From: Rhodospirillales bacterium | GTDB lineage: Bacteria > Pseudomonadota > Alphaproteobacteria > Dongiales > Dongiaceae | Reading direction: 5' to 3' | DNA: 62,641 nucleotides | Assembly (NCBI GenBank): GCA_009885795.1 | Contig: VFKA01000058.1 | Location: 1-62,641 of the forward strand | In this document: positions 1-62,641 of the stretch, one piece after another | Numbering within the stretch: the stretch's first letter is position 1 | Layout of the letters: each line of letters starts with the position of its first letter | The notes under the pieces: generated by a model | Seen by the model: only the letters and a program-made list of their open reading frames with translations | Told to the model about the DNA's origin: nothing | Database searches by the model: none | Made by a program: the position numbers and the translations under genes

Positions 1-163
1 CCCCAAAATAGCCTGTTCCATCGCCCATCCTCCACCGATGTTCACCATCAGAGAGAATCATGTCTTCAATCCCGAACCAAGAAAATTTGAAATGTGTGCA
101 TGCCGTAGCAATTTGGGGGAGAGGGAAGGGTAGATGAGGATTAATGTCACGTAATCCCGACGG

Positions 164-1303
164 TCAATCGTTGCCGGCGGGCTTCGCTTTGCGGAACAGG
201 AATTCGCGGCCGACCTTGACCATGGGCTTGCCGTCATACTCGATGATGTCGGCGGTGGCGTAGGTCTCCGACCAGCGCTGGGGCAGGAACGATCCGGTGC
301 CGATGACGTCCACGGGCGCGGCGGCGTCGGCCATCACCTTGCACTTGATCGGATCGAAGCCCGACGAGGCGACCAGCTTGACCTTGGCGAAGCCTTCGCG
401 GTCGAGCGCGTCGCGCAGGTGATAGATCGCGGCGGCCGAGACGCCGGGACCGACCAGATAGCGGAGTTCCGATTCATTGCGGTAGCCGCGGATGGCGCGG
501 GGCGCGTGGCGCTCCAGCACGGCATAGGAATTGGCGGGATCGAGGCCTTCGACGAAGCGGCTGCCGGGCGTGTCGATGCGCACGCCCAGGCGCCCGGCGG
601 CGGCCAAGGCGGGGAAGCGCCGGCAGACGGCAAGCGCGTCCGTGACCTCGCGGCCGAAATAGTCGACCAGCACGGTCATCTCGTCGTCGGGAAAGACCTC
701 GTTGAACATTTCGGCGGCGCGCAGCGTCGAGCCGGCATAGCCGATGAAGGCGTGCGGCATCGTGCCCCTGCCCTCGGGTTCGCCGAAGTAATGCGCGGTG
801 GCGTCGGTGGCGTTGCCGATGAAGCCCTTGGCGCCGACCTTGCGTTTTGCCCGCGCCCCGCCGACGCCGGCGGCATAGGCCATCATTTCCGCCATCTCGA
901 GGCCGGCGCAGTGGCGCGCGTCCATGGCGAGGAACGCCACCTTCGGCAGATCGGCGCACATGGTGTAGGCGTTGAAGGCGGCGACGCAGGGCGGCCCCAG
1001 TCTCTGCAACAGGATGGTCTCGAGGTCGACGAGATGGACGAAGGAGCCGGCGACGTAGAGCAGCGGCTCGCCGGCGCCCACCCACCTGCCTTCGTCGTAG
1101 ACGAGGTCGATCTGGAAGTCGGCGCCGCGGGCGGCGGCGACCTCCGTCAGCCAGTCGATCGCGAGCCTCGGCGCCGAGATCACCGGCCGGCGCATGAACA
1201 CGGCGTAAGTTACCTTGCGATCGCCGAAACGCCGGACGGCTTCCTTCGTCTTCAGGAAGTACTTGTCGGTCCAGGCCGGGATCGAAGCGGGATCGAGGGG
1301 CAT
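164..1303 (-). CDS. pncB: nicotinate phosphoribosyltransferase-like protein
   Basis: The 379-residue product resembles nicotinate phosphoribosyltransferase, the cytoplasmic NAD-salvage enzyme that joins nicotinate to PRPP. The N-terminal DKYFLKT segment, the central GNATDAT stretch and the C-terminal GTGSFLP/VDVIGTG region fit the type II PRTase barrel. It is slightly shorter than the roughly 400 residues usual for PncB. The ATG at 1303 starts directly with the family-like N-terminus. The gene stands alone; its upstream side holds palindromic repeats and its downstream side is the window edge. A quinolinate-type activity is less likely from the sequence, but the substrate is inferred by family only. 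Confidence 0.85.
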   Translation of the reverse strand: MPLDPASIPAWTDKYFLKTKEAVRRFGDRKVTYAVFMRRPVISAPRLAIDWLTEVAAARGADFQIDLVYDEGRWVGAGEPLLYVAGSFVHLVDLETILLQRLGPPCVAAFNAYTMCADLPKVAFLAMDARHCAGLEMAEMMAYAAGVGGARAKRKVGAKGFIGNATDATAHYFGEPEGRGTMPHAFIGYAGSTLRAAEMFNEVFPDDEMTVLVDYFGREVTDALAVCRRFPALAAAGRLGVRIDTPGSRFVEGLDPANSYAVLERHAPRAIRGYRNESELRYLVGPGVSAAAIYHLRDALDREGFAKVKLVASSGFDPIKCKVMADAAAPVDVIGTGSFLPQRWSETYATADIIEYDGKPMVKVGREFLFRKAKPAGND

Positions 1304-1334
1304 GCCGGGGCTATCGCATTTGGCGCATGGTGGC

Positions 1335-1380
1335 CCATGGTTCGAGACGGCCGCTAACGCGGCCTCCTCACCATGAGGTT
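1335..1380. repeat. palindromic repeat, family copy 1
   Basis: This is an imperfect palindrome with the window-wide core TTCGAGACGGCCGC ... GCGGCCTCCTC followed by an ATGAGG end. It lies between pncB and the aro gene. This copy has GGCCGC arms around a short TAAC centre. Confidence 0.85.
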
Positions 1381-1432
1381 CCTAGTACATCGTTTCCGAG
1401 GATCGAATCATATGCTCAAAACCATCGCCGGA

Positions 1433-1507
1433 ACCACAGAGGCACAGAGGCACAGAGGCGCCCTTGGTCCTGGCTCTGTGTCTCTGTGTCTCTGTGTCTC
1501 TGTGGTG
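1433..1507. repeat. octamer tandem repeats arranged as an inverted repeat
   Basis: Three tandem copies of CACAGAGG (1435-1458) face four tandem copies of CTCTGTGT/G (1474-1505) across a 15-nt spacer. The arms are complementary for most of their length, so single-stranded DNA or RNA could form a long, register-shifting hairpin. It lies between convergent-side ends of pncB and the DAHP synthase gene and codes for nothing recognisable. Confidence 0.8.
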
Positions 1508-1584
1508 AATCCTAGCTCGGGGACATGAGAGGTTTCATGGAATGATCTACTAGATCGGCCTTTTAGATCGACCTTTCACGATCT

Positions 1585-2973
1585 TTAGGAGGCGACGGCC
1601 GCGGCGCGCCGGCCGTTGCCGGCCTGGCGCTCGTGCTTCAAGCCCTCGGCGACGAGGAAGGCCAGCTCCAGCGCCTGGTGGGCGTTGAGGCGCGGATCGC
1701 AATGCGTGTGATAGCGGTCGGCCAGCGCCTGCTCGGTGATCGCCTGGGCGCCGCCGATGCATTCGGTCACGTCCTGGCCGGTCATCTCGACATGCACGCC
1801 GCCGGCATGGGTGCCTTCGGCCCGATGCACGGCGAAGAACCCGCGCACCTCGGCGAGGATGCGGTCGAAGGGCCGGGTCTTGTAGCCATTCGACGACTTC
1901 ACCGTGTTACCGTGCATGGGATCGCAGGACCACACGACCTTGGCGCCGGCGCGGCGCACGGCGCGGATGAGCGGCGGCAGTTTCGCCTCGACCTTGTCAT
2001 GCCCCATGCGGGCGATGAGCGTGAGGCGGCCGGGGACGTTCTGCGGATTGAGCACGTCGATCAGGCGCAGGAGATCGTCCGGCTCGATCGTCGGACCGCA
2101 TTTGAGGCCGATAGGGTTTTCGACGCCGCGCAGGAATTCCACATGGGCGCCGCCGGCGTCGCGCGTGCGGTCGCCGATCCACAAGAGGTGGGCCGAGCAG
2201 TCGTACCAGCGCCCGGTGAGGCTGTCGATGCGCGTCAACGCCTGTTCGTAGGGGAGCAGCAGCGCCTCGTGGCTGGTGAAGAATTCGGTCTCGCGGATCT
2301 GCGGCGTCGTCGCGGCGGTGAGGCCGCAGGCGGCCATGAAATCCAGCGTTTCGGACAAGCGGTCCGCCAGCTCCTCGTAGCGCTCGCCCAACGGGCTGTC
2401 GGCGACGAAGTCGAGATTCCAGCGATGCACCTTGTGCAGGTCGGCGAAGCCGCCTTGCGCGAAGGCGCGCAACAGATTGAGAGTCGCCGCCGACTGGTTG
2501 TAGGCCTGGATCATCCGTTCGGGATCGGGAGCCCGCGCGGCCTCGGTGAACTCGATGCCATTGATGTTGTCGCCGCGATAGCTCGGCAGCTCCTTGCCGC
2601 CCACCGTTTCGGTGGCGGCCGAGCGCGGCTTGGCGAACTGTCCGGCCATGCGCCCGACCTTCACCACCGGGCAAGCGGCGCCGAAGGTGAGCACGACCGC
2701 CATCTGCAGCAGCACCCGGAAGGTGTCGCGGATGTTGTCGGCCTTGAACTCGGCGAAGCTCTCGGCGCAATCGCCGCCCTGGAGCATGAAGCCGCGGCCC
2801 TCGGCCACTTCGCCCAGGGTGGCGGTCAGACGGCGCGCCTCGCCGGCAAAGACCAGCGGCGGGAACGCCCGCAGCCGCGCCTCGGCCGCCGCGAGCTTGG
2901 CCCTATCCGGATAGGCCGGGGCCTGCTCGACCGGTTTCGCGCGCCAGGTCTCCGGCGTCCATTTGGCGGTCAT
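1585..2973 (-). CDS. aroF: 3-deoxy-7-phosphoheptulonate synthase, class II
   Basis: The 462-residue enzyme condenses phosphoenolpyruvate with erythrose 4-phosphate, the first step of the shikimate pathway. It has the plant/actinobacterial class II hallmarks: QGGDCAE near residue 80, [20 protein letters not shown] near residue 370, and [13 protein letters not shown] near the C-terminus. The ATG at 2973 is preferred over the further upstream in-frame start because it begins with the family-typical WTPETWR segment and has GAAAGAGACGG just upstream. The gene is monocistronic, bounded by palindromic repeats on both sides. The gene symbol for class II enzymes varies between aroF, aroG and aroH. Confidence 0.93.
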
Positions 2974-3073
2974 CGCCGTCTCTTTCGTTGCGAACGTTAC
3001 AAGAAGGCGTCCGTATACCCTCAAAACCCAAGGAATTCAACAATGAGCGGGGCGCGGCAAGGGGGCGCGGCTT

Positions 3074-3160
3074 CATGATTCGAGACGCGCCCTTCCAGCC
3101 TTCGCAGCCGAAGCGGCTGCTTCGGCGGAGTAGGCTCGGGCGCTCCTCACCATGAGGTCG
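3074..3160. repeat. palindromic repeat, family copy 2 (expanded centre)
   Basis: TTCGAGACGCGCCC on the left pairs with GGGCGCTCCTCA on the right, as in the other copies. The centre here is about 45 nt and holds a second palindrome (GCAGCCGAAGCGGCTGC). It lies between the start of the DAHP synthase gene and the divergent sensor kinase. Confidence 0.8.
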
Positions 3161-3263
3161 GTCGGGTCCAACACGGTTAACGCATCGTCAACGAATACGC
3201 CTGTATGAAACACATGGGCGGGCGGCCCATCCTTGGGTTCGCAGGACCGGTGACAAGACCGCG

Positions 3264-4058
3264 ATGAATATCTCGAACAAGCTATTGATCGCGTTCGGCG
3301 CGTTCACGGCGGCGGTCGTGGCGGGCGCCATCGTTGTCGGCCTCTTTGTCCGCGACCTGGACCGGGCGGCGCGCGAGGTGACCGGCCACGCCATTCCGAT
3401 CAGTGAGTCGGCCCACGAGATGGAGATCAACGCCGTCGAGACCGGGCTCGCGGTCATGAAGTACCTGCGCCGGCCGGACCCCGCCTTCCGCGAGCGGCTG
3501 GCCGACGGCCGGGCCGATTTCGAGAAGGCGCTCGCCGATTTCCGGGCCCGCGCCCGCACCGAGGAGAAGCGCCGGCTCGCCGACGAGGTCGAAGCGGAAT
3601 ACCGCAAGATTTTCGAGAGCGGCCTGGCGACCATCGACAACAGGGATGCCAAGCTGGCTTCCCTCGGTGACTTCACCCGGACGCTTGGCCGGATCGATTC
3701 CTGGATCGAGGAGAAACTCAAGGCGGCGGCACCGGCGGCCGCGGTCACGATATCGGAAATGCACGCCGAGCTCGGCGAACTGTCTTTCAAGCTGATCGCC
3801 AAGATCACCCTGGACGTCGAGACCGCCGACCACGATGTCGCCGAAGACTTGCGGGAACTGCACGCCCTCGCCGAGCATTTGCGCTCCGACCCGGCGTTCG
3901 GCGACGCCGCGCGCCGGAACAACGTCGCCCCCGAGCTCGAAACCCTCGAAAGCCAGGCCAAGGAAATCATACGCAAGCACGAAGCGATCGATCGCGGCGT
4001 GGCGGAGTTCATCGGCGCGCGCCAGCGCATCGACGTGCTGCTCGACGAGGAAATCTAA
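3264..4058 (+). CDS. sensor kinase fragment 1: N-terminal sensing domain
   Basis: The 264-residue fragment has a single N-terminal transmembrane helix (about residues 7-28) followed by a long, mostly helical region rich in Glu, Arg and Ala. That is typical of four-helix-bundle or CHASE3-like periplasmic sensors. It ends at the TAA that precedes fragment 2 in the same frame. Alone it would be a membrane-anchored sensor with no output domain. Confidence 0.6.
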   Translation: MNISNKLLIAFGAFTAAVVAGAIVVGLFVRDLDRAAREVTGHAIPISESAHEMEINAVETGLAVMKYLRRPDPAFRERLADGRADFEKALADFRARARTEEKRRLADEVEAEYRKIFESGLATIDNRDAKLASLGDFTRTLGRIDSWIEEKLKAAAPAAAVTISEMHAELGELSFKLIAKITLDVETADHDVAEDLRELHALAEHLRSDPAFGDAARRNNVAPELETLESQAKEIIRKHEAIDRGVAEFIGARQRIDVLLDEEI

Positions 4059-4061
4059 CGC

Positions 4062-4475
4062 GTGACCGAGGACGTCGTCGTGAGATCCCAGTCCGAACTT
4101 ATCGACGACGTTTCGGCGATCTACATGGTCCTTTTGGCGGCGGGATTGGCGGTTGGCATGGCGGGCGCCATCGCCGTCCTGCTGCTCGGCCGCCAGATCG
4201 TGGCGCCATTGACCGTGTTCGCCGCCCGGCTCGGATCGACCGGCGGGGGCGATCTCGGGGTCTGGACGCGGCGCGGCGCCCACGACGAAATCGGCCTCAT
4301 CCGCGCCCGCTACAATCTGGTGGCGCGGCGGCTGACCCGCGCGCGCGCGGTTGGAAGGCCGCAAGGCCGAGCTCGAAGGCGAGGTCGTCCAGCGTACGCG
4401 CGAGCTGACGGAGACCGTCGAGCGCCTGCACGACCAACTGGCCCGCGGCGAGGAATTGACGGTCGAGTTGCATGA
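4062..4475 (+). CDS. sensor kinase fragment 2: second membrane helix and HAMP
   Basis: The GTG at 4062 opens three bases after the stop of fragment 1 and in the same frame. The first 95 or so residues hold a transmembrane helix (about 20-45) and a HAMP-like segment ending in HDEIGLIRARYN. After about 4340 the reading becomes Arg-rich and meaningless because the true frame has moved to fragment 3. The tail of this ORF is therefore a frameshift product. Confidence 0.45.
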   Translation: MTEDVVVRSQSELIDDVSAIYMVLLAAGLAVGMAGAIAVLLLGRQIVAPLTVFAARLGSTGGGDLGVWTRRGAHDEIGLIRARYNLVARRLTRARAVGRPQGRARRRGRPAYARADGDRRAPARPTGPRRGIDGRVA

Positions 4476-5238
4476 GGCCAAGACCGCCGCCGAAGCAGCC
4501 AACGCCGCCAAGTCGCAGTTTCTCGCCAACGCCAGCCACGAGTTGCGGACGCCCTTGAACGCCATCATCGGTTTCGCCGAGATCATCGCCGGGCGAATGA
4601 TCGGACATAAGACCGAGGAGCGATACGAGGAATACGGCGGTTACATTGTGAAAAGCGGCAGGCACCTCTTGGCGATCATCAACGACATTCTCGACCTCGC
4701 CAAAATCGAAGCGCGTCACCACGAGCTCGAGGAAACCGAGATCGACGTTGCGAAACTGACGGCGGAGACCATGAACCTGGTGGAGATGCGCGCCGCGGCG
4801 CAAGACCTGCGGCTGTCGTGCGCGACGCCCGCGACCATGCCGCGGCTTTACGCCGATCGGCGCATCGTGAAGCAGATTCTGCTCAATCTCGCGATCAACG
4901 CCGTCAAGTTTTCTCGGCCGAAGGGCACCGTCACGCTGACGGCATCGCTCGGGCCCGACGGCGGCATCGTCCTTGCGGTCGCCGACAACGGCATCGGCAT
5001 CGCCGCGAAGGACATCGACGCCGTCTTCAAGCCGTTCGTTCAATCGGATGGGACACTCGCGCGCGCCCATGAGGGACTGGGCCTCGGCCTCGCGATCTCC
5101 AAGGCCTTCGCCGAGCAGCATGGCGCCACGCTGACGCTCGCGAGCGCGATCGGAATCGGGACCACGGCGACGCTCGCCTTTCCGCCCTCGCGCACCATGC
5201 CGGCGGCGGCAATTGGGGACACTATACATATTTCTTGA
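4351..5238 (+). CDS. sensor kinase fragment 3: histidine kinase core
   Basis: The 295-residue reading frame starts at a TTG and opens with a coiled coil. It contains the phospho-acceptor H-box (NASHELRTPLNAIIGFAEII, His near residue 65), an N-box (NLAINAVKFS), the G1 box (DNGIGI) and a G2 box (GLGLAISK). Those are the essentials of HisKA plus HATPase_c, so a soluble kinase core could still be made if the TTG is used. No response regulator gene is adjacent. The final nine codons lie in the left inverted end of the mobile element. Confidence 0.75.
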   Translation: MEGRKAELEGEVVQRTRELTETVERLHDQLARGEELTVELHEAKTAAEAANAAKSQFLANASHELRTPLNAIIGFAEIIAGRMIGHKTEERYEEYGGYIVKSGRHLLAIINDILDLAKIEARHHELEETEIDVAKLTAETMNLVEMRAAAQDLRLSCATPATMPRLYADRRIVKQILLNLAINAVKFSRPKGTVTLTASLGPDGGIVLAVADNGIGIAAKDIDAVFKPFVQSDGTLARAHEGLGLGLAISKAFAEQHGATLTLASAIGIGTTATLAFPPSRTMPAAAIGDTIHIS

Positions 5239-5435
5239 CCGTCGCCCGAGCGCCGCGGCGGGGCTGGCACATCATCCGACGCAAGCCGGCAACCTGCGCC
5301 AGGAGGTCTTCTTCTCCGCCGATGACACCCGATACCAAGCGACTCTATCCATGATCCCCCCACCCGCTCGGCTTCGCGACGCTCAGCCTCGCGACCTCCC
5401 CCACAAGGGCAGGGGAATCGCATGTGACGGCCCCG

Positions 5436-5478
5436 CCCTTCGAGACGCGCCCTAACGGGCGCTCCTCAGGGTGAGGCC
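5436..5478. repeat. palindromic repeat, family copy 3
   Basis: TTCGAGACGCGCCC-TAAC-GGGCGCTCCTCAGGGTGAGG. It is the left member of a head-to-head doublet with the copy at 5501. Confidence 0.85.
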
Positions 5479-5500
5479 GTCCAACGACCATCGCGAAATT

Positions 5501-5546
5501 CCTCATCCTGAGGAGGCCGCGAAGCGGCCGTCTCGAAGGATGAGGA
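5501..5546. repeat. palindromic repeat, family copy 4
   Basis: CCTCATCCTGAGGAGGCCGC-GAA-GCGGCCGTCTCGAAGGATGAGG. It is the inverted partner of the copy at 5436, and its outer CCTCATCCT/AGGATGAGG arms pair perfectly. Confidence 0.85.
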
Positions 5547-5658
5547 ATCCCCATAGAGCCACATGCGATTGCCCTGCCCACAAGGGGGGAGGTAAGTGGC
5601 CGAACTCGCGCCAATATTTACCTCCCCCTCGACGGGGGAGGTCGGCGCGAAGCGCCGG

Positions 5659-5925
5659 GTGGAGGACTGGCCGTGGTCGAGCGCGCGGGCGCATCTGGCG
5701 GGCCGAGACGACGGCCCGGTCCGGGTCGCGCCGCTCTTGGACCTGGTCGCGGATTGGCGGATTTTTCCGGCCGGCGGTGTCGACGCCGGCGAACTTGCCG
5801 CCATCCACCGGCACTCGCGCACCGGGCGTCCGCTCGGCTCCGATGCGTTCGTGGAGGCGCTCGAATCGCGGCTCGGCCGGGCGCAAACCAGAAGCGCGAA
5901 CCGGGGCGCGGACACTAAAAGGCGA
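5659..5925 (+). pseudogene. RAYT/Y1 transposase, C-terminal remnant
   Basis: The frame reads EDWPWSSARAHLAGRDD, then a short linker, then HSRTGRPLGSDAFVEALESRLGR and a basic tail. This is the usual C-terminal order of REP-associated (IS200-like, Y1_Tnp) transposases. The HUH motif and catalytic Tyr normally found in the first 130 residues are absent. In their place lies palindromic repeat DNA. The reading frame runs on through the right inverted end to 5967. Confidence 0.7.
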
Positions 5926-5953
5926 AAAAGAATATGTATAGTGTTCCCAATTG

Positions 5954-7249
5954 TTACTTTCGCATGAGGACGAATTCCTCGGCGGCGGTCGGGTGGATGG
6001 CCATGGCGCGGTCGAAGTCCGGCTTGGTGGCGCCGAGCTTGACCGCGATCGCCGCCATCTGAATGATTTCCGGCGCGTCCTCGCCCACCATGTGGGCGCC
6101 GAGCACGCGCTGGCTCGACCGGTCCACGACCAGCTTCATCAGGGTCTTGCGGTCGCGCCCGGTGAGCGTGTGCTTCATGGGGCGGAAGACGGATTTGTAG
6201 ATGTCGAGGGCGGGGAAACGCGCTCGCGCCGCCTCCTCGCCCAGGCCCACCGCGGCCACCGGCGGGTTGCTGAATACCGCGGAGGGAATTGTTTCATGAT
6301 CGACCGGCGTCGGCCGGCCGCCGAAGACCGTATCGGCGAAGGCCGCGCCCTCGCGGATGGCGACGGGCGTCAAGTTGACGCGGTCGGTGCAGTCGCCGAT
6401 GGCGTAAACTTCGTCGGCCGACGCGCGGGAGAATTGGTCGACGGCGATGGCACCCTGCTTGTTCACTCTGACGCCGGCCGCCTCCAGGCCCAGACCCTCG
6501 ATCCTAGGCCGGCGGCCGGTCGCATACATGATCAGATCGGCGTCGATGCCGCTTGCATCGGCGATCGTGGCTCCCAGGCGAAGATCGATGCCGGACTTGC
6601 GCAGCTCGCCCGCCAAGTGGGCACGCACGTCGCCGTCGAACCCGCGCAGGATTTGCTCGCCGCGATAGAGCTGGATGACCTTGGAGCCGAGGCCGTTGAA
6701 GATCGAGGCGAACTCGCAGGCGACATAGCCGCCGCCCACCACGACGATGCGCTCCGGCAGAGCGGGAAGATGGAAGGCTTCGTTGGAGGTAATGCCTGGC
6801 GGCGCGCCCGGCGGCACCTCCGGCCAGGCGCCGACCGCGAGCAGGATGACCCGCGCGGTGACGCGCCGGCCCGCCACCGCGACCGTGTGGCCATCGAGGA
6901 GCGTGGCGCGGGATTCGATCAGCTCGACGCTGGAATTCTTGAGGAGAGACTTGTAGACGCCGTTCAGGCGGTCGATCTCGCGGTCCTTGTTGGCGATGAG
7001 CGCCGGCCAGTCGAACACGGGCTCGGGCACGCGCCAACCATAGGCGGCGGCGTCCTCGAAATCCTCGCGATAATGCGCGGCATAGGCGAGCAGCTTCTTT
7101 GGGATGCAGCCGCGGATGACGCAGGTGCCACCGACCCGCGATTCCTCGGCGATCGCAACCCTCGCGCCGAACCCCGCCGACATGCGTGCCGCGCGCACGC
7201 CGCCGGACCCGGCGCCGATGACGAAGAGATCGAAATCGAAGCCGGTCAT
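5954..7249 (-). CDS. gor: glutathione-disulfide reductase
   Basis: The 431-residue flavoprotein reduces glutathione disulfide with NADPH in the cytoplasm. It shows the FAD-binding GAGSGGVRAA (residue 10), the redox-active pair in GGTCVIRGCIPKK (near residue 40), a second nucleotide fold VVGGGYVACEFA, the FAD-II ATGRRP and YAIGDC motifs, and the C-terminal catalytic HPTAAEE. The ATG at 7249 overlaps the TGA of the upstream permease as ATGA, so it looks translationally coupled to the ABC transporter. The longer open frame upstream is a shadow. A general class I disulfide reductase is the alternative, but the features fit Gor. Confidence 0.92.
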   Translation of the reverse strand: MTGFDFDLFVIGAGSGGVRAARMSAGFGARVAIAEESRVGGTCVIRGCIPKKLLAYAAHYREDFEDAAAYGWRVPEPVFDWPALIANKDREIDRLNGVYKSLLKNSSVELIESRATLLDGHTVAVAGRRVTARVILLAVGAWPEVPPGAPPGITSNEAFHLPALPERIVVVGGGYVACEFASIFNGLGSKVIQLYRGEQILRGFDGDVRAHLAGELRKSGIDLRLGATIADASGIDADLIMYATGRRPRIEGLGLEAAGVRVNKQGAIAVDQFSRASADEVYAIGDCTDRVNLTPVAIREGAAFADTVFGGRPTPVDHETIPSAVFSNPPVAAVGLGEEAARARFPALDIYKSVFRPMKHTLTGRDRKTLMKLVVDRSSQRVLGAHMVGEDAPEIIQMAAIAVKLGATKPDFDRAMAIHPTAAEEFVLMRK

Positions 7250-8589
7250 GCTCGCCGCCAGCGCCGCAGCAGCAGCCACACCATGACCGCCGCTTCGGCG
7301 AGCGGCAGCAGCACCGCCGCGAGCGCTCCGTCGACGTCGGTCGGGAACAGGGCCGCGCGAAGCAAGGGAACGTGCAACGTGACGGCGATTCCGGCGAGCG
7401 GTCCGTAGGCAACCAGCAGATAGATGGCCGCCGCCAGATCGGCCCGGCGCGGACGCTCGCCGAAATTCAGGAACAGAATGAGCACCAGGTCGCGCGCCAC
7501 GAAGAGGAGAAGTGCCACCAGCACCGGCGGCGAGGGCAGGATTTGAGGAATTGGCAGGAACTCGCCGATGTAAGGGACCGACAAGGACGGCCGGCCCAGC
7601 GCGATGGATGCCACCGCCACCGCCGCCAAGATGCCATAGGTCGGCAGCCACAGCGGCACAAGCGCCAGAGCCCGGGCAACATTGCCCTCGGTCAATGACC
7701 GCGCCAACCACCGATAGCGCACGACGTCCTTGGATTCGGAGAAGACGGCGCCGTAGACGAGGACGAGCGAGGTTAGGAGCGCGGGCAGCAGCCAAGCGGC
7801 GCGGGCATCCGTCCAACCTTGGAGCGCACCGTGGAAGAAGCCCTGGACGTAGATCATCATGAAGGCGACGAAGGCCACCCATGCCCAAGGCCAGGTCCGG
7901 AACTGAAGTTCGGCCCGCATCAGCCGATAGATGGCGACGACGCCCCAGAAAGCGAACGCGGCCAGGAAGGCGGCGGTCATATCCTCGGCCGCGATCCGAT
8001 GGCCGTACCAATCCACCACCTCGCCATGAAGCCACAAATCCGACAGCCGACTCAGTTCGGACGACGCCAGCAGAACCGCAATGAGGCCCAATACCTGGGC
8101 GGCGGTTACCGACAAGCGCGAGGCGGCGGGGCGCTTGCGCAGGAACATGAGGCTCGCAGCCATGGCCACCGCCTGGCCGAGGAGCGCCGAGCCGAGAGGC
8201 AGGATCACGCCGCCTTGAAGCGTGGGTGGGTTGCCGGGGTCGGCGACATTGGCCGCCGCGAGGCAGATGAGACCGGCGTACCAGACGTATGAATTGGCGC
8301 CGACGAGCTTGCCCCAGCTCATGGTCCAGGCGCCCAGCGCAGACATGCGCTGGCCGTCCCAGGTGCGGCCGTTCACCTCCTCCGCCACCGAATCGGCGGC
8401 GCGGCGCGTGCCCCAGAACACGGTCACGACATAGAACAAGGTCCAAGCCGTCGAGGCGACCACCTCCGCGTCGCCGGATACCACCGACACTGCGTAGAAG
8501 ACGACGCCGAGAACGAGCGGCGCCGCCACCAGGCGCTGCGGCGAGAACTGGAGCCAGAGGTTGCGGCGGAACTCGGGGTTGAGGCTCAC
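7246..8589 (-). CDS. ABC-2-type transporter permease
   Basis: The 447-residue product is very hydrophobic, with about ten predicted membrane helices, and fits an ABC-2 or ABC-exporter permease. The GTG at 8589 overlaps the stop of the ATPase gene as GTGA, and its own stop overlaps the start of gor as ATGA. It is therefore the middle cistron of a tightly coupled three-gene unit. The substrate is not recognisable. Coupling to glutathione reductase could hint at thiol or oxidative-stress function, but that is inference. Confidence 0.75.
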   Translation of the reverse strand: MSLNPEFRRNLWLQFSPQRLVAAPLVLGVVFYAVSVVSGDAEVVASTAWTLFYVVTVFWGTRRAADSVAEEVNGRTWDGQRMSALGAWTMSWGKLVGANSYVWYAGLICLAAANVADPGNPPTLQGGVILPLGSALLGQAVAMAASLMFLRKRPAASRLSVTAAQVLGLIAVLLASSELSRLSDLWLHGEVVDWYGHRIAAEDMTAAFLAAFAFWGVVAIYRLMRAELQFRTWPWAWVAFVAFMMIYVQGFFHGALQGWTDARAAWLLPALLTSLVLVYGAVFSESKDVVRYRWLARSLTEGNVARALALVPLWLPTYGILAAVAVASIALGRPSLSVPYIGEFLPIPQILPSPPVLVALLLFVARDLVLILFLNFGERPRRADLAAAIYLLVAYGPLAGIAVTLHVPLLRAALFPTDVDGALAAVLLPLAEAAVMVWLLLRRWRRA

Positions 8590-9500
8590 GGCGCGCGGTC
8601 CTGGCGCATGGTCGCGATGTAGGCGTCCTGCAGGCTTTGGCGCTCGACATCGAAACCCGCCACCTCGAGCCCGGCTTGGACGAGATCGCGCAGGAGATCG
8701 TGACGCAGCCCGAGATCGGCGAGCTTGAACCGGGCCACCGGGCCGTCGATCTCGAGGCCGGACACGTCGTGACGTGTGCCCAGAATGCTCGCGAGGCGCG
8801 GATCCGGCCGCGCCAGGCGCAGGATCATGAATTGGGATTCCGATACGCCGGCGATGGCGCGATGCTCCACGACCCGGCCTTCGCCCAGGATCAGCATGTG
8901 GGTCGAATAATCCTCGAGCTCGGCCAGGATGTGCGACGAGACGATGATCGTCATGCCGGCGTCGCGCAGCCCGCGCAAGACCTGGGCTAGGCCGCTCCTC
9001 GCTTCGGGATCGAGGCCCGAGGCCGGCTCGTCCAGCAGCACAACCGACGGGCGGTGCACGATGGCCTGGGCGATGGCGAGGCGCTGGCGCAGACCGCGCG
9101 AGAGCGTTCCGGCCTTTTGCGCCATGCGATCGGCGATCGCGAGCCGCGCGGTCACGTCGGCGATGAGAGGCTCGGCCTCGGTCGCCGGCACGCCTTGCGC
9201 CGCCGCCCGGTAGGCAAGGCATTGGCGCACGGTCAGCTCGTCATAGAGCCCGTAGAAGTCCGAGAGATAGCCCATGCGCCGGTGCGCCTCGCGCGGCGCC
9301 CGGTGCACGTCCAGCCCATCCACCGTCACGCGGCCCTGGGCCGGGGTCGCCAGCGCGGCCATAGAACGCAGCAGCGTGGTCTTGCCGGCCCCGTTCGGGC
9401 CGACAAGCGCGGTGATGGTCGCGGGCTCGATCGAGAACGACACGTCGTCGAGCGCGCGCAGGCCCGGAAAATCGAAGGTGAGGCCCTCGACGGAGATCAT
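8586..9500 (-). CDS. ABC transporter ATP-binding protein
   Basis: The 304-residue ATPase has Walker A GPNGAGKTT (near residue 38), signature LSRGLRQRLAIAQA, Walker B VVLLDEPASGLDP and the H-loop SSH, as in ABC-2 exporters of the CcmA/NatA type. A C-terminal extension of about 80 residues (about 220-304) follows the nucleotide-binding fold. The ATG at 9500 is chosen over a TTG two codons upstream. It is the first gene of the ATPase-permease-gor unit. Confidence 0.85.
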   Translation of the reverse strand: MISVEGLTFDFPGLRALDDVSFSIEPATITALVGPNGAGKTTLLRSMAALATPAQGRVTVDGLDVHRAPREAHRRMGYLSDFYGLYDELTVRQCLAYRAAAQGVPATEAEPLIADVTARLAIADRMAQKAGTLSRGLRQRLAIAQAIVHRPSVVLLDEPASGLDPEARSGLAQVLRGLRDAGMTIIVSSHILAELEDYSTHMLILGEGRVVEHRAIAGVSESQFMILRLARPDPRLASILGTRHDVSGLEIDGPVARFKLADLGLRHDLLRDLVQAGLEVAGFDVERQSLQDAYIATMRQDRAP

Positions 9501-9540
9501 TCCCAAGGAGCGCCGTCGCTCTCGGGTACTACCGGTTTCC

Positions 9541-9587
9541 TCGCCCTTCGAGACGCGCCCTTACGGGCGCTCCTCAGGGTGAGGAAA
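9541..9587. repeat. palindromic repeat, family copy 5
   Basis: CCTTCGAGACGCGCCC-TTAC-GGGCGCTCCTCAGGGTGAGG. It is the left half of a doublet with the next copy, with an 11-nt spacer between them. Confidence 0.85.
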
Positions 9588-9598
9588 CTCCCAAGGAA

Positions 9599-9642
9599 CC
9601 TCATGGCGAGGAGGCCGCGCCAGCGGCCGTCTCGAACCATGA
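9599..9642. repeat. palindromic repeat, family copy 6
   Basis: CCTCATGGCGAGGAGGCCGC-GCCA-GCGGCCGTCTCGAACCATGA. This copy and copy 5 form a doublet nearly identical to the doublet at 16029-16133. Confidence 0.85.
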
Positions 9643-9672
9643 ATTGCCGGGTTGCATCGCGAGCGCCGGGTC

Positions 9673-11157
9673 TCAGATCCCGCCCATGCAGAGGTACTTC
9701 ACCTCGAGGAAATCCTCGACGCCGTATTTCGAGCCTTCGCGGCCGATGCCGGATTCCTTCATGCCGCCGAAGGGCGCCACTTCCGTCGATATGATGCCGG
9801 TGTTGATGCCGACGATGCCGGCTTCGATCTGCTCGGCCACGCGCCAGACGCGGCCCAGGTCGCGGCTGTAGAAATACGCCGCCAGGCCGAACTCGGTGTC
9901 GTTGGCGAGGCGGATCGCGTCTTCTTCCGTGGCAAAGCGAAAGAGCGGCGCCACCGGGCCGAAGGTTTCCTCATGCGCCACTTTCATCCGCGGCGTCACG
10001 TTCGCCAGGATGGTGGGTTCGAAGAAGCTGCCGCCCAGCGCATGCCGCTTGCCGCCAAGGATGACCTTGGCGCCCTTGGAGACGGCATCGACGATGTGTT
10101 CCTCCACCTTCGCCACCGCCTTCATGTCGATGAGGGGGCCCTGCTGCGTCTCACCCTTCAAGCCGTCGCCGACCTTCATTTTCCGCGCCGCCTGCACGAA
10201 CTTCTCGGCGAAGGCATCGTAGACCCTGTCTTGAACCAGGAGCCGGTTGGCGCATACGCAGGTCTGCCCGGTGTTGCGGTACTTCGACATCATGGCGCCC
10301 TCGACCGCGGCGTCGAGATCGGCGTCGTCGAAGACGATGAAGGGGGCGTTGCCGCCGAGCTCCATCGATACCTTTTTCACCGTGCCGGCGCATTGGCGCA
10401 TCAGCACCTTGCCGATCTCGGTGGAGCCGGTGAAGCTCAGCTTGCGCACGATCGGGTTCGAGGTCATCTCGCCGCCGATGTCCTTGGCCGAGCCGGTCAG
10501 CACATGAAGCACGCCGGCCGGGATGCCGGCGCGGTGCGCCAGTTCGGCCAGCGCCAAGGCCGAGAACGGCGTCTGGCTCGCGGGCTTGATCACGACCGGG
10601 CAACCCACGGCCAGCGCCGGGGCGCACTTCCGCGTGATCATGGCGATGGGGAAGTTCCAGGGCGTGATCGCGGCGACGACGCCGATGGGTTCCTTGATCA
10701 CGACGATGCGCTTATCGGCCTGGTGCTGCGGGATCGTGTCGCCATAGATGCGCTTGGCTTCCTCGGCGAACCATTCGACGAAGGAGGCGCCGTAAACCAC
10801 TTCGCCCTTCGATTCGGCGAGCGGCTTGCCCTGCTCGGCCGTCATCAGCATGGCGAGATCGTCCTGGTTCTCCATGATGAGGTTGAACCATTTGCGCAAG
10901 ATGTTGGCGCGTTCCTTGGCGGTCTTCTTGCGCCAGGCCGGCCAGGCGGCGTTGGCGGCCTCGATGGCGCGACGCGTCTCGGCGGCGCCGAGGTTCGGTA
11001 CGGTGCCGAGAATTTCCTGGGTCGCCGGATTCTCGACCTCGATAGTCCCGCGGGAATCCGCGTCGACCCAGGCACCGTCGATGTAGCACTGCTGGCGGAA
11101 AAGCTTGGGGTCTTTCAGCGGCAGGGCGGGCGCCATCTTGCGGACAGCTTGCTGCAT
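9673..11157 (-). CDS. gabD: NAD(P)-dependent succinate-semialdehyde dehydrogenase
   Basis: The 494-residue aldehyde dehydrogenase oxidises succinate semialdehyde to succinate in the GABA shunt. It shows ITPWNFPIAM, the NADP-site Lys in VIKPASQTP, the catalytic Glu in MELGGNAPF and the catalytic Cys in GQTCVCANR. The CVC pair is typical of GabD and can form a redox switch. The C-terminal FGGMKESGIGREG agrees with this subfamily. The gene is monocistronic. Glutarate-semialdehyde dehydrogenase is a close alternative that sequence cannot exclude. Confidence 0.9.
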   Translation of the reverse strand: MQQAVRKMAPALPLKDPKLFRQQCYIDGAWVDADSRGTIEVENPATQEILGTVPNLGAAETRRAIEAANAAWPAWRKKTAKERANILRKWFNLIMENQDDLAMLMTAEQGKPLAESKGEVVYGASFVEWFAEEAKRIYGDTIPQHQADKRIVVIKEPIGVVAAITPWNFPIAMITRKCAPALAVGCPVVIKPASQTPFSALALAELAHRAGIPAGVLHVLTGSAKDIGGEMTSNPIVRKLSFTGSTEIGKVLMRQCAGTVKKVSMELGGNAPFIVFDDADLDAAVEGAMMSKYRNTGQTCVCANRLLVQDRVYDAFAEKFVQAARKMKVGDGLKGETQQGPLIDMKAVAKVEEHIVDAVSKGAKVILGGKRHALGGSFFEPTILANVTPRMKVAHEETFGPVAPLFRFATEEDAIRLANDTEFGLAAYFYSRDLGRVWRVAEQIEAGIVGINTGIISTEVAPFGGMKESGIGREGSKYGVEDFLEVKYLCMGGI

Positions 11158-11352
11158 GGGAGAATCCTCGACTGATGGGGGCGGCTTGCGGACAGTATAG
11201 CCGCCGCGAGGCGCGGTGCAATTGCTCCCTACGGGCGGTCATTGCGCTTGACCCTCGGATGGGCACGATGCAACGTTAAACCGCGCCGCTCTGGGACGGC
11301 GTTCTGATCATCGTGCATCAGCCACAACCTTTGAGGAATTGAGGGAGGACTC

Positions 11353-12531
11353 ATGAACAATATCATGCGCGGCCTGGACCGCAGGCGGTTCCTGGCCTAT
11401 GGCGGAGCGGCCGCGGCGGGGCTGGCTTCGGCGGGATTGCCCTGGCGCCGGGCGGCGGCGGCCGGGACGGTCTATTTCGGCGATATCGGCGTCGGCGACC
11501 CCGGCGGCGACTGGTCCAAATACACGGCCGAGACCGGCTGGGACGTGAACCTCGTCGCCTTCGGCAACGCGCCCTCGGCCGTGCTTAACATCCTCATCGC
11601 CGGCGGCGGCACGACCATCTACGACATCATGAACATCGTGGGCGGCATGCAGAAGCCGCTGGTCGAAAACGATTTGATCGTGCCGCTCGACACCAGCAAG
11701 ATGCCGAACTGGGAGAAGAACACCTACATTCGCGACTATCTCGGCGCCGGCACGCCCGGGTTCAATTTCATCGGCTACAACGACACGATCTATGGCGTGC
11801 CGTCGGTGCTGCAAGGCGACACCTTCGCCTATCTGCCGGAAGCGACCGGGGGTCCGCTCGATTCCTACGGCGCGCTCTTCGATCCCAAATTCAAGGGCTA
11901 CGTCGCGCTCGAGGACAATTACACGACCGCCGGCCAGAAGACGGCGCTTTACATGAAGAGCGCCGGCCTTGCCACGATCAACGATCCGGCCGACATGACG
12001 CCCGGCGAATTGAAGGCGGTCATAGACTTTTTGATCGAGAAGAAGAAGGAAGGCCAGTTCCGCGTGATCTGGTCGAGCTTCGAGCAGTCGGTCAACCTCC
12101 TCGTCAACAAGGAGGTCTACGTCATGGATTGCTGGGAGCCGATGGTGTTCGTGGCCAAGAGCAAGGGCGTCGACGCCGTCTATGCCGACCCCAAGGAAGG
12201 CTATCTGCTGTGGGCCATGGCCGCTTACATCGTGAAGAACGAGCGCCGCGCGCCCGAACGCCTGGAGGCGGCTTACGCGCTGCTCAACTTCCTGTTGAGC
12301 CCGTGGTATGGCGCGACCATCACGGGTTCGAGGGGCTACATGACCAACCCGGGGGTCGGAGAATACGCGAAAGCGAACCCGGGCGAGTTCTCGGCCGAGC
12401 AAGCGGAGAAAGTCGCCGCCATCGACGCCAACGTGAAGCGTAAGTTCGAGCAAGGCGGCACATGGCAGAACCGCTGGCCGGCCCAGGTGGAGTTGTACGA
12501 ATCCGAATGGGCCCGGTTCAAGGCGGCCTAA
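11353..12531 (+). CDS. polyamine-type ABC transporter substrate-binding protein (Tat exported)
   Basis: The 392-residue periplasmic protein starts with a twin-arginine signal (RRRFLAYGG followed by an Ala/Gly-rich hydrophobic run ending near residue 37). The mature part fits extracellular solute-binding proteins of the PotD/spermidine-putrescine family. A strong GGGAGGAC ribosome-binding site precedes the ATG. Two permease genes follow. A perfect 11-bp stem-loop sits directly after its stop. The ligand is unknown; small peptides or amino acid derivatives are possible given the pcp gene in the same locus. Confidence 0.85.
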   Translation: MNNIMRGLDRRRFLAYGGAAAAGLASAGLPWRRAAAAGTVYFGDIGVGDPGGDWSKYTAETGWDVNLVAFGNAPSAVLNILIAGGGTTIYDIMNIVGGMQKPLVENDLIVPLDTSKMPNWEKNTYIRDYLGAGTPGFNFIGYNDTIYGVPSVLQGDTFAYLPEATGGPLDSYGALFDPKFKGYVALEDNYTTAGQKTALYMKSAGLATINDPADMTPGELKAVIDFLIEKKKEGQFRVIWSSFEQSVNLLVNKEVYVMDCWEPMVFVAKSKGVDAVYADPKEGYLLWAMAAYIVKNERRAPERLEAAYALLNFLLSPWYGATITGSRGYMTNPGVGEYAKANPGEFSAEQAEKVAAIDANVKRKFEQGGTWQNRWPAQVELYESEWARFKAA

Positions 12532-12539
12532 TGTCCCGT

Positions 12540-12566
12540 CCCAGAAATTCGAAATGAATTTCTGGG
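12540..12566 (+). other. intercistronic stem-loop after the binding-protein gene
   Basis: CCCAGAAATTC and GAATTTCTGGG form a perfect 11-bp stem around a GAAAT loop. It begins 8 nt after the stop codon of the binding-protein gene and 27 nt before the first permease gene. No U-tract follows, so it looks like an mRNA-stabilising or partial-termination hairpin that raises binding protein over permease. Confidence 0.65.
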
Positions 12567-12593
12567 GCAGAACACTAGGACTACGCTGACGCG

Positions 12594-13466
12594 ATGGGGC
12601 GCGGGCGGGCGACAGCGCGGCACGGTCTGCTGGCGATTCCCATCGCCTTCGTGACCGTGCTGCTGATCGCGCCGCTGGCGCTGACATTCGCGGTCAGTTT
12701 TTGGGAGCGGGCGGGTCCGAAGATCCGCCCTGCTTTCACGCTAACCTCCTACGCCGAGTTCCTAGACGGCGCGCGGCTCGTGGTCTTCGAGCGCAGCCTG
12801 CTCGCCGCGGCCGAGGCCACCGTGATCGGCCTCCTCATCGCCTACCCGATCGCCTATTACCTTGGCCGGCACGTGCGCCCGGCGGTAACGCGAACCGTGC
12901 TGGCGCTCTTCACGGTGCCGTTCCTCGTCAACTACATCCTGCGCACCTTCGCCTGGACGTTTCTTCTTGCGCGCACCGGCCCGGTGAACGACGCGTTGAT
13001 CGGCATCGGTCTCGTCGACAAGGCCGTGGACTGGCTGCTGTTCAGCGATTTCTCGGTGCTGATCGGCCTGGTGACGTCCTACATGCCGTTCATGATCTAT
13101 CCGCTGTGGCTCGCCATCGCCGGCATCGACCGCCGGCTGATCGAGGCGAGCTGGGTCACGGGGGCGAACCCGCGCGCCACCTTTTTGCGGGTGACTCTGC
13201 CGTTGTCGATGCCAGGGGTCTTCGCCGCCGTCATCTTCGGCTTCGTCGGCTCGTTTGGAGAAGGCGCGGTGCCGACGATCCTGGGCGGCGTCGGCTATCA
13301 GTTGATGGGCAACACCATCACCAGCGCGCTCGACGTGCTGAACTATCCGCTGGCCGCCGCCATGTCGAGCGTCGTGGTCGTCTCGATGCTGGTGCTGCTG
13401 GCGTTCTGGTACGCGGTATTCGACATGCGCTCGTTCCTCGGCAAGATCGTGCGCTGGCGGGTCTGA
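12594..13466 (+). CDS. ABC transporter permease, PotB type
   Basis: The 290-residue inner-membrane protein has six predicted helices and an EAA-type loop (EASWVTGANPRATFLRVTLP, near residue 183), as in BPD_transp_1 permeases of polyamine importers. It sits 1 nt before the second permease gene and should form a heterodimer with it. Confidence 0.88.
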   Translation: MGRGRATARHGLLAIPIAFVTVLLIAPLALTFAVSFWERAGPKIRPAFTLTSYAEFLDGARLVVFERSLLAAAEATVIGLLIAYPIAYYLGRHVRPAVTRTVLALFTVPFLVNYILRTFAWTFLLARTGPVNDALIGIGLVDKAVDWLLFSDFSVLIGLVTSYMPFMIYPLWLAIAGIDRRLIEASWVTGANPRATFLRVTLPLSMPGVFAAVIFGFVGSFGEGAVPTILGGVGYQLMGNTITSALDVLNYPLAAAMSSVVVVSMLVLLAFWYAVFDMRSFLGKIVRWRV

Positions 13467-13467
13467 C

Positions 13468-14268
13468 ATGAACGCGACATCGTTCCGGCGGGGCGCGATG
13501 TGGGTGCTGGTCTCGGCCGTCCTCGCCTTCCTCTACGTGCCGCTGACGCCGCCGCTGCTGTTTTCCGTGACCGACGACGGCAGCGCCGGCGCCCTCGGGC
13601 AATTCACCCTGCGCTGGTACGTGGAGATGTGGCGGAACCCGCTGCTCACCGGGTCGATTTGGAATTCGCTGATCGTCGCGCTGGCCGCCGGCCTGGTCAC
13701 GCCGCCGCTGGCGTTGCTGGCGGCGATGGCGGTGCGCGAATTGCGGGTGCCCCGGCTGCTGACCTTGTTGTTCCTGCTGCCGCTGTTTATTCCGGCGGTC
13801 AGCATGGGCCTCGCCATGGCGATCTTCTTCCGGCTGACCGGCGTGCCCCCGTCCTTGTCGGCGATCTGCCTGGTCCACATCATGTGGGCCTTGCCTTTCG
13901 CCTTCCTCATCATCCTGACGGTGATGGCGACGTTCGATCCCATCTACCTCGAAGCCGCCTATGTCCATGGCGCCGGGCGCTGGCGCGCCTTCCGCGACAT
14001 CGAGCTGCCGCTGATCTGGCCCGGCGTCTCAGGCGCCGGCGTGTTCGCGATGATTCTTTCGTTCAACGAGACGGTGCGCACCGCGCTCGTCCAGGGCCCC
14101 TATAACACGGTGCAGACATACATTTGGGCGACCTACCTGCAGATCGGATTGTCACCGACGCTCTATGCGTTGATGAGCCTTCTGATCCTGGTCACGCTGG
14201 CACTGATGGCGGCAACCAGCGCGATGCGCGGCCGGCGCGTCAATCCTCGAGCAATGCCACCGAGCTAG
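13468..14268 (+). CDS. ABC transporter permease, PotC type
   Basis: The 266-residue permease has a BPD_transp_1 fold with an EAA loop around EAAYVHGAGRWRAFRDIELP (near residue 155). It starts 1 nt after the stop of the PotB-type gene. Its last 29 bases overlap, tail to tail, the end of the convergent ATPase gene that presumably energises this transporter. Confidence 0.88.
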   Translation: MNATSFRRGAMWVLVSAVLAFLYVPLTPPLLFSVTDDGSAGALGQFTLRWYVEMWRNPLLTGSIWNSLIVALAAGLVTPPLALLAAMAVRELRVPRLLTLLFLLPLFIPAVSMGLAMAIFFRLTGVPPSLSAICLVHIMWALPFAFLIILTVMATFDPIYLEAAYVHGAGRWRAFRDIELPLIWPGVSGAGVFAMILSFNETVRTALVQGPYNTVQTYIWATYLQIGLSPTLYALMSLLILVTLALMAATSAMRGRRVNPRAMPPS

Positions 14269-15304
14269 CGTCGATGCCGATAGCGATCTCGGCCGGCACC
14301 GACGGCGCGGCGCGGGCGGTGGCCGTGGCGACGATCCGTTGCCCGTCGCCGAGATCGATCAGGTGATCGACGTTGGTTCCGCGATAGATCATTTCAACGA
14401 GCCGGCCGGCGAAGCGCGCCTCGCACGCCGCGGCCGCCGATCCGAGCTTTACGTCCTCGGCCCGCACCGCCAGCCCCACCTTTCCCGATCGCGGCGCGCC
14501 GTTTGCCGGGGCCGACAGGACGGCGCCGGCCAGGCCGAGCTGGACACGGCCATCCTCGGTCGCGATCAGATTCGCTTCCATCACGTTGCAGCCGCGGAAA
14601 AAGCGGGCGACGAACCGGGTTTTCGGCCGGCGATAAAGGCGCTCCGGCGCGTCGCACTGCACGCAAGTTCCGCGATTGAGGATCGCGATCCGGTCGCTCA
14701 TGGTGAGCGCCTCTTCCTGATCGTGAGTCACGTAGATGAAGGTGGTGCCGGTCTCGCGATGAATGCGCTTCAGCTCGGTCTGCATTTCGCGGCGAATCTT
14801 CTCATCCAGCGCCGACAGCGGCTCGTCCAGCAGCAGCAAGGCCGGGCCCAGGATCAAGGCGCGGGCAAGCGCCACGCGCTGCTGCTCGCCGCCGCTCAGC
14901 AGCGTCACGTTCTTCGTGCCCATGCCTTCGAGCCCGACCAGGCGCAGCATTGCCGCGACGCGCTCCGCGGCCTCCGCCGCCGGCAGGCGCCGGACGCGCA
15001 GGCCGTAGCCGACATTCCCGGCGACGCTCATATGCGGGAAGACCGCGTAGTGCTGGAACACCATGCCGAGGTTGCGCCGCCAGGGCGCCACGCCGGCCAT
15101 GTCCTCTCCTTCGATGACGATGCGACCCGAATCCGGCCGTTCGAGGCCGGCGACCATGCGCAAGACCGTCGACTTGCCCGAGCCGCTGGGGCCGAGAAGG
15201 GTGAAGAACTCGCCGCGCTCCACCGCCAGCGACAGCCGGTCGGCGGTTACGGCGGGGCCAAAGCGCTTGTTCACCCGATCGAGTTCGAGGATCGCCGAGG
15301 ACAT
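14240..15304 (-). CDS. polyamine-type ABC transporter ATP-binding protein
   Basis: The 354-residue PotA-like ATPase shows Walker A GPSGSGKST, Q-loop FQHYAVFPHM, signature LLSGGEQQRVALARA, Walker B LLLLDEPLSALD and the H-loop VTHDQEEAL, followed by a C-terminal TOBE_2 domain. It is encoded opposite to the two permeases and overlaps the second one by 29 nt. It starts 2 nt after the stop of the pyroglutamyl-peptidase gene, so it is expressed with pcp rather than with its permeases. Confidence 0.9.
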   Translation of the reverse strand: MSSAILELDRVNKRFGPAVTADRLSLAVERGEFFTLLGPSGSGKSTVLRMVAGLERPDSGRIVIEGEDMAGVAPWRRNLGMVFQHYAVFPHMSVAGNVGYGLRVRRLPAAEAAERVAAMLRLVGLEGMGTKNVTLLSGGEQQRVALARALILGPALLLLDEPLSALDEKIRREMQTELKRIHRETGTTFIYVTHDQEEALTMSDRIAILNRGTCVQCDAPERLYRRPKTRFVARFFRGCNVMEANLIATEDGRVQLGLAGAVLSAPANGAPRSGKVGLAVRAEDVKLGSAAAACEARFAGRLVEMIYRGTNVDHLIDLGDGQRIVATATARAAPSVPAEIAIGIDASSVALLED

Positions 15305-15306
15305 GG

Positions 15307-15978
15307 TCAGGGGGCCGGCGGCAACGTAAGACAGGTCTCGATGACAATGCGAACGGCGCGCGCCATGGTATCGAGATCCATGGAGGCAACATCCGCCCGC
15401 TGCTCCAACTCCAGCTGTCGTTCGCGATGCAAGTCCCGCATCAATTCCGCCACCTGAGCCGGCAGATAGGGAAGATGCACGAATCCGCAGGGCACGCGCC
15501 GCCGGCGGCCTTCGAGCTGGTGGAGAAACTGGAACAGCGTGGCGTTGCAAAGAAATGTTCCAGCCGTGCTGGAAACCCGCGCCGGGATTCCGGCATCGAT
15601 GAGCGCTCTCTCCGCCGCGCGCACGGGCCAAGTGGCCATGAGCGCGGTGGCGGCGTTGCCTTGAATGGCCGCGTCGGTCAGGAACGTGCCCTCGTTGTCC
15701 GCGATCTCGAAATCCGCCACGTTGATCGCCACGCGCTCCAGCCGGATCATCTTTTCGCCCGGCCACAGGCCGAGGCTGACGATGGCGGACGCCTCGTGTT
15801 CCCGCAGCAGCGCCTCGATCGACGATCCGAGCTTGGCGTAGGAAACCGGCAACAGCCGGCCCACGACCCGCGCCCCCGTGACGGTCGAGCCGTCGAGGCG
15901 CTTCACCACCTCGGCCGCCGGATTGATACCGCGCCCGCCATAGGGCTCGAAGCCCGTGAGAATTGCGACCCTGGCCAA
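15307..15978 (-). CDS. pcp: pyroglutamyl-peptidase I
   Basis: The 223-residue cysteine peptidase removes N-terminal pyroglutamate from peptides. It has the opening ILTGFEPYGG, the catalytic Glu region GEKMIRLERVA, the nucleophile in STAGTFLCNATLF (Cys near residue 145) and the His in CGFVHLPYLP. The only possible start before an in-frame stop is the TTG at 15978, which has GAGGGGG eight nt upstream. It forms a two-gene unit with the ATPase downstream. Confidence 0.88.
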   Translation of the reverse strand: MARVAILTGFEPYGGRGINPAAEVVKRLDGSTVTGARVVGRLLPVSYAKLGSSIEALLREHEASAIVSLGLWPGEKMIRLERVAINVADFEIADNEGTFLTDAAIQGNAATALMATWPVRAAERALIDAGIPARVSSTAGTFLCNATLFQFLHQLEGRRRRVPCGFVHLPYLPAQVAELMRDLHRERQLELEQRADVASMDLDTMARAVRIVIETCLTLPPAP

Positions 15979-16028
15979 CCCCTTCGCCCCCTCTCATGCA
16001 GGGCTTTCGCATTTGAGCGTAATGGTTT

Positions 16029-16076
16029 CCTCGCCCTTTGAGACGCGCCCATTCGGGCGCTCCTCAGGGTGAGGAA
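16029..16076. repeat. palindromic repeat, family copy 7
   Basis: CCTTTGAGACGCGCCC-ATTC-GGGCGCTCCTCAGGGTGAGG, the left member of a doublet. One position differs from the copy at 9541 in the TTCGAGAC core. Confidence 0.85.
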
Positions 16077-16086
16077 ACCCTAAGAG

Positions 16087-16133
16087 GCCTCATGGCGAGG
16101 AGGCCGCGTCAGCGGCCGTCTCGAACCATGAGG
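16087..16133. repeat. palindromic repeat, family copy 8
   Basis: CCTCATGGCGAGGAGGCCGC-GTCA-GCGGCCGTCTCGAACCATGAGG, inverted partner of the copy at 16029. The doublet fills the gap between pcp and glmS. Confidence 0.85.
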
Positions 16134-16205
16134 CACCGGTTGCATCAAATCCGATAGCCCTGCCCCCTTCGCGGGGTTTCTCATAGCGCGCCAAGGGTGG
16201 CGTGG

Positions 16206-18026
16206 CTACTCCACCGTGACGCTCTTGGCGAGGTTGCGCGGCTGGTCCACGTCGGTGCCCTTGGCGACGGCGGCGTGATAGGCGAGAAGCTGCACCGGGA
16301 TGGCATAGAGGATGGGGGCGACGAAGGGATCGACCTTCGGGAGTTCGACGCTGGCCCAGGCCTTGGCGCCGAGGCGCGCGATCCCGTCGGCATCGGAAAG
16401 GAACACGACGCGGCCGCCGCGCGCGATCACTTCCTGCACGTTGGAGGCGGTCTTGTCGAACACATCGTCGGTCGGCGCGACGACGATGACCGGGACACCA
16501 TCATCGATGAGGGAGATGGGGCCGTGCTTCATTTCGCCGGCGGCGTAGCCCTCGGCATGAATGTAGGTGATTTCCTTGAGCTTCAACGCGCCTTCGAGCG
16601 CGATGGGATAGGACGACCCGCGTCCGAGAAAGAGCACGTCGCGCGCCTTGGCCACGTTCAAGGCAATGTCGCGGATATGCGCGTCGTGGCCGAGGATCTC
16701 GGCGACGCGGGCCGGCACTTCGAGCAGCGCCGCGGTGAGCGCCCGCTCGCGCGCCTGGTCGATGGCGCCGCGCGCGCGGGCCGCGGCGATCGCGAGGCAC
16801 GCCAGCACTGTCAACTGCGCGGTGAAGGCCTTGGTCGAAGCGACGCCGATCTCCGGGCCCGCCAAGGTGGGCAGGATGGCGTCCGATTCCCGCCCGATCG
16901 TGCTTTCCGGCACGTTGAGGATCGAAATGGCGCGCTGGCCTTGCGACTTCGCGTAGCGCAACGCCGCCAGGGTATCGATGGTCTCGCCGGATTGCGAGAT
17001 GGCGATGACGGCGCCGCCCGCCGGCATGGGCGCGGCGCGGTAGCGGAATTCCGAGGCGATGTCGACCTCGACCGGCAGCCGGGCGATCTGCTCGAACCAG
17101 TACTTGGCGACAACACCGGCATAGTACGCCGTCCCGCAAGCGATCAGCGTCAGCCTAGGGATCTTGGCGAAGTCCAAGGGCAACGGCGGCAGTTCGACGG
17201 TGCGGCGCAACGGGTTCACCAGGCTTCTCAAGGTATCGCCGATGACCGCCGGCTGCTCGCAAATCTCCTTGATCATGAAATGCGGGTGATTGTCCTTGCC
17301 GATGGGCGCGCCGGTGAGCGCGGTGATCTTGATCTCGCGCGTGACCGCGCGGCCGGCGTTCACGATCGATGCGCCGTCCGGGCGCACCACCACCCAATCG
17401 TCCTCTTCCAGGTAGCAGATGCGCTTGGTGAGCGGCGCGAGCGCCAGGGCGTCGGAACCGAGATACATCTCGCCGTCGCCGTAACCGACCGCGAGCGGGC
17501 TGCCGCGGCGCGCGCCGATCATCAGATCCGGCCGGCCGGCGAAGATCACGGCAAGCGCGAAGGCGCCGCGCAAGCGGCCCATCGCCACCGCCATCGCTTC
17601 CTCGGGCGTCTTTTGCGCTTCGAGCAGGCGGGTCAGGAGGTGGACCACGACTTCGGTATCGGTTTCGGTCTCGAAGCGGCGGCCCTCGCGCTCGAGTTCG
17701 CCGCGAAGCTCCTGGAAATTCTCGATGATGCCGTTATGGACGACGGCAACGCGATCCGTCGCATGGGGGTGGGCGTTCTGCTCATTGGGCCGGCCATGCG
17801 TCGCCCAGCGCGTGTGGCCGATGCCGGTGGTGCCGTCGATCGGTTCGCGCGCAAGGAGCGTTTCCAGATTGGCGATCTTGCCCTCGGCGCGCCGGCGGCC
17901 GATGTGGCCGTTGACGAGCGTCGCGATGCCGGCCGAATCGTAGCCCCGATACTCCAGGCGTTTCAGGCCGTCGAGCAGCAGGGGAGCGACTTTCGCCTTG
18001 CCGAGAATGCCGATGATTCCGCACAT
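16206..18026 (-). CDS. glmS: glutamine-fructose-6-phosphate aminotransferase (isomerising)
   Basis: The 606-residue enzyme makes glucosamine 6-phosphate from fructose 6-phosphate and glutamine. It has the N-terminal nucleophile Cys2 (MCGIIGILG), the glutaminase motifs GIGHTRWATHG and HNGIIENF, then two SIS domains (about 280-420 and 455-590) with SQSGETIDT, and the C-terminal AKSVTVE. It starts 4 nt after the stop of glmU, forming a glmU-glmS operon for UDP-GlcNAc supply to peptidoglycan and lipid A. No glmS ribozyme is possible in the 4-nt junction. Confidence 0.96.
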   Translation of the reverse strand: MCGIIGILGKAKVAPLLLDGLKRLEYRGYDSAGIATLVNGHIGRRRAEGKIANLETLLAREPIDGTTGIGHTRWATHGRPNEQNAHPHATDRVAVVHNGIIENFQELRGELEREGRRFETETDTEVVVHLLTRLLEAQKTPEEAMAVAMGRLRGAFALAVIFAGRPDLMIGARRGSPLAVGYGDGEMYLGSDALALAPLTKRICYLEEDDWVVVRPDGASIVNAGRAVTREIKITALTGAPIGKDNHPHFMIKEICEQPAVIGDTLRSLVNPLRRTVELPPLPLDFAKIPRLTLIACGTAYYAGVVAKYWFEQIARLPVEVDIASEFRYRAAPMPAGGAVIAISQSGETIDTLAALRYAKSQGQRAISILNVPESTIGRESDAILPTLAGPEIGVASTKAFTAQLTVLACLAIAAARARGAIDQARERALTAALLEVPARVAEILGHDAHIRDIALNVAKARDVLFLGRGSSYPIALEGALKLKEITYIHAEGYAAGEMKHGPISLIDDGVPVIVVAPTDDVFDKTASNVQEVIARGGRVVFLSDADGIARLGAKAWASVELPKVDPFVAPILYAIPVQLLAYHAAVAKGTDVDQPRNLAKSVTVE

Positions 18027-18030
18027 GCCA

Positions 18031-19395
18031 TCAGTCCTTTTTCGACTGGTTTTTCGCGGCGTGCTCCGCTTTTTTCAATTCGCGGTAGGAACGGGCGGCG
18101 CCGGGCCGCTCGCTCTGCTGGCCGCGCGCGACCGCGATCGAATCGGCGGCGACGTCCTTCGTGATGACGCTGCCGGCGCCGACGATGGCGCCCTCGCCGA
18201 TGCGCACGGGTGCCACCAAGGCGCTGTTCGAGCCGATGAAGGCCCTGGCGCCGATCTCGGTCCGCGCCTTGCCGATCCCATCGTAATTGCAGGTGATGGT
18301 CCCGGCGCCGATGTTGGCGCCCTCGCCCACCGACGCATCGCCAAGATAGCTAAGATGGTTGGCCTTGGCGCCGACGCCAAGGACCGTATTCTTCGCCTCG
18401 ACGAAATTGCCGATCCGCGCCCGTGGACCCACGATCGTGCCGGGACGCAGGCGAGCGAAGGGGCCGATGACCGCGCCGGCCTCGATCCTGGCACCTTCGA
18501 GGTGCGAGAAGGCGCGGATCGCCGCCCCCTCGCCCACCGTGACACCGGGGCCGAAGAAGACGTTGGGTTCGACGATCACGTCCCGCGCCAGGACCGTGTC
18601 GAAACTGAACTGCACCGAATTCGGGTCGATGAGCGTAGCGCCCGCCGCCATCGCCTGGGCGCGCAGCCGAGTTTGCATCGCCGCCTCGACGGCGGCTAGC
18701 TCGGCGCGGCTGTTGACGCCCAGAAGCTCCGCCGCTGGCGCCTCGACATAGGCGCATCCGAGCCCGCGCGAGCGCGCGATCGCGACGACATCGGTGAGAT
18801 AGTATTCTCCCTTGGCATTGTCGGCGCGGACAGCGGCCAGAAGTTCGAACAACAGGCGGCCATCGGCAACCATGACGCCGCCATTGACCAGCCGGATCGC
18901 GCGCTGCACTTCCGAGGCATCGGCGAACTCGACGATGCCATCGAGCCTGTCGCCGGGGCCGGTGACCAGGCGGCCGTACTGGGCGGGGTCGCCGGGGCGC
19001 ATGGCGAGCGCGACGACAGCCGGGCGGTCGGAAGCCTGGCGCCGGGCCAAGAGGCGCTCCAGGGTCTGACGCGACACGAGCGGTGTGTCGCCATAGAGGA
19101 CCAGGACATCGCCGCCGCCGCCGCCGAGTGCCTCCCGCGCCGCCTGCACCGCATGACCGGTTCCAGATTGCGTATCCTGCACCGCCGTCCGGCACGGCGC
19201 CACGCGGCGCGTCACCTCCGCCATGTCGGGGGCCACCACGACGACGACGGGATCGCACCTTAGCGGAGTCACGCCGGCGACGACATGCTCGATCAGCGAG
19301 CGGCCGGCAACGCGATGCAGAACCTTCGGCATCGACGAGACGAGGCGCGTCCCGCGCCCGGCGGCTAGGATGACGGCGGCGATGGCGGAGGGCAT
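18031..19395 (-). CDS. glmU: bifunctional GlmU: GlcN-1-P acetyltransferase / GlcNAc-1-P uridylyltransferase
   Basis: The 454-residue protein has an N-terminal nucleotidyltransferase domain with VILAAGRGTRL and KVLHRVAGR (residues 8-30) and YGDTPLV. A left-handed beta-helix acetyltransferase domain (about 255-430) follows, with hexapeptide repeats and the catalytic-region NHLSYLGD and IGAGTITCNYDG. It makes UDP-GlcNAc from the product of GlmS after GlmM. It is the first gene of the glmU-glmS pair. A Lys-rich tail ends the protein. Confidence 0.95.
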   Translation of the reverse strand: MPSAIAAVILAAGRGTRLVSSMPKVLHRVAGRSLIEHVVAGVTPLRCDPVVVVVAPDMAEVTRRVAPCRTAVQDTQSGTGHAVQAAREALGGGGGDVLVLYGDTPLVSRQTLERLLARRQASDRPAVVALAMRPGDPAQYGRLVTGPGDRLDGIVEFADASEVQRAIRLVNGGVMVADGRLLFELLAAVRADNAKGEYYLTDVVAIARSRGLGCAYVEAPAAELLGVNSRAELAAVEAAMQTRLRAQAMAAGATLIDPNSVQFSFDTVLARDVIVEPNVFFGPGVTVGEGAAIRAFSHLEGARIEAGAVIGPFARLRPGTIVGPRARIGNFVEAKNTVLGVGAKANHLSYLGDASVGEGANIGAGTITCNYDGIGKARTEIGARAFIGSNSALVAPVRIGEGAIVGAGSVITKDVAADSIAVARGQQSERPGAARSYRELKKAEHAAKNQSKKD

Positions 19396-19514
19396 GGCGG
19401 TCTAGCGCCCCTTTAGTGCGAGATTCCGACAATTTCGTGGCCGGTGAGCCACACTGTATATTGCCAAATTATGGTTAACAGAAGGCCACTAACGGGCCAA
19501 CCGGCCAAGGCGCC

Positions 19515-20309
19515 CTATGGGCGGACGGCGACGAGTTCCAGCTGAAGGTTGCCAAGGCCGCTCTGGCTTGTGACCCGCACGGGCACGGGCGGGAACCCCT
19601 TTCGGACCGTCGCCAGCCATAGTTCGGCGGCCCTCGGGATGAGGCCGGTTTGAACCTCCTTGGCGGAGAATCCGTCGCCGAGATCGACCCGCACCAAGCA
19701 CGACGTCGCCGAGCCTTCGTAATAGGAGGTCACGGTTCGTTCGATGACGTCGGGCCCGTTACCGGTCAGCACGAGGTCGAACCGCCGGAAGCCGTCGAAG
19801 ACCGGCACGGCGCCGCCGCAGGTGCCGGCCTTGGCGGCGCCGACGATGACGGCGACGACGGCGCTGGCCGGATCGAGGGCATGATGGCCAAGCCCTTTCG
19901 CCGCGGCCTGCTGGCTCTGGCGATCGGGGGGCTCGCTGGTCACGACGACACGGCCGTCCTGGCCATAGAGGAACGCGATGACCTGGCGGGATTTCAACAG
20001 GCTGGCATCGCTGCGGTAGCGCGCGGGCTGAAGCCCTCTGGCGTGGGCGCGGCCTTGCGCGAGGACGCTGGCCGTGAAGGGAAACAGCTTGGCGATCGTG
20101 CCGATCGTGGTGGCATCGGCGGTGATCCGATAGGGCCCGCCCGCCTCGTCCAACTCCAGTCCGACCGTCAGGCGAAGAACCTCGGCATAACCGAGCGTGC
20201 CGACATAGTCGAGTTGCAGGATCGCCGCCGCCTGCGACGGGCCGGCACCGAGGCACAGCGCGGAGAAGATGGCGCCGAGCAGGCGGATGGCGGATACGCG
20301 AATCATCAT
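19515..20309 (-). CDS. DUF3108-like exported protein
   Basis: The 264-residue product starts with a signal peptide (MMIRVSAIRLLGAIFSALC, cleavage near GPSQA-A) and continues as a beta-rich domain of the DUF3108 type, with YVGTLGYAEVLRL near the mature N-terminus and paired cysteines (CGGAVPVFDG and SCLVRVDLG). The longer open frame runs into the tRNA-Val gene, so the start must lie at or below 20348. The ATG pair at 20309/20306 was chosen because it gives a clean signal peptide. Function is unknown. Confidence 0.7.
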   Translation of the reverse strand: MMIRVSAIRLLGAIFSALCLGAGPSQAAAILQLDYVGTLGYAEVLRLTVGLELDEAGGPYRITADATTIGTIAKLFPFTASVLAQGRAHARGLQPARYRSDASLLKSRQVIAFLYGQDGRVVVTSEPPDRQSQQAAAKGLGHHALDPASAVVAVIVGAAKAGTCGGAVPVFDGFRRFDLVLTGNGPDVIERTVTSYYEGSATSCLVRVDLGDGFSAKEVQTGLIPRAAELWLATVRKGFPPVPVRVTSQSGLGNLQLELVAVRP

Positions 20310-20404
20310 GGCCACAATGAACGCAAGTCGCAGCGTTGCCAAGGCCATGCCGAACGGGCCACACAATTGACAGCCTTGGGATGCCGGCCTATCACCCGCT
20401 GCAC

Positions 20405-20479
20405 GGGCGCGTAGCTCAGCGGGAGAGCACACCCTTCACACGGGTGGGGTCACAGGTTCAATCCCTGTCGCGCCCACCA
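20405..20479 (+). tRNA. tRNA-Val (CAC)
   Basis: GGGCGCG pairs with CGCGCCC as the acceptor stem. The D-arm is GCTC...GAGC. The anticodon stem CACCC/GGGTG encloses the loop TTCACAC, so the anticodon is CAC. The T-arm is ACAGG-TTCAATC-CCTGT and CCA is encoded. The 75-nt gene is followed by a short gap and the toxin-antitoxin pair. Confidence 0.96.
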
Positions 20480-20603
20480 TTGCAGCCCCTAGAATCCGTG
20501 CAGTCGGCGCCCGGCGGTTTCGGGGCTTGACGGCGCACCACGGCCCGGCGTGACTTGCCATGCTCCGAATGATTTTCAGAAGCGAGTTGCTCTCCTTGCC
20601 ACG

Positions 20604-20873
20604 CTACCGCCGTTTGCGTCTGGCTTCGGGAAACTCATCGCCCTTCATCGGCTGCCGGCCGACACCCGCCCGCTTGAGGATGCCGAGCGCTTTGGGAATG
20701 GCGGCGCGGGCGGCGCGTTCCGCGATATAACCCTGGGTGCGCAAGGCCGAGAGTTTCTCCGCCACCGCGATATTGATGAACTGATTGAGCGCGACGCCCT
20801 CCTCCTCGGCCAGCTTGCGCGCCTCATCGAGAAGCGACGGCTGGAGCCGCAGCGCGAAATTGCTTTTCCTCAT
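20604..20873 (-). CDS. ribbon-helix-helix-type antitoxin
   Basis: The 89-residue basic protein has a short beta-strand (SNFALRLQPSL) followed by two helices, as in HicB/CopG-type RHH antitoxins, and a Lys/Arg-rich tail. The LALNQFINIAVAEKL-like segment (here VALNQFINIAVAEKL) is typical of antitoxins paired with PIN toxins. Its ATG overlaps the TGA of the toxin gene as ATGA, so the toxin is encoded first. Confidence 0.78.
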   Translation of the reverse strand: MRKSNFALRLQPSLLDEARKLAEEEGVALNQFINIAVAEKLSALRTQGYIAERAARAAIPKALGILKRAGVGRQPMKGDEFPEARRKRR

Positions 20874-21304
20874 GATCTCTTCTCCAATCTCTTTACCGCT
20901 TCACTCGGCGACAAAATCGGAATTCCGAATTGTTCGACCGCGGTGTCGAAGTCACGCCGGTTGAACGTGACGATCCCGTCCGCCCGGCCATTAACCGCCG
21001 CCTCTAGCACCATGTCGTCGTCCGCGTCCGCCAAGGTGGGCCGCCAGAGGAAGGCCACCCTCACCGGTTCCGCCACCGCCGCGACCGCATCCAGCAACAC
21101 GCCGACATCCGCCGCCGACAAACCTGCCGCCGTGAGATGCCCGGGCCGCGTCATGACCGCTTCGTACTCGATCAGCAGCGGAACGGTCACTAGGAGCGTC
21201 AGACCGAGCCGCTGTTCGAGGGCTGCACGAAGCAACCACCGTGAGGCCCCCGCGTCGCTGCGGATCGCCGCCACCATGGCAGCCGTATCGAGCACCAATC
21301 TCAT
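20870..21304 (-). CDS. PIN-domain toxin
   Basis: The 144-residue protein is a PIN-fold RNase-like toxin. The first acidic residue lies in MRLVLDTAAMVAAIRS, the central Glu in LLIEYEAVMTRPGHL, and the acidic pair in DADDDMVLEAAVNG and IVTFNRRDF. It is the upstream gene of a toxin-first TA operon with the RHH protein. No Shine-Dalgarno sequence precedes the ATG. A -10 hexamer ends 6 nt before it, so the mRNA may be leaderless. Confidence 0.82.
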   Translation of the reverse strand: MRLVLDTAAMVAAIRSDAGASRWLLRAALEQRLGLTLLVTVPLLIEYEAVMTRPGHLTAAGLSAADVGVLLDAVAAVAEPVRVAFLWRPTLADADDDMVLEAAVNGRADGIVTFNRRDFDTAVEQFGIPILSPSEAVKRLEKRS

Positions 21305-21310
21305 GATCAG

Positions 21311-21340
21311 TGTATATGATATTGCGTGCAATATTGCAAT
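21311..21340 (-). promoter_or_regulatory. TA operon promoter with operator palindrome
   Basis: On the minus strand TTGCAA (21334-21339) and TATACA (21311-21316) are 17 bp apart. The spacer and -35 region hold ATTGC-GT-GCAAT and the overlapping palindrome GCAATATTGC. The ATG lies 6 nt beyond the -10 box. RHH antitoxins commonly repress their own operon through such inverted repeats (family knowledge). Confidence 0.55.
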
Positions 21341-21523
21341 TGGCGACTGCGAAGGCTGGCGAATTCCTGTGGTCCCGCATGGCGTCGAACAAAGAACCGC
21401 ATGGGACCGCCCCGGGACCCCCCCACAAGCGTATGCGGCACTATGCACGAGCTGGCGTATTCACCTGACAAAAAGCACCCGCAAGGGTACTTTGTATCTG
21501 GATCGGACCACTGGAGAGCGCCC

Positions 21524-22321
21524 ATGATCAAGATCGCCGAGTCGGACCTACTGGCGGCGGTCATGGCTATCGCGCACAAGGCCGGCGAGGCCATCATGGT
21601 GCATTACCATGACATGCCCAAGGCCAGGCTCAAGGCCGATTCCAGCCCGGTGACCGCGGCCGACGAGGAAGCGGAGAGCATCATCGTCGAGGGTCTGTCA
21701 CGGCTGACACCGGACATTCCGATCATCTCCGAGGAAGCGGCGGCCGCCGGCGCGGCCCCAGCCATCGGCGCCCCCTCGGACCGCTCGCGGCGGTTCTGGC
21801 TGGTCGATCCGCTCGATGGCACGAAGGAGTTCCTCACCGGCAGCGATGAGTTCACGGTCAACATCGCGCTGATCGAAGGCGACAGGCCCGTGCTTGGCGT
21901 GCTTCACGTTCCAGCGCTCGGCACGACCTACGCGGCCGATGGTCCCGGCCGGGCCTTCCATTGGCACAAGGGCGAGGAGCGCGCCATCTCGGCGCGCGTT
22001 CCGCCGCCGGACGGGGTGATCGTGCTGTCCAGCCGATCGCACGGCGATAGCGAAGCCTTGAACATGTATCTTGCCGATCATGAAGTCTTGGATCGGCGCA
22101 TCGCCGGCAGCGCCCTCAAGTTCGGCCTGCTCGCCGAGGGCGTCGCCGACCTCTATCCGCGGCTTGGGCGGACGATGGAATGGGACACCGCGGCTGGACA
22201 CGCCGTGCTCGCCGCCGCCGGCGGCGGAGTATCGACGCTCGACGAGCGCGAGCTGGCCTACGGCAAACCGGGATTCGAGAACCCACATTTCATCGCGCGC
22301 GGCAGACCGCGCGCGACGTGA
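21524..22321 (+). CDS. cysQ: 3'(2'),5'-bisphosphate nucleotidase CysQ
   Basis: The 265-residue inositol-monophosphatase-fold enzyme hydrolyses PAP, the by-product of sulfate assimilation. Metal-binding motifs are SEEAA, DPLDGTKEFL (near residue 90) and the C-terminal WDTAAGHAVL. GGAG lies upstream of the ATG at 21524; the longer frame upstream has no support. No cys genes are adjacent. Confidence 0.9.
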   Translation: MIKIAESDLLAAVMAIAHKAGEAIMVHYHDMPKARLKADSSPVTAADEEAESIIVEGLSRLTPDIPIISEEAAAAGAAPAIGAPSDRSRRFWLVDPLDGTKEFLTGSDEFTVNIALIEGDRPVLGVLHVPALGTTYAADGPGRAFHWHKGEERAISARVPPPDGVIVLSSRSHGDSEALNMYLADHEVLDRRIAGSALKFGLLAEGVADLYPRLGRTMEWDTAAGHAVLAAAGGGVSTLDERELAYGKPGFENPHFIARGRPRAT

Positions 22322-22474
22322 TGTCGCGGTTGACCGAAGCACCGCCACGGGAGCAGACTATGTTTGCTGTGGCCGCGATGCGGTCACTCATTAGCCGCCG
22401 CAAATCATTGTGGCGACTTTGGTTCGATGTCACGACCGTAGGTGATTCGAACCATGGAACGAAGCCGTTCATGG

Positions 22475-22499
22475 GGAGCCGCCCACCGTTGGCGGCTCC
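22475..22499 (+). other. stem-loop upstream of tsaC
   Basis: GGAGCCGCC and GGCGGCTCC form a perfect 9-bp stem around a 7-nt loop, 15 nt before the tsaC start codon. No T-tract follows. It may end cysQ transcription or shield the tsaC leader. About 150 bp upstream of it (22322-22470) hold nothing I can recognise. Confidence 0.5.
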
Positions 22500-22514
22500 T
22501 CGGCGTTCTAGAGC

Positions 22515-23468
22515 ATGATCCTGGAGCCGATTCCGGCGAACATCGATGCCGCGGCCAGCGCATTGCGCGCCGGCCGGCTCGTCGCCTTTCCGACCGAGAC
22601 CGTTTATGGCCTCGGCGCCGATGCCGGCAATGACCTTGCGGTCGCCGCCATCTTCGCCGCCAAGAACCGCCCGCGCTTCAATCCGCTGATCGTCCATGTC
22701 ACCGATATCGATGCCGCCCGGGAGTTGGTGACGTTCGACTCCGCGGCCGAGCGCCTGGCGGCGCGGTTCTGGCCGGGCGGCCTTACGCTCGTGCTGCCGC
22801 GCCGGAAGGACGCCGGGATTTCGCCGCTGGTCGGCGCCGGTCTCGACACTCTGGCCATTCGAGTGCCGCGCCATGCCGTGGCGCGCTCGCTGCTCGTCGC
22901 GGCCGGGCGGCCGCTGGTGGCACCCAGCGCCAACCGGTCCGGCAAAGTCAGCCCGACCACGGCGGACCATGTCCTGCGGTCCCTCGGCGGCCGTATCGAC
23001 ATGATTCTCGACGGCGGGCGTTGCGAAGTCGGGATCGAGTCCACGGTGATCGATCTCACGGGCACGCGGCCGATTTTGCTGCGTCCGGGCGCGGTTTCGC
23101 TGGAGGATATCGAAACTTGTATCGGCCCGATCGATTGCTCGACCGGGAATGACGAAGCGGCGCCGAAATCGCCGGGGCGACTTGCCGCCCATTACGCGCC
23201 CGAGCTTCCATTGCGCCTCGATGTATTGGAGGCGCGAGCCGGCGAAGCGCTGCTGGCCTTCGGGCCGACGCCGCTGCCCGGCGCCCGTTCCGTCGCGAAT
23301 CTGAGCCCGTCCGGCGACCTGACCGAGGCGGCGGCTAATCTGTTCGGCATGCTCCAAGCACTGGACCAGCCCGGATTCATAGGAATCGCGGTCATGCCAA
23401 TCCCGGAGCGGGGCCTCGGCCGAGCCATCAACGACCGGCTGCGCCGGGCGGCGTCGGGCGGCCGATAG
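22515..23468 (+). CDS. tsaC: L-threonylcarbamoyladenylate synthase
   Basis: The 317-residue protein makes threonylcarbamoyl-AMP for the t6A37 tRNA modification. The YrdC domain (about 8-195) has FPTETVYGLGADA, the KNRPRFNPLIVH motif and SANRSGKVSPTTA. A C-terminal Sua5 domain follows (about 200-317), so it is the long Sua5 form rather than the short TsaC. The ATG at 22515 opens with the expected N-terminus. Confidence 0.93.
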   Translation: MILEPIPANIDAAASALRAGRLVAFPTETVYGLGADAGNDLAVAAIFAAKNRPRFNPLIVHVTDIDAARELVTFDSAAERLAARFWPGGLTLVLPRRKDAGISPLVGAGLDTLAIRVPRHAVARSLLVAAGRPLVAPSANRSGKVSPTTADHVLRSLGGRIDMILDGGRCEVGIESTVIDLTGTRPILLRPGAVSLEDIETCIGPIDCSTGNDEAAPKSPGRLAAHYAPELPLRLDVLEARAGEALLAFGPTPLPGARSVANLSPSGDLTEAAANLFGMLQALDQPGFIGIAVMPIPERGLGRAINDRLRRAASGGR

Positions 23469-23522
23469 ATTTCGCGTGGCACCTTGGCCTTGCGGGATGG
23501 CGCGGGTACTCTTGGCCCCGCC

Positions 23523-24959
23523 ATGGCGACCCCAGCCCCTTCCCAGCCCGCGCTCGACGAGTTCCTGTCGGAGGTCAGGGCCGCCGTCGGGGCGCAAGGG
23601 TGGAGCGACGATCCCGGCGTACTCGGCCCGCACCTTGTCGATTGGCGAGGGCTGTTCCGCGGACGCACGCTACTTCTCGTTCGCCCGCGGACGACCGAGG
23701 AGGTCGCGCGGGTCGTCGGCGCCTGCGCGCGCGCGCGCGTGCCGATCGTGCCGCAGGGCGGCAACACCGGGCTCGTCGGCGGGGCGACGCCGTCGGCCGA
23801 CGGCCACTCGATCCTGCTCAATCTGTCGCGGCTCAATCGTGTCCGCGCCGTCGATCCGCTGAACGACACGATGGCGGTCGAGGCCGGCTGCATTCTTGCC
23901 GACGTCCAGAAGGCCGCCGCCGCCGCCGACCGGCTTTTTCCGCTGAGCCTCGCCGCCGAGGGCAGCTGCCAGATCGGCGGAAATCTCTCGACCAACGCGG
24001 GCGGCATCGCGGTATTGCGCTACGGCAACGCGCGCGCGCTGACGCTCGGTCTCGAGGTCGTGCTGGCCGATGGCCGTGTCTGGGACGGGTTGCGGGCTTT
24101 GCGCAAGGACAACACCGGCTATGACCTGATGCAGATGTTCATCGGCGCCGAGGGGACGCTGGGCGTCATCACCGCGGCGGTGCTGAAGCTTTTCCCCAGG
24201 CCGCGCGAAACGGTGACCGCGCTCGCCGCCGTGGCCGGTCTCGACGCGGCGGTTAGGCTGCTGGCGCGGCTGCGCGGGCAGATCGGCGACAGGATCGCCA
24301 GCTTCGAATTGATGTCGCGCTTCGGCATCGACTTGGCACTTCGTCATGGGCTGGGCGTCGTCGACCCCTTGGCCCAACGATACGAAGACTATGTCCTTGT
24401 CGAGATCGCCGACGCGGCGTCCGAAGGCGGGCTTCGCGCCAGGCTCGAACAAAGCCTCGCCCAGGCGATGGAGGAAGGGGTGGTGCGCGACGCCACGATC
24501 GCCGAGAGCGAGACCCAGGCGCGCCGGCTATGGCACCTGCGCGAGGCGATCGTCGAGGGCCAACGGCTTGAAGGGGCGTCCATCAAGCATGACATCGCGG
24601 TGCCGACCTCGCGCGTGCCGGCCTTCATCGCCCGCGCGCGTGGGCTCGTCGAGGCGGCGAGCCCTGGCGTGCGGGTGCATGCGTTCGGCCATCTCGGCGA
24701 CGGCAACATCCATTTCAATCTGACCATTCCCCTTGGCATGAGCGAGGACGAGTACCGGGCAAAAGAACCGCTTCTGACCCGAATCGTGCATGACGCCGCC
24801 GCCGATTTCGCCGGCAGCATCAGCGCCGAGCACGGCGTGGGGCAATTGCGCCGGGAAGAGATCAAGCGCTATAAGTCGCCGCTGGAACTCGATCTCATGC
24901 GCCGCGTCAAGGCGGCGCTCGACCCCGACAACATCATGAACCCCGGCAAAGTCGTTTGA
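23523..24959 (+). CDS. FAD-linked D-2-hydroxyacid dehydrogenase (D2HGDH/GlcD family)
   Basis: The 478-residue flavoprotein has an N-terminal FAD-binding domain with PQGGNTGLVGG (near residue 80) and SLAAEGSCQIGGNLSTNAGG. The C-terminal oxidase domain carries the metal-binding HAFGHLGDGNIHFN and SAEHGVGQ and ends in DNIMNPGK. It probably oxidises D-2-hydroxyglutarate or D-lactate. The ATG at 23523 is preferred over the upstream frame. It follows tsaC by 54 nt. Confidence 0.88.
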   Translation: MATPAPSQPALDEFLSEVRAAVGAQGWSDDPGVLGPHLVDWRGLFRGRTLLLVRPRTTEEVARVVGACARARVPIVPQGGNTGLVGGATPSADGHSILLNLSRLNRVRAVDPLNDTMAVEAGCILADVQKAAAAADRLFPLSLAAEGSCQIGGNLSTNAGGIAVLRYGNARALTLGLEVVLADGRVWDGLRALRKDNTGYDLMQMFIGAEGTLGVITAAVLKLFPRPRETVTALAAVAGLDAAVRLLARLRGQIGDRIASFELMSRFGIDLALRHGLGVVDPLAQRYEDYVLVEIADAASEGGLRARLEQSLAQAMEEGVVRDATIAESETQARRLWHLREAIVEGQRLEGASIKHDIAVPTSRVPAFIARARGLVEAASPGVRVHAFGHLGDGNIHFNLTIPLGMSEDEYRAKEPLLTRIVHDAAADFAGSISAEHGVGQLRREEIKRYKSPLELDLMRRVKAALDPDNIMNPGKVV

Positions 24960-24990
24960 TGCCGAATCTCGACGCCCAAGACCTATGACC

Positions 24991-25052
24991 CATCCTTCGA
25001 CAGGCTCAGGATGAGGCTTCGAGACGGCCCTACGGGCCTCCTCAGGATGAGG
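24991..25052. repeat. palindromic repeat, family copy 9 with extra half-site
   Basis: CATCCTTCGACAGGCTCAGGATGAGG (24991-25016) is joined to CTTCGAGACGGCCC-TAC-GGGCCTCCTCAGGATGAGG (25017-25052). The first part is itself a hairpin-forming variant. Confidence 0.8.
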
Positions 25053-25058
25053 AATGTA

Positions 25059-25098
25059 CCTCATGCCGAGGAGCCGCGAAACGGCGTCTCGAAGCATG
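25059..25098. repeat. palindromic repeat, family copy 10
   Basis: CCTCATGCCGAGGAGCCGC-GAA-ACGGCGTCTCGAAGCATGG, inverted partner of copy 9. It is close to the start of the acyl-CoA dehydrogenase gene. Confidence 0.8.
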
Positions 25099-25147
25099 GC
25101 GGCTGAGTCAAAGTTTCCGAGACCTGGTAAAATGCGAGGCTGACCCG

Positions 25148-26938
25148 ATGACCGATTACAACGCCCCCGTGCAAGACATCCGATACGTCTTGGACGAACT
25201 TGTCGGCATGGCCGACATCGCGCAACTGCCCGGCTATGGCGATGCGACGCCGGATCTGGTCGGGCCGGTGCTCGAGGAAGCCGCCAAATTCGCCGGCGAG
25301 ACGCTGGCGCCCTTGAACCGCGTGGGCGACGAAGAGGGCGCGGTGTTCGAGAACGGCATGGTGCGCACGCCGCAAGGGTTCCGCGACGCCTATGCGCTTT
25401 TCGCGGAAGGGGGATGGAACAGCGTACCCTTCGATCCCGAGCATGGCGGGCAAGGATTGCCTTGGGCGCTGGCAACGGCACTTCAGGAGATGTGGGCGTC
25501 GGCGAATTTGTCGTTTTCGCTCTGCCCGATGCTGACGCAGGGCGCCATCGAGCTGCTGCAGAACCATGGCACGCCGGCCCAGCGCGCCGATTATCTGCCG
25601 CACCTCATCGCCGGGACATGGACCGGGACGATGAACCTGACCGAACCGCAGGCCGGCAGCGATCTCGGCGCGGTGCGCACGCGGGCCATGCGCGATGGCA
25701 AGCGCTACCGGATCGTCGGACAGAAGATCTTCATCACCTATGGCGAGCACGATCTGGCGGAGAATATCGTGCACATGGTGTTGGCGCGGTTGCCCGAAGC
25801 CCCGCCGGGGGTGAAGGGGATCTCGCTCTTCATCGTGCCGAAATACCTGACCGAGGGCCATGGCGCGTCCGGCCCGCGCAACGACCTGCGCTGCGCCTCG
25901 ATCGAGCGGAAACTCGGGATTCACGCGAGCCCGACCTGCGTCATGAGCTTTGGCGACAATGGCGGCGCGGTCGGCTACCTCGTGGGCGAGGAGAACCACG
26001 GCATCGAATACATGTTTACGATGATGAACAATGCCAGGCTCGGCGTGGGCGTTCAGGGGCTGGCGGTCGCCGAGCGCTCCTATCAATTGGCCCGCGCCTA
26101 TGCCCGCGCCCGCGTGCAAAGCAGGGCCACCGGCAGCCGCGGCGGTCCATCCGACCCCATCATCCGGCACCCGGATGTGCGCCGGATGCTGATGTCGATG
26201 CGGGCGCAGATCGAGGCGATGCGGGCGCTCATCTACTTCACCGCCGGCGCGCTCGATCGGGCCAAGCGCCATCCCGACGAGGCCGAGCGCGAGCGCCATC
26301 GGTTGCTGCTCGACCTGCTGATCCCGGTATCGAAGGCATGGTGCACCAATCGCGGCTGCGATGTCACCTCGATAGGCATTCAAATCCATGGCGGCATGGG
26401 ATTCATCGAAGGCACCGGCGCCGCGCAACTGTTCCGCGACGCCCGGATCACGCCGATCTACGAAGGGACGAACGGCATCCAGGCGAACGATTTGGTCAAC
26501 CGCAAGCTGATGCGCGACAAGGGGGCGGCGGTGCGCGCCTTCATCGCCGGCGTCGCCGAAACCGAGATCGAGCTTGGCGGCGTCGCGGGCGAGGACTTCC
26601 TTGCCATTCGACAGAGGCTCACCGCGGCGCGGGCCGCGCTGGCCGGCGCCAGCGACTGGCTGATCGACGCCTATGCGAGGAATATCGACGACGCGCTCGC
26701 CGGAGCCAGCCCCTATCTCGAATTGTTCGGATTGGTGGCGGGCGGTTGGCTGATGGCCGAATCGGCCCTGGCGGCGCGGGCACGGTTGGCCGAGGGGGTC
26801 GATCCGCCGTTCCATCAGGCGAAGCTGATCACGACCCGCTTTTTCGCCGACAATCTGCTGCCGCACGCGCCCGCCTATGCCACGATGGTCGCGAATGGCG
26901 CGCGCAGCACCTTGGCCTTGCCGGAGGCGCAATTCTGA
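25148..26938 (+). CDS. acyl-CoA dehydrogenase, long form (DmdC-like)
   Basis: The 596-residue flavoenzyme has the usual three acyl-CoA dehydrogenase domains (about 40-460), with MNLTEPQAGSDLGAVRT and YEGTNGIQANDL, plus a C-terminal extension of about 120 residues. That architecture is shared with 3-methylmercaptopropionyl-CoA dehydrogenases (DmdC) and long-chain enzymes. The catalytic Glu lies in the YEGTNG motif region. Its exact substrate cannot be read from sequence. Confidence 0.85.
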   Translation: MTDYNAPVQDIRYVLDELVGMADIAQLPGYGDATPDLVGPVLEEAAKFAGETLAPLNRVGDEEGAVFENGMVRTPQGFRDAYALFAEGGWNSVPFDPEHGGQGLPWALATALQEMWASANLSFSLCPMLTQGAIELLQNHGTPAQRADYLPHLIAGTWTGTMNLTEPQAGSDLGAVRTRAMRDGKRYRIVGQKIFITYGEHDLAENIVHMVLARLPEAPPGVKGISLFIVPKYLTEGHGASGPRNDLRCASIERKLGIHASPTCVMSFGDNGGAVGYLVGEENHGIEYMFTMMNNARLGVGVQGLAVAERSYQLARAYARARVQSRATGSRGGPSDPIIRHPDVRRMLMSMRAQIEAMRALIYFTAGALDRAKRHPDEAERERHRLLLDLLIPVSKAWCTNRGCDVTSIGIQIHGGMGFIEGTGAAQLFRDARITPIYEGTNGIQANDLVNRKLMRDKGAAVRAFIAGVAETEIELGGVAGEDFLAIRQRLTAARAALAGASDWLIDAYARNIDDALAGASPYLELFGLVAGGWLMAESALAARARLAEGVDPPFHQAKLITTRFFADNLLPHAPAYATMVANGARSTLALPEAQF

Positions 26939-27061
26939 GGGCGCGCCTGATTCCACTTGCCCGCCGGTCAACAGGCTGATTGACTAAAGTCGGCATGGCC
27001 GTCAATGCGTGGCGACGGACCGACGGCGCGGAACTAAACCAAAACTGGGAGGCTATGATCC

Positions 27062-28036
27062 ATGAAGGCGAAATTCGGGTTTGCGGCCGCGGCACTTGCC
27101 GCGGGGCTGCTCGTCTCCGGAGGATGGACGACCACGGCTGATGCCGCGGCGCCGGAGTCGAAGGACCCCATCAAGATCGCGCTGTTCGATTGGACCAGCG
27201 TCAATGTCAACGCTAAGATTCTGGGCGGTATTCTCGAAAAGCTCGGCTACAACGTCGAGTACACGACGGCCGACTACCTTTCGAGCCTGGCGACCGGCCT
27301 GCAGACGGGCGACATCACCGTGGCGCTCGAATATTGGGATACCACGGCCGGCGAAGCCATGGTCGCGGCCGATGCCAGCGGCAAGACCGAAAACCTCGGC
27401 AAGCTCGGGCCCAAGGCCAAGGAAGAGTGGTGGTATCCGATCTATATGAAGGAGCAATGCCCCGGCCTGCCGGATTGGCAGGCGTTGAAGGCCTGCGCCG
27501 CGGCGTTCTCGACGCCGGAGACGGCACCCAAGGGCCGCTATCTGGGCGGGCCGGTCACCTGGGGCGGCTTCGACGAAGAGCGCGTGCAAGCTCTCGGGCT
27601 CGATTTCGAGGTCGTGCACGCCGGCACCGACGGGGCGATGTGGGCGGAATTGGAATCCGCTTATCAGCGCAAGGCGCCGATCCTGCTGTGGATCTATTCG
27701 CCGCACTGGGCGCCGCAGAAATATGAAGGCGAATGGGTCGAGTTTCCCGACCACGATCCGGTCTGTTACACGGATCCCAAATGGGGCATCAACCCCGACC
27801 TCGCCTATGATTGCGGCAAGCCGCATGGCGAGATCTGGAAGTACGGCTGGGCCGGAATGAAGGACAAGTGGCCGGTGGCTCACAACGTGGCCAAGAATAT
27901 CATGTTCGAGGCCCCGGAGTTGAACGGCCTGGTCGGTCAGGTCGATCTCGACGGCAAGTCGATCGACGATGTTGCCGGCGCCTGGATTGCCGAGAACGAG
28001 GCGCGCTGGCAGGCCTGGGTCAACGCGACCAATTGA
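27062..28036 (+). CDS. proX: glycine betaine/carnitine-type ABC substrate-binding protein
   Basis: The 324-residue periplasmic protein has a Sec signal (cleaved near TADA-AA) and the OpuAC domain. Aromatic residues placed for a quaternary-amine cage are visible: FDWTSVNVNA (near residue 42), ALEYWDTTA, VTWGGFDEE and IYSPHWAPQ. A GGGAGG site precedes the ATG. It heads a four-gene run with ATPase, permease and a hydrolase. The ligand could be glycine betaine, carnitine, choline or an ester of these. Confidence 0.87.
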   Translation: MKAKFGFAAAALAAGLLVSGGWTTTADAAAPESKDPIKIALFDWTSVNVNAKILGGILEKLGYNVEYTTADYLSSLATGLQTGDITVALEYWDTTAGEAMVAADASGKTENLGKLGPKAKEEWWYPIYMKEQCPGLPDWQALKACAAAFSTPETAPKGRYLGGPVTWGGFDEERVQALGLDFEVVHAGTDGAMWAELESAYQRKAPILLWIYSPHWAPQKYEGEWVEFPDHDPVCYTDPKWGINPDLAYDCGKPHGEIWKYGWAGMKDKWPVAHNVAKNIMFEAPELNGLVGQVDLDGKSIDDVAGAWIAENEARWQAWVNATN

Positions 28037-28127
28037 CGCCACGATACTGCCTCTAGCTGTCGTCCCCGCGGCGCAAGGCCCGATCCTAAGTCTTGCGCCG
28101 CGGGCGCGTTTCCCGATACTGGACGGC

Positions 28128-29207
28128 ATGAAGGACAATTCGCCAGTCGGCGCCGCGGCAAACGATCTCGCCACGGCGCCGCGTACCGTGAAACTCGCTT
28201 GCCGTAACGTCTGGAAACTTTACGGCGCCGGCGCGGAGTCTTTCCTGGCGCGCCATGGCGGCGATCCGAGCGCCGAGCAAATCGACAAGGCCGGCCTGAT
28301 CGCCGCCGTTCGGGACGTGAGCCTCGAGGTCGGCGTCGGCGAAACCTTCATCATCATGGGCCTGTCGGGGTCGGGGAAATCGACGCTGGTGCGGTGCCTC
28401 TCCCGTCTCGTGCAACCGACGGCGGGCGAAGTCATCTTCGAGGGGCGCGATCTGCTCAAGGCCTCGGACAAGGAACTGATCGAGATTCGGCGCCACAAGA
28501 TGGGCATGGTGTTTCAGCATTTCGCCCTGCTGCCGCACCTCACCGTACTCGGCAACGTCGCTTTCCCGCTATCGATTCAGGGTGTGGACAAGGCGGCCCG
28601 CGAGGCGCGCGCGCGCGAGGTCATCGAGCTTGTGGGCCTCGCCGGCCGGGAAACCGCATTCCCTCGCGAGCTTTCGGGCGGCCAGCAGCAGCGCGTCGGC
28701 ATCGCGCGCAGCCTGGCGGTGAAGCCGGAGATCTGGTTTCTCGACGAGCCATTTTCGGCGCTCGACCCGCTGATCCGCCGGGAGATGCAGAGCGAGCTGC
28801 TTCGCCTTCAAAGCCTGCTGCAAAAGACCATCGTGTTCATCACGCATGATTTCGACGAGGCGATCCGCCTCGCCGACCGCATCGCCATCATGAAGGAAGG
28901 GTCGATCATCCAGACCGGCACGCCGGAGGAGATCGTCACGCGGCCGGCCACCGACTACGTCGCCGAGTTCACGCGCGAAGTGCCGAGGGCCAAGGTCGTG
29001 TCGGCGCGCGCCCTGATGTCGCCGGCCGCGACCGGGGGTGAGTATGCGGTCCGCGTGCCAGCGAGTGCCAAGATAGCCGCTATCGCCTCAGCTATCGTCG
29101 CCGCCGACCGGCCATTCGCCGTGATCGATGACACGGGCAAGGTGATCGGGGAGTTGCGCCGGGACGCGGTCATCGACGTGCTGGCCGGCCGCGAAGGGCG
29201 ATCATGA
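28128..29207 (+). CDS. proV: glycine betaine-type ABC transporter ATP-binding protein
   Basis: The 359-residue ATPase of the ProV/OpuAA type has Walker [11 protein letters not shown]-loop [10 protein letters not shown], signature [14 protein letters not shown] and Walker [15 protein letters not shown] shortened C-terminal CBS-like region (about 300-359) ends in [14 protein letters not shown]. The ATG at 28128 is chosen because it lies shortly before the conserved VWKLYG segment. Its stop overlaps the permease start as ATGA. Confidence 0.9.
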
Positions 29208-31183
29208 GCGCTGTTGCCAGCGTGGCCATGCCCGCCAACGCCATTCGTTCGGGATGGCGATGGGCCTGGGCGGGGCTGATCGTCGCGATCATCGTACTCT
29301 ATCTCAACGCTGAGTGGCTTCCTTGGGCGGTCGTCTATCCGAAGAACAACGTGCTGCCGCTGATGGCCGTCGTCGATATCGTCATGAAATGGCTGGTCGA
29401 CAATTTCTCTTGGCTCACGCGGGGTATTTCCAGCGTCATGGAGGTGCCGCTCGATTTCACGATTGGGTTGTTCGCCAAGGGATTTTCGTTCGGCGACGGG
29501 GACAGCGCTTTCCGCATTCCCCGGCTGTCCTGGCTTGGCATCGTCGCGGCGACGGCCTGCATCGGTTTCAGCTATGGCCGTTGGCCGTTGGCGCTGCTGA
29601 CCGGGGGATGCATGCTCTACATCGCGCTTTTCGGACAATGGGAAAGCGCGATGCTGACGCTGGCCTCGATCGCGATCTGCGTGCCGGTGGGCGTCGCCGC
29701 CGGACTCGCCGTCGGCATTTGGGGACATCGCGCGCCGCAAGCAAACAAGCTCTTCATCACGCCGATGCTCGACCTGATGCAGACGGTGCCTGCCTTTGCC
29801 TATCTTGTGCCCGTCCTCTTCTTGTTTGGTCACGGCCAGGTACCGGCGCTCATTGTAACCGTGATGTTCGCGATGCCACCGATGGTCCGCGCGACCATTC
29901 TTGCCCTGTCGCAGGTGCCGCCCGAGATCAACGATTTCGGTGACATGGTCGGGTGTACGCGCCGGCAAAAGCTGTGGCGCGTACTGGTCCCTTCCTCCCG
30001 CCCGCTGCTCATGATCGGCGTCAACCAGGTCATCATGCTGACGCTCAACATGGTCATCATCGCCTCGATGATAGGCGCCGGCGGCCTAGGATTCGACGTA
30101 CTACTGGCGGTAAGGGCGATGAAGATCGGACAGGGTGTGGAGGCCGGCTTGGCCCTCGTCGTTCTGGCGATCACGCTGGACCGGCTGAGCCAGGCCGCCG
30201 CCACTCACAAGCCAGTTCTTCATCCGCCTGGAACGCCTTTCTGGCATCGGCATCCTTATGCCATGCTCGCGTTGGCGATCTTGGCGGTCACGACGCTGTT
30301 ATCGACCGTCGTTCCGGCGCTGCACGAAATTCCGGCAAGCATCACGATGACGACGGCACCGATCTGGGCGAAGATTGTCGGTTGGATCAACGTGAACTTC
30401 TTCGACGCGATCGAGGCTGTCCGAGTCTGGTTGCTGCTTAACATATTGAAACCGTTCAAGATTTTCCTGCTTGGGGCGCCTTGGCTCGGGCTAGCGGCGG
30501 CCGCGGCGGTCGCGGGGCTGCAGGCTGGCGGTTGGCGACTGGCGTTGCTTATCGGTCTCCTTGCGATTTTCCCTGCGCTCACCGGCGTGTGGGACAAGAC
30601 CATGGTCACGATCTATCTCTGCGCCATCGGCTCGGTCTTCTCGGCGATGCTCGGCATACCGATCGGAATCCTGGCGGCCCGCCATGACCGTTTTCGAAGC
30701 ATCGTTCTTCCCGTGATCGATACGTTGCAAACCTTGCCGAGCTTCGTCTACCTCATCCCGGCGGTCATGTTGCTACGCGTTGGCGACGTAACAGCGTTGG
30801 TCGCTGTCGTCCTGTTCGCAATCGTGCCGGCGATCCGATATACGATCTTCGGCATTCGCGGCGTACCGCCAGAGACCATCGAAGCCGCGATCGTATCGGG
30901 CTGCACGCCAAGGCAGATTCTGTTCCGGGTCCAGCTTCCCTTGGCGATCCCCGAAATCATGCTGGGCATCAACCAGACCATCATGCTGGCACTCAGCATG
31001 TTGGTAATCACGGCACTGGTTGGCACGCAGGATTTGGGGCAAGAAGTGAATACGGCGCTTTCCAAGGCACAACCCGGCCGCGCACTTGTGACAGGGCTTA
31101 CGGTCGCTTTCATAGGAATCATCGCCGACCGATTGATCCAGGCTTGGAGCTTGCGGGCCCGGCGACGCCTCAATCTAGCGTGA
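29204..31183 (+). CDS. proW: tandem-duplicated glycine betaine-type permease
   Basis: The 659-residue inner-membrane protein carries two BPD_transp_1 permease domains in one chain (about 130-345 and 440-650). Each has its own EAA loop (PPEINDFGDMVGCTRRQKLW and PPETIEAAIVSGCTPRQILF). Standard ProW/OpuAB permeases have one domain and dimerise, so this protein supplies both halves. It overlaps proV by 4 nt and lies 12 nt before the hydrolase gene. Confidence 0.9.
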   Translation: MSAVASVAMPANAIRSGWRWAWAGLIVAIIVLYLNAEWLPWAVVYPKNNVLPLMAVVDIVMKWLVDNFSWLTRGISSVMEVPLDFTIGLFAKGFSFGDGDSAFRIPRLSWLGIVAATACIGFSYGRWPLALLTGGCMLYIALFGQWESAMLTLASIAICVPVGVAAGLAVGIWGHRAPQANKLFITPMLDLMQTVPAFAYLVPVLFLFGHGQVPALIVTVMFAMPPMVRATILALSQVPPEINDFGDMVGCTRRQKLWRVLVPSSRPLLMIGVNQVIMLTLNMVIIASMIGAGGLGFDVLLAVRAMKIGQGVEAGLALVVLAITLDRLSQAAATHKPVLHPPGTPFWHRHPYAMLALAILAVTTLLSTVVPALHEIPASITMTTAPIWAKIVGWINVNFFDAIEAVRVWLLLNILKPFKIFLLGAPWLGLAAAAAVAGLQAGGWRLALLIGLLAIFPALTGVWDKTMVTIYLCAIGSVFSAMLGIPIGILAARHDRFRSIVLPVIDTLQTLPSFVYLIPAVMLLRVGDVTALVAVVLFAIVPAIRYTIFGIRGVPPETIEAAIVSGCTPRQILFRVQLPLAIPEIMLGINQTIMLALSMLVITALVGTQDLGQEVNTALSKAQPGRALVTGLTVAFIGIIADRLIQAWSLRARRRLNLA

Positions 31184-31195
31184 CGCCGAAAGCCG

Positions 31196-32764
31196 ATGCC
31201 CCCGCGTCACTTGCGAAAGATCCTGTTCATTTCGGCCGACCAGTGGCGCGGCGAGTGCCTGTCGGCGCTCGGGCATGCTTGTGTCAAGACGCCGCACCTC
31301 GACGCGCTCGCGGCCGAAGGGGTTCTCTTTCGACAGCACTACACCCAGACCTCGCCTTGCGCGCCGGCGCGGGCGAGCCTTCTGACCGGCATGTACATGA
31401 TGAACCATCGCGTGGTGCGGAACGGCGCGCCGCTCGATGCCAGGCATACCAACATCGCGCTTGAAGCGCGCAAGGCGGGCCTCGACCCGACCTTGTTCGG
31501 TTACACCGACACGCCGCCCGACCCTCGCGGCAAGGCGGCCAACGATCCGGCGCTGGCGACCTACGAGGGCGTCCTGCCGGGCATGAGCGTCGGCCTGCAG
31601 CTTCCCGATCACATGGCCCCGTGGATCGCCGATCTTCTGGCCAAGGGATACGATCTTCCCGGCGGCCGGCGCGACGTCTACAAGCCGCGCGCGAACTATC
31701 CCGGCGCCGCCGGGCGCGGCCACAGCTTCAGCCCGCCCGTGTTCACGGCGGAGGATAGCGAAACCGCGTTCATCGCCAACGCGGTTCAACGGTTCCTGTC
31801 GGTACGGAAAGACCAACCCTGGTTCGTCCACGCGGTTTTCTTGCGCCCGCACCCGCCGGTGATCGCGCCGGAGCCTTACAACGCCATGTACGAACCAGCC
31901 GAGGTTCCGTTGCCGGCGCGCGCCGCTTCGCCCGAAGCGGAAGGCGCTCGGCATCCCTATCTCGCCCATACGCTGCTCAACCAGCGCGAGATCGGCTACT
32001 ACACCGAGCACCATCCGGCCAATCTGCAAGAGATCGACGAAGTCGAGATCCGGCAGCTTCGGGCCACCTATTACGGCATGATCTCGCAGGTGGACGACCA
32101 GATCGGCCGGTTGATGACCCACCTCAAGAAGACCGGCGAGGATCGCCATACAATGGTGATCTTCACCTGCGACCACGGCGAGATGCTGGGCGACCATTGG
32201 ATGTGGGGCAAGGAGGGGTATTTCGATCCGGCGTTCCACATTCCGCTCATCATTCGCGATCCCCGCGACGACGCCGGACGGACGCGCGGGCGCGTCGTCG
32301 ATCGGTTCACGGAGGCGGTCGACGTCATGCCGACGATCTTGGACTGGCTCGAGCTCGAGCCGCCGGCCCAATGCGACGGCCGGTCCCTGCTGCCGTTCAT
32401 CGCCGGCGACACGCCGGCCGATTGGCGCCAGGCGGCGCATTGGGAATACGATTTCCGCGACATCGAGCGCCAGGGGCCCGAAACCGCGCTTGGCCTCACA
32501 AGCGACGAATGCACGCTCAATGTCGTGCGCACGCGCCGGCACAAGCTGGTGCATTTCACCGCCCTGCCGCCGCTTCTGTTCGACCTCGAGCTTGACCCGC
32601 ACGAGATGGTGAATCGGGCCGATGATCGGGATTACGCGCCCGTCATGCTGGACATGACGCGCCGGCTGCTGTCCTGGCGCATGGCGCATGACGAGCGGGT
32701 GCTGGCCAACACCTTCATCGGACCCGATGGCGTCATCGAGCGCCGGCCGGCGCGGCGACTCTAA
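31196..32764 (+). CDS. phosphonate monoester hydrolase / sulfatase-family phosphodiesterase
   Basis: The 522-residue alkaline-phosphatase-superfamily enzyme has the formylglycine motif CAPARASLLTG (Cys55), N-terminal metal-binding DQWRGECLSALGH, and CDHGEMLGDH with the nearby WGKEGYFDP. Long stretches recall the Rhizobium phosphonate monoester hydrolase (LTGMYMMNHR, EAVDVMPTILDWLE, HFTALPPLLFDL). There is no signal peptide, so it acts in the cytoplasm. It is 12 nt after the permease of a quaternary-amine importer, which suggests an imported phospho- or sulfo-ester such as glycerophosphocholine or choline sulfate as substrate (inference). Confidence 0.83.
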   Translation: MPPRHLRKILFISADQWRGECLSALGHACVKTPHLDALAAEGVLFRQHYTQTSPCAPARASLLTGMYMMNHRVVRNGAPLDARHTNIALEARKAGLDPTLFGYTDTPPDPRGKAANDPALATYEGVLPGMSVGLQLPDHMAPWIADLLAKGYDLPGGRRDVYKPRANYPGAAGRGHSFSPPVFTAEDSETAFIANAVQRFLSVRKDQPWFVHAVFLRPHPPVIAPEPYNAMYEPAEVPLPARAASPEAEGARHPYLAHTLLNQREIGYYTEHHPANLQEIDEVEIRQLRATYYGMISQVDDQIGRLMTHLKKTGEDRHTMVIFTCDHGEMLGDHWMWGKEGYFDPAFHIPLIIRDPRDDAGRTRGRVVDRFTEAVDVMPTILDWLELEPPAQCDGRSLLPFIAGDTPADWRQAAHWEYDFRDIERQGPETALGLTSDECTLNVVRTRRHKLVHFTALPPLLFDLELDPHEMVNRADDRDYAPVMLDMTRRLLSWRMAHDERVLANTFIGPDGVIERRPARRL

Positions 32765-32811
32765 GCGAAGATTCCGCGCGGGCGATGGACCAGCCGGCCC
32801 GGCAGGGCTAT

Positions 32812-32829
32812 GTTACAATTTCATGACAA
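32812..32829 (-). promoter_or_regulatory. possible Pho box
   Basis: On the minus strand the 18 bases read TTGTCATGAAATTGTAAC, close to the two direct heptamers of the PhoB consensus CTGTCAT-N4-CTGTCAT in the first half and weaker in the second. It lies 28 nt before the Na/Pi cotransporter start but in the opposite orientation to the gene. Confidence 0.3.
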
Positions 32830-32856
32830 CGCTTCCATAGATCGGTCGGACAATCC

Positions 32857-34521
32857 ATGAGCGGCACGCACATCTTCATCGGGCTGCTTGGATCGGCGGC
32901 GCTACTGGTCTGGGCGCTTCGCATGGTGCGCACCGGCATCATGCGCGCCTATGGCGGCGATTTGAGAAAGAGGCTCGGCCGCAGCATGGCCAACCGGCTG
33001 TCCGCGTTCGCCGCCGGATTGGGGGTCACCGTCCTGCTCCAGAGCAGCACCGCGACCAGCCTGATGGCATCGTCCTTCGCGTCGCGCGGCCTTGTCGGCA
33101 CGACCCCGGCGCTCGCCATCATGTTGGGGGCCGATGTCGGCACGAGCCTCGTCGCCCAAGCATTCTCCGCCCGACTCGACTGGCTGTCGCCCTTGCTCAT
33201 CCTGGCCGGCGTCATCATGTTCATGGGCGTCCAGGCCTCGCGTCCGCGCGATATCGGACGCGCGCTGGTCGGCCTTGGCATCATCCTCCTGGCGCTTTCG
33301 CTGGTCGCGGCATCGGCCGCGCCGATGCGGGAATCGAAAATCCTCGTCGGCGCCTTGGGCGCGCTTGGCGACGAACCCTTGCTCGCCATCGCCGTCGCGG
33401 CGCTGCTGACTTTACTGTCCACGTCAAGCCTGGCGGTCGTGTTGCTGGTCATCTCGTTCGCGGCCAACGGAGTCATCGAGCCGTCGCTGGCCTTCGTCAT
33501 GGTACTGGGCGCCAATCTCGGGAGCGCGGTAACACCGTTGATCGCAACCCTTCATGCCACGCCCGAGGCGAGGCGCGTGCCGATCGGCAATCTGATATTC
33601 CGGCTCGTGGGCGTGGCCGTTGCGATCCCGGCACTGCCATACGTCGAGCCCCTGCTGCCCCTGCTGGAACCCGACGCATGGCGCCAAGTGGCGAATTTTC
33701 ACACCGCCTTCAACATCGCGCTCGCCGTCATTTTCCTTCCGCTCGTGGGGCTTGTCGCGCGGCTATGCGTCAAGGTGATGCCGGACCGGCCGGAGTCGTC
33801 GGAGGCCGCCGGCCGGCCCCGCTATCTCGACCCCGGCGCGATCGATTCGCCGGCCGTGGCGCTTGCCAACGCCGCGCGCGAGACATTGCGGATGGGCGAC
33901 ATGATCGAAGCCATGTTGCGAAAGACGATCGAGGTCTTTCGCGTCGACGATCGCCGCCAGCTTCGCGAGGTCGAGCAAATGGACGACGGGGTCGACACGC
34001 TTCACGAGGCGATCAAGCTCTACCTGACCGATGTCAGCCACGAAACGCTGGATCCGGACGAGAATCGGCGCGCCATCGACATCATCACCTTCACGACGAA
34101 TTTGGAGCACATCGGCGACATCATCGACAAGAACCTGATGGAGCTCGCCAACAAGAAGATCAGGAACAAGTTGCGCTTCTCGGACGAAGGATTCCAGGAA
34201 ATCTCCGCCATGCATGCGCGCCTGATGGCGAACCTGAAGCTCGCGCTCAACGTGTTCGTGACTCCGGACGTGCGCCTGGCACGGCGCCTGTTGGGGGAGA
34301 AAATCGAATTCCGCGAACTCGAGCGGACAGCCTCCGAAAGCCATCTGGGGCGGCTCAAGAGCGGCAAGATCGAGAGCATCGAGACGAGCAGCCTTCACCT
34401 CGACGTGCTTCGCGACTTGAAGCGTATCAACTCGCATCTGACCTCGGTCGCCTATCCGATCCTCGATGCGGCCGGGGAACTCACGCAAAGCAGGCTGAAG
34501 ACCGCCGCGCCCCCGTCTTGA
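32857..34521 (+). CDS. Na+/phosphate cotransporter family protein (PhoU-like C-terminus)
   Basis: The 554-residue membrane protein has two Na_Pi_cotrans repeats. The first has the QSSTATSLMASSF motif near residue 65 and the second TLLSTSSLAVVLL near residue 190. A cytoplasmic PhoU-like helical domain follows (about 340-540). It probably moves inorganic phosphate, in either direction; the E. coli relative YjbB exports it. Being next to a phosphonate/phosphodiester hydrolase it may dispose of released phosphate. Confidence 0.85.
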   Translation: MSGTHIFIGLLGSAALLVWALRMVRTGIMRAYGGDLRKRLGRSMANRLSAFAAGLGVTVLLQSSTATSLMASSFASRGLVGTTPALAIMLGADVGTSLVAQAFSARLDWLSPLLILAGVIMFMGVQASRPRDIGRALVGLGIILLALSLVAASAAPMRESKILVGALGALGDEPLLAIAVAALLTLLSTSSLAVVLLVISFAANGVIEPSLAFVMVLGANLGSAVTPLIATLHATPEARRVPIGNLIFRLVGVAVAIPALPYVEPLLPLLEPDAWRQVANFHTAFNIALAVIFLPLVGLVARLCVKVMPDRPESSEAAGRPRYLDPGAIDSPAVALANAARETLRMGDMIEAMLRKTIEVFRVDDRRQLREVEQMDDGVDTLHEAIKLYLTDVSHETLDPDENRRAIDIITFTTNLEHIGDIIDKNLMELANKKIRNKLRFSDEGFQEISAMHARLMANLKLALNVFVTPDVRLARRLLGEKIEFRELERTASESHLGRLKSGKIESIETSSLHLDVLRDLKRINSHLTSVAYPILDAAGELTQSRLKTAAPPS

Positions 34522-34634
34522 AGGATCCACCAAACACGATACAGGAACGCCTTGTCAAAATCGCCCATTCGGCGAAGAATGTCGGTTGACGAAGCCCAAT
34601 CCGTCCACGAGCAATAACAACTGGAGTCAGGGAC

Positions 34635-35714
34635 ATGATGAACAGGATCAAAGCGGGCCGGGTGACGCGCCGCGACTTCCTCGTAGGCGCCGCGGCGGCC
34701 GGCGTCGCGATCGGCGCCCATTCGCGAATCGCCCGGAGCGCCGAAGAGAAGAAGCTCAACGTTTACAACTGGGACACCTATATCGGCGAAACGACCCTGT
34801 CGACCTTTACCGGATCGACCGGCATCGAGGTGCAGTACGATTTCTACGCCAACAACGATGAGTTGTTCGCCAAATTGAAGGCCGGCAACCCCGGCTACGA
34901 CGTGATCATTCCGAGCGATTCCTATGTCGCGGACATGATCAGCCTCGACATGCTCATGGCGATCGACCATGGCAAGATCCCGAACCTCAAGCACATCGAC
35001 TCCGATCCGAATTTCAGCAACCCGCCGTTCAACCCGGGCTTGAAATACGGCGTGCCGTATTTGTGGGGCACCATTGGCATCGGGTATCGCAAATCGAAGG
35101 TCGAGAATCCGGATAGCTGGGGCCTGCTGCTCGACAGCGACAAGTATAGCGGCCGCATCGCGCTGATGGCGGATGCGCGCAGCGTCATGGGCCTTGCCCT
35201 CAAGTATCTCGGATTCTCCATGAACTCCCAGAATCAGGCCGAGCTCGACAAGGCCCGCGATCTTCTGATCAAGCAGAAGGTGCACATCAAGACCTTCGCC
35301 GAGGACAATGGACAGGACCTGCTGCTGTCGGGCGAATGCGACATCGTCATGGAATGGAACGGCGATATCATCCACGCGGCGGAAGAAGACGACGATGTCG
35401 GCTACGTGGTGCCGAAGGAGGGGACCCAAGTCTGGATCGACAATGTCTGCATTCCGGTGGGCGCCCCGCATCCGGAGAACGCGCTTCTCTTCCTCAACCA
35501 TCTGCTCGATCCGCAGGTCAACGCGGAGATCGCCAATACGATCAAGTATGCAACGCCGAACAAGGCGGCGCGCGAGCTTGTATCGCCGGAAGACCTGGCC
35601 AACCCGGCCATCTATCCGACGCCCGAAGTCGTGGCGCGCAGCGAATCGCTGGTGAGCGTCGGCGAATTCACGCCGGCTTACGACAAAGCGTGGACCGAAG
35701 TTCAGGCGGCATAG
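34635..35714 (+). CDS. potD: spermidine/putrescine ABC transporter substrate-binding protein
   Basis: The 359-residue periplasmic protein starts with a twin-arginine signal (TRRDFLVGAAAAGVAIG). Its mature part has LNVYNWDTYIGE, YDVIIPSDSYVADM and a WIDNVCIPVGAPHP segment, all typical of PotD/PotF. A GGAG site precedes an ATGATG pair; either Met could be used. It heads a complete potD-B-C-A operon followed by an acyl-CoA dehydrogenase. Confidence 0.9.
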   Translation: MMNRIKAGRVTRRDFLVGAAAAGVAIGAHSRIARSAEEKKLNVYNWDTYIGETTLSTFTGSTGIEVQYDFYANNDELFAKLKAGNPGYDVIIPSDSYVADMISLDMLMAIDHGKIPNLKHIDSDPNFSNPPFNPGLKYGVPYLWGTIGIGYRKSKVENPDSWGLLLDSDKYSGRIALMADARSVMGLALKYLGFSMNSQNQAELDKARDLLIKQKVHIKTFAEDNGQDLLLSGECDIVMEWNGDIIHAAEEDDDVGYVVPKEGTQVWIDNVCIPVGAPHPENALLFLNHLLDPQVNAEIANTIKYATPNKAARELVSPEDLANPAIYPTPEVVARSESLVSVGEFTPAYDKAWTEVQAA

Positions 35715-35754
35715 ACCGGCGACGGGACCAATCCGTACGGGGGCGGGAAACGAC

Positions 35755-36672
35755 GTGCAGAACTGGCGCCGGAACAAGTTTGCATTCAGCGTGTTGTTCC
35801 TGCCCCCGGCGGCTTGGCTGGTCATTTTTTTCACGCTGCCGCTCGCCATCGTATGGGTTTACAGTTTCGGCGCGCGCGGGCCGCTGGGAGAAATCATTCT
35901 CGACTGGTCGGCCGTGTCGCTCGGCAATTACGCTCGATCCCTCGAATGGATCAATCTCGAGATCGTCGCCAAATCGATCTGGATCGCCGTCGTGGCGACC
36001 GCGATCTGCATCGGACTTGGCTTTCCCCTGGCCATGGGCATTGCCTTCGCCTCGCCGCGCTATCGCAACATTCTTCTGCTGCTGGTCATCCTGCCGTTCT
36101 GGACCAATCTGCTGATTCGTACCTATGCCTGGATTGCCGTTTTGCGCGAACGCGGCCACGTGAACTTCGCCCTGGAATGGCTGCACGACACCATCAATGG
36201 CGGCCTCGCCGTACTGGGGCTTCCGGCCTTGCTTGGCGCCTTCGAGCCGCTGCAGCTTCTCTATAACCAGAACGCGGTCATCATCGGCATCGTCTATGTC
36301 AACCTGCCTTTCATGGTGCTGCCGCTCTATGCGACGCTGGAAAAGCTCGATCGCTCCTATCTGGAGGCAAGCCTCGACCTCGGCGCCGGGCAGTGGCGGA
36401 CCTTGTTCTCGGTCACCGTGCCGCTGAGCTTGCCCGGCATATCGACGGGCGTGCTTCTCACCTTCATCCTGGCCTTGGGGTCGTTCCTGACGCCCGATCT
36501 TCTGGGCGGGCCGGACAGCATCATGATCGGCAATTTAATCGCCCAGCAGTTCGGCTCGGCCCGGGACTGGCCGTTCGGGGCGGCGCTCTCGTTTCTGCTG
36601 ATGTACGCCACCTTCATCATTTTGTGGGTCAAGGCGATGGTCGCCAAACGCGAAGGAGGCTCGGCGTTCTGA
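35755..36672 (+). CDS. potB: spermidine/putrescine ABC transporter permease
   Basis: The 305-residue six-helix permease starts at a GTG with GGGCGGG upstream. The EAA loop is EASLDLGAGQWRTLFSVTVP (near residue 205). It is 1 nt before potC, with which it should form the membrane heterodimer. Confidence 0.9.
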   Translation: MQNWRRNKFAFSVLFLPPAAWLVIFFTLPLAIVWVYSFGARGPLGEIILDWSAVSLGNYARSLEWINLEIVAKSIWIAVVATAICIGLGFPLAMGIAFASPRYRNILLLLVILPFWTNLLIRTYAWIAVLRERGHVNFALEWLHDTINGGLAVLGLPALLGAFEPLQLLYNQNAVIIGIVYVNLPFMVLPLYATLEKLDRSYLEASLDLGAGQWRTLFSVTVPLSLPGISTGVLLTFILALGSFLTPDLLGGPDSIMIGNLIAQQFGSARDWPFGAALSFLLMYATFIILWVKAMVAKREGGSAF

Positions 36673-36673
36673 C

Positions 36674-37531
36674 ATGAGCATTTCGACCGCCACCGCGACG
36701 CCCGCGCCGCGCCTCCGCCGCCCAAGGCGCGACATCGGCCCGCTCGATTACACGAAGCGCGCCTGGATGAGGTTGTTGCTGGCGGTCAATTTCGTGTTTC
36801 TCTATTTTCCCATCGTCGCCTTGATCGCCTTCAGCTTCAATGACAGCAAGCGCAACATCACCTGGCAGGGCTTCACCTTCAAGTACTACACGCAGGCGTT
36901 CAACAACAACGCACTGCAAGACGCATTCACGAACAGCTTGATGATCGCCGCCATTTCGACGGCGGTCTCGACGGTGCTCGGCACCATGCTGGGCGTGGCC
37001 TTGCATCGGTATCGCTTCCCGGCCAAGGATGTGGTGGAGTCATGGGTTCATCTTCCTATTGTCATTCCGGAAATCTGCATGGGCGTGGCGATGCTGGCAC
37101 TGTTCGCGCTCATTAAATTTCCTCTTGGCCTTGCCACCGTCATCGTCAGCCACATCGCGTTCAGCATCCCCTTCGTGGCCGTGGTCGTGCGCGCGCGCAT
37201 GGCCGGGTTCGACCTATCGTTGGAAGAGGCGTCGCGCGATCTCGGTGCCAATCAATGGCAAACCTTCTGGAACGTGACGTTTCCCTATCTGATCCCCGGC
37301 GCGGTGGCGGGTGGGCTCTTGGCCCTGACGCTGTCGCTCGACGATTTCGTCATTACCTTCTTTACCTCCGGGCCCGGATCGACCACGTTTCCGATTAAGA
37401 TCTACTCGATGGTGCGATTCAGCGTCACGCCGGAGGTGAACGCCGCGTCCACCATTCTCATCGTGCTCACGCTGACGCTGACCGTGGTGGCGATGGCCAT
37501 GCAGGGGCGCGGCGGAAACAAGAAGATTTAG
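36674..37531 (+). CDS. potC: spermidine/putrescine ABC transporter permease
   Basis: The 285-residue permease of the BPD_transp_1 family has an EAA loop EEASRDLGANQWQTFWNVTF (near residue 185) and six helices. It starts 1 nt after potB and ends 4 nt before potA. Confidence 0.9.
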   Translation: MSISTATATPAPRLRRPRRDIGPLDYTKRAWMRLLLAVNFVFLYFPIVALIAFSFNDSKRNITWQGFTFKYYTQAFNNNALQDAFTNSLMIAAISTAVSTVLGTMLGVALHRYRFPAKDVVESWVHLPIVIPEICMGVAMLALFALIKFPLGLATVIVSHIAFSIPFVAVVVRARMAGFDLSLEEASRDLGANQWQTFWNVTFPYLIPGAVAGGLLALTLSLDDFVITFFTSGPGSTTFPIKIYSMVRFSVTPEVNAASTILIVLTLTLTVVAMAMQGRGGNKKI

Positions 37532-37535
37532 GAAC

Positions 37536-38624
37536 ATGACCGAAAAACCGGGCATCATATCGATTCGCAATGTATCGAGGCGGTTTGGCACCGTCACCGC
37601 GGTCCACACCGTGTCGCTCGAAATCGGCGAGGGGGAATTCTTCGCGCTGCTCGGGCCGTCGGGCTGCGGCAAGACGACGCTGCTGCGCATGCTGGCGGGC
37701 TTCGAGTCGCCGACCGAGGGGGAAATCGTCATCGCCGGCATCCCGATGCTGGGCGTCGATCCCAACCGGCGTCCCGTCAACATGGTGTTTCAGTCTTATG
37801 CCGTGTTTCCGCACATGACGGTGGAGCAGAACGTCGGCTATGGCCTGCGCGTGACCGGCGTGGCGCGCGCGGAGGCTGCCGAGCGCGTGAAGGAAGCGTT
37901 GTCGCTGGTGAAGCTCGGCGGTTTCGAGGGCCGCATGCCGAGCCAGCTGTCGGGCGGCCAACGCCAGCGCGTCGCCTTGGCGCGCGCGCTGGTGAAGCGC
38001 CCCAAGGTGCTGCTGCTGGACGAGCCGCTGTCGGCGCTCGATGCCAAGCTCAGGGAGGCGATGCAGATCGAGCTCGTCCGATTGCAGAAAACCGTCGGCA
38101 TCACCTTCGTGATCGTGACCCACGACCAGGACGAGGCCCTGTCGATGGCCAACCGCATCGCGGTCATGGAGGCGGGGCGCGTTCGCCAGGTGGCGGCGCC
38201 CGCCGATCTCTACGAGTTTCCCAATAGCCGCTTCGTCGCGGGTTTCATCGGCAAGCTCAATTTGTTCGAGGGGCGCGTGGCCGGCGTCCAGGACGGCAAG
38301 CTTGCCCTCGACATCAAGGGCCTCGACCGCATCGCGGTTCCGTTCGACGGGCACGCCAGCGGCGAGATCGCCATTGCCATCAGGCCGGAGAAACTGCGCC
38401 TGGACCGCCAACCATCCGCCGCCGATCGCATCGGCGTGCGCGGGCGAGTGAGCGAAGTGGCCTATTACGGAAACGAAAGCCACGTCTATCTCAAAACCGA
38501 TGACGGCACCTCGGTCACCGCCAACGTGCCGAACAGCGCGCGAAGCACGCGGCCGACCATCGTGGTGGGCGACGAGCTGTGGGCCTCGTGGGACGCGGCC
38601 GATACGCTGGTGCTGACGGAGTAA
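37536..38624 (+). CDS. potA: spermidine/putrescine ABC transporter ATP-binding protein
   Basis: The 362-residue ATPase has Walker A GPSGCGKTT, Q-loop FQSYAVFPHM, signature QLSGGQRQRVALARA, Walker B VLLLDEPLSALD and the H-loop VTHDQDEAL, then a C-terminal TOBE_2 domain (about 280-360). It completes the second polyamine-type importer of the window, this time with all parts on one strand. Confidence 0.92.
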   Translation: MTEKPGIISIRNVSRRFGTVTAVHTVSLEIGEGEFFALLGPSGCGKTTLLRMLAGFESPTEGEIVIAGIPMLGVDPNRRPVNMVFQSYAVFPHMTVEQNVGYGLRVTGVARAEAAERVKEALSLVKLGGFEGRMPSQLSGGQRQRVALARALVKRPKVLLLDEPLSALDAKLREAMQIELVRLQKTVGITFVIVTHDQDEALSMANRIAVMEAGRVRQVAAPADLYEFPNSRFVAGFIGKLNLFEGRVAGVQDGKLALDIKGLDRIAVPFDGHASGEIAIAIRPEKLRLDRQPSAADRIGVRGRVSEVAYYGNESHVYLKTDDGTSVTANVPNSARSTRPTIVVGDELWASWDAADTLVLTE

Positions 38625-38651
38625 GCGCCCGCCTTTCGGGTTGCAACGACC

Positions 38652-39812
38652 ATGGATTTCGCGCTGACGGACGAACATCGGCTGCTTGTCGACAGCGTTC
38701 GCGCCTTCGTCGACGCCGAACTCATGACCTTCGAGGATGAGGTGGAGCGCAGCGGCGAGGTGCGCCCCAATCTGGTCCGCCAGATCCGCGCCCGCGCCAT
38801 CGCGGCCGGGTTCCATGCCGCCAACATGCCCGAGGCGCTGGGCGGAGGCGGCCTCGATCACCTCGGCCTCGCGCTCATGGAGCGAGAGCTCGGGCGCGCC
38901 CCGTTCGCGCTGCAATACATCGTCGCGCGCCCGTCCAACATTTTGCGCGCCTGCACGGGCCCACAGATCGATCGCTACCTCAAGCCGACCATTCGCGGCG
39001 AACGCGTGGAATGCCTGGCCATGACCGAGCCCGACGCCGGCTCGGACCTACGCTCGATGCGGACGAAAGCCGAGCGCGTCGGCGACCACTTCGTCGTCAA
39101 CGGCACCAAGCATTTCATCAGTTATGCCGACGTGGCGGACTATATCGTGCTGTTCGCCGCCACGGGCAGCGAGACGACAGCCAAGGGTTCGCGCAAGCGG
39201 ATCACGGCGTTTCTGGTCGACAAGGAAACGCCGGGCCTCGACGTCAAGCGCGGCGCCAGGGCCGTGTCGCATCGCGGATTTCACCACTGCGAACTCTCGT
39301 TCCAGGATTGCCGGGTCGGCGCCGAGCAAATCCTGGGCGAGGAGCATCGCGGGTTCGACGTGGCGAATACGTGGTTGGGAGCGACCCGGCTGACGGTGGC
39401 GGCCCAGTGCATCGGACGGGCGCGGCGCGCCCTCGAACTGGCCACGGAATGGGCGGCGACCCGCCGGCAATTCGGCCAGGCGATCGGCAGGTTCCAAGGC
39501 ACCAGCTTCAAGCTCGCGGACATGGCGAGCGAGATCGCGGCGGCGGAGTTGATGGTGCTGCATACCGCCTGGAAGGTCGATCGAAAAATCGCGGCCGACG
39601 AGGATTTCGCCATGGCCAAGCTCTATGCCACCGAGACGCTGGCCCGCGTTGCCGATCACGCGGTCCAGATCTTCGGCGGCATGGGCCTGATGGAGGGGCT
39701 GCCGATCGAGCGCATCTGGCGCGATGCGCGCGTCGAGCGAATCTGGGACGGCACCTCGGAAATTCAGCGGCACATCATCTCGCGGGCGCTGCTCCGTCCG
39801 CATGAGGGTTGA
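38652..39812 (+). CDS. acyl-CoA dehydrogenase
   Basis: The 386-residue flavoenzyme shows AMTEPDAGSDLRSMRT, the central beta-domain, and the C-terminal FGGMGLMEGLPIERIWRDAR and IWDGTSEIQRHI motifs. It starts 28 nt after potA and may be cotranscribed. A carnitine-like dehydratase gene lies convergently next to it. The substrate could be a crotonobetainyl/gamma-butyrobetainyl-CoA or a short-chain acyl-CoA; sequence alone cannot decide. Confidence 0.87.
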   Translation: MDFALTDEHRLLVDSVRAFVDAELMTFEDEVERSGEVRPNLVRQIRARAIAAGFHAANMPEALGGGGLDHLGLALMERELGRAPFALQYIVARPSNILRACTGPQIDRYLKPTIRGERVECLAMTEPDAGSDLRSMRTKAERVGDHFVVNGTKHFISYADVADYIVLFAATGSETTAKGSRKRITAFLVDKETPGLDVKRGARAVSHRGFHHCELSFQDCRVGAEQILGEEHRGFDVANTWLGATRLTVAAQCIGRARRALELATEWAATRRQFGQAIGRFQGTSFKLADMASEIAAAELMVLHTAWKVDRKIAADEDFAMAKLYATETLARVADHAVQIFGGMGLMEGLPIERIWRDARVERIWDGTSEIQRHIISRALLRPHEG

Positions 39813-39844
39813 TACCTATTCTCGGGTAGCCCGAGACCTATGGC

Positions 39845-39909
39845 CCATCCTTCGACAGGCTCAGGATGAGGCTTCGAGACGCGTTCTTCGAACGCTCCTC
39901 AGGATGAGG
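39845..39909. repeat. palindromic repeat, family copy 11 with extra half-site
   Basis: CATCCTTCGACAGGCTCAGGATGAGG is followed by CTTCGAGACGCGTTC-TTC-GAACGCTCCTCAGGATGAGG. The preceding ACCTATGGCCCATCCTTCGA is shared with the copies at 24980 and 62530, so the repeated unit extends beyond the hairpin. Confidence 0.8.
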
Positions 39910-39926
39910 TGGCGTGCTATATGTTG

Positions 39927-39967
39927 CCTCACCCTGAGGAGGCCGCGCCAGCGGCCGTCTCGAAGGG
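39927..39967. repeat. palindromic repeat, family copy 12
   Basis: CCTCACCCTGAGGAGGCCGC-GCCA-GCGGCCGTCTCGAAGGGG, inverted partner of copy 11 in the gap between two convergent genes. Confidence 0.8.
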
Positions 39968-40006
39968 GAAGTCAAGCGAGGGGTATCAGATATCAGAGGC
40001 AGACTC

Positions 40007-40804
40007 CTACCGGCCCTTGAAGTTGGCCGGGCGCTTTTCGGCGAAGGCGCGGACACCTTCCTTGGCGTCGTCCGAGGCAATCGCCCGCTCATAGGCCGGC
40101 AGAGTGCCGCCGCGGATGATGCGAAACGCCTCGCGGACACCGACACCCTCGGTCACCCGCAGCGACTCCTTCACCGCTTGAATGGTGAGCGGGGCGCCGG
40201 ACGCGATCTTGTCGGCCCAGGCAAGAGCCGTCGGCATCAACTCGGCTTTCGGCACCACGGCGTTGATCATGCCGAAATGCCTGGCTTCCTCGGCGCCCAT
40301 GCGCCGGCCCAGCAGCAGCATCTCCATCGCGATGTTGTAGGGAAGCCGGCGCGGCACGCGCTGCAGGCCCCCTGAATCCGGCAGGATGCCGATGGGCAAT
40401 TCCGGCAGCGCGAATTCCACGTGGTCGGCGGCGATCAGAAGATCGCAGGCGATGGCGAGTTCGAGGCCGCCACCCAGCGCCAGCCCGTTGATGGCGGCGA
40501 TGACCGGCTTGTTCAAATCCCAGAGTTCCGTCAGGCCGGCGAAGGCACCGGGGCCATAGTCCTGGTCCCACCATTTGCCGCTGTCGCTGTCCGCGGCCGC
40601 GGCCTTCAGGTCCCAGCCGGCCGAGAAGATGCGCTCGCCCGCCGCGGTGACGATGCCGACTCGCAACGCCGGATCGTCGCGCAACAGCACGAAGGCCTCG
40701 CCCAGGCGATGGCTGGTTTCACGGTCGATGGCATTGACCTTCGGCCGGTCCAGTGTCACGACCAGAACGTGGCCGCGTCGCTCCGTACGCACCGCTTCAT
40801 TCAT
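40007..40804 (-). CDS. caiD: carnitinyl-CoA dehydratase-like enoyl-CoA hydratase
   Basis: The 265-residue crotonase-fold enzyme resembles CaiD more than generic hydratases: LDRPKVNAID, IFSAGWDLKAAA, PGAFAGLTELWDLNKPVIAA, LGGGLELAIACD, and a C-terminal FAEKRPANFKGR. The oxyanion-hole Gly and the catalytic-loop Glu of the GGG-LEL region are present. CaiD converts crotonobetainyl-CoA to L-carnitinyl-CoA. Its ATG overlaps the stop of the hydantoinase gene as ATGA. Other cai genes are not adjacent. Confidence 0.85.
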   Translation of the reverse strand: MNEAVRTERRGHVLVVTLDRPKVNAIDRETSHRLGEAFVLLRDDPALRVGIVTAAGERIFSAGWDLKAAAADSDSGKWWDQDYGPGAFAGLTELWDLNKPVIAAINGLALGGGLELAIACDLLIAADHVEFALPELPIGILPDSGGLQRVPRRLPYNIAMEMLLLGRRMGAEEARHFGMINAVVPKAELMPTALAWADKIASGAPLTIQAVKESLRVTEGVGVREAFRIIRGGTLPAYERAIASDDAKEGVRAFAEKRPANFKGR

Positions 40805-42813
40805 GACGAACTCCCTTCTTCTTCGGTCTCGCCGGCGAGCCGCGGCCGGCCGGAGGCGACTGCTTCGATCGCCGATTCGATGAATATCTCGCCGCCGCCG
40901 GCATCGCGGACGACGCGGTCTCGCCTGTGCGCCGAGAGCTGGATGTCGCGCGCGCCGGCCTCGGTGGCAAGCTGGCGGGCCAAGCGCTCGACTTCCGCCG
41001 CGGCATGGGTGGCCGCGGCCTCCAGATCGGCGAAGTCTCGAACGCCGGAGCGCAGATGGGCACGAAAGAGCCCCGATGAGGGTGACGTGATGATCGCGCG
41101 CACCGTCTGCACCACGCCGCCGGCGACGGCCCCGACGGCATTGGCGACCGCGGCTTGGTCGGGCACGACGAGCTCCGCGCGAACCCGCCGCGCGATCTCG
41201 GGAAAGTAAGTGGCCGCCGGAGCGCCGATCGCGACGATGGGCCGGCGCAGCTCCACCACGACGCCGAGGAGCGAAGGCACCTTGTCGCGCCGAAGCGCGC
41301 GGTCGATGAGACGCTGGGCGGGAGAATCGGCCGCGTCGCCCGGATCTTCCCCAACCCGATGAAGCGCCGTCGTCACCAAGGCGTGGCCGGCCTGCACGAT
41401 CACCTGTTCGACGACATCTTCGCAGAATCGAACGATGCCGTCCTCGTCAGGCTCGACCCCCGACATCGCGCGACGGTAGAGCCGCGCCCCCAATCGAGCC
41501 GCCTCGGATGACCATACCGTCTGCCGGCCGAGTACATGGCAGGCATCCGTGGGCGTGAACCCGGCCAACGCCACCGATCCGCGCGACACCATGCGTTCGA
41601 GCGCCCGCGCATCGACGTATCCACTGGGAAGGTCCGACAGCGCGCGAGGCCCGGGCCCAAGTGCGTCCCACAGGCGCCGCTGCGCCTCCGGCAGCGATTC
41701 GCGGGCGGTGTCGAGGGGACGTTGGCGCAACACGAACCGGCCGTCCCGGGCCGACAGCGGCCGTTCGGTCTGCGCCCGAAGCCTGTCAAGGGTGCCGGCG
41801 TGTTCATGGGCCAACAGGCTCAATGGGACGACACGCCTCGGCCCCAGCGTCAACCCGTTGGACGCTTGGGATACCTCGCTGTCACCGCCGAGCCCGTAGG
41901 TGTCCACGGCGACGGCCTCGACCATGGTCCGCCAACCGCCGACATTGGCGCCATCCGCCCGCAACACCGGCCGGCCATCGTCGAGCAAGGCGATGTCGGT
42001 GGTGGTGCCACCCATGTCGGCAACGATGACGTCCCTGCGGCCGGACAGGTAGCTGGCGCCGACCACGCTGGCCGCGGGCCCCGACAGAATCGTCTCCACG
42101 GGACGGGACATGGCCTGGGCGGCGTCGAGCAGGGAGCCGTCGCCTTTGACGACCATGAGCGGGCTCGACAGTCCCTGGTCCCGAATCAGCCGTTGGACCG
42201 CATGAATGAGGCGGGTGAGTTGGGGGATGAGCCTGGCATTGAGCGCGGCCGTCAAGGCCCGGCGCGGCGCATCGAGGCGCGACGTAAGCTCGTGGCCGCA
42301 GGTCACCGGACGATCGCAGAGCCCCTGGATGACCTGGCGCGCGGCGATTTCATGCGCGGGATTGCGAACGGAGAAAAATCCCGAGACCGCGAAGGCGGCA
42401 ACGTCGCCGGCATGCCGGCGCACCGCGGCGCGAACGCCATCGAGATCGAGCGGCGATTGCTCGTCGCCGGTCGGTCCGTGGCCGCCGCGCAGGTAGAGGA
42501 TCGGATCGTCGGGCAACGCCTGCCGCAGCCCGATCCTATCGAGCGACCCCGGATCGTAACCCAGCAGCATCAGGCACACCGGGCTGCCCTGTCCCTCGAC
42601 GATGGCGTTGGTCGCCAACGTTGTCGACAGCGAGACCAGCGCGATCTCGCCGCGCTCCACCGGAAGGACCGCTTCCATCGCCTCGCCGATGCCGATGGCG
42701 AGGTCGTGTTTGGTGGTCAGCGCCTTCGCGCTCGCCAGCACGCCCCTCTTCGGGTCGAGCAGCACGGCGTCGGTATAGGTGCCGCCGGTGTCGATACCTA
42801 GGAACAGAGGCAC
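40801..42813 (-). CDS. hydantoinase/oxoprolinase family protein (HyuA-like)
   Basis: The 670-residue protein has the N-terminal ATP-binding GIDTGGTYTDAVLLD and the hydantoinase core with VADMGGTTTDIALLDDG near residue 270. It is shorter than 5-oxoprolinase. HyuA enzymes usually pair with a HyuB subunit, which is not present here. It overlaps caiD by 4 nt. The substrate is unknown; an N-methylhydantoin or an oxoproline-type ring is possible. Confidence 0.82.
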   Translation of the reverse strand: MPLFLGIDTGGTYTDAVLLDPKRGVLASAKALTTKHDLAIGIGEAMEAVLPVERGEIALVSLSTTLATNAIVEGQGSPVCLMLLGYDPGSLDRIGLRQALPDDPILYLRGGHGPTGDEQSPLDLDGVRAAVRRHAGDVAAFAVSGFFSVRNPAHEIAARQVIQGLCDRPVTCGHELTSRLDAPRRALTAALNARLIPQLTRLIHAVQRLIRDQGLSSPLMVVKGDGSLLDAAQAMSRPVETILSGPAASVVGASYLSGRRDVIVADMGGTTTDIALLDDGRPVLRADGANVGGWRTMVEAVAVDTYGLGGDSEVSQASNGLTLGPRRVVPLSLLAHEHAGTLDRLRAQTERPLSARDGRFVLRQRPLDTARESLPEAQRRLWDALGPGPRALSDLPSGYVDARALERMVSRGSVALAGFTPTDACHVLGRQTVWSSEAARLGARLYRRAMSGVEPDEDGIVRFCEDVVEQVIVQAGHALVTTALHRVGEDPGDAADSPAQRLIDRALRRDKVPSLLGVVVELRRPIVAIGAPAATYFPEIARRVRAELVVPDQAAVANAVGAVAGGVVQTVRAIITSPSSGLFRAHLRSGVRDFADLEAAATHAAAEVERLARQLATEAGARDIQLSAHRRDRVVRDAGGGEIFIESAIEAVASGRPRLAGETEEEGSSS

Positions 42814-42867
42814 GAAGGCTTCAAGAGCAGGAGTGTCGGCATCGGACCATTGCCACGCCGCCGGCCA

Positions 42868-43014
42868 TCAATCGGGCAGGACGTCGACGTCGGCGCCGCC
42901 GATGATAGCATCGAACATGTCGCGAATACCCAGATCGATTCCAAAGCCCAGCTCGACCACAAGGGCGACCAGAACAATAACGAAGACAGCGGCAACCCAT
43001 TGCATTGGGTACAT
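42868..43014 (-). CDS. 48-residue single-helix membrane peptide
   Basis: The short frame MYPMQWVAAVFVIVLVALVV followed by ELGFGIDLGIRDMFDAII encodes one hydrophobic helix (about residues 6-25) and an acidic tail ending in DVDVLPD. It lies between the hydantoinase gene and tRNA-Phe on the same strand. There is only a weak AAGAGA site before the ATG. I do not recognise the family. The clean transmembrane segment and GC-appropriate codons make it plausible, not certain. Confidence 0.45.
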   Translation of the reverse strand: MYPMQWVAAVFVIVLVALVVELGFGIDLGIRDMFDAIIGGADVDVLPD

Positions 43015-43132
43015 GGCGGTCTCTTAGGATGTTCGCACGACCATGGTAAATTGCCACGGTTTCGACCGCGGCACAACGCGGTGCCTTTCGGTGCCGGGAA
43101 CCGCCGCGAGCGACACGGACCTGCCGCGATCG

Positions 43133-43208
<76 letters not shown>

Positions 43209-43287
43209 GACCGAGCGAGCATGCGACGTTGGGCGAAGCCACGGGCTTATAGACAATGCACCTTGCCTTGTCCAGCCGAGCGCCCAG

Positions 43288-43473
43288 CTACTCCTGCTCC
43301 TCGTCGGAGTTTTTGTCGTCTCGCGGCGCTTCGTTTGTGGGAATATGATAGCGACCCTTGAGCCACCGCCCAAGATCGAGGTCGGCGCAACGAGACGAAC
43401 AGAACGGGCGAAAGCGTTCGGCGGCGGCAGACCCGCAGATCGGGCATCGCGCGGCGCTCGTGCGACCTGTCAT
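43288..43473 (-). CDS. yacG: DNA gyrase inhibitor / zinc-binding protein YacG
   Basis: The 61-residue protein has a four-cysteine zinc site (CPICG near residue 10 and [18 protein letters not shown] near 25) and an acidic tail. Its ATG overlaps the stop of the RNase G/E gene as ATGA. Start chosen at 43473 because the longer frame lies inside the RNase gene. YacG proteins can bind gyrase, but the physiological role is uncertain. Confidence 0.9.
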
Positions 43474-44687
43474 TGGCTTTGCCCCGGTTTCAGATCTTCC
43501 CCGGCCGCTCGCCGGATAAATCCTCTCGTACCGCAATTCGGACAAGGCCGCATCAGCCTATCGCGGAGCGTGGAACCTCGTCGCTGGCGCGTCAGCTCGA
43601 CCAGGCCCAGGGAAGATATCGCACCGATCCGGGTGGGCGTTGGGTCGTTGGCGAGCGCCCCAGCCAACGCATCGACGACGCGCCGGCGATCGGCGCGCAT
43701 GGCCATGTTCACAAAGTCGATGACCACGATCCCGCCGATGTTGCGCAGGCGCAGCTCGTCGGCGACGATTCCGGCGGCTTCGAGATTGGTCTCGACGATC
43801 GGGCGGCCGCCCTCGCGCTGCATGCCGCCCTCGCCGCCCCCAGTGTTGACATCGAAGGCGGTCAACGCCTCGCCCTCATCGACAATCAGGAAGCCGCCTC
43901 CCGGCAGCGGCACGGTCGGTTCGAGCGCGGCGGCAATCCGGTCTTCGATCTCGCCTGGCCCCGGCAGCCAGTCGCGCAACGGCCGATGGACCATGCGCCC
44001 GGAAAGGTCCGGCATGACGGCGGCCGCGGCAGCTCGCGCCGCTTCGAGCGCGGCCCGATGCTCGAACACGATCTCGCCGACGCTGTCGCACCGGTCCCGG
44101 CATATCCGGACCACAAGGTCATCGTCGCGATGAAGGCAGCAAGGCAGGCGCGCGGTCTTGGCCGATTCGGCGACGATGCGCCAGCGCGATCGCAAGTTCT
44201 CGAGTTCGGCCCGAAGCGTCGGCATGTCGGCAACGGCGGCGCTTCGAAGGGTTATCCCTTCGCCCTTGGCGGCAAGGCCGCGCACGATCGCCAGCGCTTC
44301 ATCTTCAACCGTACCGTGCCCCAGCCGGCTCGATCGAGCGACGCCTCCCCCGCTCGGTCGAAGAACCAGCAATCGCCCAGGCAGAGTCGGCCGGGCGGTG
44401 AGATGCGGCCCCTTGTCGTTCCCGGCCGGCCGCGTGACTTGAACGATGATGGCGTCGCCCTCCGCTACCTTGCCCATGGTTTCCGCCAACGGCAGGAACC
44501 CCGGCCGGTCCAGGCCGATATCGACATAGGCCGCCGATAGGCCGCGATGCACGCGCCGAACGCGGCCCCAATGGATGGCGCCGACGGATTCGTCATCGGT
44601 CGACTCGACGTGATATTCGATGAGGCGGTTGGCCCCGCTGATCGCGATGCGGCGGGCGCCCGGCATTCCGGCAACGAGCAAGCGCAT
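43470..44687 (-). CDS. rng: ribonuclease E/G family protein
   Basis: The 405-residue endoribonuclease has an S1-like N-terminal region ([21 protein letters not shown] near residue 45), the catalytic DNase-I-like domain with [14 protein letters not shown] and [14 protein letters not shown], and the zinc-link CPNCGTRG near the C-terminus. It is shorter than E. coli RNase G (489 residues) and lacks the RNase E scaffold tail. It overlaps maf by 1 nt upstream and yacG by 4 nt downstream. Confidence 0.88.
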
Positions 44688-45274
44688 CAGCGTTGCGGCC
44701 GGAATCCCAGTCCGGCAAGCAGCGCGTGGGCTTCGAACAGCGGCAATCCCACGACGTTGCTGTAGGAGCCGGATATGTCACGCACGAAGATCGCCGCGCG
44801 CCCTTGAATGGCGTAGCCGCCGGCCTTGCCCCGCCATTCGCCCAAGGCGGCGTAAGACTCGATCTCGCTCTCCGTTAGCTGCTTGAACCGCACCGAGGTC
44901 GTGACCAGACGGCGCGCCAGGCGCCCATCCGGACCGGCGACCGCGACGGCCCCCAGCACGCGATGCCGGCGCCCCGACAACAAGCGAAGGCATCGGCGCG
45001 CGGTATCGATATCGTCGGCTCGAGGCAGAATTCGACGGCCGCAGGCGACCACCGTGTCCGCGGCGACGACGAAGCAGTCGCGATTCTGTTGGAGGGCGGC
45101 CTGAAGCTTCGCCTCCGCCATGCGCCGGGCATAGGCCACCGGCTTCTCATTACGCCGCGGCGTCTCGTCGATTTCGGAGGGCAAGACAATGTCGGGTTCG
45201 ATGCCGATCTGGCGGAGAAGCTCCAGCCGCCTCGGCGACGCCGATGCCAGAACCAGCGGCGGGGCTCCACCCAT
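44687..45274 (-). CDS. maf: Maf-like nucleoside triphosphate pyrophosphatase
   Basis: The 195-residue protein has LVLASASPRRLELLRQIG at the start, PSEIDETP, VVAADTVVA and the C-terminal GKAGGYAIQGRAA and SNVVGLPLFE. It hydrolyses dTTP, UTP or modified nucleotides and is linked with septum formation. It lies in the infA-maf-rng-yacG run. Confidence 0.92.
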   Translation of the reverse strand: MGGAPPLVLASASPRRLELLRQIGIEPDIVLPSEIDETPRRNEKPVAYARRMAEAKLQAALQQNRDCFVVAADTVVACGRRILPRADDIDTARRCLRLLSGRRHRVLGAVAVAGPDGRLARRLVTTSVRFKQLTESEIESYAALGEWRGKAGGYAIQGRAAIFVRDISGSYSNVVGLPLFEAHALLAGLGFRPQR

Positions 45275-45303
45275 GAAGCGGATCGTCCGGACGGTCGATC
45301 GCG

Positions 45304-45522
45304 CTACTTGAAGCGGAACGTGATTCGACCCTTCGTCAGGTCGTAAGGCGTCATCTCGACATTCACGCGGTCGCCGGCAAGAACCCGGATTCGATTCTTG
45401 CGCATCTTGCCCGACGTGTGGGCCAGCACGACGTGGTCGTTTTCAAGTTTCACGCGAAACATGGCGTTGGGCAGCAATTCAGTCACTGTCCCGGGAAACT
45501 CTATCAAGTCTTCCTTCGGCAT
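45304..45522 (-). CDS. infA: translation initiation factor IF-1
   Basis: The 72-residue OB-fold protein begins [13 protein letters not shown] and ends GRITFRFK, the standard IF-1 size. AAGGAG precedes the ATG at 45522. IF-1 binds the ribosomal A site during initiation. The gap to maf is 29 nt. Confidence 0.97.
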
Positions 45523-45615
45523 TCGGGCTCCTTCGACGATGGCGGCCTTGGCTGTATGGCGGGCGACACTATAACCACATCGCCCGCCCCGGCAACACAT
45601 CCATCGATGAAATCG

Positions 45616-46059
45616 TCATACGCTCGGCGCCCCGGCGGCGGGAAAACGCTCGCGGATTCGCCGAAGCAGGGTATCCCGGACCTGGCGGTACGCCTCCAAC
45701 CGCGCCTCCCGGTTGCCCTCGACCACGGAGGGATCGAGCGTCGGCCAGTACTCCACATCGCAGGCCATGGCGCGGGTCATGTCGACGGCCTTGTGCTGGG
45801 CCTCCGGCGATAGCGAAACGATCAGGTCGAAGGAGGTATCCTCGAGGCCATCGAAGGTCTTAGGGCGATGTTTGCTCATATCGATGCCAAGCTCGTCCAT
45901 GACGGCGACGACGAAGCCATCGATGGGGCGCGATCGGACACCGACGGAATCGACGAATATTCGCCGGCCGAGAAGGTGTTTCAGCAACCCCTCCGCCATC
46001 GGCGAGCGGATTGAATTGCTGGTGCAGCAGAAGAGAACGGCGCCCGGAAGGTCGCTCAT
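45616..46059 (-). CDS. low-molecular-weight protein-tyrosine phosphatase / ArsC-like
   Basis: The 147-residue protein carries the CX5R loop as CTSNSIRSPMAEG (near residue 12) and the general-acid region TLDPSVVEGN, where the Asp lies in a DP motif. This fold covers LMW phosphatases and thioredoxin-type arsenate reductases. The conserved position between UPF0262 and infA points to a housekeeping role. Confidence 0.85.
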   Translation of the reverse strand: MSDLPGAVLFCCTSNSIRSPMAEGLLKHLLGRRIFVDSVGVRSRPIDGFVVAVMDELGIDMSKHRPKTFDGLEDTSFDLIVSLSPEAQHKAVDMTRAMACDVEYWPTLDPSVVEGNREARLEAYRQVRDTLLRRIRERFPAAGAPSV

Positions 46060-46070
46060 CGGCGGTCGTT

Positions 46071-46559
46071 CTATCCGCGTATATGAAGTACGCAGAGCAG
46101 CGTGAACAGCCGCCTAGCCGTGCTCTTGTCGATAACAACCTTGTCGCCGAGGCGCTGGCGTAAGAGCTCGGCGCCCTCATCGTGCAGCCCGCGGCGGCCC
46201 ATGTCGATGGCTTCGATCTGACCCGGCGTCGCCCGCTTGATCGCCGCATAGTAGCTTTCGCACACCGTGAAATAATCCTTCACGATGCGCCGAAACGGAT
46301 TGAGGGCGAGCGGCAGCCTGGTCGACGCCCCCCTGTCCGAAGTTCCGATCTCGAGTACGAGGCGATTTTCCTCGATCATCAGGTGCACGCGATACGGGCC
46401 GGACTCGTCGCCGACGACCTCGAAGCAATTCTCCTCGAGGATGTCGAAGATCGCGACCGCGCGTTCATGTTCGATCTCGGGGCTTCGCCGAACGACGGTG
46501 CGCTCGTCGAGCGTGAGTTCGACGATACGCTTGCGAGGGTCGCTGTCGGATTGGCTCAA
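46071..46559 (-). CDS. UPF0262 family protein
   Basis: The 162-residue protein has RIVELTLDERTVVRRSPE, EHERAVAIFDILEEN (near residue 45) and GRRGLHDEGAELL, all typical of UPF0262. The TTG at 46559 is used as start because it places the conserved segment about ten residues in and avoids a long overlap with hisD. A longer ATG start at 46643 inside hisD is less likely. Function unknown. Confidence 0.83.
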   Translation of the reverse strand: MSQSDSDPRKRIVELTLDERTVVRRSPEIEHERAVAIFDILEENCFEVVGDESGPYRVHLMIEENRLVLEIGTSDRGASTRLPLALNPFRRIVKDYFTVCESYYAAIKRATPGQIEAIDMGRRGLHDEGAELLRQRLGDKVVIDKSTARRLFTLLCVLHIRG

Positions 46560-46569
46560 GACGCCGCTC

Positions 46570-47874
46570 TCAATTTCCGCGGCCGGAGTCCAGCCGCAGG
46601 GCGATCGAACGGGCGTGGCCCTCGAGCCCCTCGGCGCGGGCAAGCGTCACCGCCGCCGGCCCGATGGTTCCAAGGTTTCGGGCGTCACAGGCCAGAATCG
46701 ATGTTCGTTTCAGGAAATCGAGCACGCCCAGCCCGGACGCGAACCGGGCGGTCCTGGACGTCGGCAGCACGTGGTTGGGTCCACCCACATAGTCGCCGAC
46801 CGCCTCGGGCGTGTATCGGCCGAGGAAGATCGCCCCGGCGTTCCGGACCTTGGCGGCGATCCGCTCGGCATCGTCCACCGCCAGTTCCAGATGCTCCGGC
46901 GCGATCCGGTCGATGAGCGCCGGCGCCGCGGCAAGATCGCCGACGACGATGATGGCGCCATGATCGCGCCAGCTGGCCGCGGCGATGGCGCCGCGCGGGA
47001 GGCTCTCGAGCTGATCGGTTATCGCCATTTCGACCGCAACGGCGAAATGCGCGTCGTCGGTGATGAGGATGGCCTGCGCCGCCGGATCGTGCTCGGCTTG
47101 CGACAGCAAATCGGCGGCAATCCATGCCGGATCGTTCTTGGCGTCCGCCACGACGAGAATCTCGGACGGTCCGGCGATCGTATCGATCCCGACGGTGCCG
47201 AACACCTGGCGCTTGGCGGAAGCGACATAGGCGTTGCCCGGCCCGACGATCTTGTCGACCGCCATGATGGTTTCGGTCCCGAAGGCCAGTGCCGCGATCG
47301 CTTGCGCGCCGCCAATGCGATAGACCTCGTGAACGCCACAGATCTCGGCGGCGGCGAGCAGCAGCGGATCGAGGACTCCATCCGGCGTCGGCACGGTCAT
47401 GACAATGCGGCCGACGCCGGCGACCCGGGCCGGGACCGCGTTCATGAGCACGGAGCTTGGATAGGCGGCCGTGCCGCCAGGAACATAGAGCCCAACGGCC
47501 GCAATGGAACGCCAACGTGCGCCCAATCTCACTCCGAGCGCATCGACGTAGTCCTGGTCCGGCGGAATCTGACGACGGTGATAATCCTGGATGCGCGAGG
47601 CGGCCAGCCGCAGGGCGGCCAAGGCTTCCGGCGCGCACCGGCTTCGCGCCTCCAGCACTTCCGCCATGGGGACGCGCAGATTCGCGGCGGTCAATGACTG
47701 CCGATCGAACCGCAAGGTGTAATCAATGACGGCCGCATCGCCGCGCCGCCTTACATCGGCCAGGATATCGGCGACGATACGATCGACCGCTTCCCCATGG
47801 CCGCGATCGGCCATCACCAGGGCCTCGAAGGCACGGTCGAATCCGGGATCGCGATGGTGAAGCCTAAGCGGCAT
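46570..47874 (-). CDS. hisD: histidinol dehydrogenase
   Basis: The 434-residue enzyme oxidises L-histidinol to L-histidine in two NAD-dependent steps. It shows [44 protein letters not shown], the zinc-site QAEHDP and catalytic [16 protein letters not shown] with HVLPT. It overlaps hisG by 11 nt. hisD comes after hisG, as in many alphaproteobacteria, apart from the main his operon. Confidence 0.95.
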
Positions 47875-48595
47875 CGGCCGCCGCGCGAATACGCTCGATC
47901 CAACCGCCGATGACCGTTGGGTATGTCTTCAGCGCCGTGCGATTGACGATGAGCCGCGCCGTCACGTCGGCGATATGTTCGACCTCGACCAGCTTGTGGG
48001 CACGCAGCGTGGCTCCGCTCGACACCAGATCGACGATTCGCCGGCTAAGCCCGAGCCCCGGCGCCAGTTCGACCGCGCCGTTGAGCTTGATGCACTCGGC
48101 CTCGACGCCGCGGGCCGCGAAATGGCGCTGCGTCAGGTTCGGGTACTTGGTGGCAACCCGGATGTGACTCCAGCGTGCCGGATCGTCGCCGGCCACCATG
48201 TCGGTGGGTTCGGCGACGGACAATCGGCAACGACCGATGCCGAGATCGACGGGCGCGTAGACTTCCGAATAATCGAATTCCATCAGGACGTCGTCGCCGG
48301 ACACGCCAAGGTGCGCCGCTCCGAACGCAACGAAGGTGGCGACATCGAAACTACGCACGAGAATGACGCTGACATCGGGCCGATTTGTCGAGAATCGCAT
48401 GGCCCGCGTATCCGGGCTGTCCCATCCTTGTTCGACCACGATCCCAGCGCGTTTCAGCAATGGCATCGCCTCGGCCAGAAGACGGCCCTTGGGCAAGGCA
48501 ACGATGACGTGATCGACGGATTTGCCGCCGGCGACGGCCGAGCCCCCCGGCCTCGCCGACAATCGCGGATTAGCCGATCTGGTCTTCGGGGGCAT
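47864..48595 (-). CDS. hisG: ATP phosphoribosyltransferase, short form
   Basis: The 243-residue enzyme catalyses the first step of histidine synthesis. It has [17 protein letters not shown] near residue 30, [26 protein letters not shown] and [24 protein letters not shown]. It lacks the C-terminal regulatory domain, so it is the short HisG that normally requires HisZ, which is not in this window. The ATG at 48595 gives a 22-residue N-terminal extension and a 26-nt overlap with the DUF2948 gene; no good ribosome-binding site is visible. Confidence 0.92.
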
Positions 48596-49064
48596 CGATT
48601 GAATGCTCGGGTCGATGAAACGTCGGCCAGGATTCGCCAACATCCTCGGCAACGCAGCGGATCGAACCGCCCTCGAGCCGAACGCCGATGTCGCCGGAAA
48701 AGACGAGTTCCACGTGGTCGCCCCCGGTGCGTATCGTCAGGAGCGACAGCACCTGACCGGGCCGCCGCCGATCGATACCTCGCGCGCGAACCGCCGTCAC
48801 GTCCTCGAATCGCAAGCCCGTCTTCACCCGTTCCATCACCGCGGACCGGCCGGGTTCATTCTCGAAGGGAACGTCGCCGCCAGCCGGCGGGTCGGCCGCC
48901 GCACCGGCGGTTTCCCACTGGAATCGGTTGAGCAAGGCCACGAACCGCCGTTCCGCAGGCAGAAATACCATGTCGCCGACCCTTACGATCGCATCCTGCA
49001 GATGGGCGGCGATGACGCTGAAATCGTCGGCGTCCTCGCCGCGTAGCTTCAGCGGCTCGACCAT
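48570..49064 (-). CDS. DUF2948 family protein
   Basis: The 164-residue protein has the typical opening [22 protein letters not shown], a central [13 protein letters not shown] and the C-terminal [22 protein letters not shown]2948 is usually found beside murA and hisG/hisD in alphaproteobacteria. The start is 1 nt after the murA stop. No biochemical role is established. Confidence 0.88.
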
Positions 49065-49065
49065 G

Positions 49066-50355
49066 TCATTCCCGGATTCGCTCGATCGACGCGCCACAGG
49101 CCGAGAGCTTTTCCACCAACCGCTCGTAGCCGCGATCCAGGTGATAGACGCGGCTCAACGTCGTCTCGCCCTCGGCCGCCAATCCCGCCAACACCAAGGA
49201 CACCGAGGCGCGCAAATCCGTTGCCATGACTTCGGCGCCGCGCAACCGGGCAACACCGCGCACGAGCGCCGTCGCGCCGTGGACGTTGATGTTGGCTCCC
49301 ATGCGGCAGAGTTCCGGCACATGCATGAAGCGATTCTCGAAGATGGTCTCCGTGATCATGGCGGCCCCTTGCGCCGGCGCCATCAGGGCCATCATCTGGG
49401 CCTGTAAATCGGTCGGAAATCCGGGGAACGGCTCGGTCATGACGTCGACGCCGGCGAGAACGCCATTGGCGCGGCGCACATGCACGCCGCGCGGCGTTTC
49501 GCGTATCGTGACGCCTGCCTGCGTCAAGATCTCGGCCGCGGCGGAAATCAAATCGTACCGCGCCCCGACAAGCTCGATATCGCCATCGGTTATGGCGGCG
49601 GCCATGGCATAGGTACCGGTTTCGATTCGGTCCGGAACGATCCGATGCGTTGCCGCGTGCAAGCGATCGGTGCCGACGATCCGCAAGCGGCCGGTTCCAG
49701 CGCCCTCGATACAGGCTCCCATGGCGTTGAGACAGACCACGAGATCGGTGACCTCCGGCTCGCGCGCGGCGTTGACCAGGACCGTCTCGCCTCTGGCCAG
49801 GCTGGCGGCCATGAGCAGATTTTCGGTCGCCCCGACCGAGACCTTTGGAAACACGATCTCGGCGCCGACAAGGCCGTTCGGCGCCTTGGCGTGGATATAG
49901 CCATCCCGCAGTTCGATTTCGGCGCCGAGCTGCGTCAAGGCGCGCAGATGGAGATCGACCGGACGCGTGCCGATCGCGCATCCGCCAGGCAGCGACACCT
50001 GGGCCGACCCGCAACGCGCCAGCAGCGGCCCAAGGACGAGAACAGACGCCCGCATTTTCGAAACCAGGTCATAGGGCGCCGTGGTCTTCGTGATGTCGCG
50101 GGCCGTCAGCTCCAACAGGCGCGGCGTTTCATTGCTACTTGGGCCGGTCGTGCCCTCGATCCGGATCGACACGCCAAGCTGCGCCAGGAGGTCGGCCATG
50201 GTCGTGACGTCGGCCAGGTGCGGAACGTTGGTCAACCGCAGCGGCTGATCCATCAGCAAGGCTGCCGCCATGATCGGCAAGGCGGCGTTCTTGGCGCCGC
50301 CGATTTCGATCTCGCCCCTCAAGGGCGATCCGCCGCGAATGCGGATTTTATCCAT
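49066..50355 (-). CDS. murA: UDP-N-acetylglucosamine 1-carboxyvinyltransferase
   Basis: The 429-residue enzyme adds enolpyruvate to UDP-GlcNAc, the first committed step of peptidoglycan synthesis. It opens MDKIRIRGG, has [13 protein letters not shown], the fosfomycin-target Cys in [16 protein letters not shown] (near residue 120), and [14 protein letters not shown] near the end. It leads the murA-DUF2948-hisG-hisD run and complements the GlmU/GlmS supply further left. Confidence 0.96.
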
Positions 50356-50468
50356 CGCCGTTTCCCTGCTTTAAGAACCCCGACCCGAGCGCCGTTCTTA
50401 CCGGATGCGGCGCCAAGGCTCAAGAATTCCCTGCAATTGCGGCGGTTCCAGGGCGCAAATTCGAGGAG

Positions 50469-50663
50469 TCAGCGCCGGGGCGTCGTGTCGGGGTCGGGGG
50501 GCTCGGGGGATGCCAGGTCTTTCGAGGCCGGCGGGTGCCTTGCCTGCTTCTGGCGCTTGCGCTCGCGCAAGTTTCGGCGCAGGGCCTCGGCCAGGCGAGC
50601 CTGCCGGGCGGCACGCTCGCCGCCGCCTTTTGCGGACTTCGTGGGGTCTGACGGTCTTGGCAT
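50469..50663 (-). CDS. small basic conserved protein upstream of murA
   Basis: The 64-residue product is rich in Arg, Lys and Ala, with a helical ARQARLAEALRRNLRERKRQ segment and a Pro-rich tail. Proteins of this type recur upstream of murA in alphaproteobacteria, as far as I recall. The ATG at 50663 is preferred over one six codons upstream. Role unknown. Confidence 0.6.
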   Translation of the reverse strand: MPRPSDPTKSAKGGGERAARQARLAEALRRNLRERKRQKQARHPPASKDLASPEPPDPDTTPRR

Positions 50664-50795
50664 GCGCTCGGCGTCGATCATTGGGCCTGGATCGACACTA
50701 CCCTCGTGGCTCCAACAAGAAAACCCCGGCCGCGCTTGCGCCGTAGGGTGGGTCGGCCTACGCTCTTTTCAATCATCGCGTGTGGGTGATGTTCG

Positions 50796-51029
50796 ATGAA
50801 GATCGCTTGGCTTGGCGCCGGTCTAATGGCGGTCGTGATGGGGTTGGCCGGCCTGGCGCTCGCCCATTCCCCGACCAAGGCCAAGTACCCCTCGGCGCCG
50901 CTCTTTCCACTGGACGAGATCGTGAAGGAGATCGATCCCCGTTTCGCCGGGGAGGCCGTGGCCGAGGACGTGGTGGGGTATCCGGACGGTACCGTGGCGC
51001 TGGTCATCGCCATGTATCCGCGGGGATAA
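50796..51029 (+). CDS. propeller fragment 1: signal peptide and N-terminus
   Basis: A 77-residue frame with a clear signal peptide (MKIAWLGAGLMAVVMGLAGL, cleaved near LALA-HS) ends prematurely at TAA at 51027. The reading continues in the next frame as KGAGRIRIAYLDESGHVRQ, which is the natural continuation. Confidence 0.5.
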   Translation: MKIAWLGAGLMAVVMGLAGLALAHSPTKAKYPSAPLFPLDEIVKEIDPRFAGEAVAEDVVGYPDGTVALVIAMYPRG

Positions 51030-51075
51030 GGGCGCGGGGCGAATCCGGATCGCCTATCTCGACGAGTCCGGCCAC

Positions 51076-51990
51076 GTGCGGCAATCGGTGGACGTGACGG
51101 CCATCGCCGACGCCATCGGAGCGCGCGTGCGCGGGACGACTCTTTCCGGCCGATTGGGGACGCCGATGATCGGGTTCGAAGGCGGCGGCATCCTGTACGC
51201 CTCGCCCGACTACTACTACGATACGCGCCTGACCAGGATTAACCCCGACGGAACGCTGGCATGGACAAAGGTTTTCAGCGAGAGTTTGGTTCACGAGATA
51301 CCGCCGTTCGCACGGCTTCCTGACGGTGGATTCGTAATATTGGATAGCAACGGCGTCCCAGACACTCGAGACAGAGTCGGCTGCCGGTTGAGCCGTTTTG
51401 ACGGCGGCGGCGATCTGCTCTGGACCCGTATCCTTGGCAAGGATCGCGGGACCAGGCCTATCGCCATTTCCGTGCTGCCGGACGGTGAGCTGCTGGTCGG
51501 TTGTTACGTCGAAGAGCGATCCGGGTTCGAATACGATGCCAACGGCAGATTGACAAGGCTCGATGCGGCCGGAGAGATTCTATGGCAACGGAATATCCGG
51601 GGAACCCCCTATGTCGGCGCGGGTCTCGCGGACGGCTCGATGGCGATTCTCTCCCTCCACTACCTCCCGCCGCGCGGTTATGAGGTCGAGGCATGGGACA
51701 TCGCACGCTTCGGGCCTGACGGCGAGGAGATGTGGCGACGCTCAAACAAGGAATTCGGCGCGCCGATGGCGGATGTGGCCGAGCCGTACGGTGTCTCGGC
51801 TTTGTACGCGCGGGCGATGGTTCCGCTCCCCGGAGGCGGAATGGTGGTGCTAATGGAGCGGAATGGTGGTGCTAATGGAAATGCAGCCCACGGACCGATT
51901 GGACCTCATCATGGCTATGCGGCTATCGCCGGACGGGCATGTCCTATGGGTGCGTCCGGTCGCCGGCGACGACCGGCCAACTCAGACTGA
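51076..51990 (+). CDS. propeller fragment 2: repeat blades
   Basis: The 304-residue frame contains at least four repeats of the form LxRxDxxGxxxW spaced about 50-60 residues. It lacks an export signal, and its last 40 residues after MVVLMERNGGA are out of frame because of the tandem duplication. It is unlikely to be functional alone. Confidence 0.55.
   Translation: MRQSVDVTAIADAIGARVRGTTLSGRLGTPMIGFEGGGILYASPDYYYDTRLTRINPDGTLAWTKVFSESLVHEIPPFARLPDGGFVILDSNGVPDTRDRVGCRLSRFDGGGDLLWTRILGKDRGTRPIAISVLPDGELLVGCYVEERSGFEYDANGRLTRLDAAGEILWQRNIRGTPYVGAGLADGSMAILSLHYLPPRGYEVEAWDIARFGPDGEEMWRRSNKEFGAPMADVAEPYGVSALYARAMVPLPGGGMVVLMERNGGANGNAAHGPIGPHHGYAAIAGRACPMGASGRRRRPANSD
51838..51881 (+). repeat. 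22-bp tandem duplication
   Basis: GGAATGGTGGTGCTAATGGA occurs at 51838 and again at 51860, 22 nt apart. The two copies differ only in the two bases after the shared 20. Because 22 is not a multiple of three, the duplication shifts the frame of the propeller gene. Confidence 0.9.
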
Positions 51991-52158
51991 ATCCATCATC
52001 TGGAGCGTGGCAACGACACCGGACGGGAGGCTGCTGCTCGCGATCGAGGAACATGATTTTGTCACGTTTGATGATCGCCACTTGCTGTACGCCCTCCCTC
52101 TGGACTGAAGTCCCGAGCGGTCACGGGTTGACCGTCCCCTTGTTGGCCGAACGAACCA

Positions 52159-52410
52159 CTAACGACGTGTCCTATCCAAGAAATGTGAAGGGGTCGGTTC
52201 GAAGTACTGCCGTCGAAACTGCTCGTTGTCCGGCTCCTTTGCGACTACCTTTGTCTTGGGATCCGTGGTCTCGAAACGAGCGCGACGGGCATCCGAGATA
52301 TTCGCGTTCACGTCATTGCCAAGACCCGCCCCGATCAGCTTGTCGAGCGCGGTCTTGGTGCGGGATCCCAGATCGCCGTCCACAACGACATTGGCGCCGA
52401 TGGCTGCCAT
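52159..52410 (-). CDS. peptidoglycan-binding-like remnant, phage lysis type
   Basis: The 83-residue frame starts at ATG 52410 with AAGGG seven nt upstream. It has a VVVDGDLGSRTKTALDKLI segment and an SDARRARFE segment, which recalls the C-terminal peptidoglycan-binding part of GH108-type phage endolysins. The N-terminal catalytic part is missing. A TTG start at 52428 would overlap the upstream gene. It is probably a lysis-gene fragment. Confidence 0.5.
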   Translation of the reverse strand: MAAIGANVVVDGDLGSRTKTALDKLIGAGLGNDVNANISDARRARFETTDPKTKVVAKEPDNEQFRRQYFEPTPSHFLDRTRR

Positions 52411-52424
52411 TGAAAACCCTTGCG

Positions 52425-52748
52425 TCAATTGTCCACGGTTCGAACGGCCGATTCTTCGACCGTCGCGAGGAGATCAAGAACCTCGCCGTCACGGTTCAGA
52501 ATTGTGTATCTGTCTCGCAGTAGGGCGCGGATGAACTCGATCGACAATTCGGTTGCCTGTTCCGGATCAAACCCGTAAATTTTGCACCGTTGGCGAAGGA
52601 CGATTGGGCAGGAAACCCAGCAATAACAGTCACGCCCCTTCCTGTCCCGGACCGGCGCGGAAACCGCTAGGCGGAAAGGTCGCCGGGATCCATCGGATTC
52701 CAGCGCTATTCCAAGAATCCGTCGAGGCTTCTTCGTCAATTGTCCCAC
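52425..52748 (-). CDS. DUF6968-like small protein, candidate immunity partner
   Basis: The 107-residue soluble protein has a beta-rich N-terminus (RRPFRLAVSAPVRDRKG), a YCWVSC segment, then IYGFDPEQATELSIEFIRAL and a helical end. Gene length and layout resemble small DUF6968-type proteins, a recollection that needs a profile search. Its start overlaps the end of the proline-rich gene by 13 nt, so the two are cotranscribed and probably coupled. Confidence 0.55.
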   Translation of the reverse strand: MGQLTKKPRRILGIALESDGSRRPFRLAVSAPVRDRKGRDCYCWVSCPIVLRQRCKIYGFDPEQATELSIEFIRALLRDRYTILNRDGEVLDLLATVEESAVRTVDN

Positions 52749-53653
52749 GTGTCAAGCGGAGGAAGGGGATCGCCGCGCCGGCACGCCGCGTAACGCGCCA
52801 TTGCCGAAGCATAGCTCCGTTGCCCGGCCGCGGCACCTCGCCGTTTCGTAACGGCTCTACAAGTTGGAATGTCCACGTTGTGGAGCAAATTGTCGCAGTC
52901 TTGATCATTCGGCGTGTCGCCACTGAGGATCGGCGCGAGGCCGAGTATGGCCGCGACTCCAGGCAACCAGGCCGGGATCTGCCCGACCAGCCATGGTATG
53001 GCGAGAGCAGGCGCGGCGACGGGTTGCAATTGAATTGGACCTTGATTTGGCGGGCCGGCGGGTGCCAAAGCGGCCATGGATTCGAAAGACATCGCCGGCC
53101 GTTGATAGGGCCAACCGGCCGGCCCGGTCTGTTGGTTCGACTCAGGCATTTGTCCCCCAAGCCCCATGATCATGTCCAGTATCGTCGGCGGGGCCGGATA
53201 GCTCCTCATGTCGGGAACGAAGGGCGGCGTCCCATGGGGCTGTGCCGCGCGCGGCGCCGGGAAGGCCATGGGTCCGAAGGGGATCGGTGGCAACCTTGGA
53301 TAGGCCGAGGGGGCCGCGTTCGTGACCCGAGGATCGTAGGGCATCGCCGGCCGTTGATAAGGCGTACGTCCCCCAAGCTCCATGTCCAACAACGTCAGCG
53401 AAATCGGATAGTCGCTCTTGTTGGGAATGATGGGCGGCGTCCCATGGAACCGCCCCGGATAGGGCGCCAACGGAATGGGTGCGAACACGAACGGATCGTT
53501 CGGCCCACGCGGCGGATCGGTGTCGTGGAATGAAGGCGCGGCATTCAGGCGCTCACGCGGTTCGACCGTCGGCGCCGCGCGCCTCTTCGGCGATGGCCCG
53601 CTGCTTGTCGATGCCGGCTTGCACGAAATCGGCCACCTGATTGCGCTCGTCAT
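52736..53653 (-). CDS. proline-rich repeat protein with Cys-containing C-terminal domain
   Basis: The frame has two related Pro-rich units, each with HGTPP, a YP pair, LDM-GLGG-like residues and PYQRPAM. A hydrophobic stretch follows (IPWLVGQIPAWLPGVAAILG), then a C-terminal domain of about 55 residues with CDNLL, PTCRAVT, YAACRRGDPLPPLDTWDN. The ATG at 53653 is one option. Alternatively the protein continues from the 90-residue frame at 53553-53825 through a 1-nt frameshift near 53570. The C-terminal pattern recurs at the ends of toxin-like and phage proteins, as I recall it. Confidence 0.5.
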   Translation of the reverse strand: MTSAIRWPISCKPASTSSGPSPKRRAAPTVEPRERLNAAPSFHDTDPPRGPNDPFVFAPIPLAPYPGRFHGTPPIIPNKSDYPISLTLLDMELGGRTPYQRPAMPYDPRVTNAAPSAYPRLPPIPFGPMAFPAPRAAQPHGTPPFVPDMRSYPAPPTILDMIMGLGGQMPESNQQTGPAGWPYQRPAMSFESMAALAPAGPPNQGPIQLQPVAAPALAIPWLVGQIPAWLPGVAAILGLAPILSGDTPNDQDCDNLLHNVDIPTCRAVTKRRGAAAGQRSYASAMARYAACRRGDPLPPLDTWDN

Positions 53654-53825
53654 TGAAGATTTTCGCGTCAGCAAAGGGCGTCCTGGGCGACCCTGACGGC
53701 TTCCAGCCCTCGGAGAGAAGGCGCTCGCGCAGGGCGCGCTCCGCGGCCTCGCGGCGCAGCATGCGCGTGAATTGCTCGGCTCCCCAGGCGGTGCTGCCGA
53801 ATGCCGGGGGACTGCGGTTTGCCAT
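53553..53825 (-). CDS. phage-type small protein or N-terminus of the proline-rich protein
   Basis: The 90-residue frame starts MANRSPPAFGSTAWGAEQF, is helical and charged in the middle (LRREAAERALRERLLSEGW) and ends in EEARGADGRTA. Its end overlaps the next frame. Dropping one base in the CGCGGCGCC run joins EEAR to APTVEPRERLNAAPSFHD and gives one protein of about 370 residues. Both readings are given because sequence alone cannot decide. Confidence 0.5.
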   Translation of the reverse strand: MANRSPPAFGSTAWGAEQFTRMLRREAAERALRERLLSEGWKPSGSPRTPFADAKIFNDERNQVADFVQAGIDKQRAIAEEARGADGRTA

Positions 53826-53956
53826 TGGTTTGACTCCACGGAAATGTTCAAAGGGGGAGTGGCCTGGGCCCGTGCCGCGCGGGGGTCGCATCGCCCCCGG
53901 CGCTTGCCCAATCCGCGGCCGGTGTGGCATGGTCCGCCGCGATCGCACCCACGGAT

Positions 53957-53988
53957 GCCGCCGTAGCTCAGTGGCAGAGCGCGCCCTT
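53957..53988 (+). tRNA. 5' fragment of a tRNA gene (tRNA-Thr-like), truncated
   Basis: GCCGCCG, TA, GCTC-AGTGGCA-GAGC, G, CGCCC and TT match the acceptor 5' strand, D-arm and 5' half of the anticodon stem-loop of a tRNA, closest in memory to tRNA-Thr(CGT). The sequence then leaves the tRNA inside the anticodon loop and enters antisense terminase DNA. There is no T-arm or CCA, so it is not functional. Confidence 0.6.
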
Positions 53989-54102
53989 TCCGAATCGCCG
54001 GTGCGCGACCAGCACGTTGAATCGTTGAAGCTGCCCGTGCAGTTCCGCTTGATGCGCGCGCGGCACATAGAGCGGGACAGTCGTGTCTCGTTCTTCCGCC
54101 AT
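53968..54102 (-). pseudogene. phage terminase large subunit, N-terminal stub
   Basis: The 44-codon frame has PLYVPRAHQAELHGQLQRFN followed by VLVAHRRFGKG. This matches the start of phage large terminases, which run from RAWQ-like residues to the Walker A motif HRRFGKT. It ends within a few codons of the Walker A lysine, where the DNA becomes a reversed tRNA fragment. All remaining terminase domains are missing. Confidence 0.65.
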
Positions 54103-54177
54103 GTGCCCGCGCCAAAAAAAAGATGTTGATGGATCGTGGCAACCGGCACCACGCCGTATCGCGCTACGTCCCGATGG

Positions 54178-54552
54178 CTATGAGTCCGTGCTATCCGGGG
54201 TCGGTGCGCCCAACCGAGGCCCACCCCACACCAGGCGCACGACCCGCTCCTTGCCCCGCTCCAGGGCCGGCTCGGTGTCTTCCGCATTGCTGCGGCCGAA
54301 TCCCCAACCGAGCAAGGCCGTGGCCGCCGATACGCGCGCGGCTGGCGTCGCGTTCGAATCCTCCATGACCGCCGCGAGCGCGGCGATGGCTGCTGTCCCG
54401 TGCTGGATGGCCAATTGCCGCAGCGCCGATTTGCCGACGCAACTCGCCTCGACGCCGGCCGGATTCGAACCGCCACCGGTACTGTTGCGTCGTTTGGTCA
54501 TGGACTCTGGCGCCCTCGATCGACCCACTGCCCCATTCAACATTTTCATCAT
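54178..54552 (-). CDS. phage protein upstream of terminase, possible small terminase
   Basis: The 124-residue protein has a helical centre (IAALAAVMEDSNATPAARVSAATALLG) and lies directly before the large terminase stub, the position of small terminase subunits. The ATG at 54552 overlaps the stop of the upstream gene as ATGA and has AGGAA upstream; a Met 17 codons later is an alternative. DNA binding cannot be seen. Confidence 0.6.
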   Translation of the reverse strand: MMKMLNGAVGRSRAPESMTKRRNSTGGGSNPAGVEASCVGKSALRQLAIQHGTAAIAALAAVMEDSNATPAARVSAATALLGWGFGRSNAEDTEPALERGKERVVRLVWGGPRLGAPTPDSTDS

Positions 54553-55181
54553 ATGATACTGTTCCTACACTTGTCAACAAGAATCGGCGGCGCGCTTTGC
54601 CGCAGGCTGGGGGCGCGGTGCGCGTCCATGCTGCCGGCCGCCCGTGACGCCCGGCCGTAGCAGGCGACGAGCACGTCAAGCCCGGCCAGCACGTTTGCAA
54701 GTTCGCCGTTGTTTTCCCTCGACAACCGGTCCTGTCGCCGGCGTGGCCCGTCGAGCGCGGCGGGAGAACGCTGGAACACCACGACATTTTCCGTGGCGTC
54801 GCAGATTCGCCGGCCGGCCGCGAGAAGACGGTTCTTGCCCATTCGATAGCGCCGTTCGAGTTGGGCTTGCGCCGCCTCGTCCAGAAGGTCGGCGAAGGGA
54901 CCATGGTCGCCCATGATCGCTCGATAGAGAAAGGTGCAAGAGAGCTGCGTATGGCCGATCGCCCGCCGATAGAGATAGGCGTAATAGCATCCGGCATCGT
55001 GTTGCATCCGATCGATATGCGCGCGGGCGAGCAGCAGGCCCAGCGGGTACTCGGTCATGACTGGATCGGCCCCGTTGGCAAGTGACAGTCTCCTGGCCTG
55101 AGACTCGGGCGTACCGTGGTCATCGCCTGTTCGCGCGCTTCCGGGCCGGCCGCGCTTGCGCCGCCTACTCCAGGCTTTCAT
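54549..55181 (-). CDS. phage-associated hypothetical protein
   Basis: The 210-residue protein opens MKAWSRRRKRGRPGSARTGD and contains GLLLARAHIDRMQHDAGCYY and AYLYRRAIGH. Proteins with this layout recur before terminase genes in alphaproteobacterial prophages, as I recall. It may be a late regulator or a packaging accessory. It overlaps both neighbours (17 nt upstream, 4 nt downstream). Confidence 0.65.
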   Translation of the reverse strand: MKAWSRRRKRGRPGSARTGDDHGTPESQARRLSLANGADPVMTEYPLGLLLARAHIDRMQHDAGCYYAYLYRRAIGHTQLSCTFLYRAIMGDHGPFADLLDEAAQAQLERRYRMGKNRLLAAGRRICDATENVVVFQRSPAALDGPRRRQDRLSRENNGELANVLAGLDVLVACYGRASRAAGSMDAHRAPSLRQSAPPILVDKCRNSII

Positions 55182-55404
55182 CGTCTCGATCCTCGTCCTG
55201 ACCGTTCGTGGTTTCGCCAAACCCACCCATGGCCCAGCATTTGCCCCACTCGATCAGCCACAAGGCGCGTTCGGCCGTCATCTCGCTGCACACCACTTGA
55301 AATTCGCCCGTGCCCGTAACCCCTACGACCACGAAGTCCCGCCACCAATTGGCGTCCCCCGCCGAACCGGCTTTGCCGCCGCTTATCCCGTTCATCTGGG
55401 TCAT
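55165..55404 (-). CDS. small phage early protein
   Basis: The 79-residue protein begins MTQMNGISGGKAGSAGDANW and ends with an acidic tail. The strong GGGAGGA site supports the ATG at 55404 over one 8 codons upstream. It is the first gene of the leftward operon. I do not recognise a function. Confidence 0.65.
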   Translation of the reverse strand: MTQMNGISGGKAGSAGDANWWRDFVVVGVTGTGEFQVVCSEMTAERALWLIEWGKCWAMGGFGETTNGQDEDRDDESLE

Positions 55405-55437
55405 GATTTTCGGTCCTCCCTGATGCATTATGCGTGA

Positions 55438-55465
55438 ATGATACGCTAGTAGCGTTTTATGTCAA
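55438..55465 (-). promoter_or_regulatory. leftward prophage promoter with operator
   Basis: On the minus strand TTGACA (55460-55465) and TATCAT (55438-55443) are 16 bp apart. The spacer holds the inverted repeat ACGC-TAGTA-GCGT (55443-55455). It drives the leftward genes at 55404 and beyond. The same ACGC-N5-GCGT element is found in the rightward promoter. Confidence 0.72.
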
Positions 55466-55514
55466 GTGCGTTTTTTTCATTGATTTTGCCGAACCCGCCG
55501 CCTAACATGACCTC

Positions 55515-56186
55515 ATGGAGGTTTCCGAGGCAGCGCGCCGTTTGAAGACGCTTCGTGAGCAAGCGCGGCTGCCCATGCGCGTCGTCGCCGAAACCCTCGG
55601 CTGGACCTTGACCCGATACCAACACTATGAAGACCGGTATCGGCGAACTTTCCTGCCGGTCGAACTGGCGCGCCGCCTGGCCGATCTGTTCGGTGCCCAT
55701 GGCATCGATCCACGCGAGATCCTGCTGTTGGCTGGAATCGAGGCGGGCGCCGCGCCACGAATGTCGTTGAAGACCCTGCCCTTTGGGGTCGCCCCGGGCT
55801 TACGGGATCTCCCCGTCATGGGCACCGCCAAAGGCGGATCGGGGGGCTTTTATTTCAATGATGGCGAGCCCAAGGAACATGTCGACCGGCCGGCAAGCCT
55901 GGTCGGCGTCGCCAACGCTTTTGCTCTTTATGTCGATGGCGACAGCATGGAACCTCGCTACTTCGCCGGCGAAACGGTGTACGTCAACCCCAACCGTCCG
56001 ATCACGCGCAACTGCTTTGTCGCGGTCGAGATGCAGGACGGCCAAGGGTTCATCAAGCGGTTCATCCGGCGCAGCGACGAACATGTCGTGCTGCACCAGT
56101 TCAATCCGCCGAAGGATATCCGACTCTCGGCGCGCGAGGTGAAGCAGCTCTATCGGATTACCGGAACCGGCGAATCGACATCGTGA
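55515..56186 (+). CDS. phage CI-like repressor (HTH plus S24 peptidase domain)
   Basis: The 223-residue protein has an N-terminal helix-turn-helix (about residues 4-60, LKTLREQARLPMRVVAETLG) and a C-terminal LexA-like domain with the catalytic Ser in VDGDSMEPRYFAGE and the Lys in GFIKRFI. Such repressors hold a lysogen and cleave themselves on RecA activation. The gene lies between two promoters that share one operator sequence. No Shine-Dalgarno sequence is visible before the ATG. Confidence 0.88.
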   Translation: MEVSEAARRLKTLREQARLPMRVVAETLGWTLTRYQHYEDRYRRTFLPVELARRLADLFGAHGIDPREILLLAGIEAGAAPRMSLKTLPFGVAPGLRDLPVMGTAKGGSGGFYFNDGEPKEHVDRPASLVGVANAFALYVDGDSMEPRYFAGETVYVNPNRPITRNCFVAVEMQDGQGFIKRFIRRSDEHVVLHQFNPPKDIRLSAREVKQLYRITGTGESTS

Positions 56187-56221
56187 TTCGCGCCGGTCGC
56201 CCGGACGGCTCGCGATCGGGC

Positions 56222-56251
56222 TTGACGGATATAACGCTGTATGCGTATAAT
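56222..56251 (+). promoter_or_regulatory. rightward prophage promoter with operator
   Basis: TTGACG (56222-56227) and a perfect TATAAT (56246-56251) are separated by 18 bp. The spacer contains ACGC-TGTAT-GCGT (56234-56246). It is oriented towards the gene at 56284. The operator matches the leftward one in both half-sites and in spacing. Confidence 0.75.
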
Positions 56252-56283
56252 GCTCCCTTCAAGGACGTGAAGGGAGTACCCGG

Positions 56284-56550
56284 ATGTCTTTTCGCGCGCG
56301 GGAGTTGAGCGTTCTGGCTTACGCCAACGGGTTTACCCTGTGGCACTACCGAACCGGCGACGGGCTCGACGCCCTCCTCGCCGGAAACAAGGCCGGGTAT
56401 TTCACGCCGGCCGGGGAATTGCTGCGGCCCGGCGACCAGATCATCGTCAATCTGCTGGAAGCCTCGGGGCCGGCCGTGATCAATCTCGCGGTCGCGGGCG
56501 GTGGCGACGGGGCCGTTGCCGTCTATTCCCTGCCGCGCGCCTCGGGCTAG
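56284..56550 (+). CDS. small phage-associated protein
   Basis: The 88-residue protein has SVLAYANGFTLWHYRTGDG near the start and GYFTPAGELLRPGDQIIVNL in the middle. This type recurs in alphaproteobacterial phages, often among late genes, as I recall. AAGGGAG lies just before the ATG. It is the only gene downstream of the rightward promoter and overlaps the convergent lipoprotein gene by 4 nt. Confidence 0.7.
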   Translation: MSFRARELSVLAYANGFTLWHYRTGDGLDALLAGNKAGYFTPAGELLRPGDQIIVNLLEASGPAVINLAVAGGGDGAVAVYSLPRASG

Positions 56551-56777
56551 TTCGCGGCCTGATAGGCTCCGACCAGCCGGGAAGGCTCCGCCGCCGGCAG
56601 CGGCAAGCAGTCAACCTCGCCGAGTGTCCGGTAGCAATAGACCGGCGGCGGGGCCGCGAGCTGATCCCTAGGCTTGAATTCGGCCTGGCGCAGTGTCGTC
56701 TCGCTTGGACCCCAGCGCGTGTTGCCGCAACCCGCCAGCACGCCGACGATCGCCGCTATGGTTAACCACCGTCTCAT
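56547..56777 (-). CDS. small lipoprotein
   Basis: The 76-residue product has a lipoprotein signal with lipobox LAGC (MRRWLTIAAIVGVLAGCGN), followed by a short Pro-rich domain with CYRTLGEVDC, which may form a disulfide. GAGGAG precedes the ATG at 56777. Function unknown. Confidence 0.75.
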   Translation of the reverse strand: MRRWLTIAAIVGVLAGCGNTRWGPSETTLRQAEFKPRDQLAAPPPVYCYRTLGEVDCLPLPAAEPSRLVGAYQAAN

Positions 56778-56847
56778 AATCTTGGTTGCTCCTCGACCCG
56801 ATCCCGCCATTCCGCGAAATCGTACACACGCAACCCTTGCCCAGAGG

Positions 56848-57834
56848 TTAAGCGTTCACGTCGACCACCACCCGGCCACGTATCTTGCCCGCGAGAATCT
56901 CCGGCCCCAGGGCGATTAGTTCGCCGAGCGGGACCGTCCGCGTCAAGGCGTCGAGCTTCGCCATCGGCAAGTCCCGAACCAGCCGTGCCCAGGCGGCATT
57001 GCGTCGCTCGGCCGGGCACATGACCGAGTCGATGCCGAGCAGATTGACCCCCCGCAACAGGAACGGAATGACCGTCGTCTCGAACTTGGTGCCGCCGGCC
57101 AGGCCGCAGGCGGCAACGGAGCCGCCGTATTTGATGCCCGGCAGGATCGCCGCCAGTGTCGATCCACCGACGGAATCGACGCAGCCGGCCCATCGTTCGG
57201 CGTCGAGGGGCTTGCCCGACGGCGCCGCCACGGTCGAGCGCTCGATCACGTCCGTCGCGCCGAGCGCCCTCAGGTAGTCATGCGTTTCGGGCCGTCCCGT
57301 CGAGGCAACGACCCGATAGCCGAGATGGGCGAGCGCCGCCGTGGCGACGCTGCCGACGCCGCCCGCGGCACCGGTCACGAGAACCTCGCCGCGGGCCGGC
57401 GTCAAACCGTGATCTTCGAGAGCGATGATCGCCAGCATCGCGGTGAAGCCGGCGGTGCCGATCGCCATCGCTCGGCTTGCCGTCAATCCCGCAGGCAACT
57501 TGACCAGCCAGTCGCCCTTGACCCGGGCCTTCTGGGCGTAGCCGCCCCACCGCGATTCGCCGACGCGCCAGCCGGTCAGAATGACGGCATCGCCCACCTT
57601 CCACGCGGGTGCGCTCGATGCCTCGACGGTCCCAACGAAATCGACACCCGGCACGTGCGGATACTGCCGGACCAGCCGGCCGATCCCGCCCAGGATCATC
57701 CCGTCCTTGTAGTTGAGCGTCGAGTACTGAACCGCGACGGTCACGTCGCCATCCGGCAGCCTGTCTTCGGACAGCGATTGAACCGCGCCCGAGACCTTGC
57801 CGTCTCTTTCCTCGAGTACGAGTGCCTTGAACAT
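56848..57834 (-). CDS. acuI: acryloyl-CoA reductase-type oxidoreductase (YhdH/AcuI)
   Basis: The 328-residue MDR-family NADPH oxidoreductase has YSTLNYKDGMIL near residue 38, GVDFVGTVEAS, the nucleotide-binding VTGAAGGVGSVA near residue 150, and ends in GRVVVDVNA. AcuI/YhdH reduces acryloyl-CoA to propionyl-CoA. It lies 30 nt after the thiolase gene on the same strand. Confidence 0.88.
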   Translation of the reverse strand: MFKALVLEERDGKVSGAVQSLSEDRLPDGDVTVAVQYSTLNYKDGMILGGIGRLVRQYPHVPGVDFVGTVEASSAPAWKVGDAVILTGWRVGESRWGGYAQKARVKGDWLVKLPAGLTASRAMAIGTAGFTAMLAIIALEDHGLTPARGEVLVTGAAGGVGSVATAALAHLGYRVVASTGRPETHDYLRALGATDVIERSTVAAPSGKPLDAERWAGCVDSVGGSTLAAILPGIKYGGSVAACGLAGGTKFETTVIPFLLRGVNLLGIDSVMCPAERRNAAWARLVRDLPMAKLDALTRTVPLGELIALGPEILAGKIRGRVVVDVNA

Positions 57835-57864
57835 TGCTTTCCTATCTTGGTTGTGTCGAGCGCT

Positions 57865-59034
57865 TCAGGCGCGCAAGCACTCGAGGATGCTGACGTAGTT
57901 GGCCACGGCCGTTCCGCCCATGTTGAAGATGCCGGCGAGTTTCGCATCCGGCACCTGCATGGCGCCGGCTCGGCCGGTGAGCTGCATGGCGGCCAGCACA
58001 TGCATGGACACGCCCGTCGCGCCGATGGGATGGCCTTTCGACTTCAATCCGCCGGAGGGATTGACCGGCAGGCGCCCGCCCATCGCCGTCCATCCGTCGA
58101 GGATGGCCCGCGCGCCCTGGCCGCGCGGCGCCAGGCCCATGGCCTCGTACTCGATGAGCTCGGCGATCGTGAAGCAGTCATGGGTCTCGACGAAATCGAG
58201 GTCTTCGAGCGTCAGGCGAGCCTTGTCCAGTGCTCGCCGCCACGCGACCTCGGCGCCTTCGAACAAGGTGATGTCGCGCTGGCTCATGGGCAGGAAATCG
58301 TTGACCTGCGTCCAGGCCCTGAACGCCACGGCCTTGCCGCAGGCCATCGATGTCTCCAAATCCGCCAGCACGACCGCGGCCGCCCCGTCGGAAACAAGAC
58401 TGCAATCGGAACGCTTCAGCGGGCCGGCGACGACGGGGTTCTTGTCGGAAACCTGGCGACAGAACTCGTAGCCGAGGTCCTTGCGCATGTGCGCATACGG
58501 ATTGGCGACGCCGTTCTTGTGGTTCTTCGCGGCGATGGCGGCCAGCGCGTCGGATTGGTCGCCATGTTTCTGGAAGTATTGATGCGCGATCCGGCCGAAG
58601 ACGCCGGCAAATCCGCCTTCGATGCCGGCTTCCTCCTTCACGTAACTCGCCTTCAGAAGATTGCCGCCGATTTCGGGACCCGGCGTATCCGTCATCTTTT
58701 CCACGCCGATGACGAGGACGAACCGGGCCCGGCGCGCCGCCAGCTTGGAAAGACCCGCGTGCATGGCGGCGCTACCCGTCGCGCAGGCATTCTCGACCCG
58801 CGTCGCCGGCTTGAACCGCAGCGCCGGAATCTTGCGCATGACCAGCGACGATGGAAAATCCTGGGCCGAGAACCCGGCGTTGAAATGCCCGACGAAGACT
58901 TCGTCGATGTCGGCGGGCTCGATCCCCGCATCGGCGATCGCGCCCTCGGCAACGGCGCCGATCAGCGCCTCCACGTCCTCGCCCTCATGTCGGCCGAAGC
59001 GGCCATGGCTCCACCCGACGATGCACCCGGTCAT
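57865..59034 (-). CDS. acetyl-CoA acetyltransferase / SCP2-like thiolase
   Basis: The 389-residue thiolase-fold enzyme has the nucleophile in ENACATGSAAMHAG (Cys near residue 84) and the C-terminal NPSGGLKSKGHPIGATG. The features match the non-tetrameric SCP2-type thiolases rather than PhaA. It probably acts on branched or longer acyl-CoA. It precedes the acryloyl-CoA reductase gene. Confidence 0.87.
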   Translation of the reverse strand: MTGCIVGWSHGRFGRHEGEDVEALIGAVAEGAIADAGIEPADIDEVFVGHFNAGFSAQDFPSSLVMRKIPALRFKPATRVENACATGSAAMHAGLSKLAARRARFVLVIGVEKMTDTPGPEIGGNLLKASYVKEEAGIEGGFAGVFGRIAHQYFQKHGDQSDALAAIAAKNHKNGVANPYAHMRKDLGYEFCRQVSDKNPVVAGPLKRSDCSLVSDGAAAVVLADLETSMACGKAVAFRAWTQVNDFLPMSQRDITLFEGAEVAWRRALDKARLTLEDLDFVETHDCFTIAELIEYEAMGLAPRGQGARAILDGWTAMGGRLPVNPSGGLKSKGHPIGATGVSMHVLAAMQLTGRAGAMQVPDAKLAGIFNMGGTAVANYVSILECLRA

Positions 59035-59079
59035 TGCCGCCGCCTCTTCTTGACAAGAGCGATCATGATGGCAGCCAGT

Positions 59080-60414
59080 CTACCACGAACCCTCGGTGAA
59101 TTTGATCGGCTCGCCGATAGCGTCGCCCACGATCTCGTCGTCACGCATGACCACGTTCCCGCGCACGATCGTCATTTTCGGCCAGCCCGTGACGCTGACG
59201 CCGTCGAAGGGCGTCCACCCGCACTTGCTGGCGATCCACGAATTGTCGATCTTCCGCCGGGCGCGAAGATCGACGACCGTCAGGTCGGCGTCGTACCCGA
59301 CCGCGATGCGTCCCTTGCCGACGATGCCGAAAAGTCTGGCGGGTCCGGCGCTGGTCAGGTCGATCACGCGCTCGAGGCTGAGGCGGCCGGCGTGACAATG
59401 ATCCAACAGCAGCGGCAGCAGTGTCTGAACGCCGGGCATGCCCGAGGGGCTCTCCGGGTAGGGCTTCGCCTTTTCCTCCCTGGAATGGGGCGCGTGATCG
59501 GAGCCGATCACGTCCACGATTCCTTGCGTGACCCCTCGCCACAGGCCGGCGCGATGCCGCTCGTCGCGTATCGGCGGGTTCATCTGCGCGAATGTCCCCA
59601 GTTTTTCGTAGCACTCGGGCGCAACAAGCGTCAGGTGCTGCGGCGTCGTCTCGACGCTGGCAATGTCCTTGTGCCGGGCGAGCAGATCGATTTCCTCCAC
59701 CGTCGAAACATGGAGAACGTGAACGCGCCGGGCGGCGCGCCGTGCGATGTCGAGCAAGCGCCGCGTGGCGTGAAGCGCCGTATCGACATCGCGCCAATCC
59801 GGATGGCTGGCCACGTCGCCGCCCTTGCGGATGCTCTCCGCGCGTTCGCGCAATCGATCTTCATCCTCCGCGTGCACCGCGACCCTTCGGCGGCCATTGC
59901 GCAGAACCTGCTCCAACGTCCGGTCGTCGGGAATGAGCAAGTTCCCGGTCGAGCTGCCCATGAAAATCTTGATGCCGGCGCAACCGGGCATCCGTTCGAG
60001 CTCCGCAAGCTCGGCCACGTTCTCCGGGCTGGCGCCGACATAGAAGGCGATGTCGCAGCGCACCCGACCCCGCGCCCGCCGAAACTTGTCCGCCAGAAGC
60101 TCCGCCGTCGTCGTGCTCGGCCTGGTGTTGGGCATTTCGAACACCCCGGTGACTCCGCCCAACACCGCCGCCGCCGTCCCGCTCGCCAGATCCTCCTTGT
60201 ACTCCATACCCGGCTCGCGAAAGTGAACCTGGGTATCGATGACGCCCGGCAGAATATGCAGCCCTTTCGCGTCCACGACCCGGGCGCCGCTGCCGCGGAT
60301 ATCGCCGATGGCCACGATCTTCCCGCCCAACACGCCGATATCGGCCGGCGCGATCCCATTGATGGTCGCGGCGATGCCGCCCATGACGATGAGGTCGAAT
60401 TGTTGCGCCACCAT
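59080..60414 (-). CDS. pyrC: dihydroorotase-type amidohydrolase
   Basis: The 444-residue amidohydrolase has metal ligands in DTQVHFREPG (near residue 62), a carboxylated Lys in GIKIFMGSSTG, VHAEDE, HVLHVS and GSDHAPHS. The pattern fits type I dihydroorotase (pyrimidine synthesis). The ATG at 60414 was preferred to an earlier Met in a poor region. Allantoinase or dihydropyrimidinase are possible but fit the FREPG motif less well. Confidence 0.87.
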   Translation of the reverse strand: MVAQQFDLIVMGGIAATINGIAPADIGVLGGKIVAIGDIRGSGARVVDAKGLHILPGVIDTQVHFREPGMEYKEDLASGTAAAVLGGVTGVFEMPNTRPSTTTAELLADKFRRARGRVRCDIAFYVGASPENVAELAELERMPGCAGIKIFMGSSTGNLLIPDDRTLEQVLRNGRRRVAVHAEDEDRLRERAESIRKGGDVASHPDWRDVDTALHATRRLLDIARRAARRVHVLHVSTVEEIDLLARHKDIASVETTPQHLTLVAPECYEKLGTFAQMNPPIRDERHRAGLWRGVTQGIVDVIGSDHAPHSREEKAKPYPESPSGMPGVQTLLPLLLDHCHAGRLSLERVIDLTSAGPARLFGIVGKGRIAVGYDADLTVVDLRARRKIDNSWIASKCGWTPFDGVSVTGWPKMTIVRGNVVMRDDEIVGDAIGEPIKFTEGSW

Positions 60415-60516
60415 TGGTAAAACTCTACATCGGCTCGACCCAGACGGCAAGCCGAGAGCCCCCTTGCATTGCGAGCATGGTTTGCCGATGCTGCGAGGCA
60501 ATTATGCGGGCCGACC

Positions 60517-61419
60517 ATGGATAACGCGGATTTTTGCCTCCACGATGGACGAGGAGTCCTCGCCGTCAGCGGTCCCGACGCCGGCGCCTTTCTCCAAGGC
60601 CTCATCACGAATGACGTTACGGTCGTGACGCCCGAGCGGGCGATCCATGCGGCCCTGCTGACACCGCAAGGCAAGTACCTGCACGACTTCTTCGTCGTCG
60701 CCCTCGAAGGCGCGCTCTATCTGGATTGCGAGGCGGCTCGTCTGTCCGATCTCCTGCGCCGGCTGTCCATGTACAAGCTGCGATCCAAAGTCGTTCTCGC
60801 CGATGCCGGCGATCGTTTTTCGGTCGCGGTCCTCTACGGCCCGCAAGCCTTGTCCACGCTGTCGCTGCCGGCAGAGCCGGGCCGCGCCCGCGCGCTCGAC
60901 GGCGGCGTCGCCTATGTCGATCCGCGGCTGGCCGCGCTCGGCGCGCGCGCCCTTCTGCCTCGCGAGGGCGGCGTTGAAATGCTGACGGCGCTCGGGTGTC
61001 GACTTGGCAATCCCGACGACTATGACCGCCTGCGGTTGTCCCTCGGCGTTCCCGACGGCAGTCGCGATCTCGTGGTGGAAAAATCGATCCTGCTCGAAGC
61101 CGGCTTCGACGAGTTGCACGGCATCGATTGGAACAAGGGTTGCTATCTCGGCCAGGAACTGACGGCGCGCACCAAGCACCGCGGCACCATCCGCAAGCGG
61201 CTCGTGCCGGTTGCGATCGAAGGCCCGGTGCCCGCCATCGGCACGCCCATCCTGGTGGGCGCGGTCGAGGCCGGCGAGATGCGCAGCGCCCGGCCCGGTC
61301 TTGGCATTGCGCTCCTACGTTTGGACTTCATCGAAGACAATCGGACTTCCACCGAACTTCGCGCCGGCGAAGCACGTATCCGGCCCATGAAACCATTTTG
61401 GCTCGACGGAAAGGATTGA
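60517..61419 (+). CDS. ygfZ: folate-binding protein YgfZ
   Basis: The 300-residue GCV_T-fold protein has the signature KGCYLGQELTARTKHRG near residue 207 and LQGLITNDV near the start. YgfZ helps Fe-S cluster enzymes such as MiaB using tetrahydrofolate. The start is divergent from pyrC with a 102-nt gap. Confidence 0.9.
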   Translation: MDNADFCLHDGRGVLAVSGPDAGAFLQGLITNDVTVVTPERAIHAALLTPQGKYLHDFFVVALEGALYLDCEAARLSDLLRRLSMYKLRSKVVLADAGDRFSVAVLYGPQALSTLSLPAEPGRARALDGGVAYVDPRLAALGARALLPREGGVEMLTALGCRLGNPDDYDRLRLSLGVPDGSRDLVVEKSILLEAGFDELHGIDWNKGCYLGQELTARTKHRGTIRKRLVPVAIEGPVPAIGTPILVGAVEAGEMRSARPGLGIALLRLDFIEDNRTSTELRAGEARIRPMKPFWLDGKD

Positions 61420-61427
61420 AATTGGCC

Positions 61428-62495
61428 ATGGCACGCGCGCGTATCCGCGACCTCGGCATCGCGCCCGGCACGTTGCCGACGGGACGATGGAATGCGATCA
61501 CCGATGTCGCCGGCGTCCGGGTCGGCCACCATACCGTGATCGCCGACGCCCCCAACGTCGCGCGCACGGGTGTCACCGCGATCTGGCCGCGCGACGATAT
61601 CTGGACCGATTATTGTTACGCCGGGTACCATTCCTTCAACGGTTACGGCGAGATGACCGGAGTCGTTTGGCTTGCCGAGCAAGGCCTCCTCGGCGCCCCC
61701 ATCGCCATCACCAACACCCATGCCGTCGGAGTGGTTCGCGACGCCATCTGCGTTTACGCGGCACGAAAGGGTATCCAGCAGGCATTTCACCTGCCGGTCG
61801 TCGCCGAGACTTATGACGGCCGGCTGAGCGATGCGGAAAGCTTTCCCGTCACCCAAGGACATGCGTTCTCCGCGCTCGACGTCGCGGCAAGCGGCCCGGT
61901 CGCGGAAGGCAATGTCGGCGGCGGAACCGGCATGATCTGCCATGAATTCAAGGGCGGCATCGGCACCGCGTCGCGCCTCGCCAAGACGGCAGGCTCGACC
62001 TACACGGTCGGCGCCCTGGTCCAGACCAACTATGGCGAGCGCGACCGACTTCGGGTCGATGGCGTGCCCATCGGGCGTGAGATCGGTTACGACGAAGTTC
62101 CCTCGCCCAAGAAACCGTTGTCGGCGGCTGGGTCCATCATCGTCATTCTCGCCACCGACGCCCCACTCATTCCCATTCAGTGCCAGCGTCTGGCCCGCCG
62201 CGCCACGGTCGGGCTCGCCTGGGTCGGCGGCATCGGCGAGAATGGCAGCGGCGACATCTTCCTCGCCTTCAGTACCGGCAATCGCGTTTCAAACCGTGCC
62301 GCTCTGCACGACGTGAAAAGCCTGTCGGCGGATGCCATGTCCCCGCTATTCCTCGCCGCCGCCGAGGCCACCGAGGAAGCAATCCTGAACGCCCTGACCG
62401 GCGCCGAAACCATGACCGGGTATCGCGGCAATACCGCTCACGCCCTGCCGCTCGATCGCTTGCGGGCGATCATGCGCCGGCGCGCCTCGAGGTAG
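61428..62495 (+). CDS. P1 family peptidase (DmpA-like aminopeptidase)
   Basis: The 355-residue Ntn-type hydrolase has NAITDVAGVRVGHHT near residue 22, the nucleophile region GNVGGGTGM, EFKGGIGTASR, and the C-terminal catalytic area typical of DmpA/BapA D-aminopeptidases. It self-cleaves before the nucleophile in known members. A TTG six nt upstream with AAAGGA at proper spacing is an alternative start. It follows ygfZ by 8 nt. Confidence 0.87.
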   Translation: MARARIRDLGIAPGTLPTGRWNAITDVAGVRVGHHTVIADAPNVARTGVTAIWPRDDIWTDYCYAGYHSFNGYGEMTGVVWLAEQGLLGAPIAITNTHAVGVVRDAICVYAARKGIQQAFHLPVVAETYDGRLSDAESFPVTQGHAFSALDVAASGPVAEGNVGGGTGMICHEFKGGIGTASRLAKTAGSTYTVGALVQTNYGERDRLRVDGVPIGREIGYDEVPSPKKPLSAAGSIIVILATDAPLIPIQCQRLARRATVGLAWVGGIGENGSGDIFLAFSTGNRVSNRAALHDVKSLSADAMSPLFLAAAEATEEAILNALTGAETMTGYRGNTAHALPLDRLRAIMRRRASR

Positions 62496-62536
62496 CGCCG
62501 GCTCATACCGAAACCCGGATAGCCCGCGACCCATGG

Positions 62537-62580
62537 CCCATCCTTCGAGACGCGTTCTACGAACGCTCCTCAGGATGAAG
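62537..62580. repeat. palindromic repeat, family copy 13
   Basis: CATCCTTCGAGACGCGTTC-TAC-GAACGCTCCTCAGGATGAAG. The preceding CCCATGGCCCATCC resembles the sequence before the copies at 24990 and 39845. Confidence 0.8.
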
Positions 62581-62604
62581 TATGCGTTATATATCAAAAT
62601 ATTA

Positions 62605-62641
62605 CCTCATGCTGAGGAGCCGCGAAGCGGCGTCTCGAAGC
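62605..62641. repeat. palindromic repeat, family copy 14, cut by the window end
   Basis: CCTCATGCTGAGGAGCCGC-GAA-GCGGCGTCTCGAAGC, inverted partner of copy 13. The right end lies outside the window. Confidence 0.75.

Follow-up and report, generated by a model that had tools for sequence, protein, structure and literature searches.

A CI-type repressor switch in Dongiaceae as the probable control end of a podovirus-derived, chromosomally inherited element

The lambda-type immunity region, one of the described systems closest to the locus studied here, is built from the CI repressor, the OL/PL and OR/PR control regions with three operators each, and Cro, and its repressor undergoes RecA-stimulated autocleavage. 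The window, that is, the whole stretch of 62,641 nucleotides that was analysed, is contig C99 of a 3.46-Mb genome from Dongiaceae, the family that holds Dongia in the NCBI taxonomy. It resembles the lambda arrangement in that a repressor with HTH and S24 domains lies between outward promoters, with putative palindromic sites over both. It differs from lambda in having one strong site per promoter, plus one weak candidate at 55423, instead of three, and in the absence of a Cro-type gene: its rightward gene r88 is capsid-decoration-like, and the leftward operon of its relatives runs into terminase and virion genes.

Another group of related systems are the gene transfer agents (GTAs). Their published definition (PMC9662315, section 3) has a genomic side, comprising caudoviricete-derived proteins, full endogenization and mostly vertical inheritance, and an experimental side, in which the agent packages mostly random host DNA in a head too small for its own cluster and delivers that DNA. 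CcGTA is held off by RogA via the activators gafYZ (PMC11150451). The Dongiaceae element is similar to RcGTA, CcGTA and other GTAs in its chromosomally fixed caudoviricete-derived virion genes, its apparent vertical inheritance and the purifying selection estimated for it. Unlike them, it is podoviral, with a T7-type connector or SU10-type portal and an LME-1-type capsid, and its virion operons directly adjoin an S24 repressor gene.

The abundance of GTAs is an open question because candidates are found by their likeness to known ones (PMC11841831). If podoviral GTAs exist, they would have been missed, since GTA searches start from RcGTA. We found no paper combining 'gene transfer agent' and 'Dongia', and among the matches listed a podoviral GTA is not named in titles or the beginnings of abstracts; one paper (PMC4961962) reports a lytic siphovirus that combines podovirus-like and GTA-like features. 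A podoviral element that an entire family apparently inherits in place, under a putative repressor gate, makes the question of GTA abundance testable, with natural deletions in several species and the deposited strain Dongia mobilis as test material.

The repressor, its promoters and the neighbouring genes

The window repressor contains a Peptidase_S24 domain (PF00717, E 6e-14) and an HTH_31 domain (E 7e-8) in Pfam, and it is assigned to phrog_4, 'transcriptional repressor' (4e-23). Its S24 dyad is intact, with Ser144 (GDSMEP) and Lys181 (FIKRF) at a spacing of 37, and the cleavage site, aligned to LexA by hand, presumably reads Gly-Gly against the expected Ala-Gly. The C repressor of Rhizobium phage 16-3 shows 39% identity to the S24 half, the match being limited to residues 99-220 with none reported for the HTH half. 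A search of the repressor profile against the PDB gave no match at 0.001. Since the predicted model (mean pLDDT 69) falls below 50 in the linker and cleavage region, it was left out of the geometry. Coordinates of the features are collected in Table 1.

Table 1. Features of the switch region and its flanks, in window coordinates
Feature	Position	Strand	Remarks
murA, left host flank	49066-50355	-	likewise in G002, G004
Large terminase stump	53974-54099	-	32-42 N-terminal residues
terS, third leftward gene	54178-54552	-	phrog_15261 (unknown function); ORF open
l225, second leftward gene, conserved unknown protein	54549-55226	-	ORF open
l87, first leftward gene	55165-55428	-	conserved motif around MTAERALWL
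Possible weaker second left site, ATGCATTATGCGT	55423-55435	.	1 mismatch to ACGYN5RCGT
Leftward promoter, TTGACA-16-TATCAT	55438-55465	-	11/12 bases; GCG precedes -10
Left operator-like site, ACGCTAGTAGCGT	55443-55455	.	predicted; covers first base of leftward -10
S24/HTH (CI-type) repressor, 223 aa	55515-56186	+	Pfam, PHROG, 17/17 family orthologues
Rightward promoter, TTGACG-18-TATAAT	56222-56251	+	11/12 bases
Right operator-like site, ACGCTGTATGCGT	56234-56246	.	predicted; covers first base of rightward -10
r88, capsid-decoration-like protein, 88 aa	56284-56550	+	phrog_18004 (unknown function)
qor-type reductase, right host flank	56848-57834	-	near repressor in 17/17 family genomes

An independent scan of 3 kb recovered both promoters among four promoter-like sites; shuffled sequences gave 0.7. 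ACGC-N5-GCGT occurs in the same register at both promoters, its last T being the first base of the -10 when read in promoter direction. The bare pattern matches at 4 places in the window against 3.35 expected, and at 124 places genome-wide against 92 for the reversed pattern; being near chance in both, it was set aside as evidence, since the motif alone carries little and the weight comes from its position and from the relatives. The extended form TAACGYN5RCGTTA, to which the right site of the window has two mismatches, was rejected as a regulon marker: with one mismatch allowed it occurs 0-9 times per genome, below the 17-73 of the reversed-pattern control. A third promoter-like site, TTGACA-18-TATGAT (54548-54577, minus strand), stands directly before the terS frame.

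The first-pass annotation had described a CI-like S24 repressor between two divergent promoters, with the same inverted repeat inside both spacers, and had likened the arrangement to a lambda switch. Pfam, PHROG and the promoter scan agree with the repressor and the promoters, and the repeat lies where it was placed to within one base. The annotation had also proposed a search for further copies in the genome, with a chance frequency counting against the repeat, and at the genome-wide counts given above the repeat by itself carries little weight. Of the lambda comparison, the layout and the single strong operator-like site per promoter stand; the rightward gene is not cro-like. As far as its sequence anatomy goes, the two-promoter switch is real and the observation is confirmed.

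r88 has no match in Pfam and nothing significant in a sequence search of the PDB, and Foldseek found no match at E 0.001 for r88 against the PDB. With a second aligner, the predicted model (pLDDT 86.9) superimposes on 9eg4_H, an 89-residue capsid chain of the Legionella phage LME-1, with a Z of 10.0 and an rmsd of 1.7 over 74 residues; the next row has a Z of 5.7. At E 0.001 the protein also matches six viral predicted structures; five carry the label uncharacterized and the sixth has no name. Judged by this model, r88 resembles a capsid decoration protein of mainly beta fold, so that a capsid-decoration-like gene would occupy the cro position. Homologues are present in 50 of 289 sampled alphaproteobacterial genomes. 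We inspected stretches of up to 20 kb around them in 19 of the 46 genomes outside the family, and podoviral capsid, connector or tail genes were found at all 19 loci. With r88 resembling a capsid protein and its homologues surrounded by capsid and tail genes, virion genes would come under direct control of the switch. In Dongiaceae r88 adjoins the repressor under the putative operator; elsewhere in the Alphaproteobacteria its usual place is after the capsid gene. The capsid of Dongia mobilis itself matches the major capsid chain of LME-1 (PDB 9eg4) with an E of 7e-10.

On the other side of the repressor, the likely true start of l87 is 55404, after GGGAGG, as read by eye, and tblastn matched the gene in ten further genomes of the family as well as L046-L048. 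The third leftward gene is called a small terminase by position only. The terminase stump has 62-74% identity to nine of ten matching relatives, and 38% over 72 aa to the tenth (G001). Leftward of the stump, down to 50301, nothing matched element proteins. Compared with its relatives, the window gives pN/pS values of 0.25-0.52 for the repressor and r88 and of 0.44-0.80 for l225 and terS (l225 alone 0.47-0.69 against six relatives); these values are averages and mostly record the time before the element was truncated.

The expected place of the terminase body is taken up by a long proline-rich ORF (52736-54142) and a small one (52425-52748), neither with a Pfam or PHROG match, and in G002, too, a proline-rich ORF follows the terminase. 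The papain-fold toxin family PF15644 was matched by one of 46 scanned element-region proteins (pool of G002, G009 and G004), which together with the proline-rich ORFs makes a toxin-immunity cargo possible. ARAGORN reports a tRNA-Thr at 61113-61208 (minus strand), inside the open frame 60469-61419 and probably a false positive.

The element in 17 Dongiaceae genomes

A repressor orthologue (55-70% identity) is present in all 17 family genomes, in each of them with qor 0.03-4.4 kb to its right. Using tblastn we detected at least one of l87, l225, terS, terminase and r88 in 11 genomes, and none of the five in the six others (G003, G006, G007, G010, G012, G014). In G002 murA and the repressor are about 28 kb apart; the interval grows to about 38 kb in G004 and is about 5 kb in the window. 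Eight genomes carry podoviral portal genes in the element, of SU10 type in G002, G004 and G008 and as a T7-type connector in G009, G011, G013, G015 and G016 (G013 has it on a different contig, along with the remaining module), a split that implies at least one module replacement. Terminase, portal, capsid and tail families were found in the relatives G002 and G009, the latter with an LME-1-type capsid and tail proteins, and the Pfam families of the element's virion genes are PF12236, PF23899 and PF19821. Nine genomes show no in-element portal, implying that decay is common: the window copy and G005 are truncated, and G001, where the element is interrupted by a contig end, has no portal in a 94% complete genome.

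These comparisons also bear on the initial description of the locus as a gutted prophage with a truncated terminase and no capsid or tail genes, whose switch had outlived the phage. Matching to the terminase indeed ends after about 40 residues, and no capsid or tail protein of the relatives matches within 50301-57000; a genome-wide search for the two portal types and the PF19821 capsid found none of them in the window genome. That the switch outlived the phage is supported by the 6 of 17 genomes that keep the repressor without the five neighbouring phage genes. The window copy is gutted as described, but it is one decayed copy of an element that lies beside qor in 17 of 17 genomes and not a chance prophage.

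On the left, G000, G002 and G004 have murA-hisG-hisD as their flank, and a different block of host genes takes this place in the Dongia group and the phage-less genomes. With a differing left flank and a constant qor, rearrangement must be assumed, and the gene order suggests a chromosomal rearrangement with its breakpoint in or beside the element. Genome-wide, integrases were searched as PF00589 (tyrosine integrase) only. PF00589 was not found inside the element in the six portal-bearing genomes searched out of eight (G002, G004, G008, G009, G011 and G013); in G002 its closest match is more than 15 kb past murA, and in G008 a sub-threshold match stands 46 kb away. From 97 frames called in and around the element of G002, G009 and G004 with a simple gene caller of our own, which sets the gene starts, 46 proteins were scanned together; they matched 20 Pfam families, with an IS1595 transposase as the only recombinase. 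In G014, where the qor site holds only a bare repressor, another contig has a T7-type connector close to an additional S24 repressor (33% identical) at G014:C1:192271-199886, apparently a separate podoviral element.

With respect to the control sites, GCG stands directly before the -10 in all eight leftward promoters found in the family, window included; they belong to 8 of the 11 genomes in which element genes were detected, and none of the six lacking such genes has one. For the right site, the last 97-120 nt before the aligned r88 start were scanned in the 11 r88-bearing genomes, window included. ACGYN5RCGT is present there with no mismatch in six and with one in five, 37-80 nt before r88, at single-genome P values of 0.001-0.108 that cannot be multiplied because the genomes are related. 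Rightward promoters were found in six genomes, three of them with the GCG-before--10 register (window, G004, G008), and the same scan found none in the other 5 of the 11; in G009, G015 and G016 the right site abuts the rightward -35. Left of the repressor, the window has the exact palindrome, as do phage-less G003, G007, G010 and G012, where it lies at the repressor's own promoter, and the best site in the other 12 genomes has 1-2 mismatches, at chance level (P 0.21-0.97). Being at chance level in 12 of 17 genomes, ACGYN5RCGT was abandoned on this side and replaced by the GCG fused to the -10.

The repressor and qor trees share the clades {G000,G001,G002,G004,G008} and {G003,G007,G010,G012} and the six-genome Dongia mobilis group. 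Support for the first of these, the window's own clade, is 98/97 in the repressor tree and a weak 79/87 in the qor tree, and G006 and G014 are, weakly, placed differently in the two. Between G004 and G008 the dS of phage genes is 0.38 for portal, 0.43 for capsid, 0.47 for terminase, 0.33 for scaffold and 0.54-0.57 for three further virion genes, in comparison with 0.36 for qor, 0.48 for dihydroorotase and 0.35 for the repressor. The corresponding dN/dS is 0.11 for capsid, 0.26 for portal, 0.24 for terminase and 0.52 for scaffold, with a range of 0.21-0.32 across portal, terminase and three others. For six Dongia-group pairs the connector dS is 0.59-0.85 against 0.57-0.86 for qor, single pairs differing, and several genes of this group exceed host dS, namely the phage genes F30 (0.84-1.17) and F43 (0.78-1.23), r88 (0.69-1.09) and l225 (0.80-0.99). 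By these estimates the virion genes are under purifying selection, with a synonymous divergence about that of the flanking host genes.

Set beside the genomic definition of a GTA, caudoviricete-derived proteins are encoded in the relatives, the window holding only remnants; the genome of the element is endogenized, as seen in the same neighbourhood in 17 of 17 genomes and the PF00589 result; and inheritance is vertical with co-diversification, as seen in shared main clades and similar dS, with the fast genes as exceptions. From its genes, the element looks like a GTA-like domestication.

Proposed reading and its alternatives

We give a probability of about 0.73 to the region being the control end of a podovirus-derived element that probably lay beside qor in the Dongiaceae ancestor and has since been inherited with the chromosome. 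The same neighbourhood, the shared main clades, similar dS, purifying selection and the absence of a tyrosine integrase where searched all point to an inherited element. Such an element would be a candidate for an unrecognised kind of GTA, of which only the switch and a handful of genes remain in the window genome. Its anatomy suggests that the repressor binds sites overlapping the -10 of both outward promoters and excludes RNA polymerase, the site overlapping the rightward -35 instead in G009, G015 and G016. Bound repressor would silence together the rightward capsid-decoration-like gene and the leftward operon, which in relatives comprises two small conserved genes, terminase, portal, capsid and tail genes. 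Its release, possibly by autocleavage, would switch on the particle genes directly, as in a GTA. Since the window genome lacks everything past about terminase codon 40, its switch would drive only the small leftward genes and r88, and no particle is possible from this copy.

Compatible with this reading, though less likely than not, is that the repressor is kept for its own sake, to confer immunity to related phages or to regulate the host, with the phage genes as passengers. It would explain why all 17 genomes have the repressor, including six with no detected phage genes, and why the motif TRYQHYEDRY of the HTH does not vary among the 19 aligned sequences (those of the 17 genomes plus two IMG/VR contigs). 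The catalytic Lys is replaced by Arg in five of the six phage-less genomes, three of which have also lost the Ser, and in G003, G007, G010 and G012 (the last 68% complete) the sole exact TAACGYN5RCGTTA of the genome is at the repressor's own promoter. Against it, all 11 genomes in which element genes were found have an intact Ser/Lys dyad, as has phage-less G006, and loss of the dyad amounts to two events at most on the tree; the lack of a second exact site in G003, G007, G010 and G012, where only exact sites were judged, speaks against a wide host regulon. The phage-less repressors fit maintenance for immunity or self-regulation, and these genomes show the fate of a phage repressor, with the DNA-binding part frozen and the self-cleaving part lost in five of six.

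Markedly less probable is an ordinary defective prophage, derived from a single ancestral integration followed by neutral decay, in which the repressor and promoters of the window have merely not yet been lost. The truncated copies in the window and G005, the portal-less G001 and the 6 of 17 genomes without neighbouring phage genes are all as it predicts. Neutral decay, however, does not agree with virion genes that are open, under purifying selection and of host-like divergence in G004/G008 and the Dongia mobilis group, nor with the leftward promoter and its fused GCG, retained in 8 of the 11 genomes where element genes were found. Repeated re-entry of a live temperate phage at one attachment site, e.g. 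by host XerCD at dif, would explain the single fixed neighbourhood, the lack of an internal tyrosine integrase where searched and the three similar contigs filed as viral in IMG/VR, but it is very improbable given phage and flank genes of similar dS, repressor clades that follow the qor clades, and no replication gene among the matches listed for about 61 of the 97 called proteins.

Podoviral modules in other Alphaproteobacteria

The PF19821 capsid was found in 95 of 385 sampled alphaproteobacterial genomes, five with two matches and the rest with one. From families with several positives we took 40 loci; the capsid was recovered in 33 and seven were excluded, and the capsid tree comprises these 33 and three Dongiaceae rows. 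Eleven of the 12 host families with at least two rows form one clade each, and in f97 a single distant copy breaks the group. The order of the module is conserved in f68, f73, f90 and f136; less is common to other pairs, such as the f16 pair with only the capsid, one tail gene and one more, and G112/G220 with one gene. For G189/G284 the dS of phage genes is 0.40-0.85, against 0.53-0.65 for three flanking host genes, and in several other pairs dS is saturated, which makes those pairs uninformative. In all 21 genomes checked, as far as the contigs reach, no PF00589 match came within 15 kb of the capsid.

On these gene-level grounds, loci L151-L190 may possibly represent a class-wide podoviral GTA lineage. 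We put forward, tentatively and as something rather less than an even bet, that podoviral GTAs distinct from RcGTA follow host families across Alphaproteobacteria, 0.9-Mb genomes included, that some are gated by an S24 repressor at their virion operons, and that the window is an end stage in which the switch was left after the machine had been deleted.

Relatives of the S24 repressor lie near the connector elsewhere at 3 of 19 loci and in all four f90 genomes (L135, L137, L142, L154-L157). In one genus, three sampled genomes of 0.9 Mb (G083, G202, G372) carry PF19821 modules, which adjoin dnaB and other host genes, named by eye.
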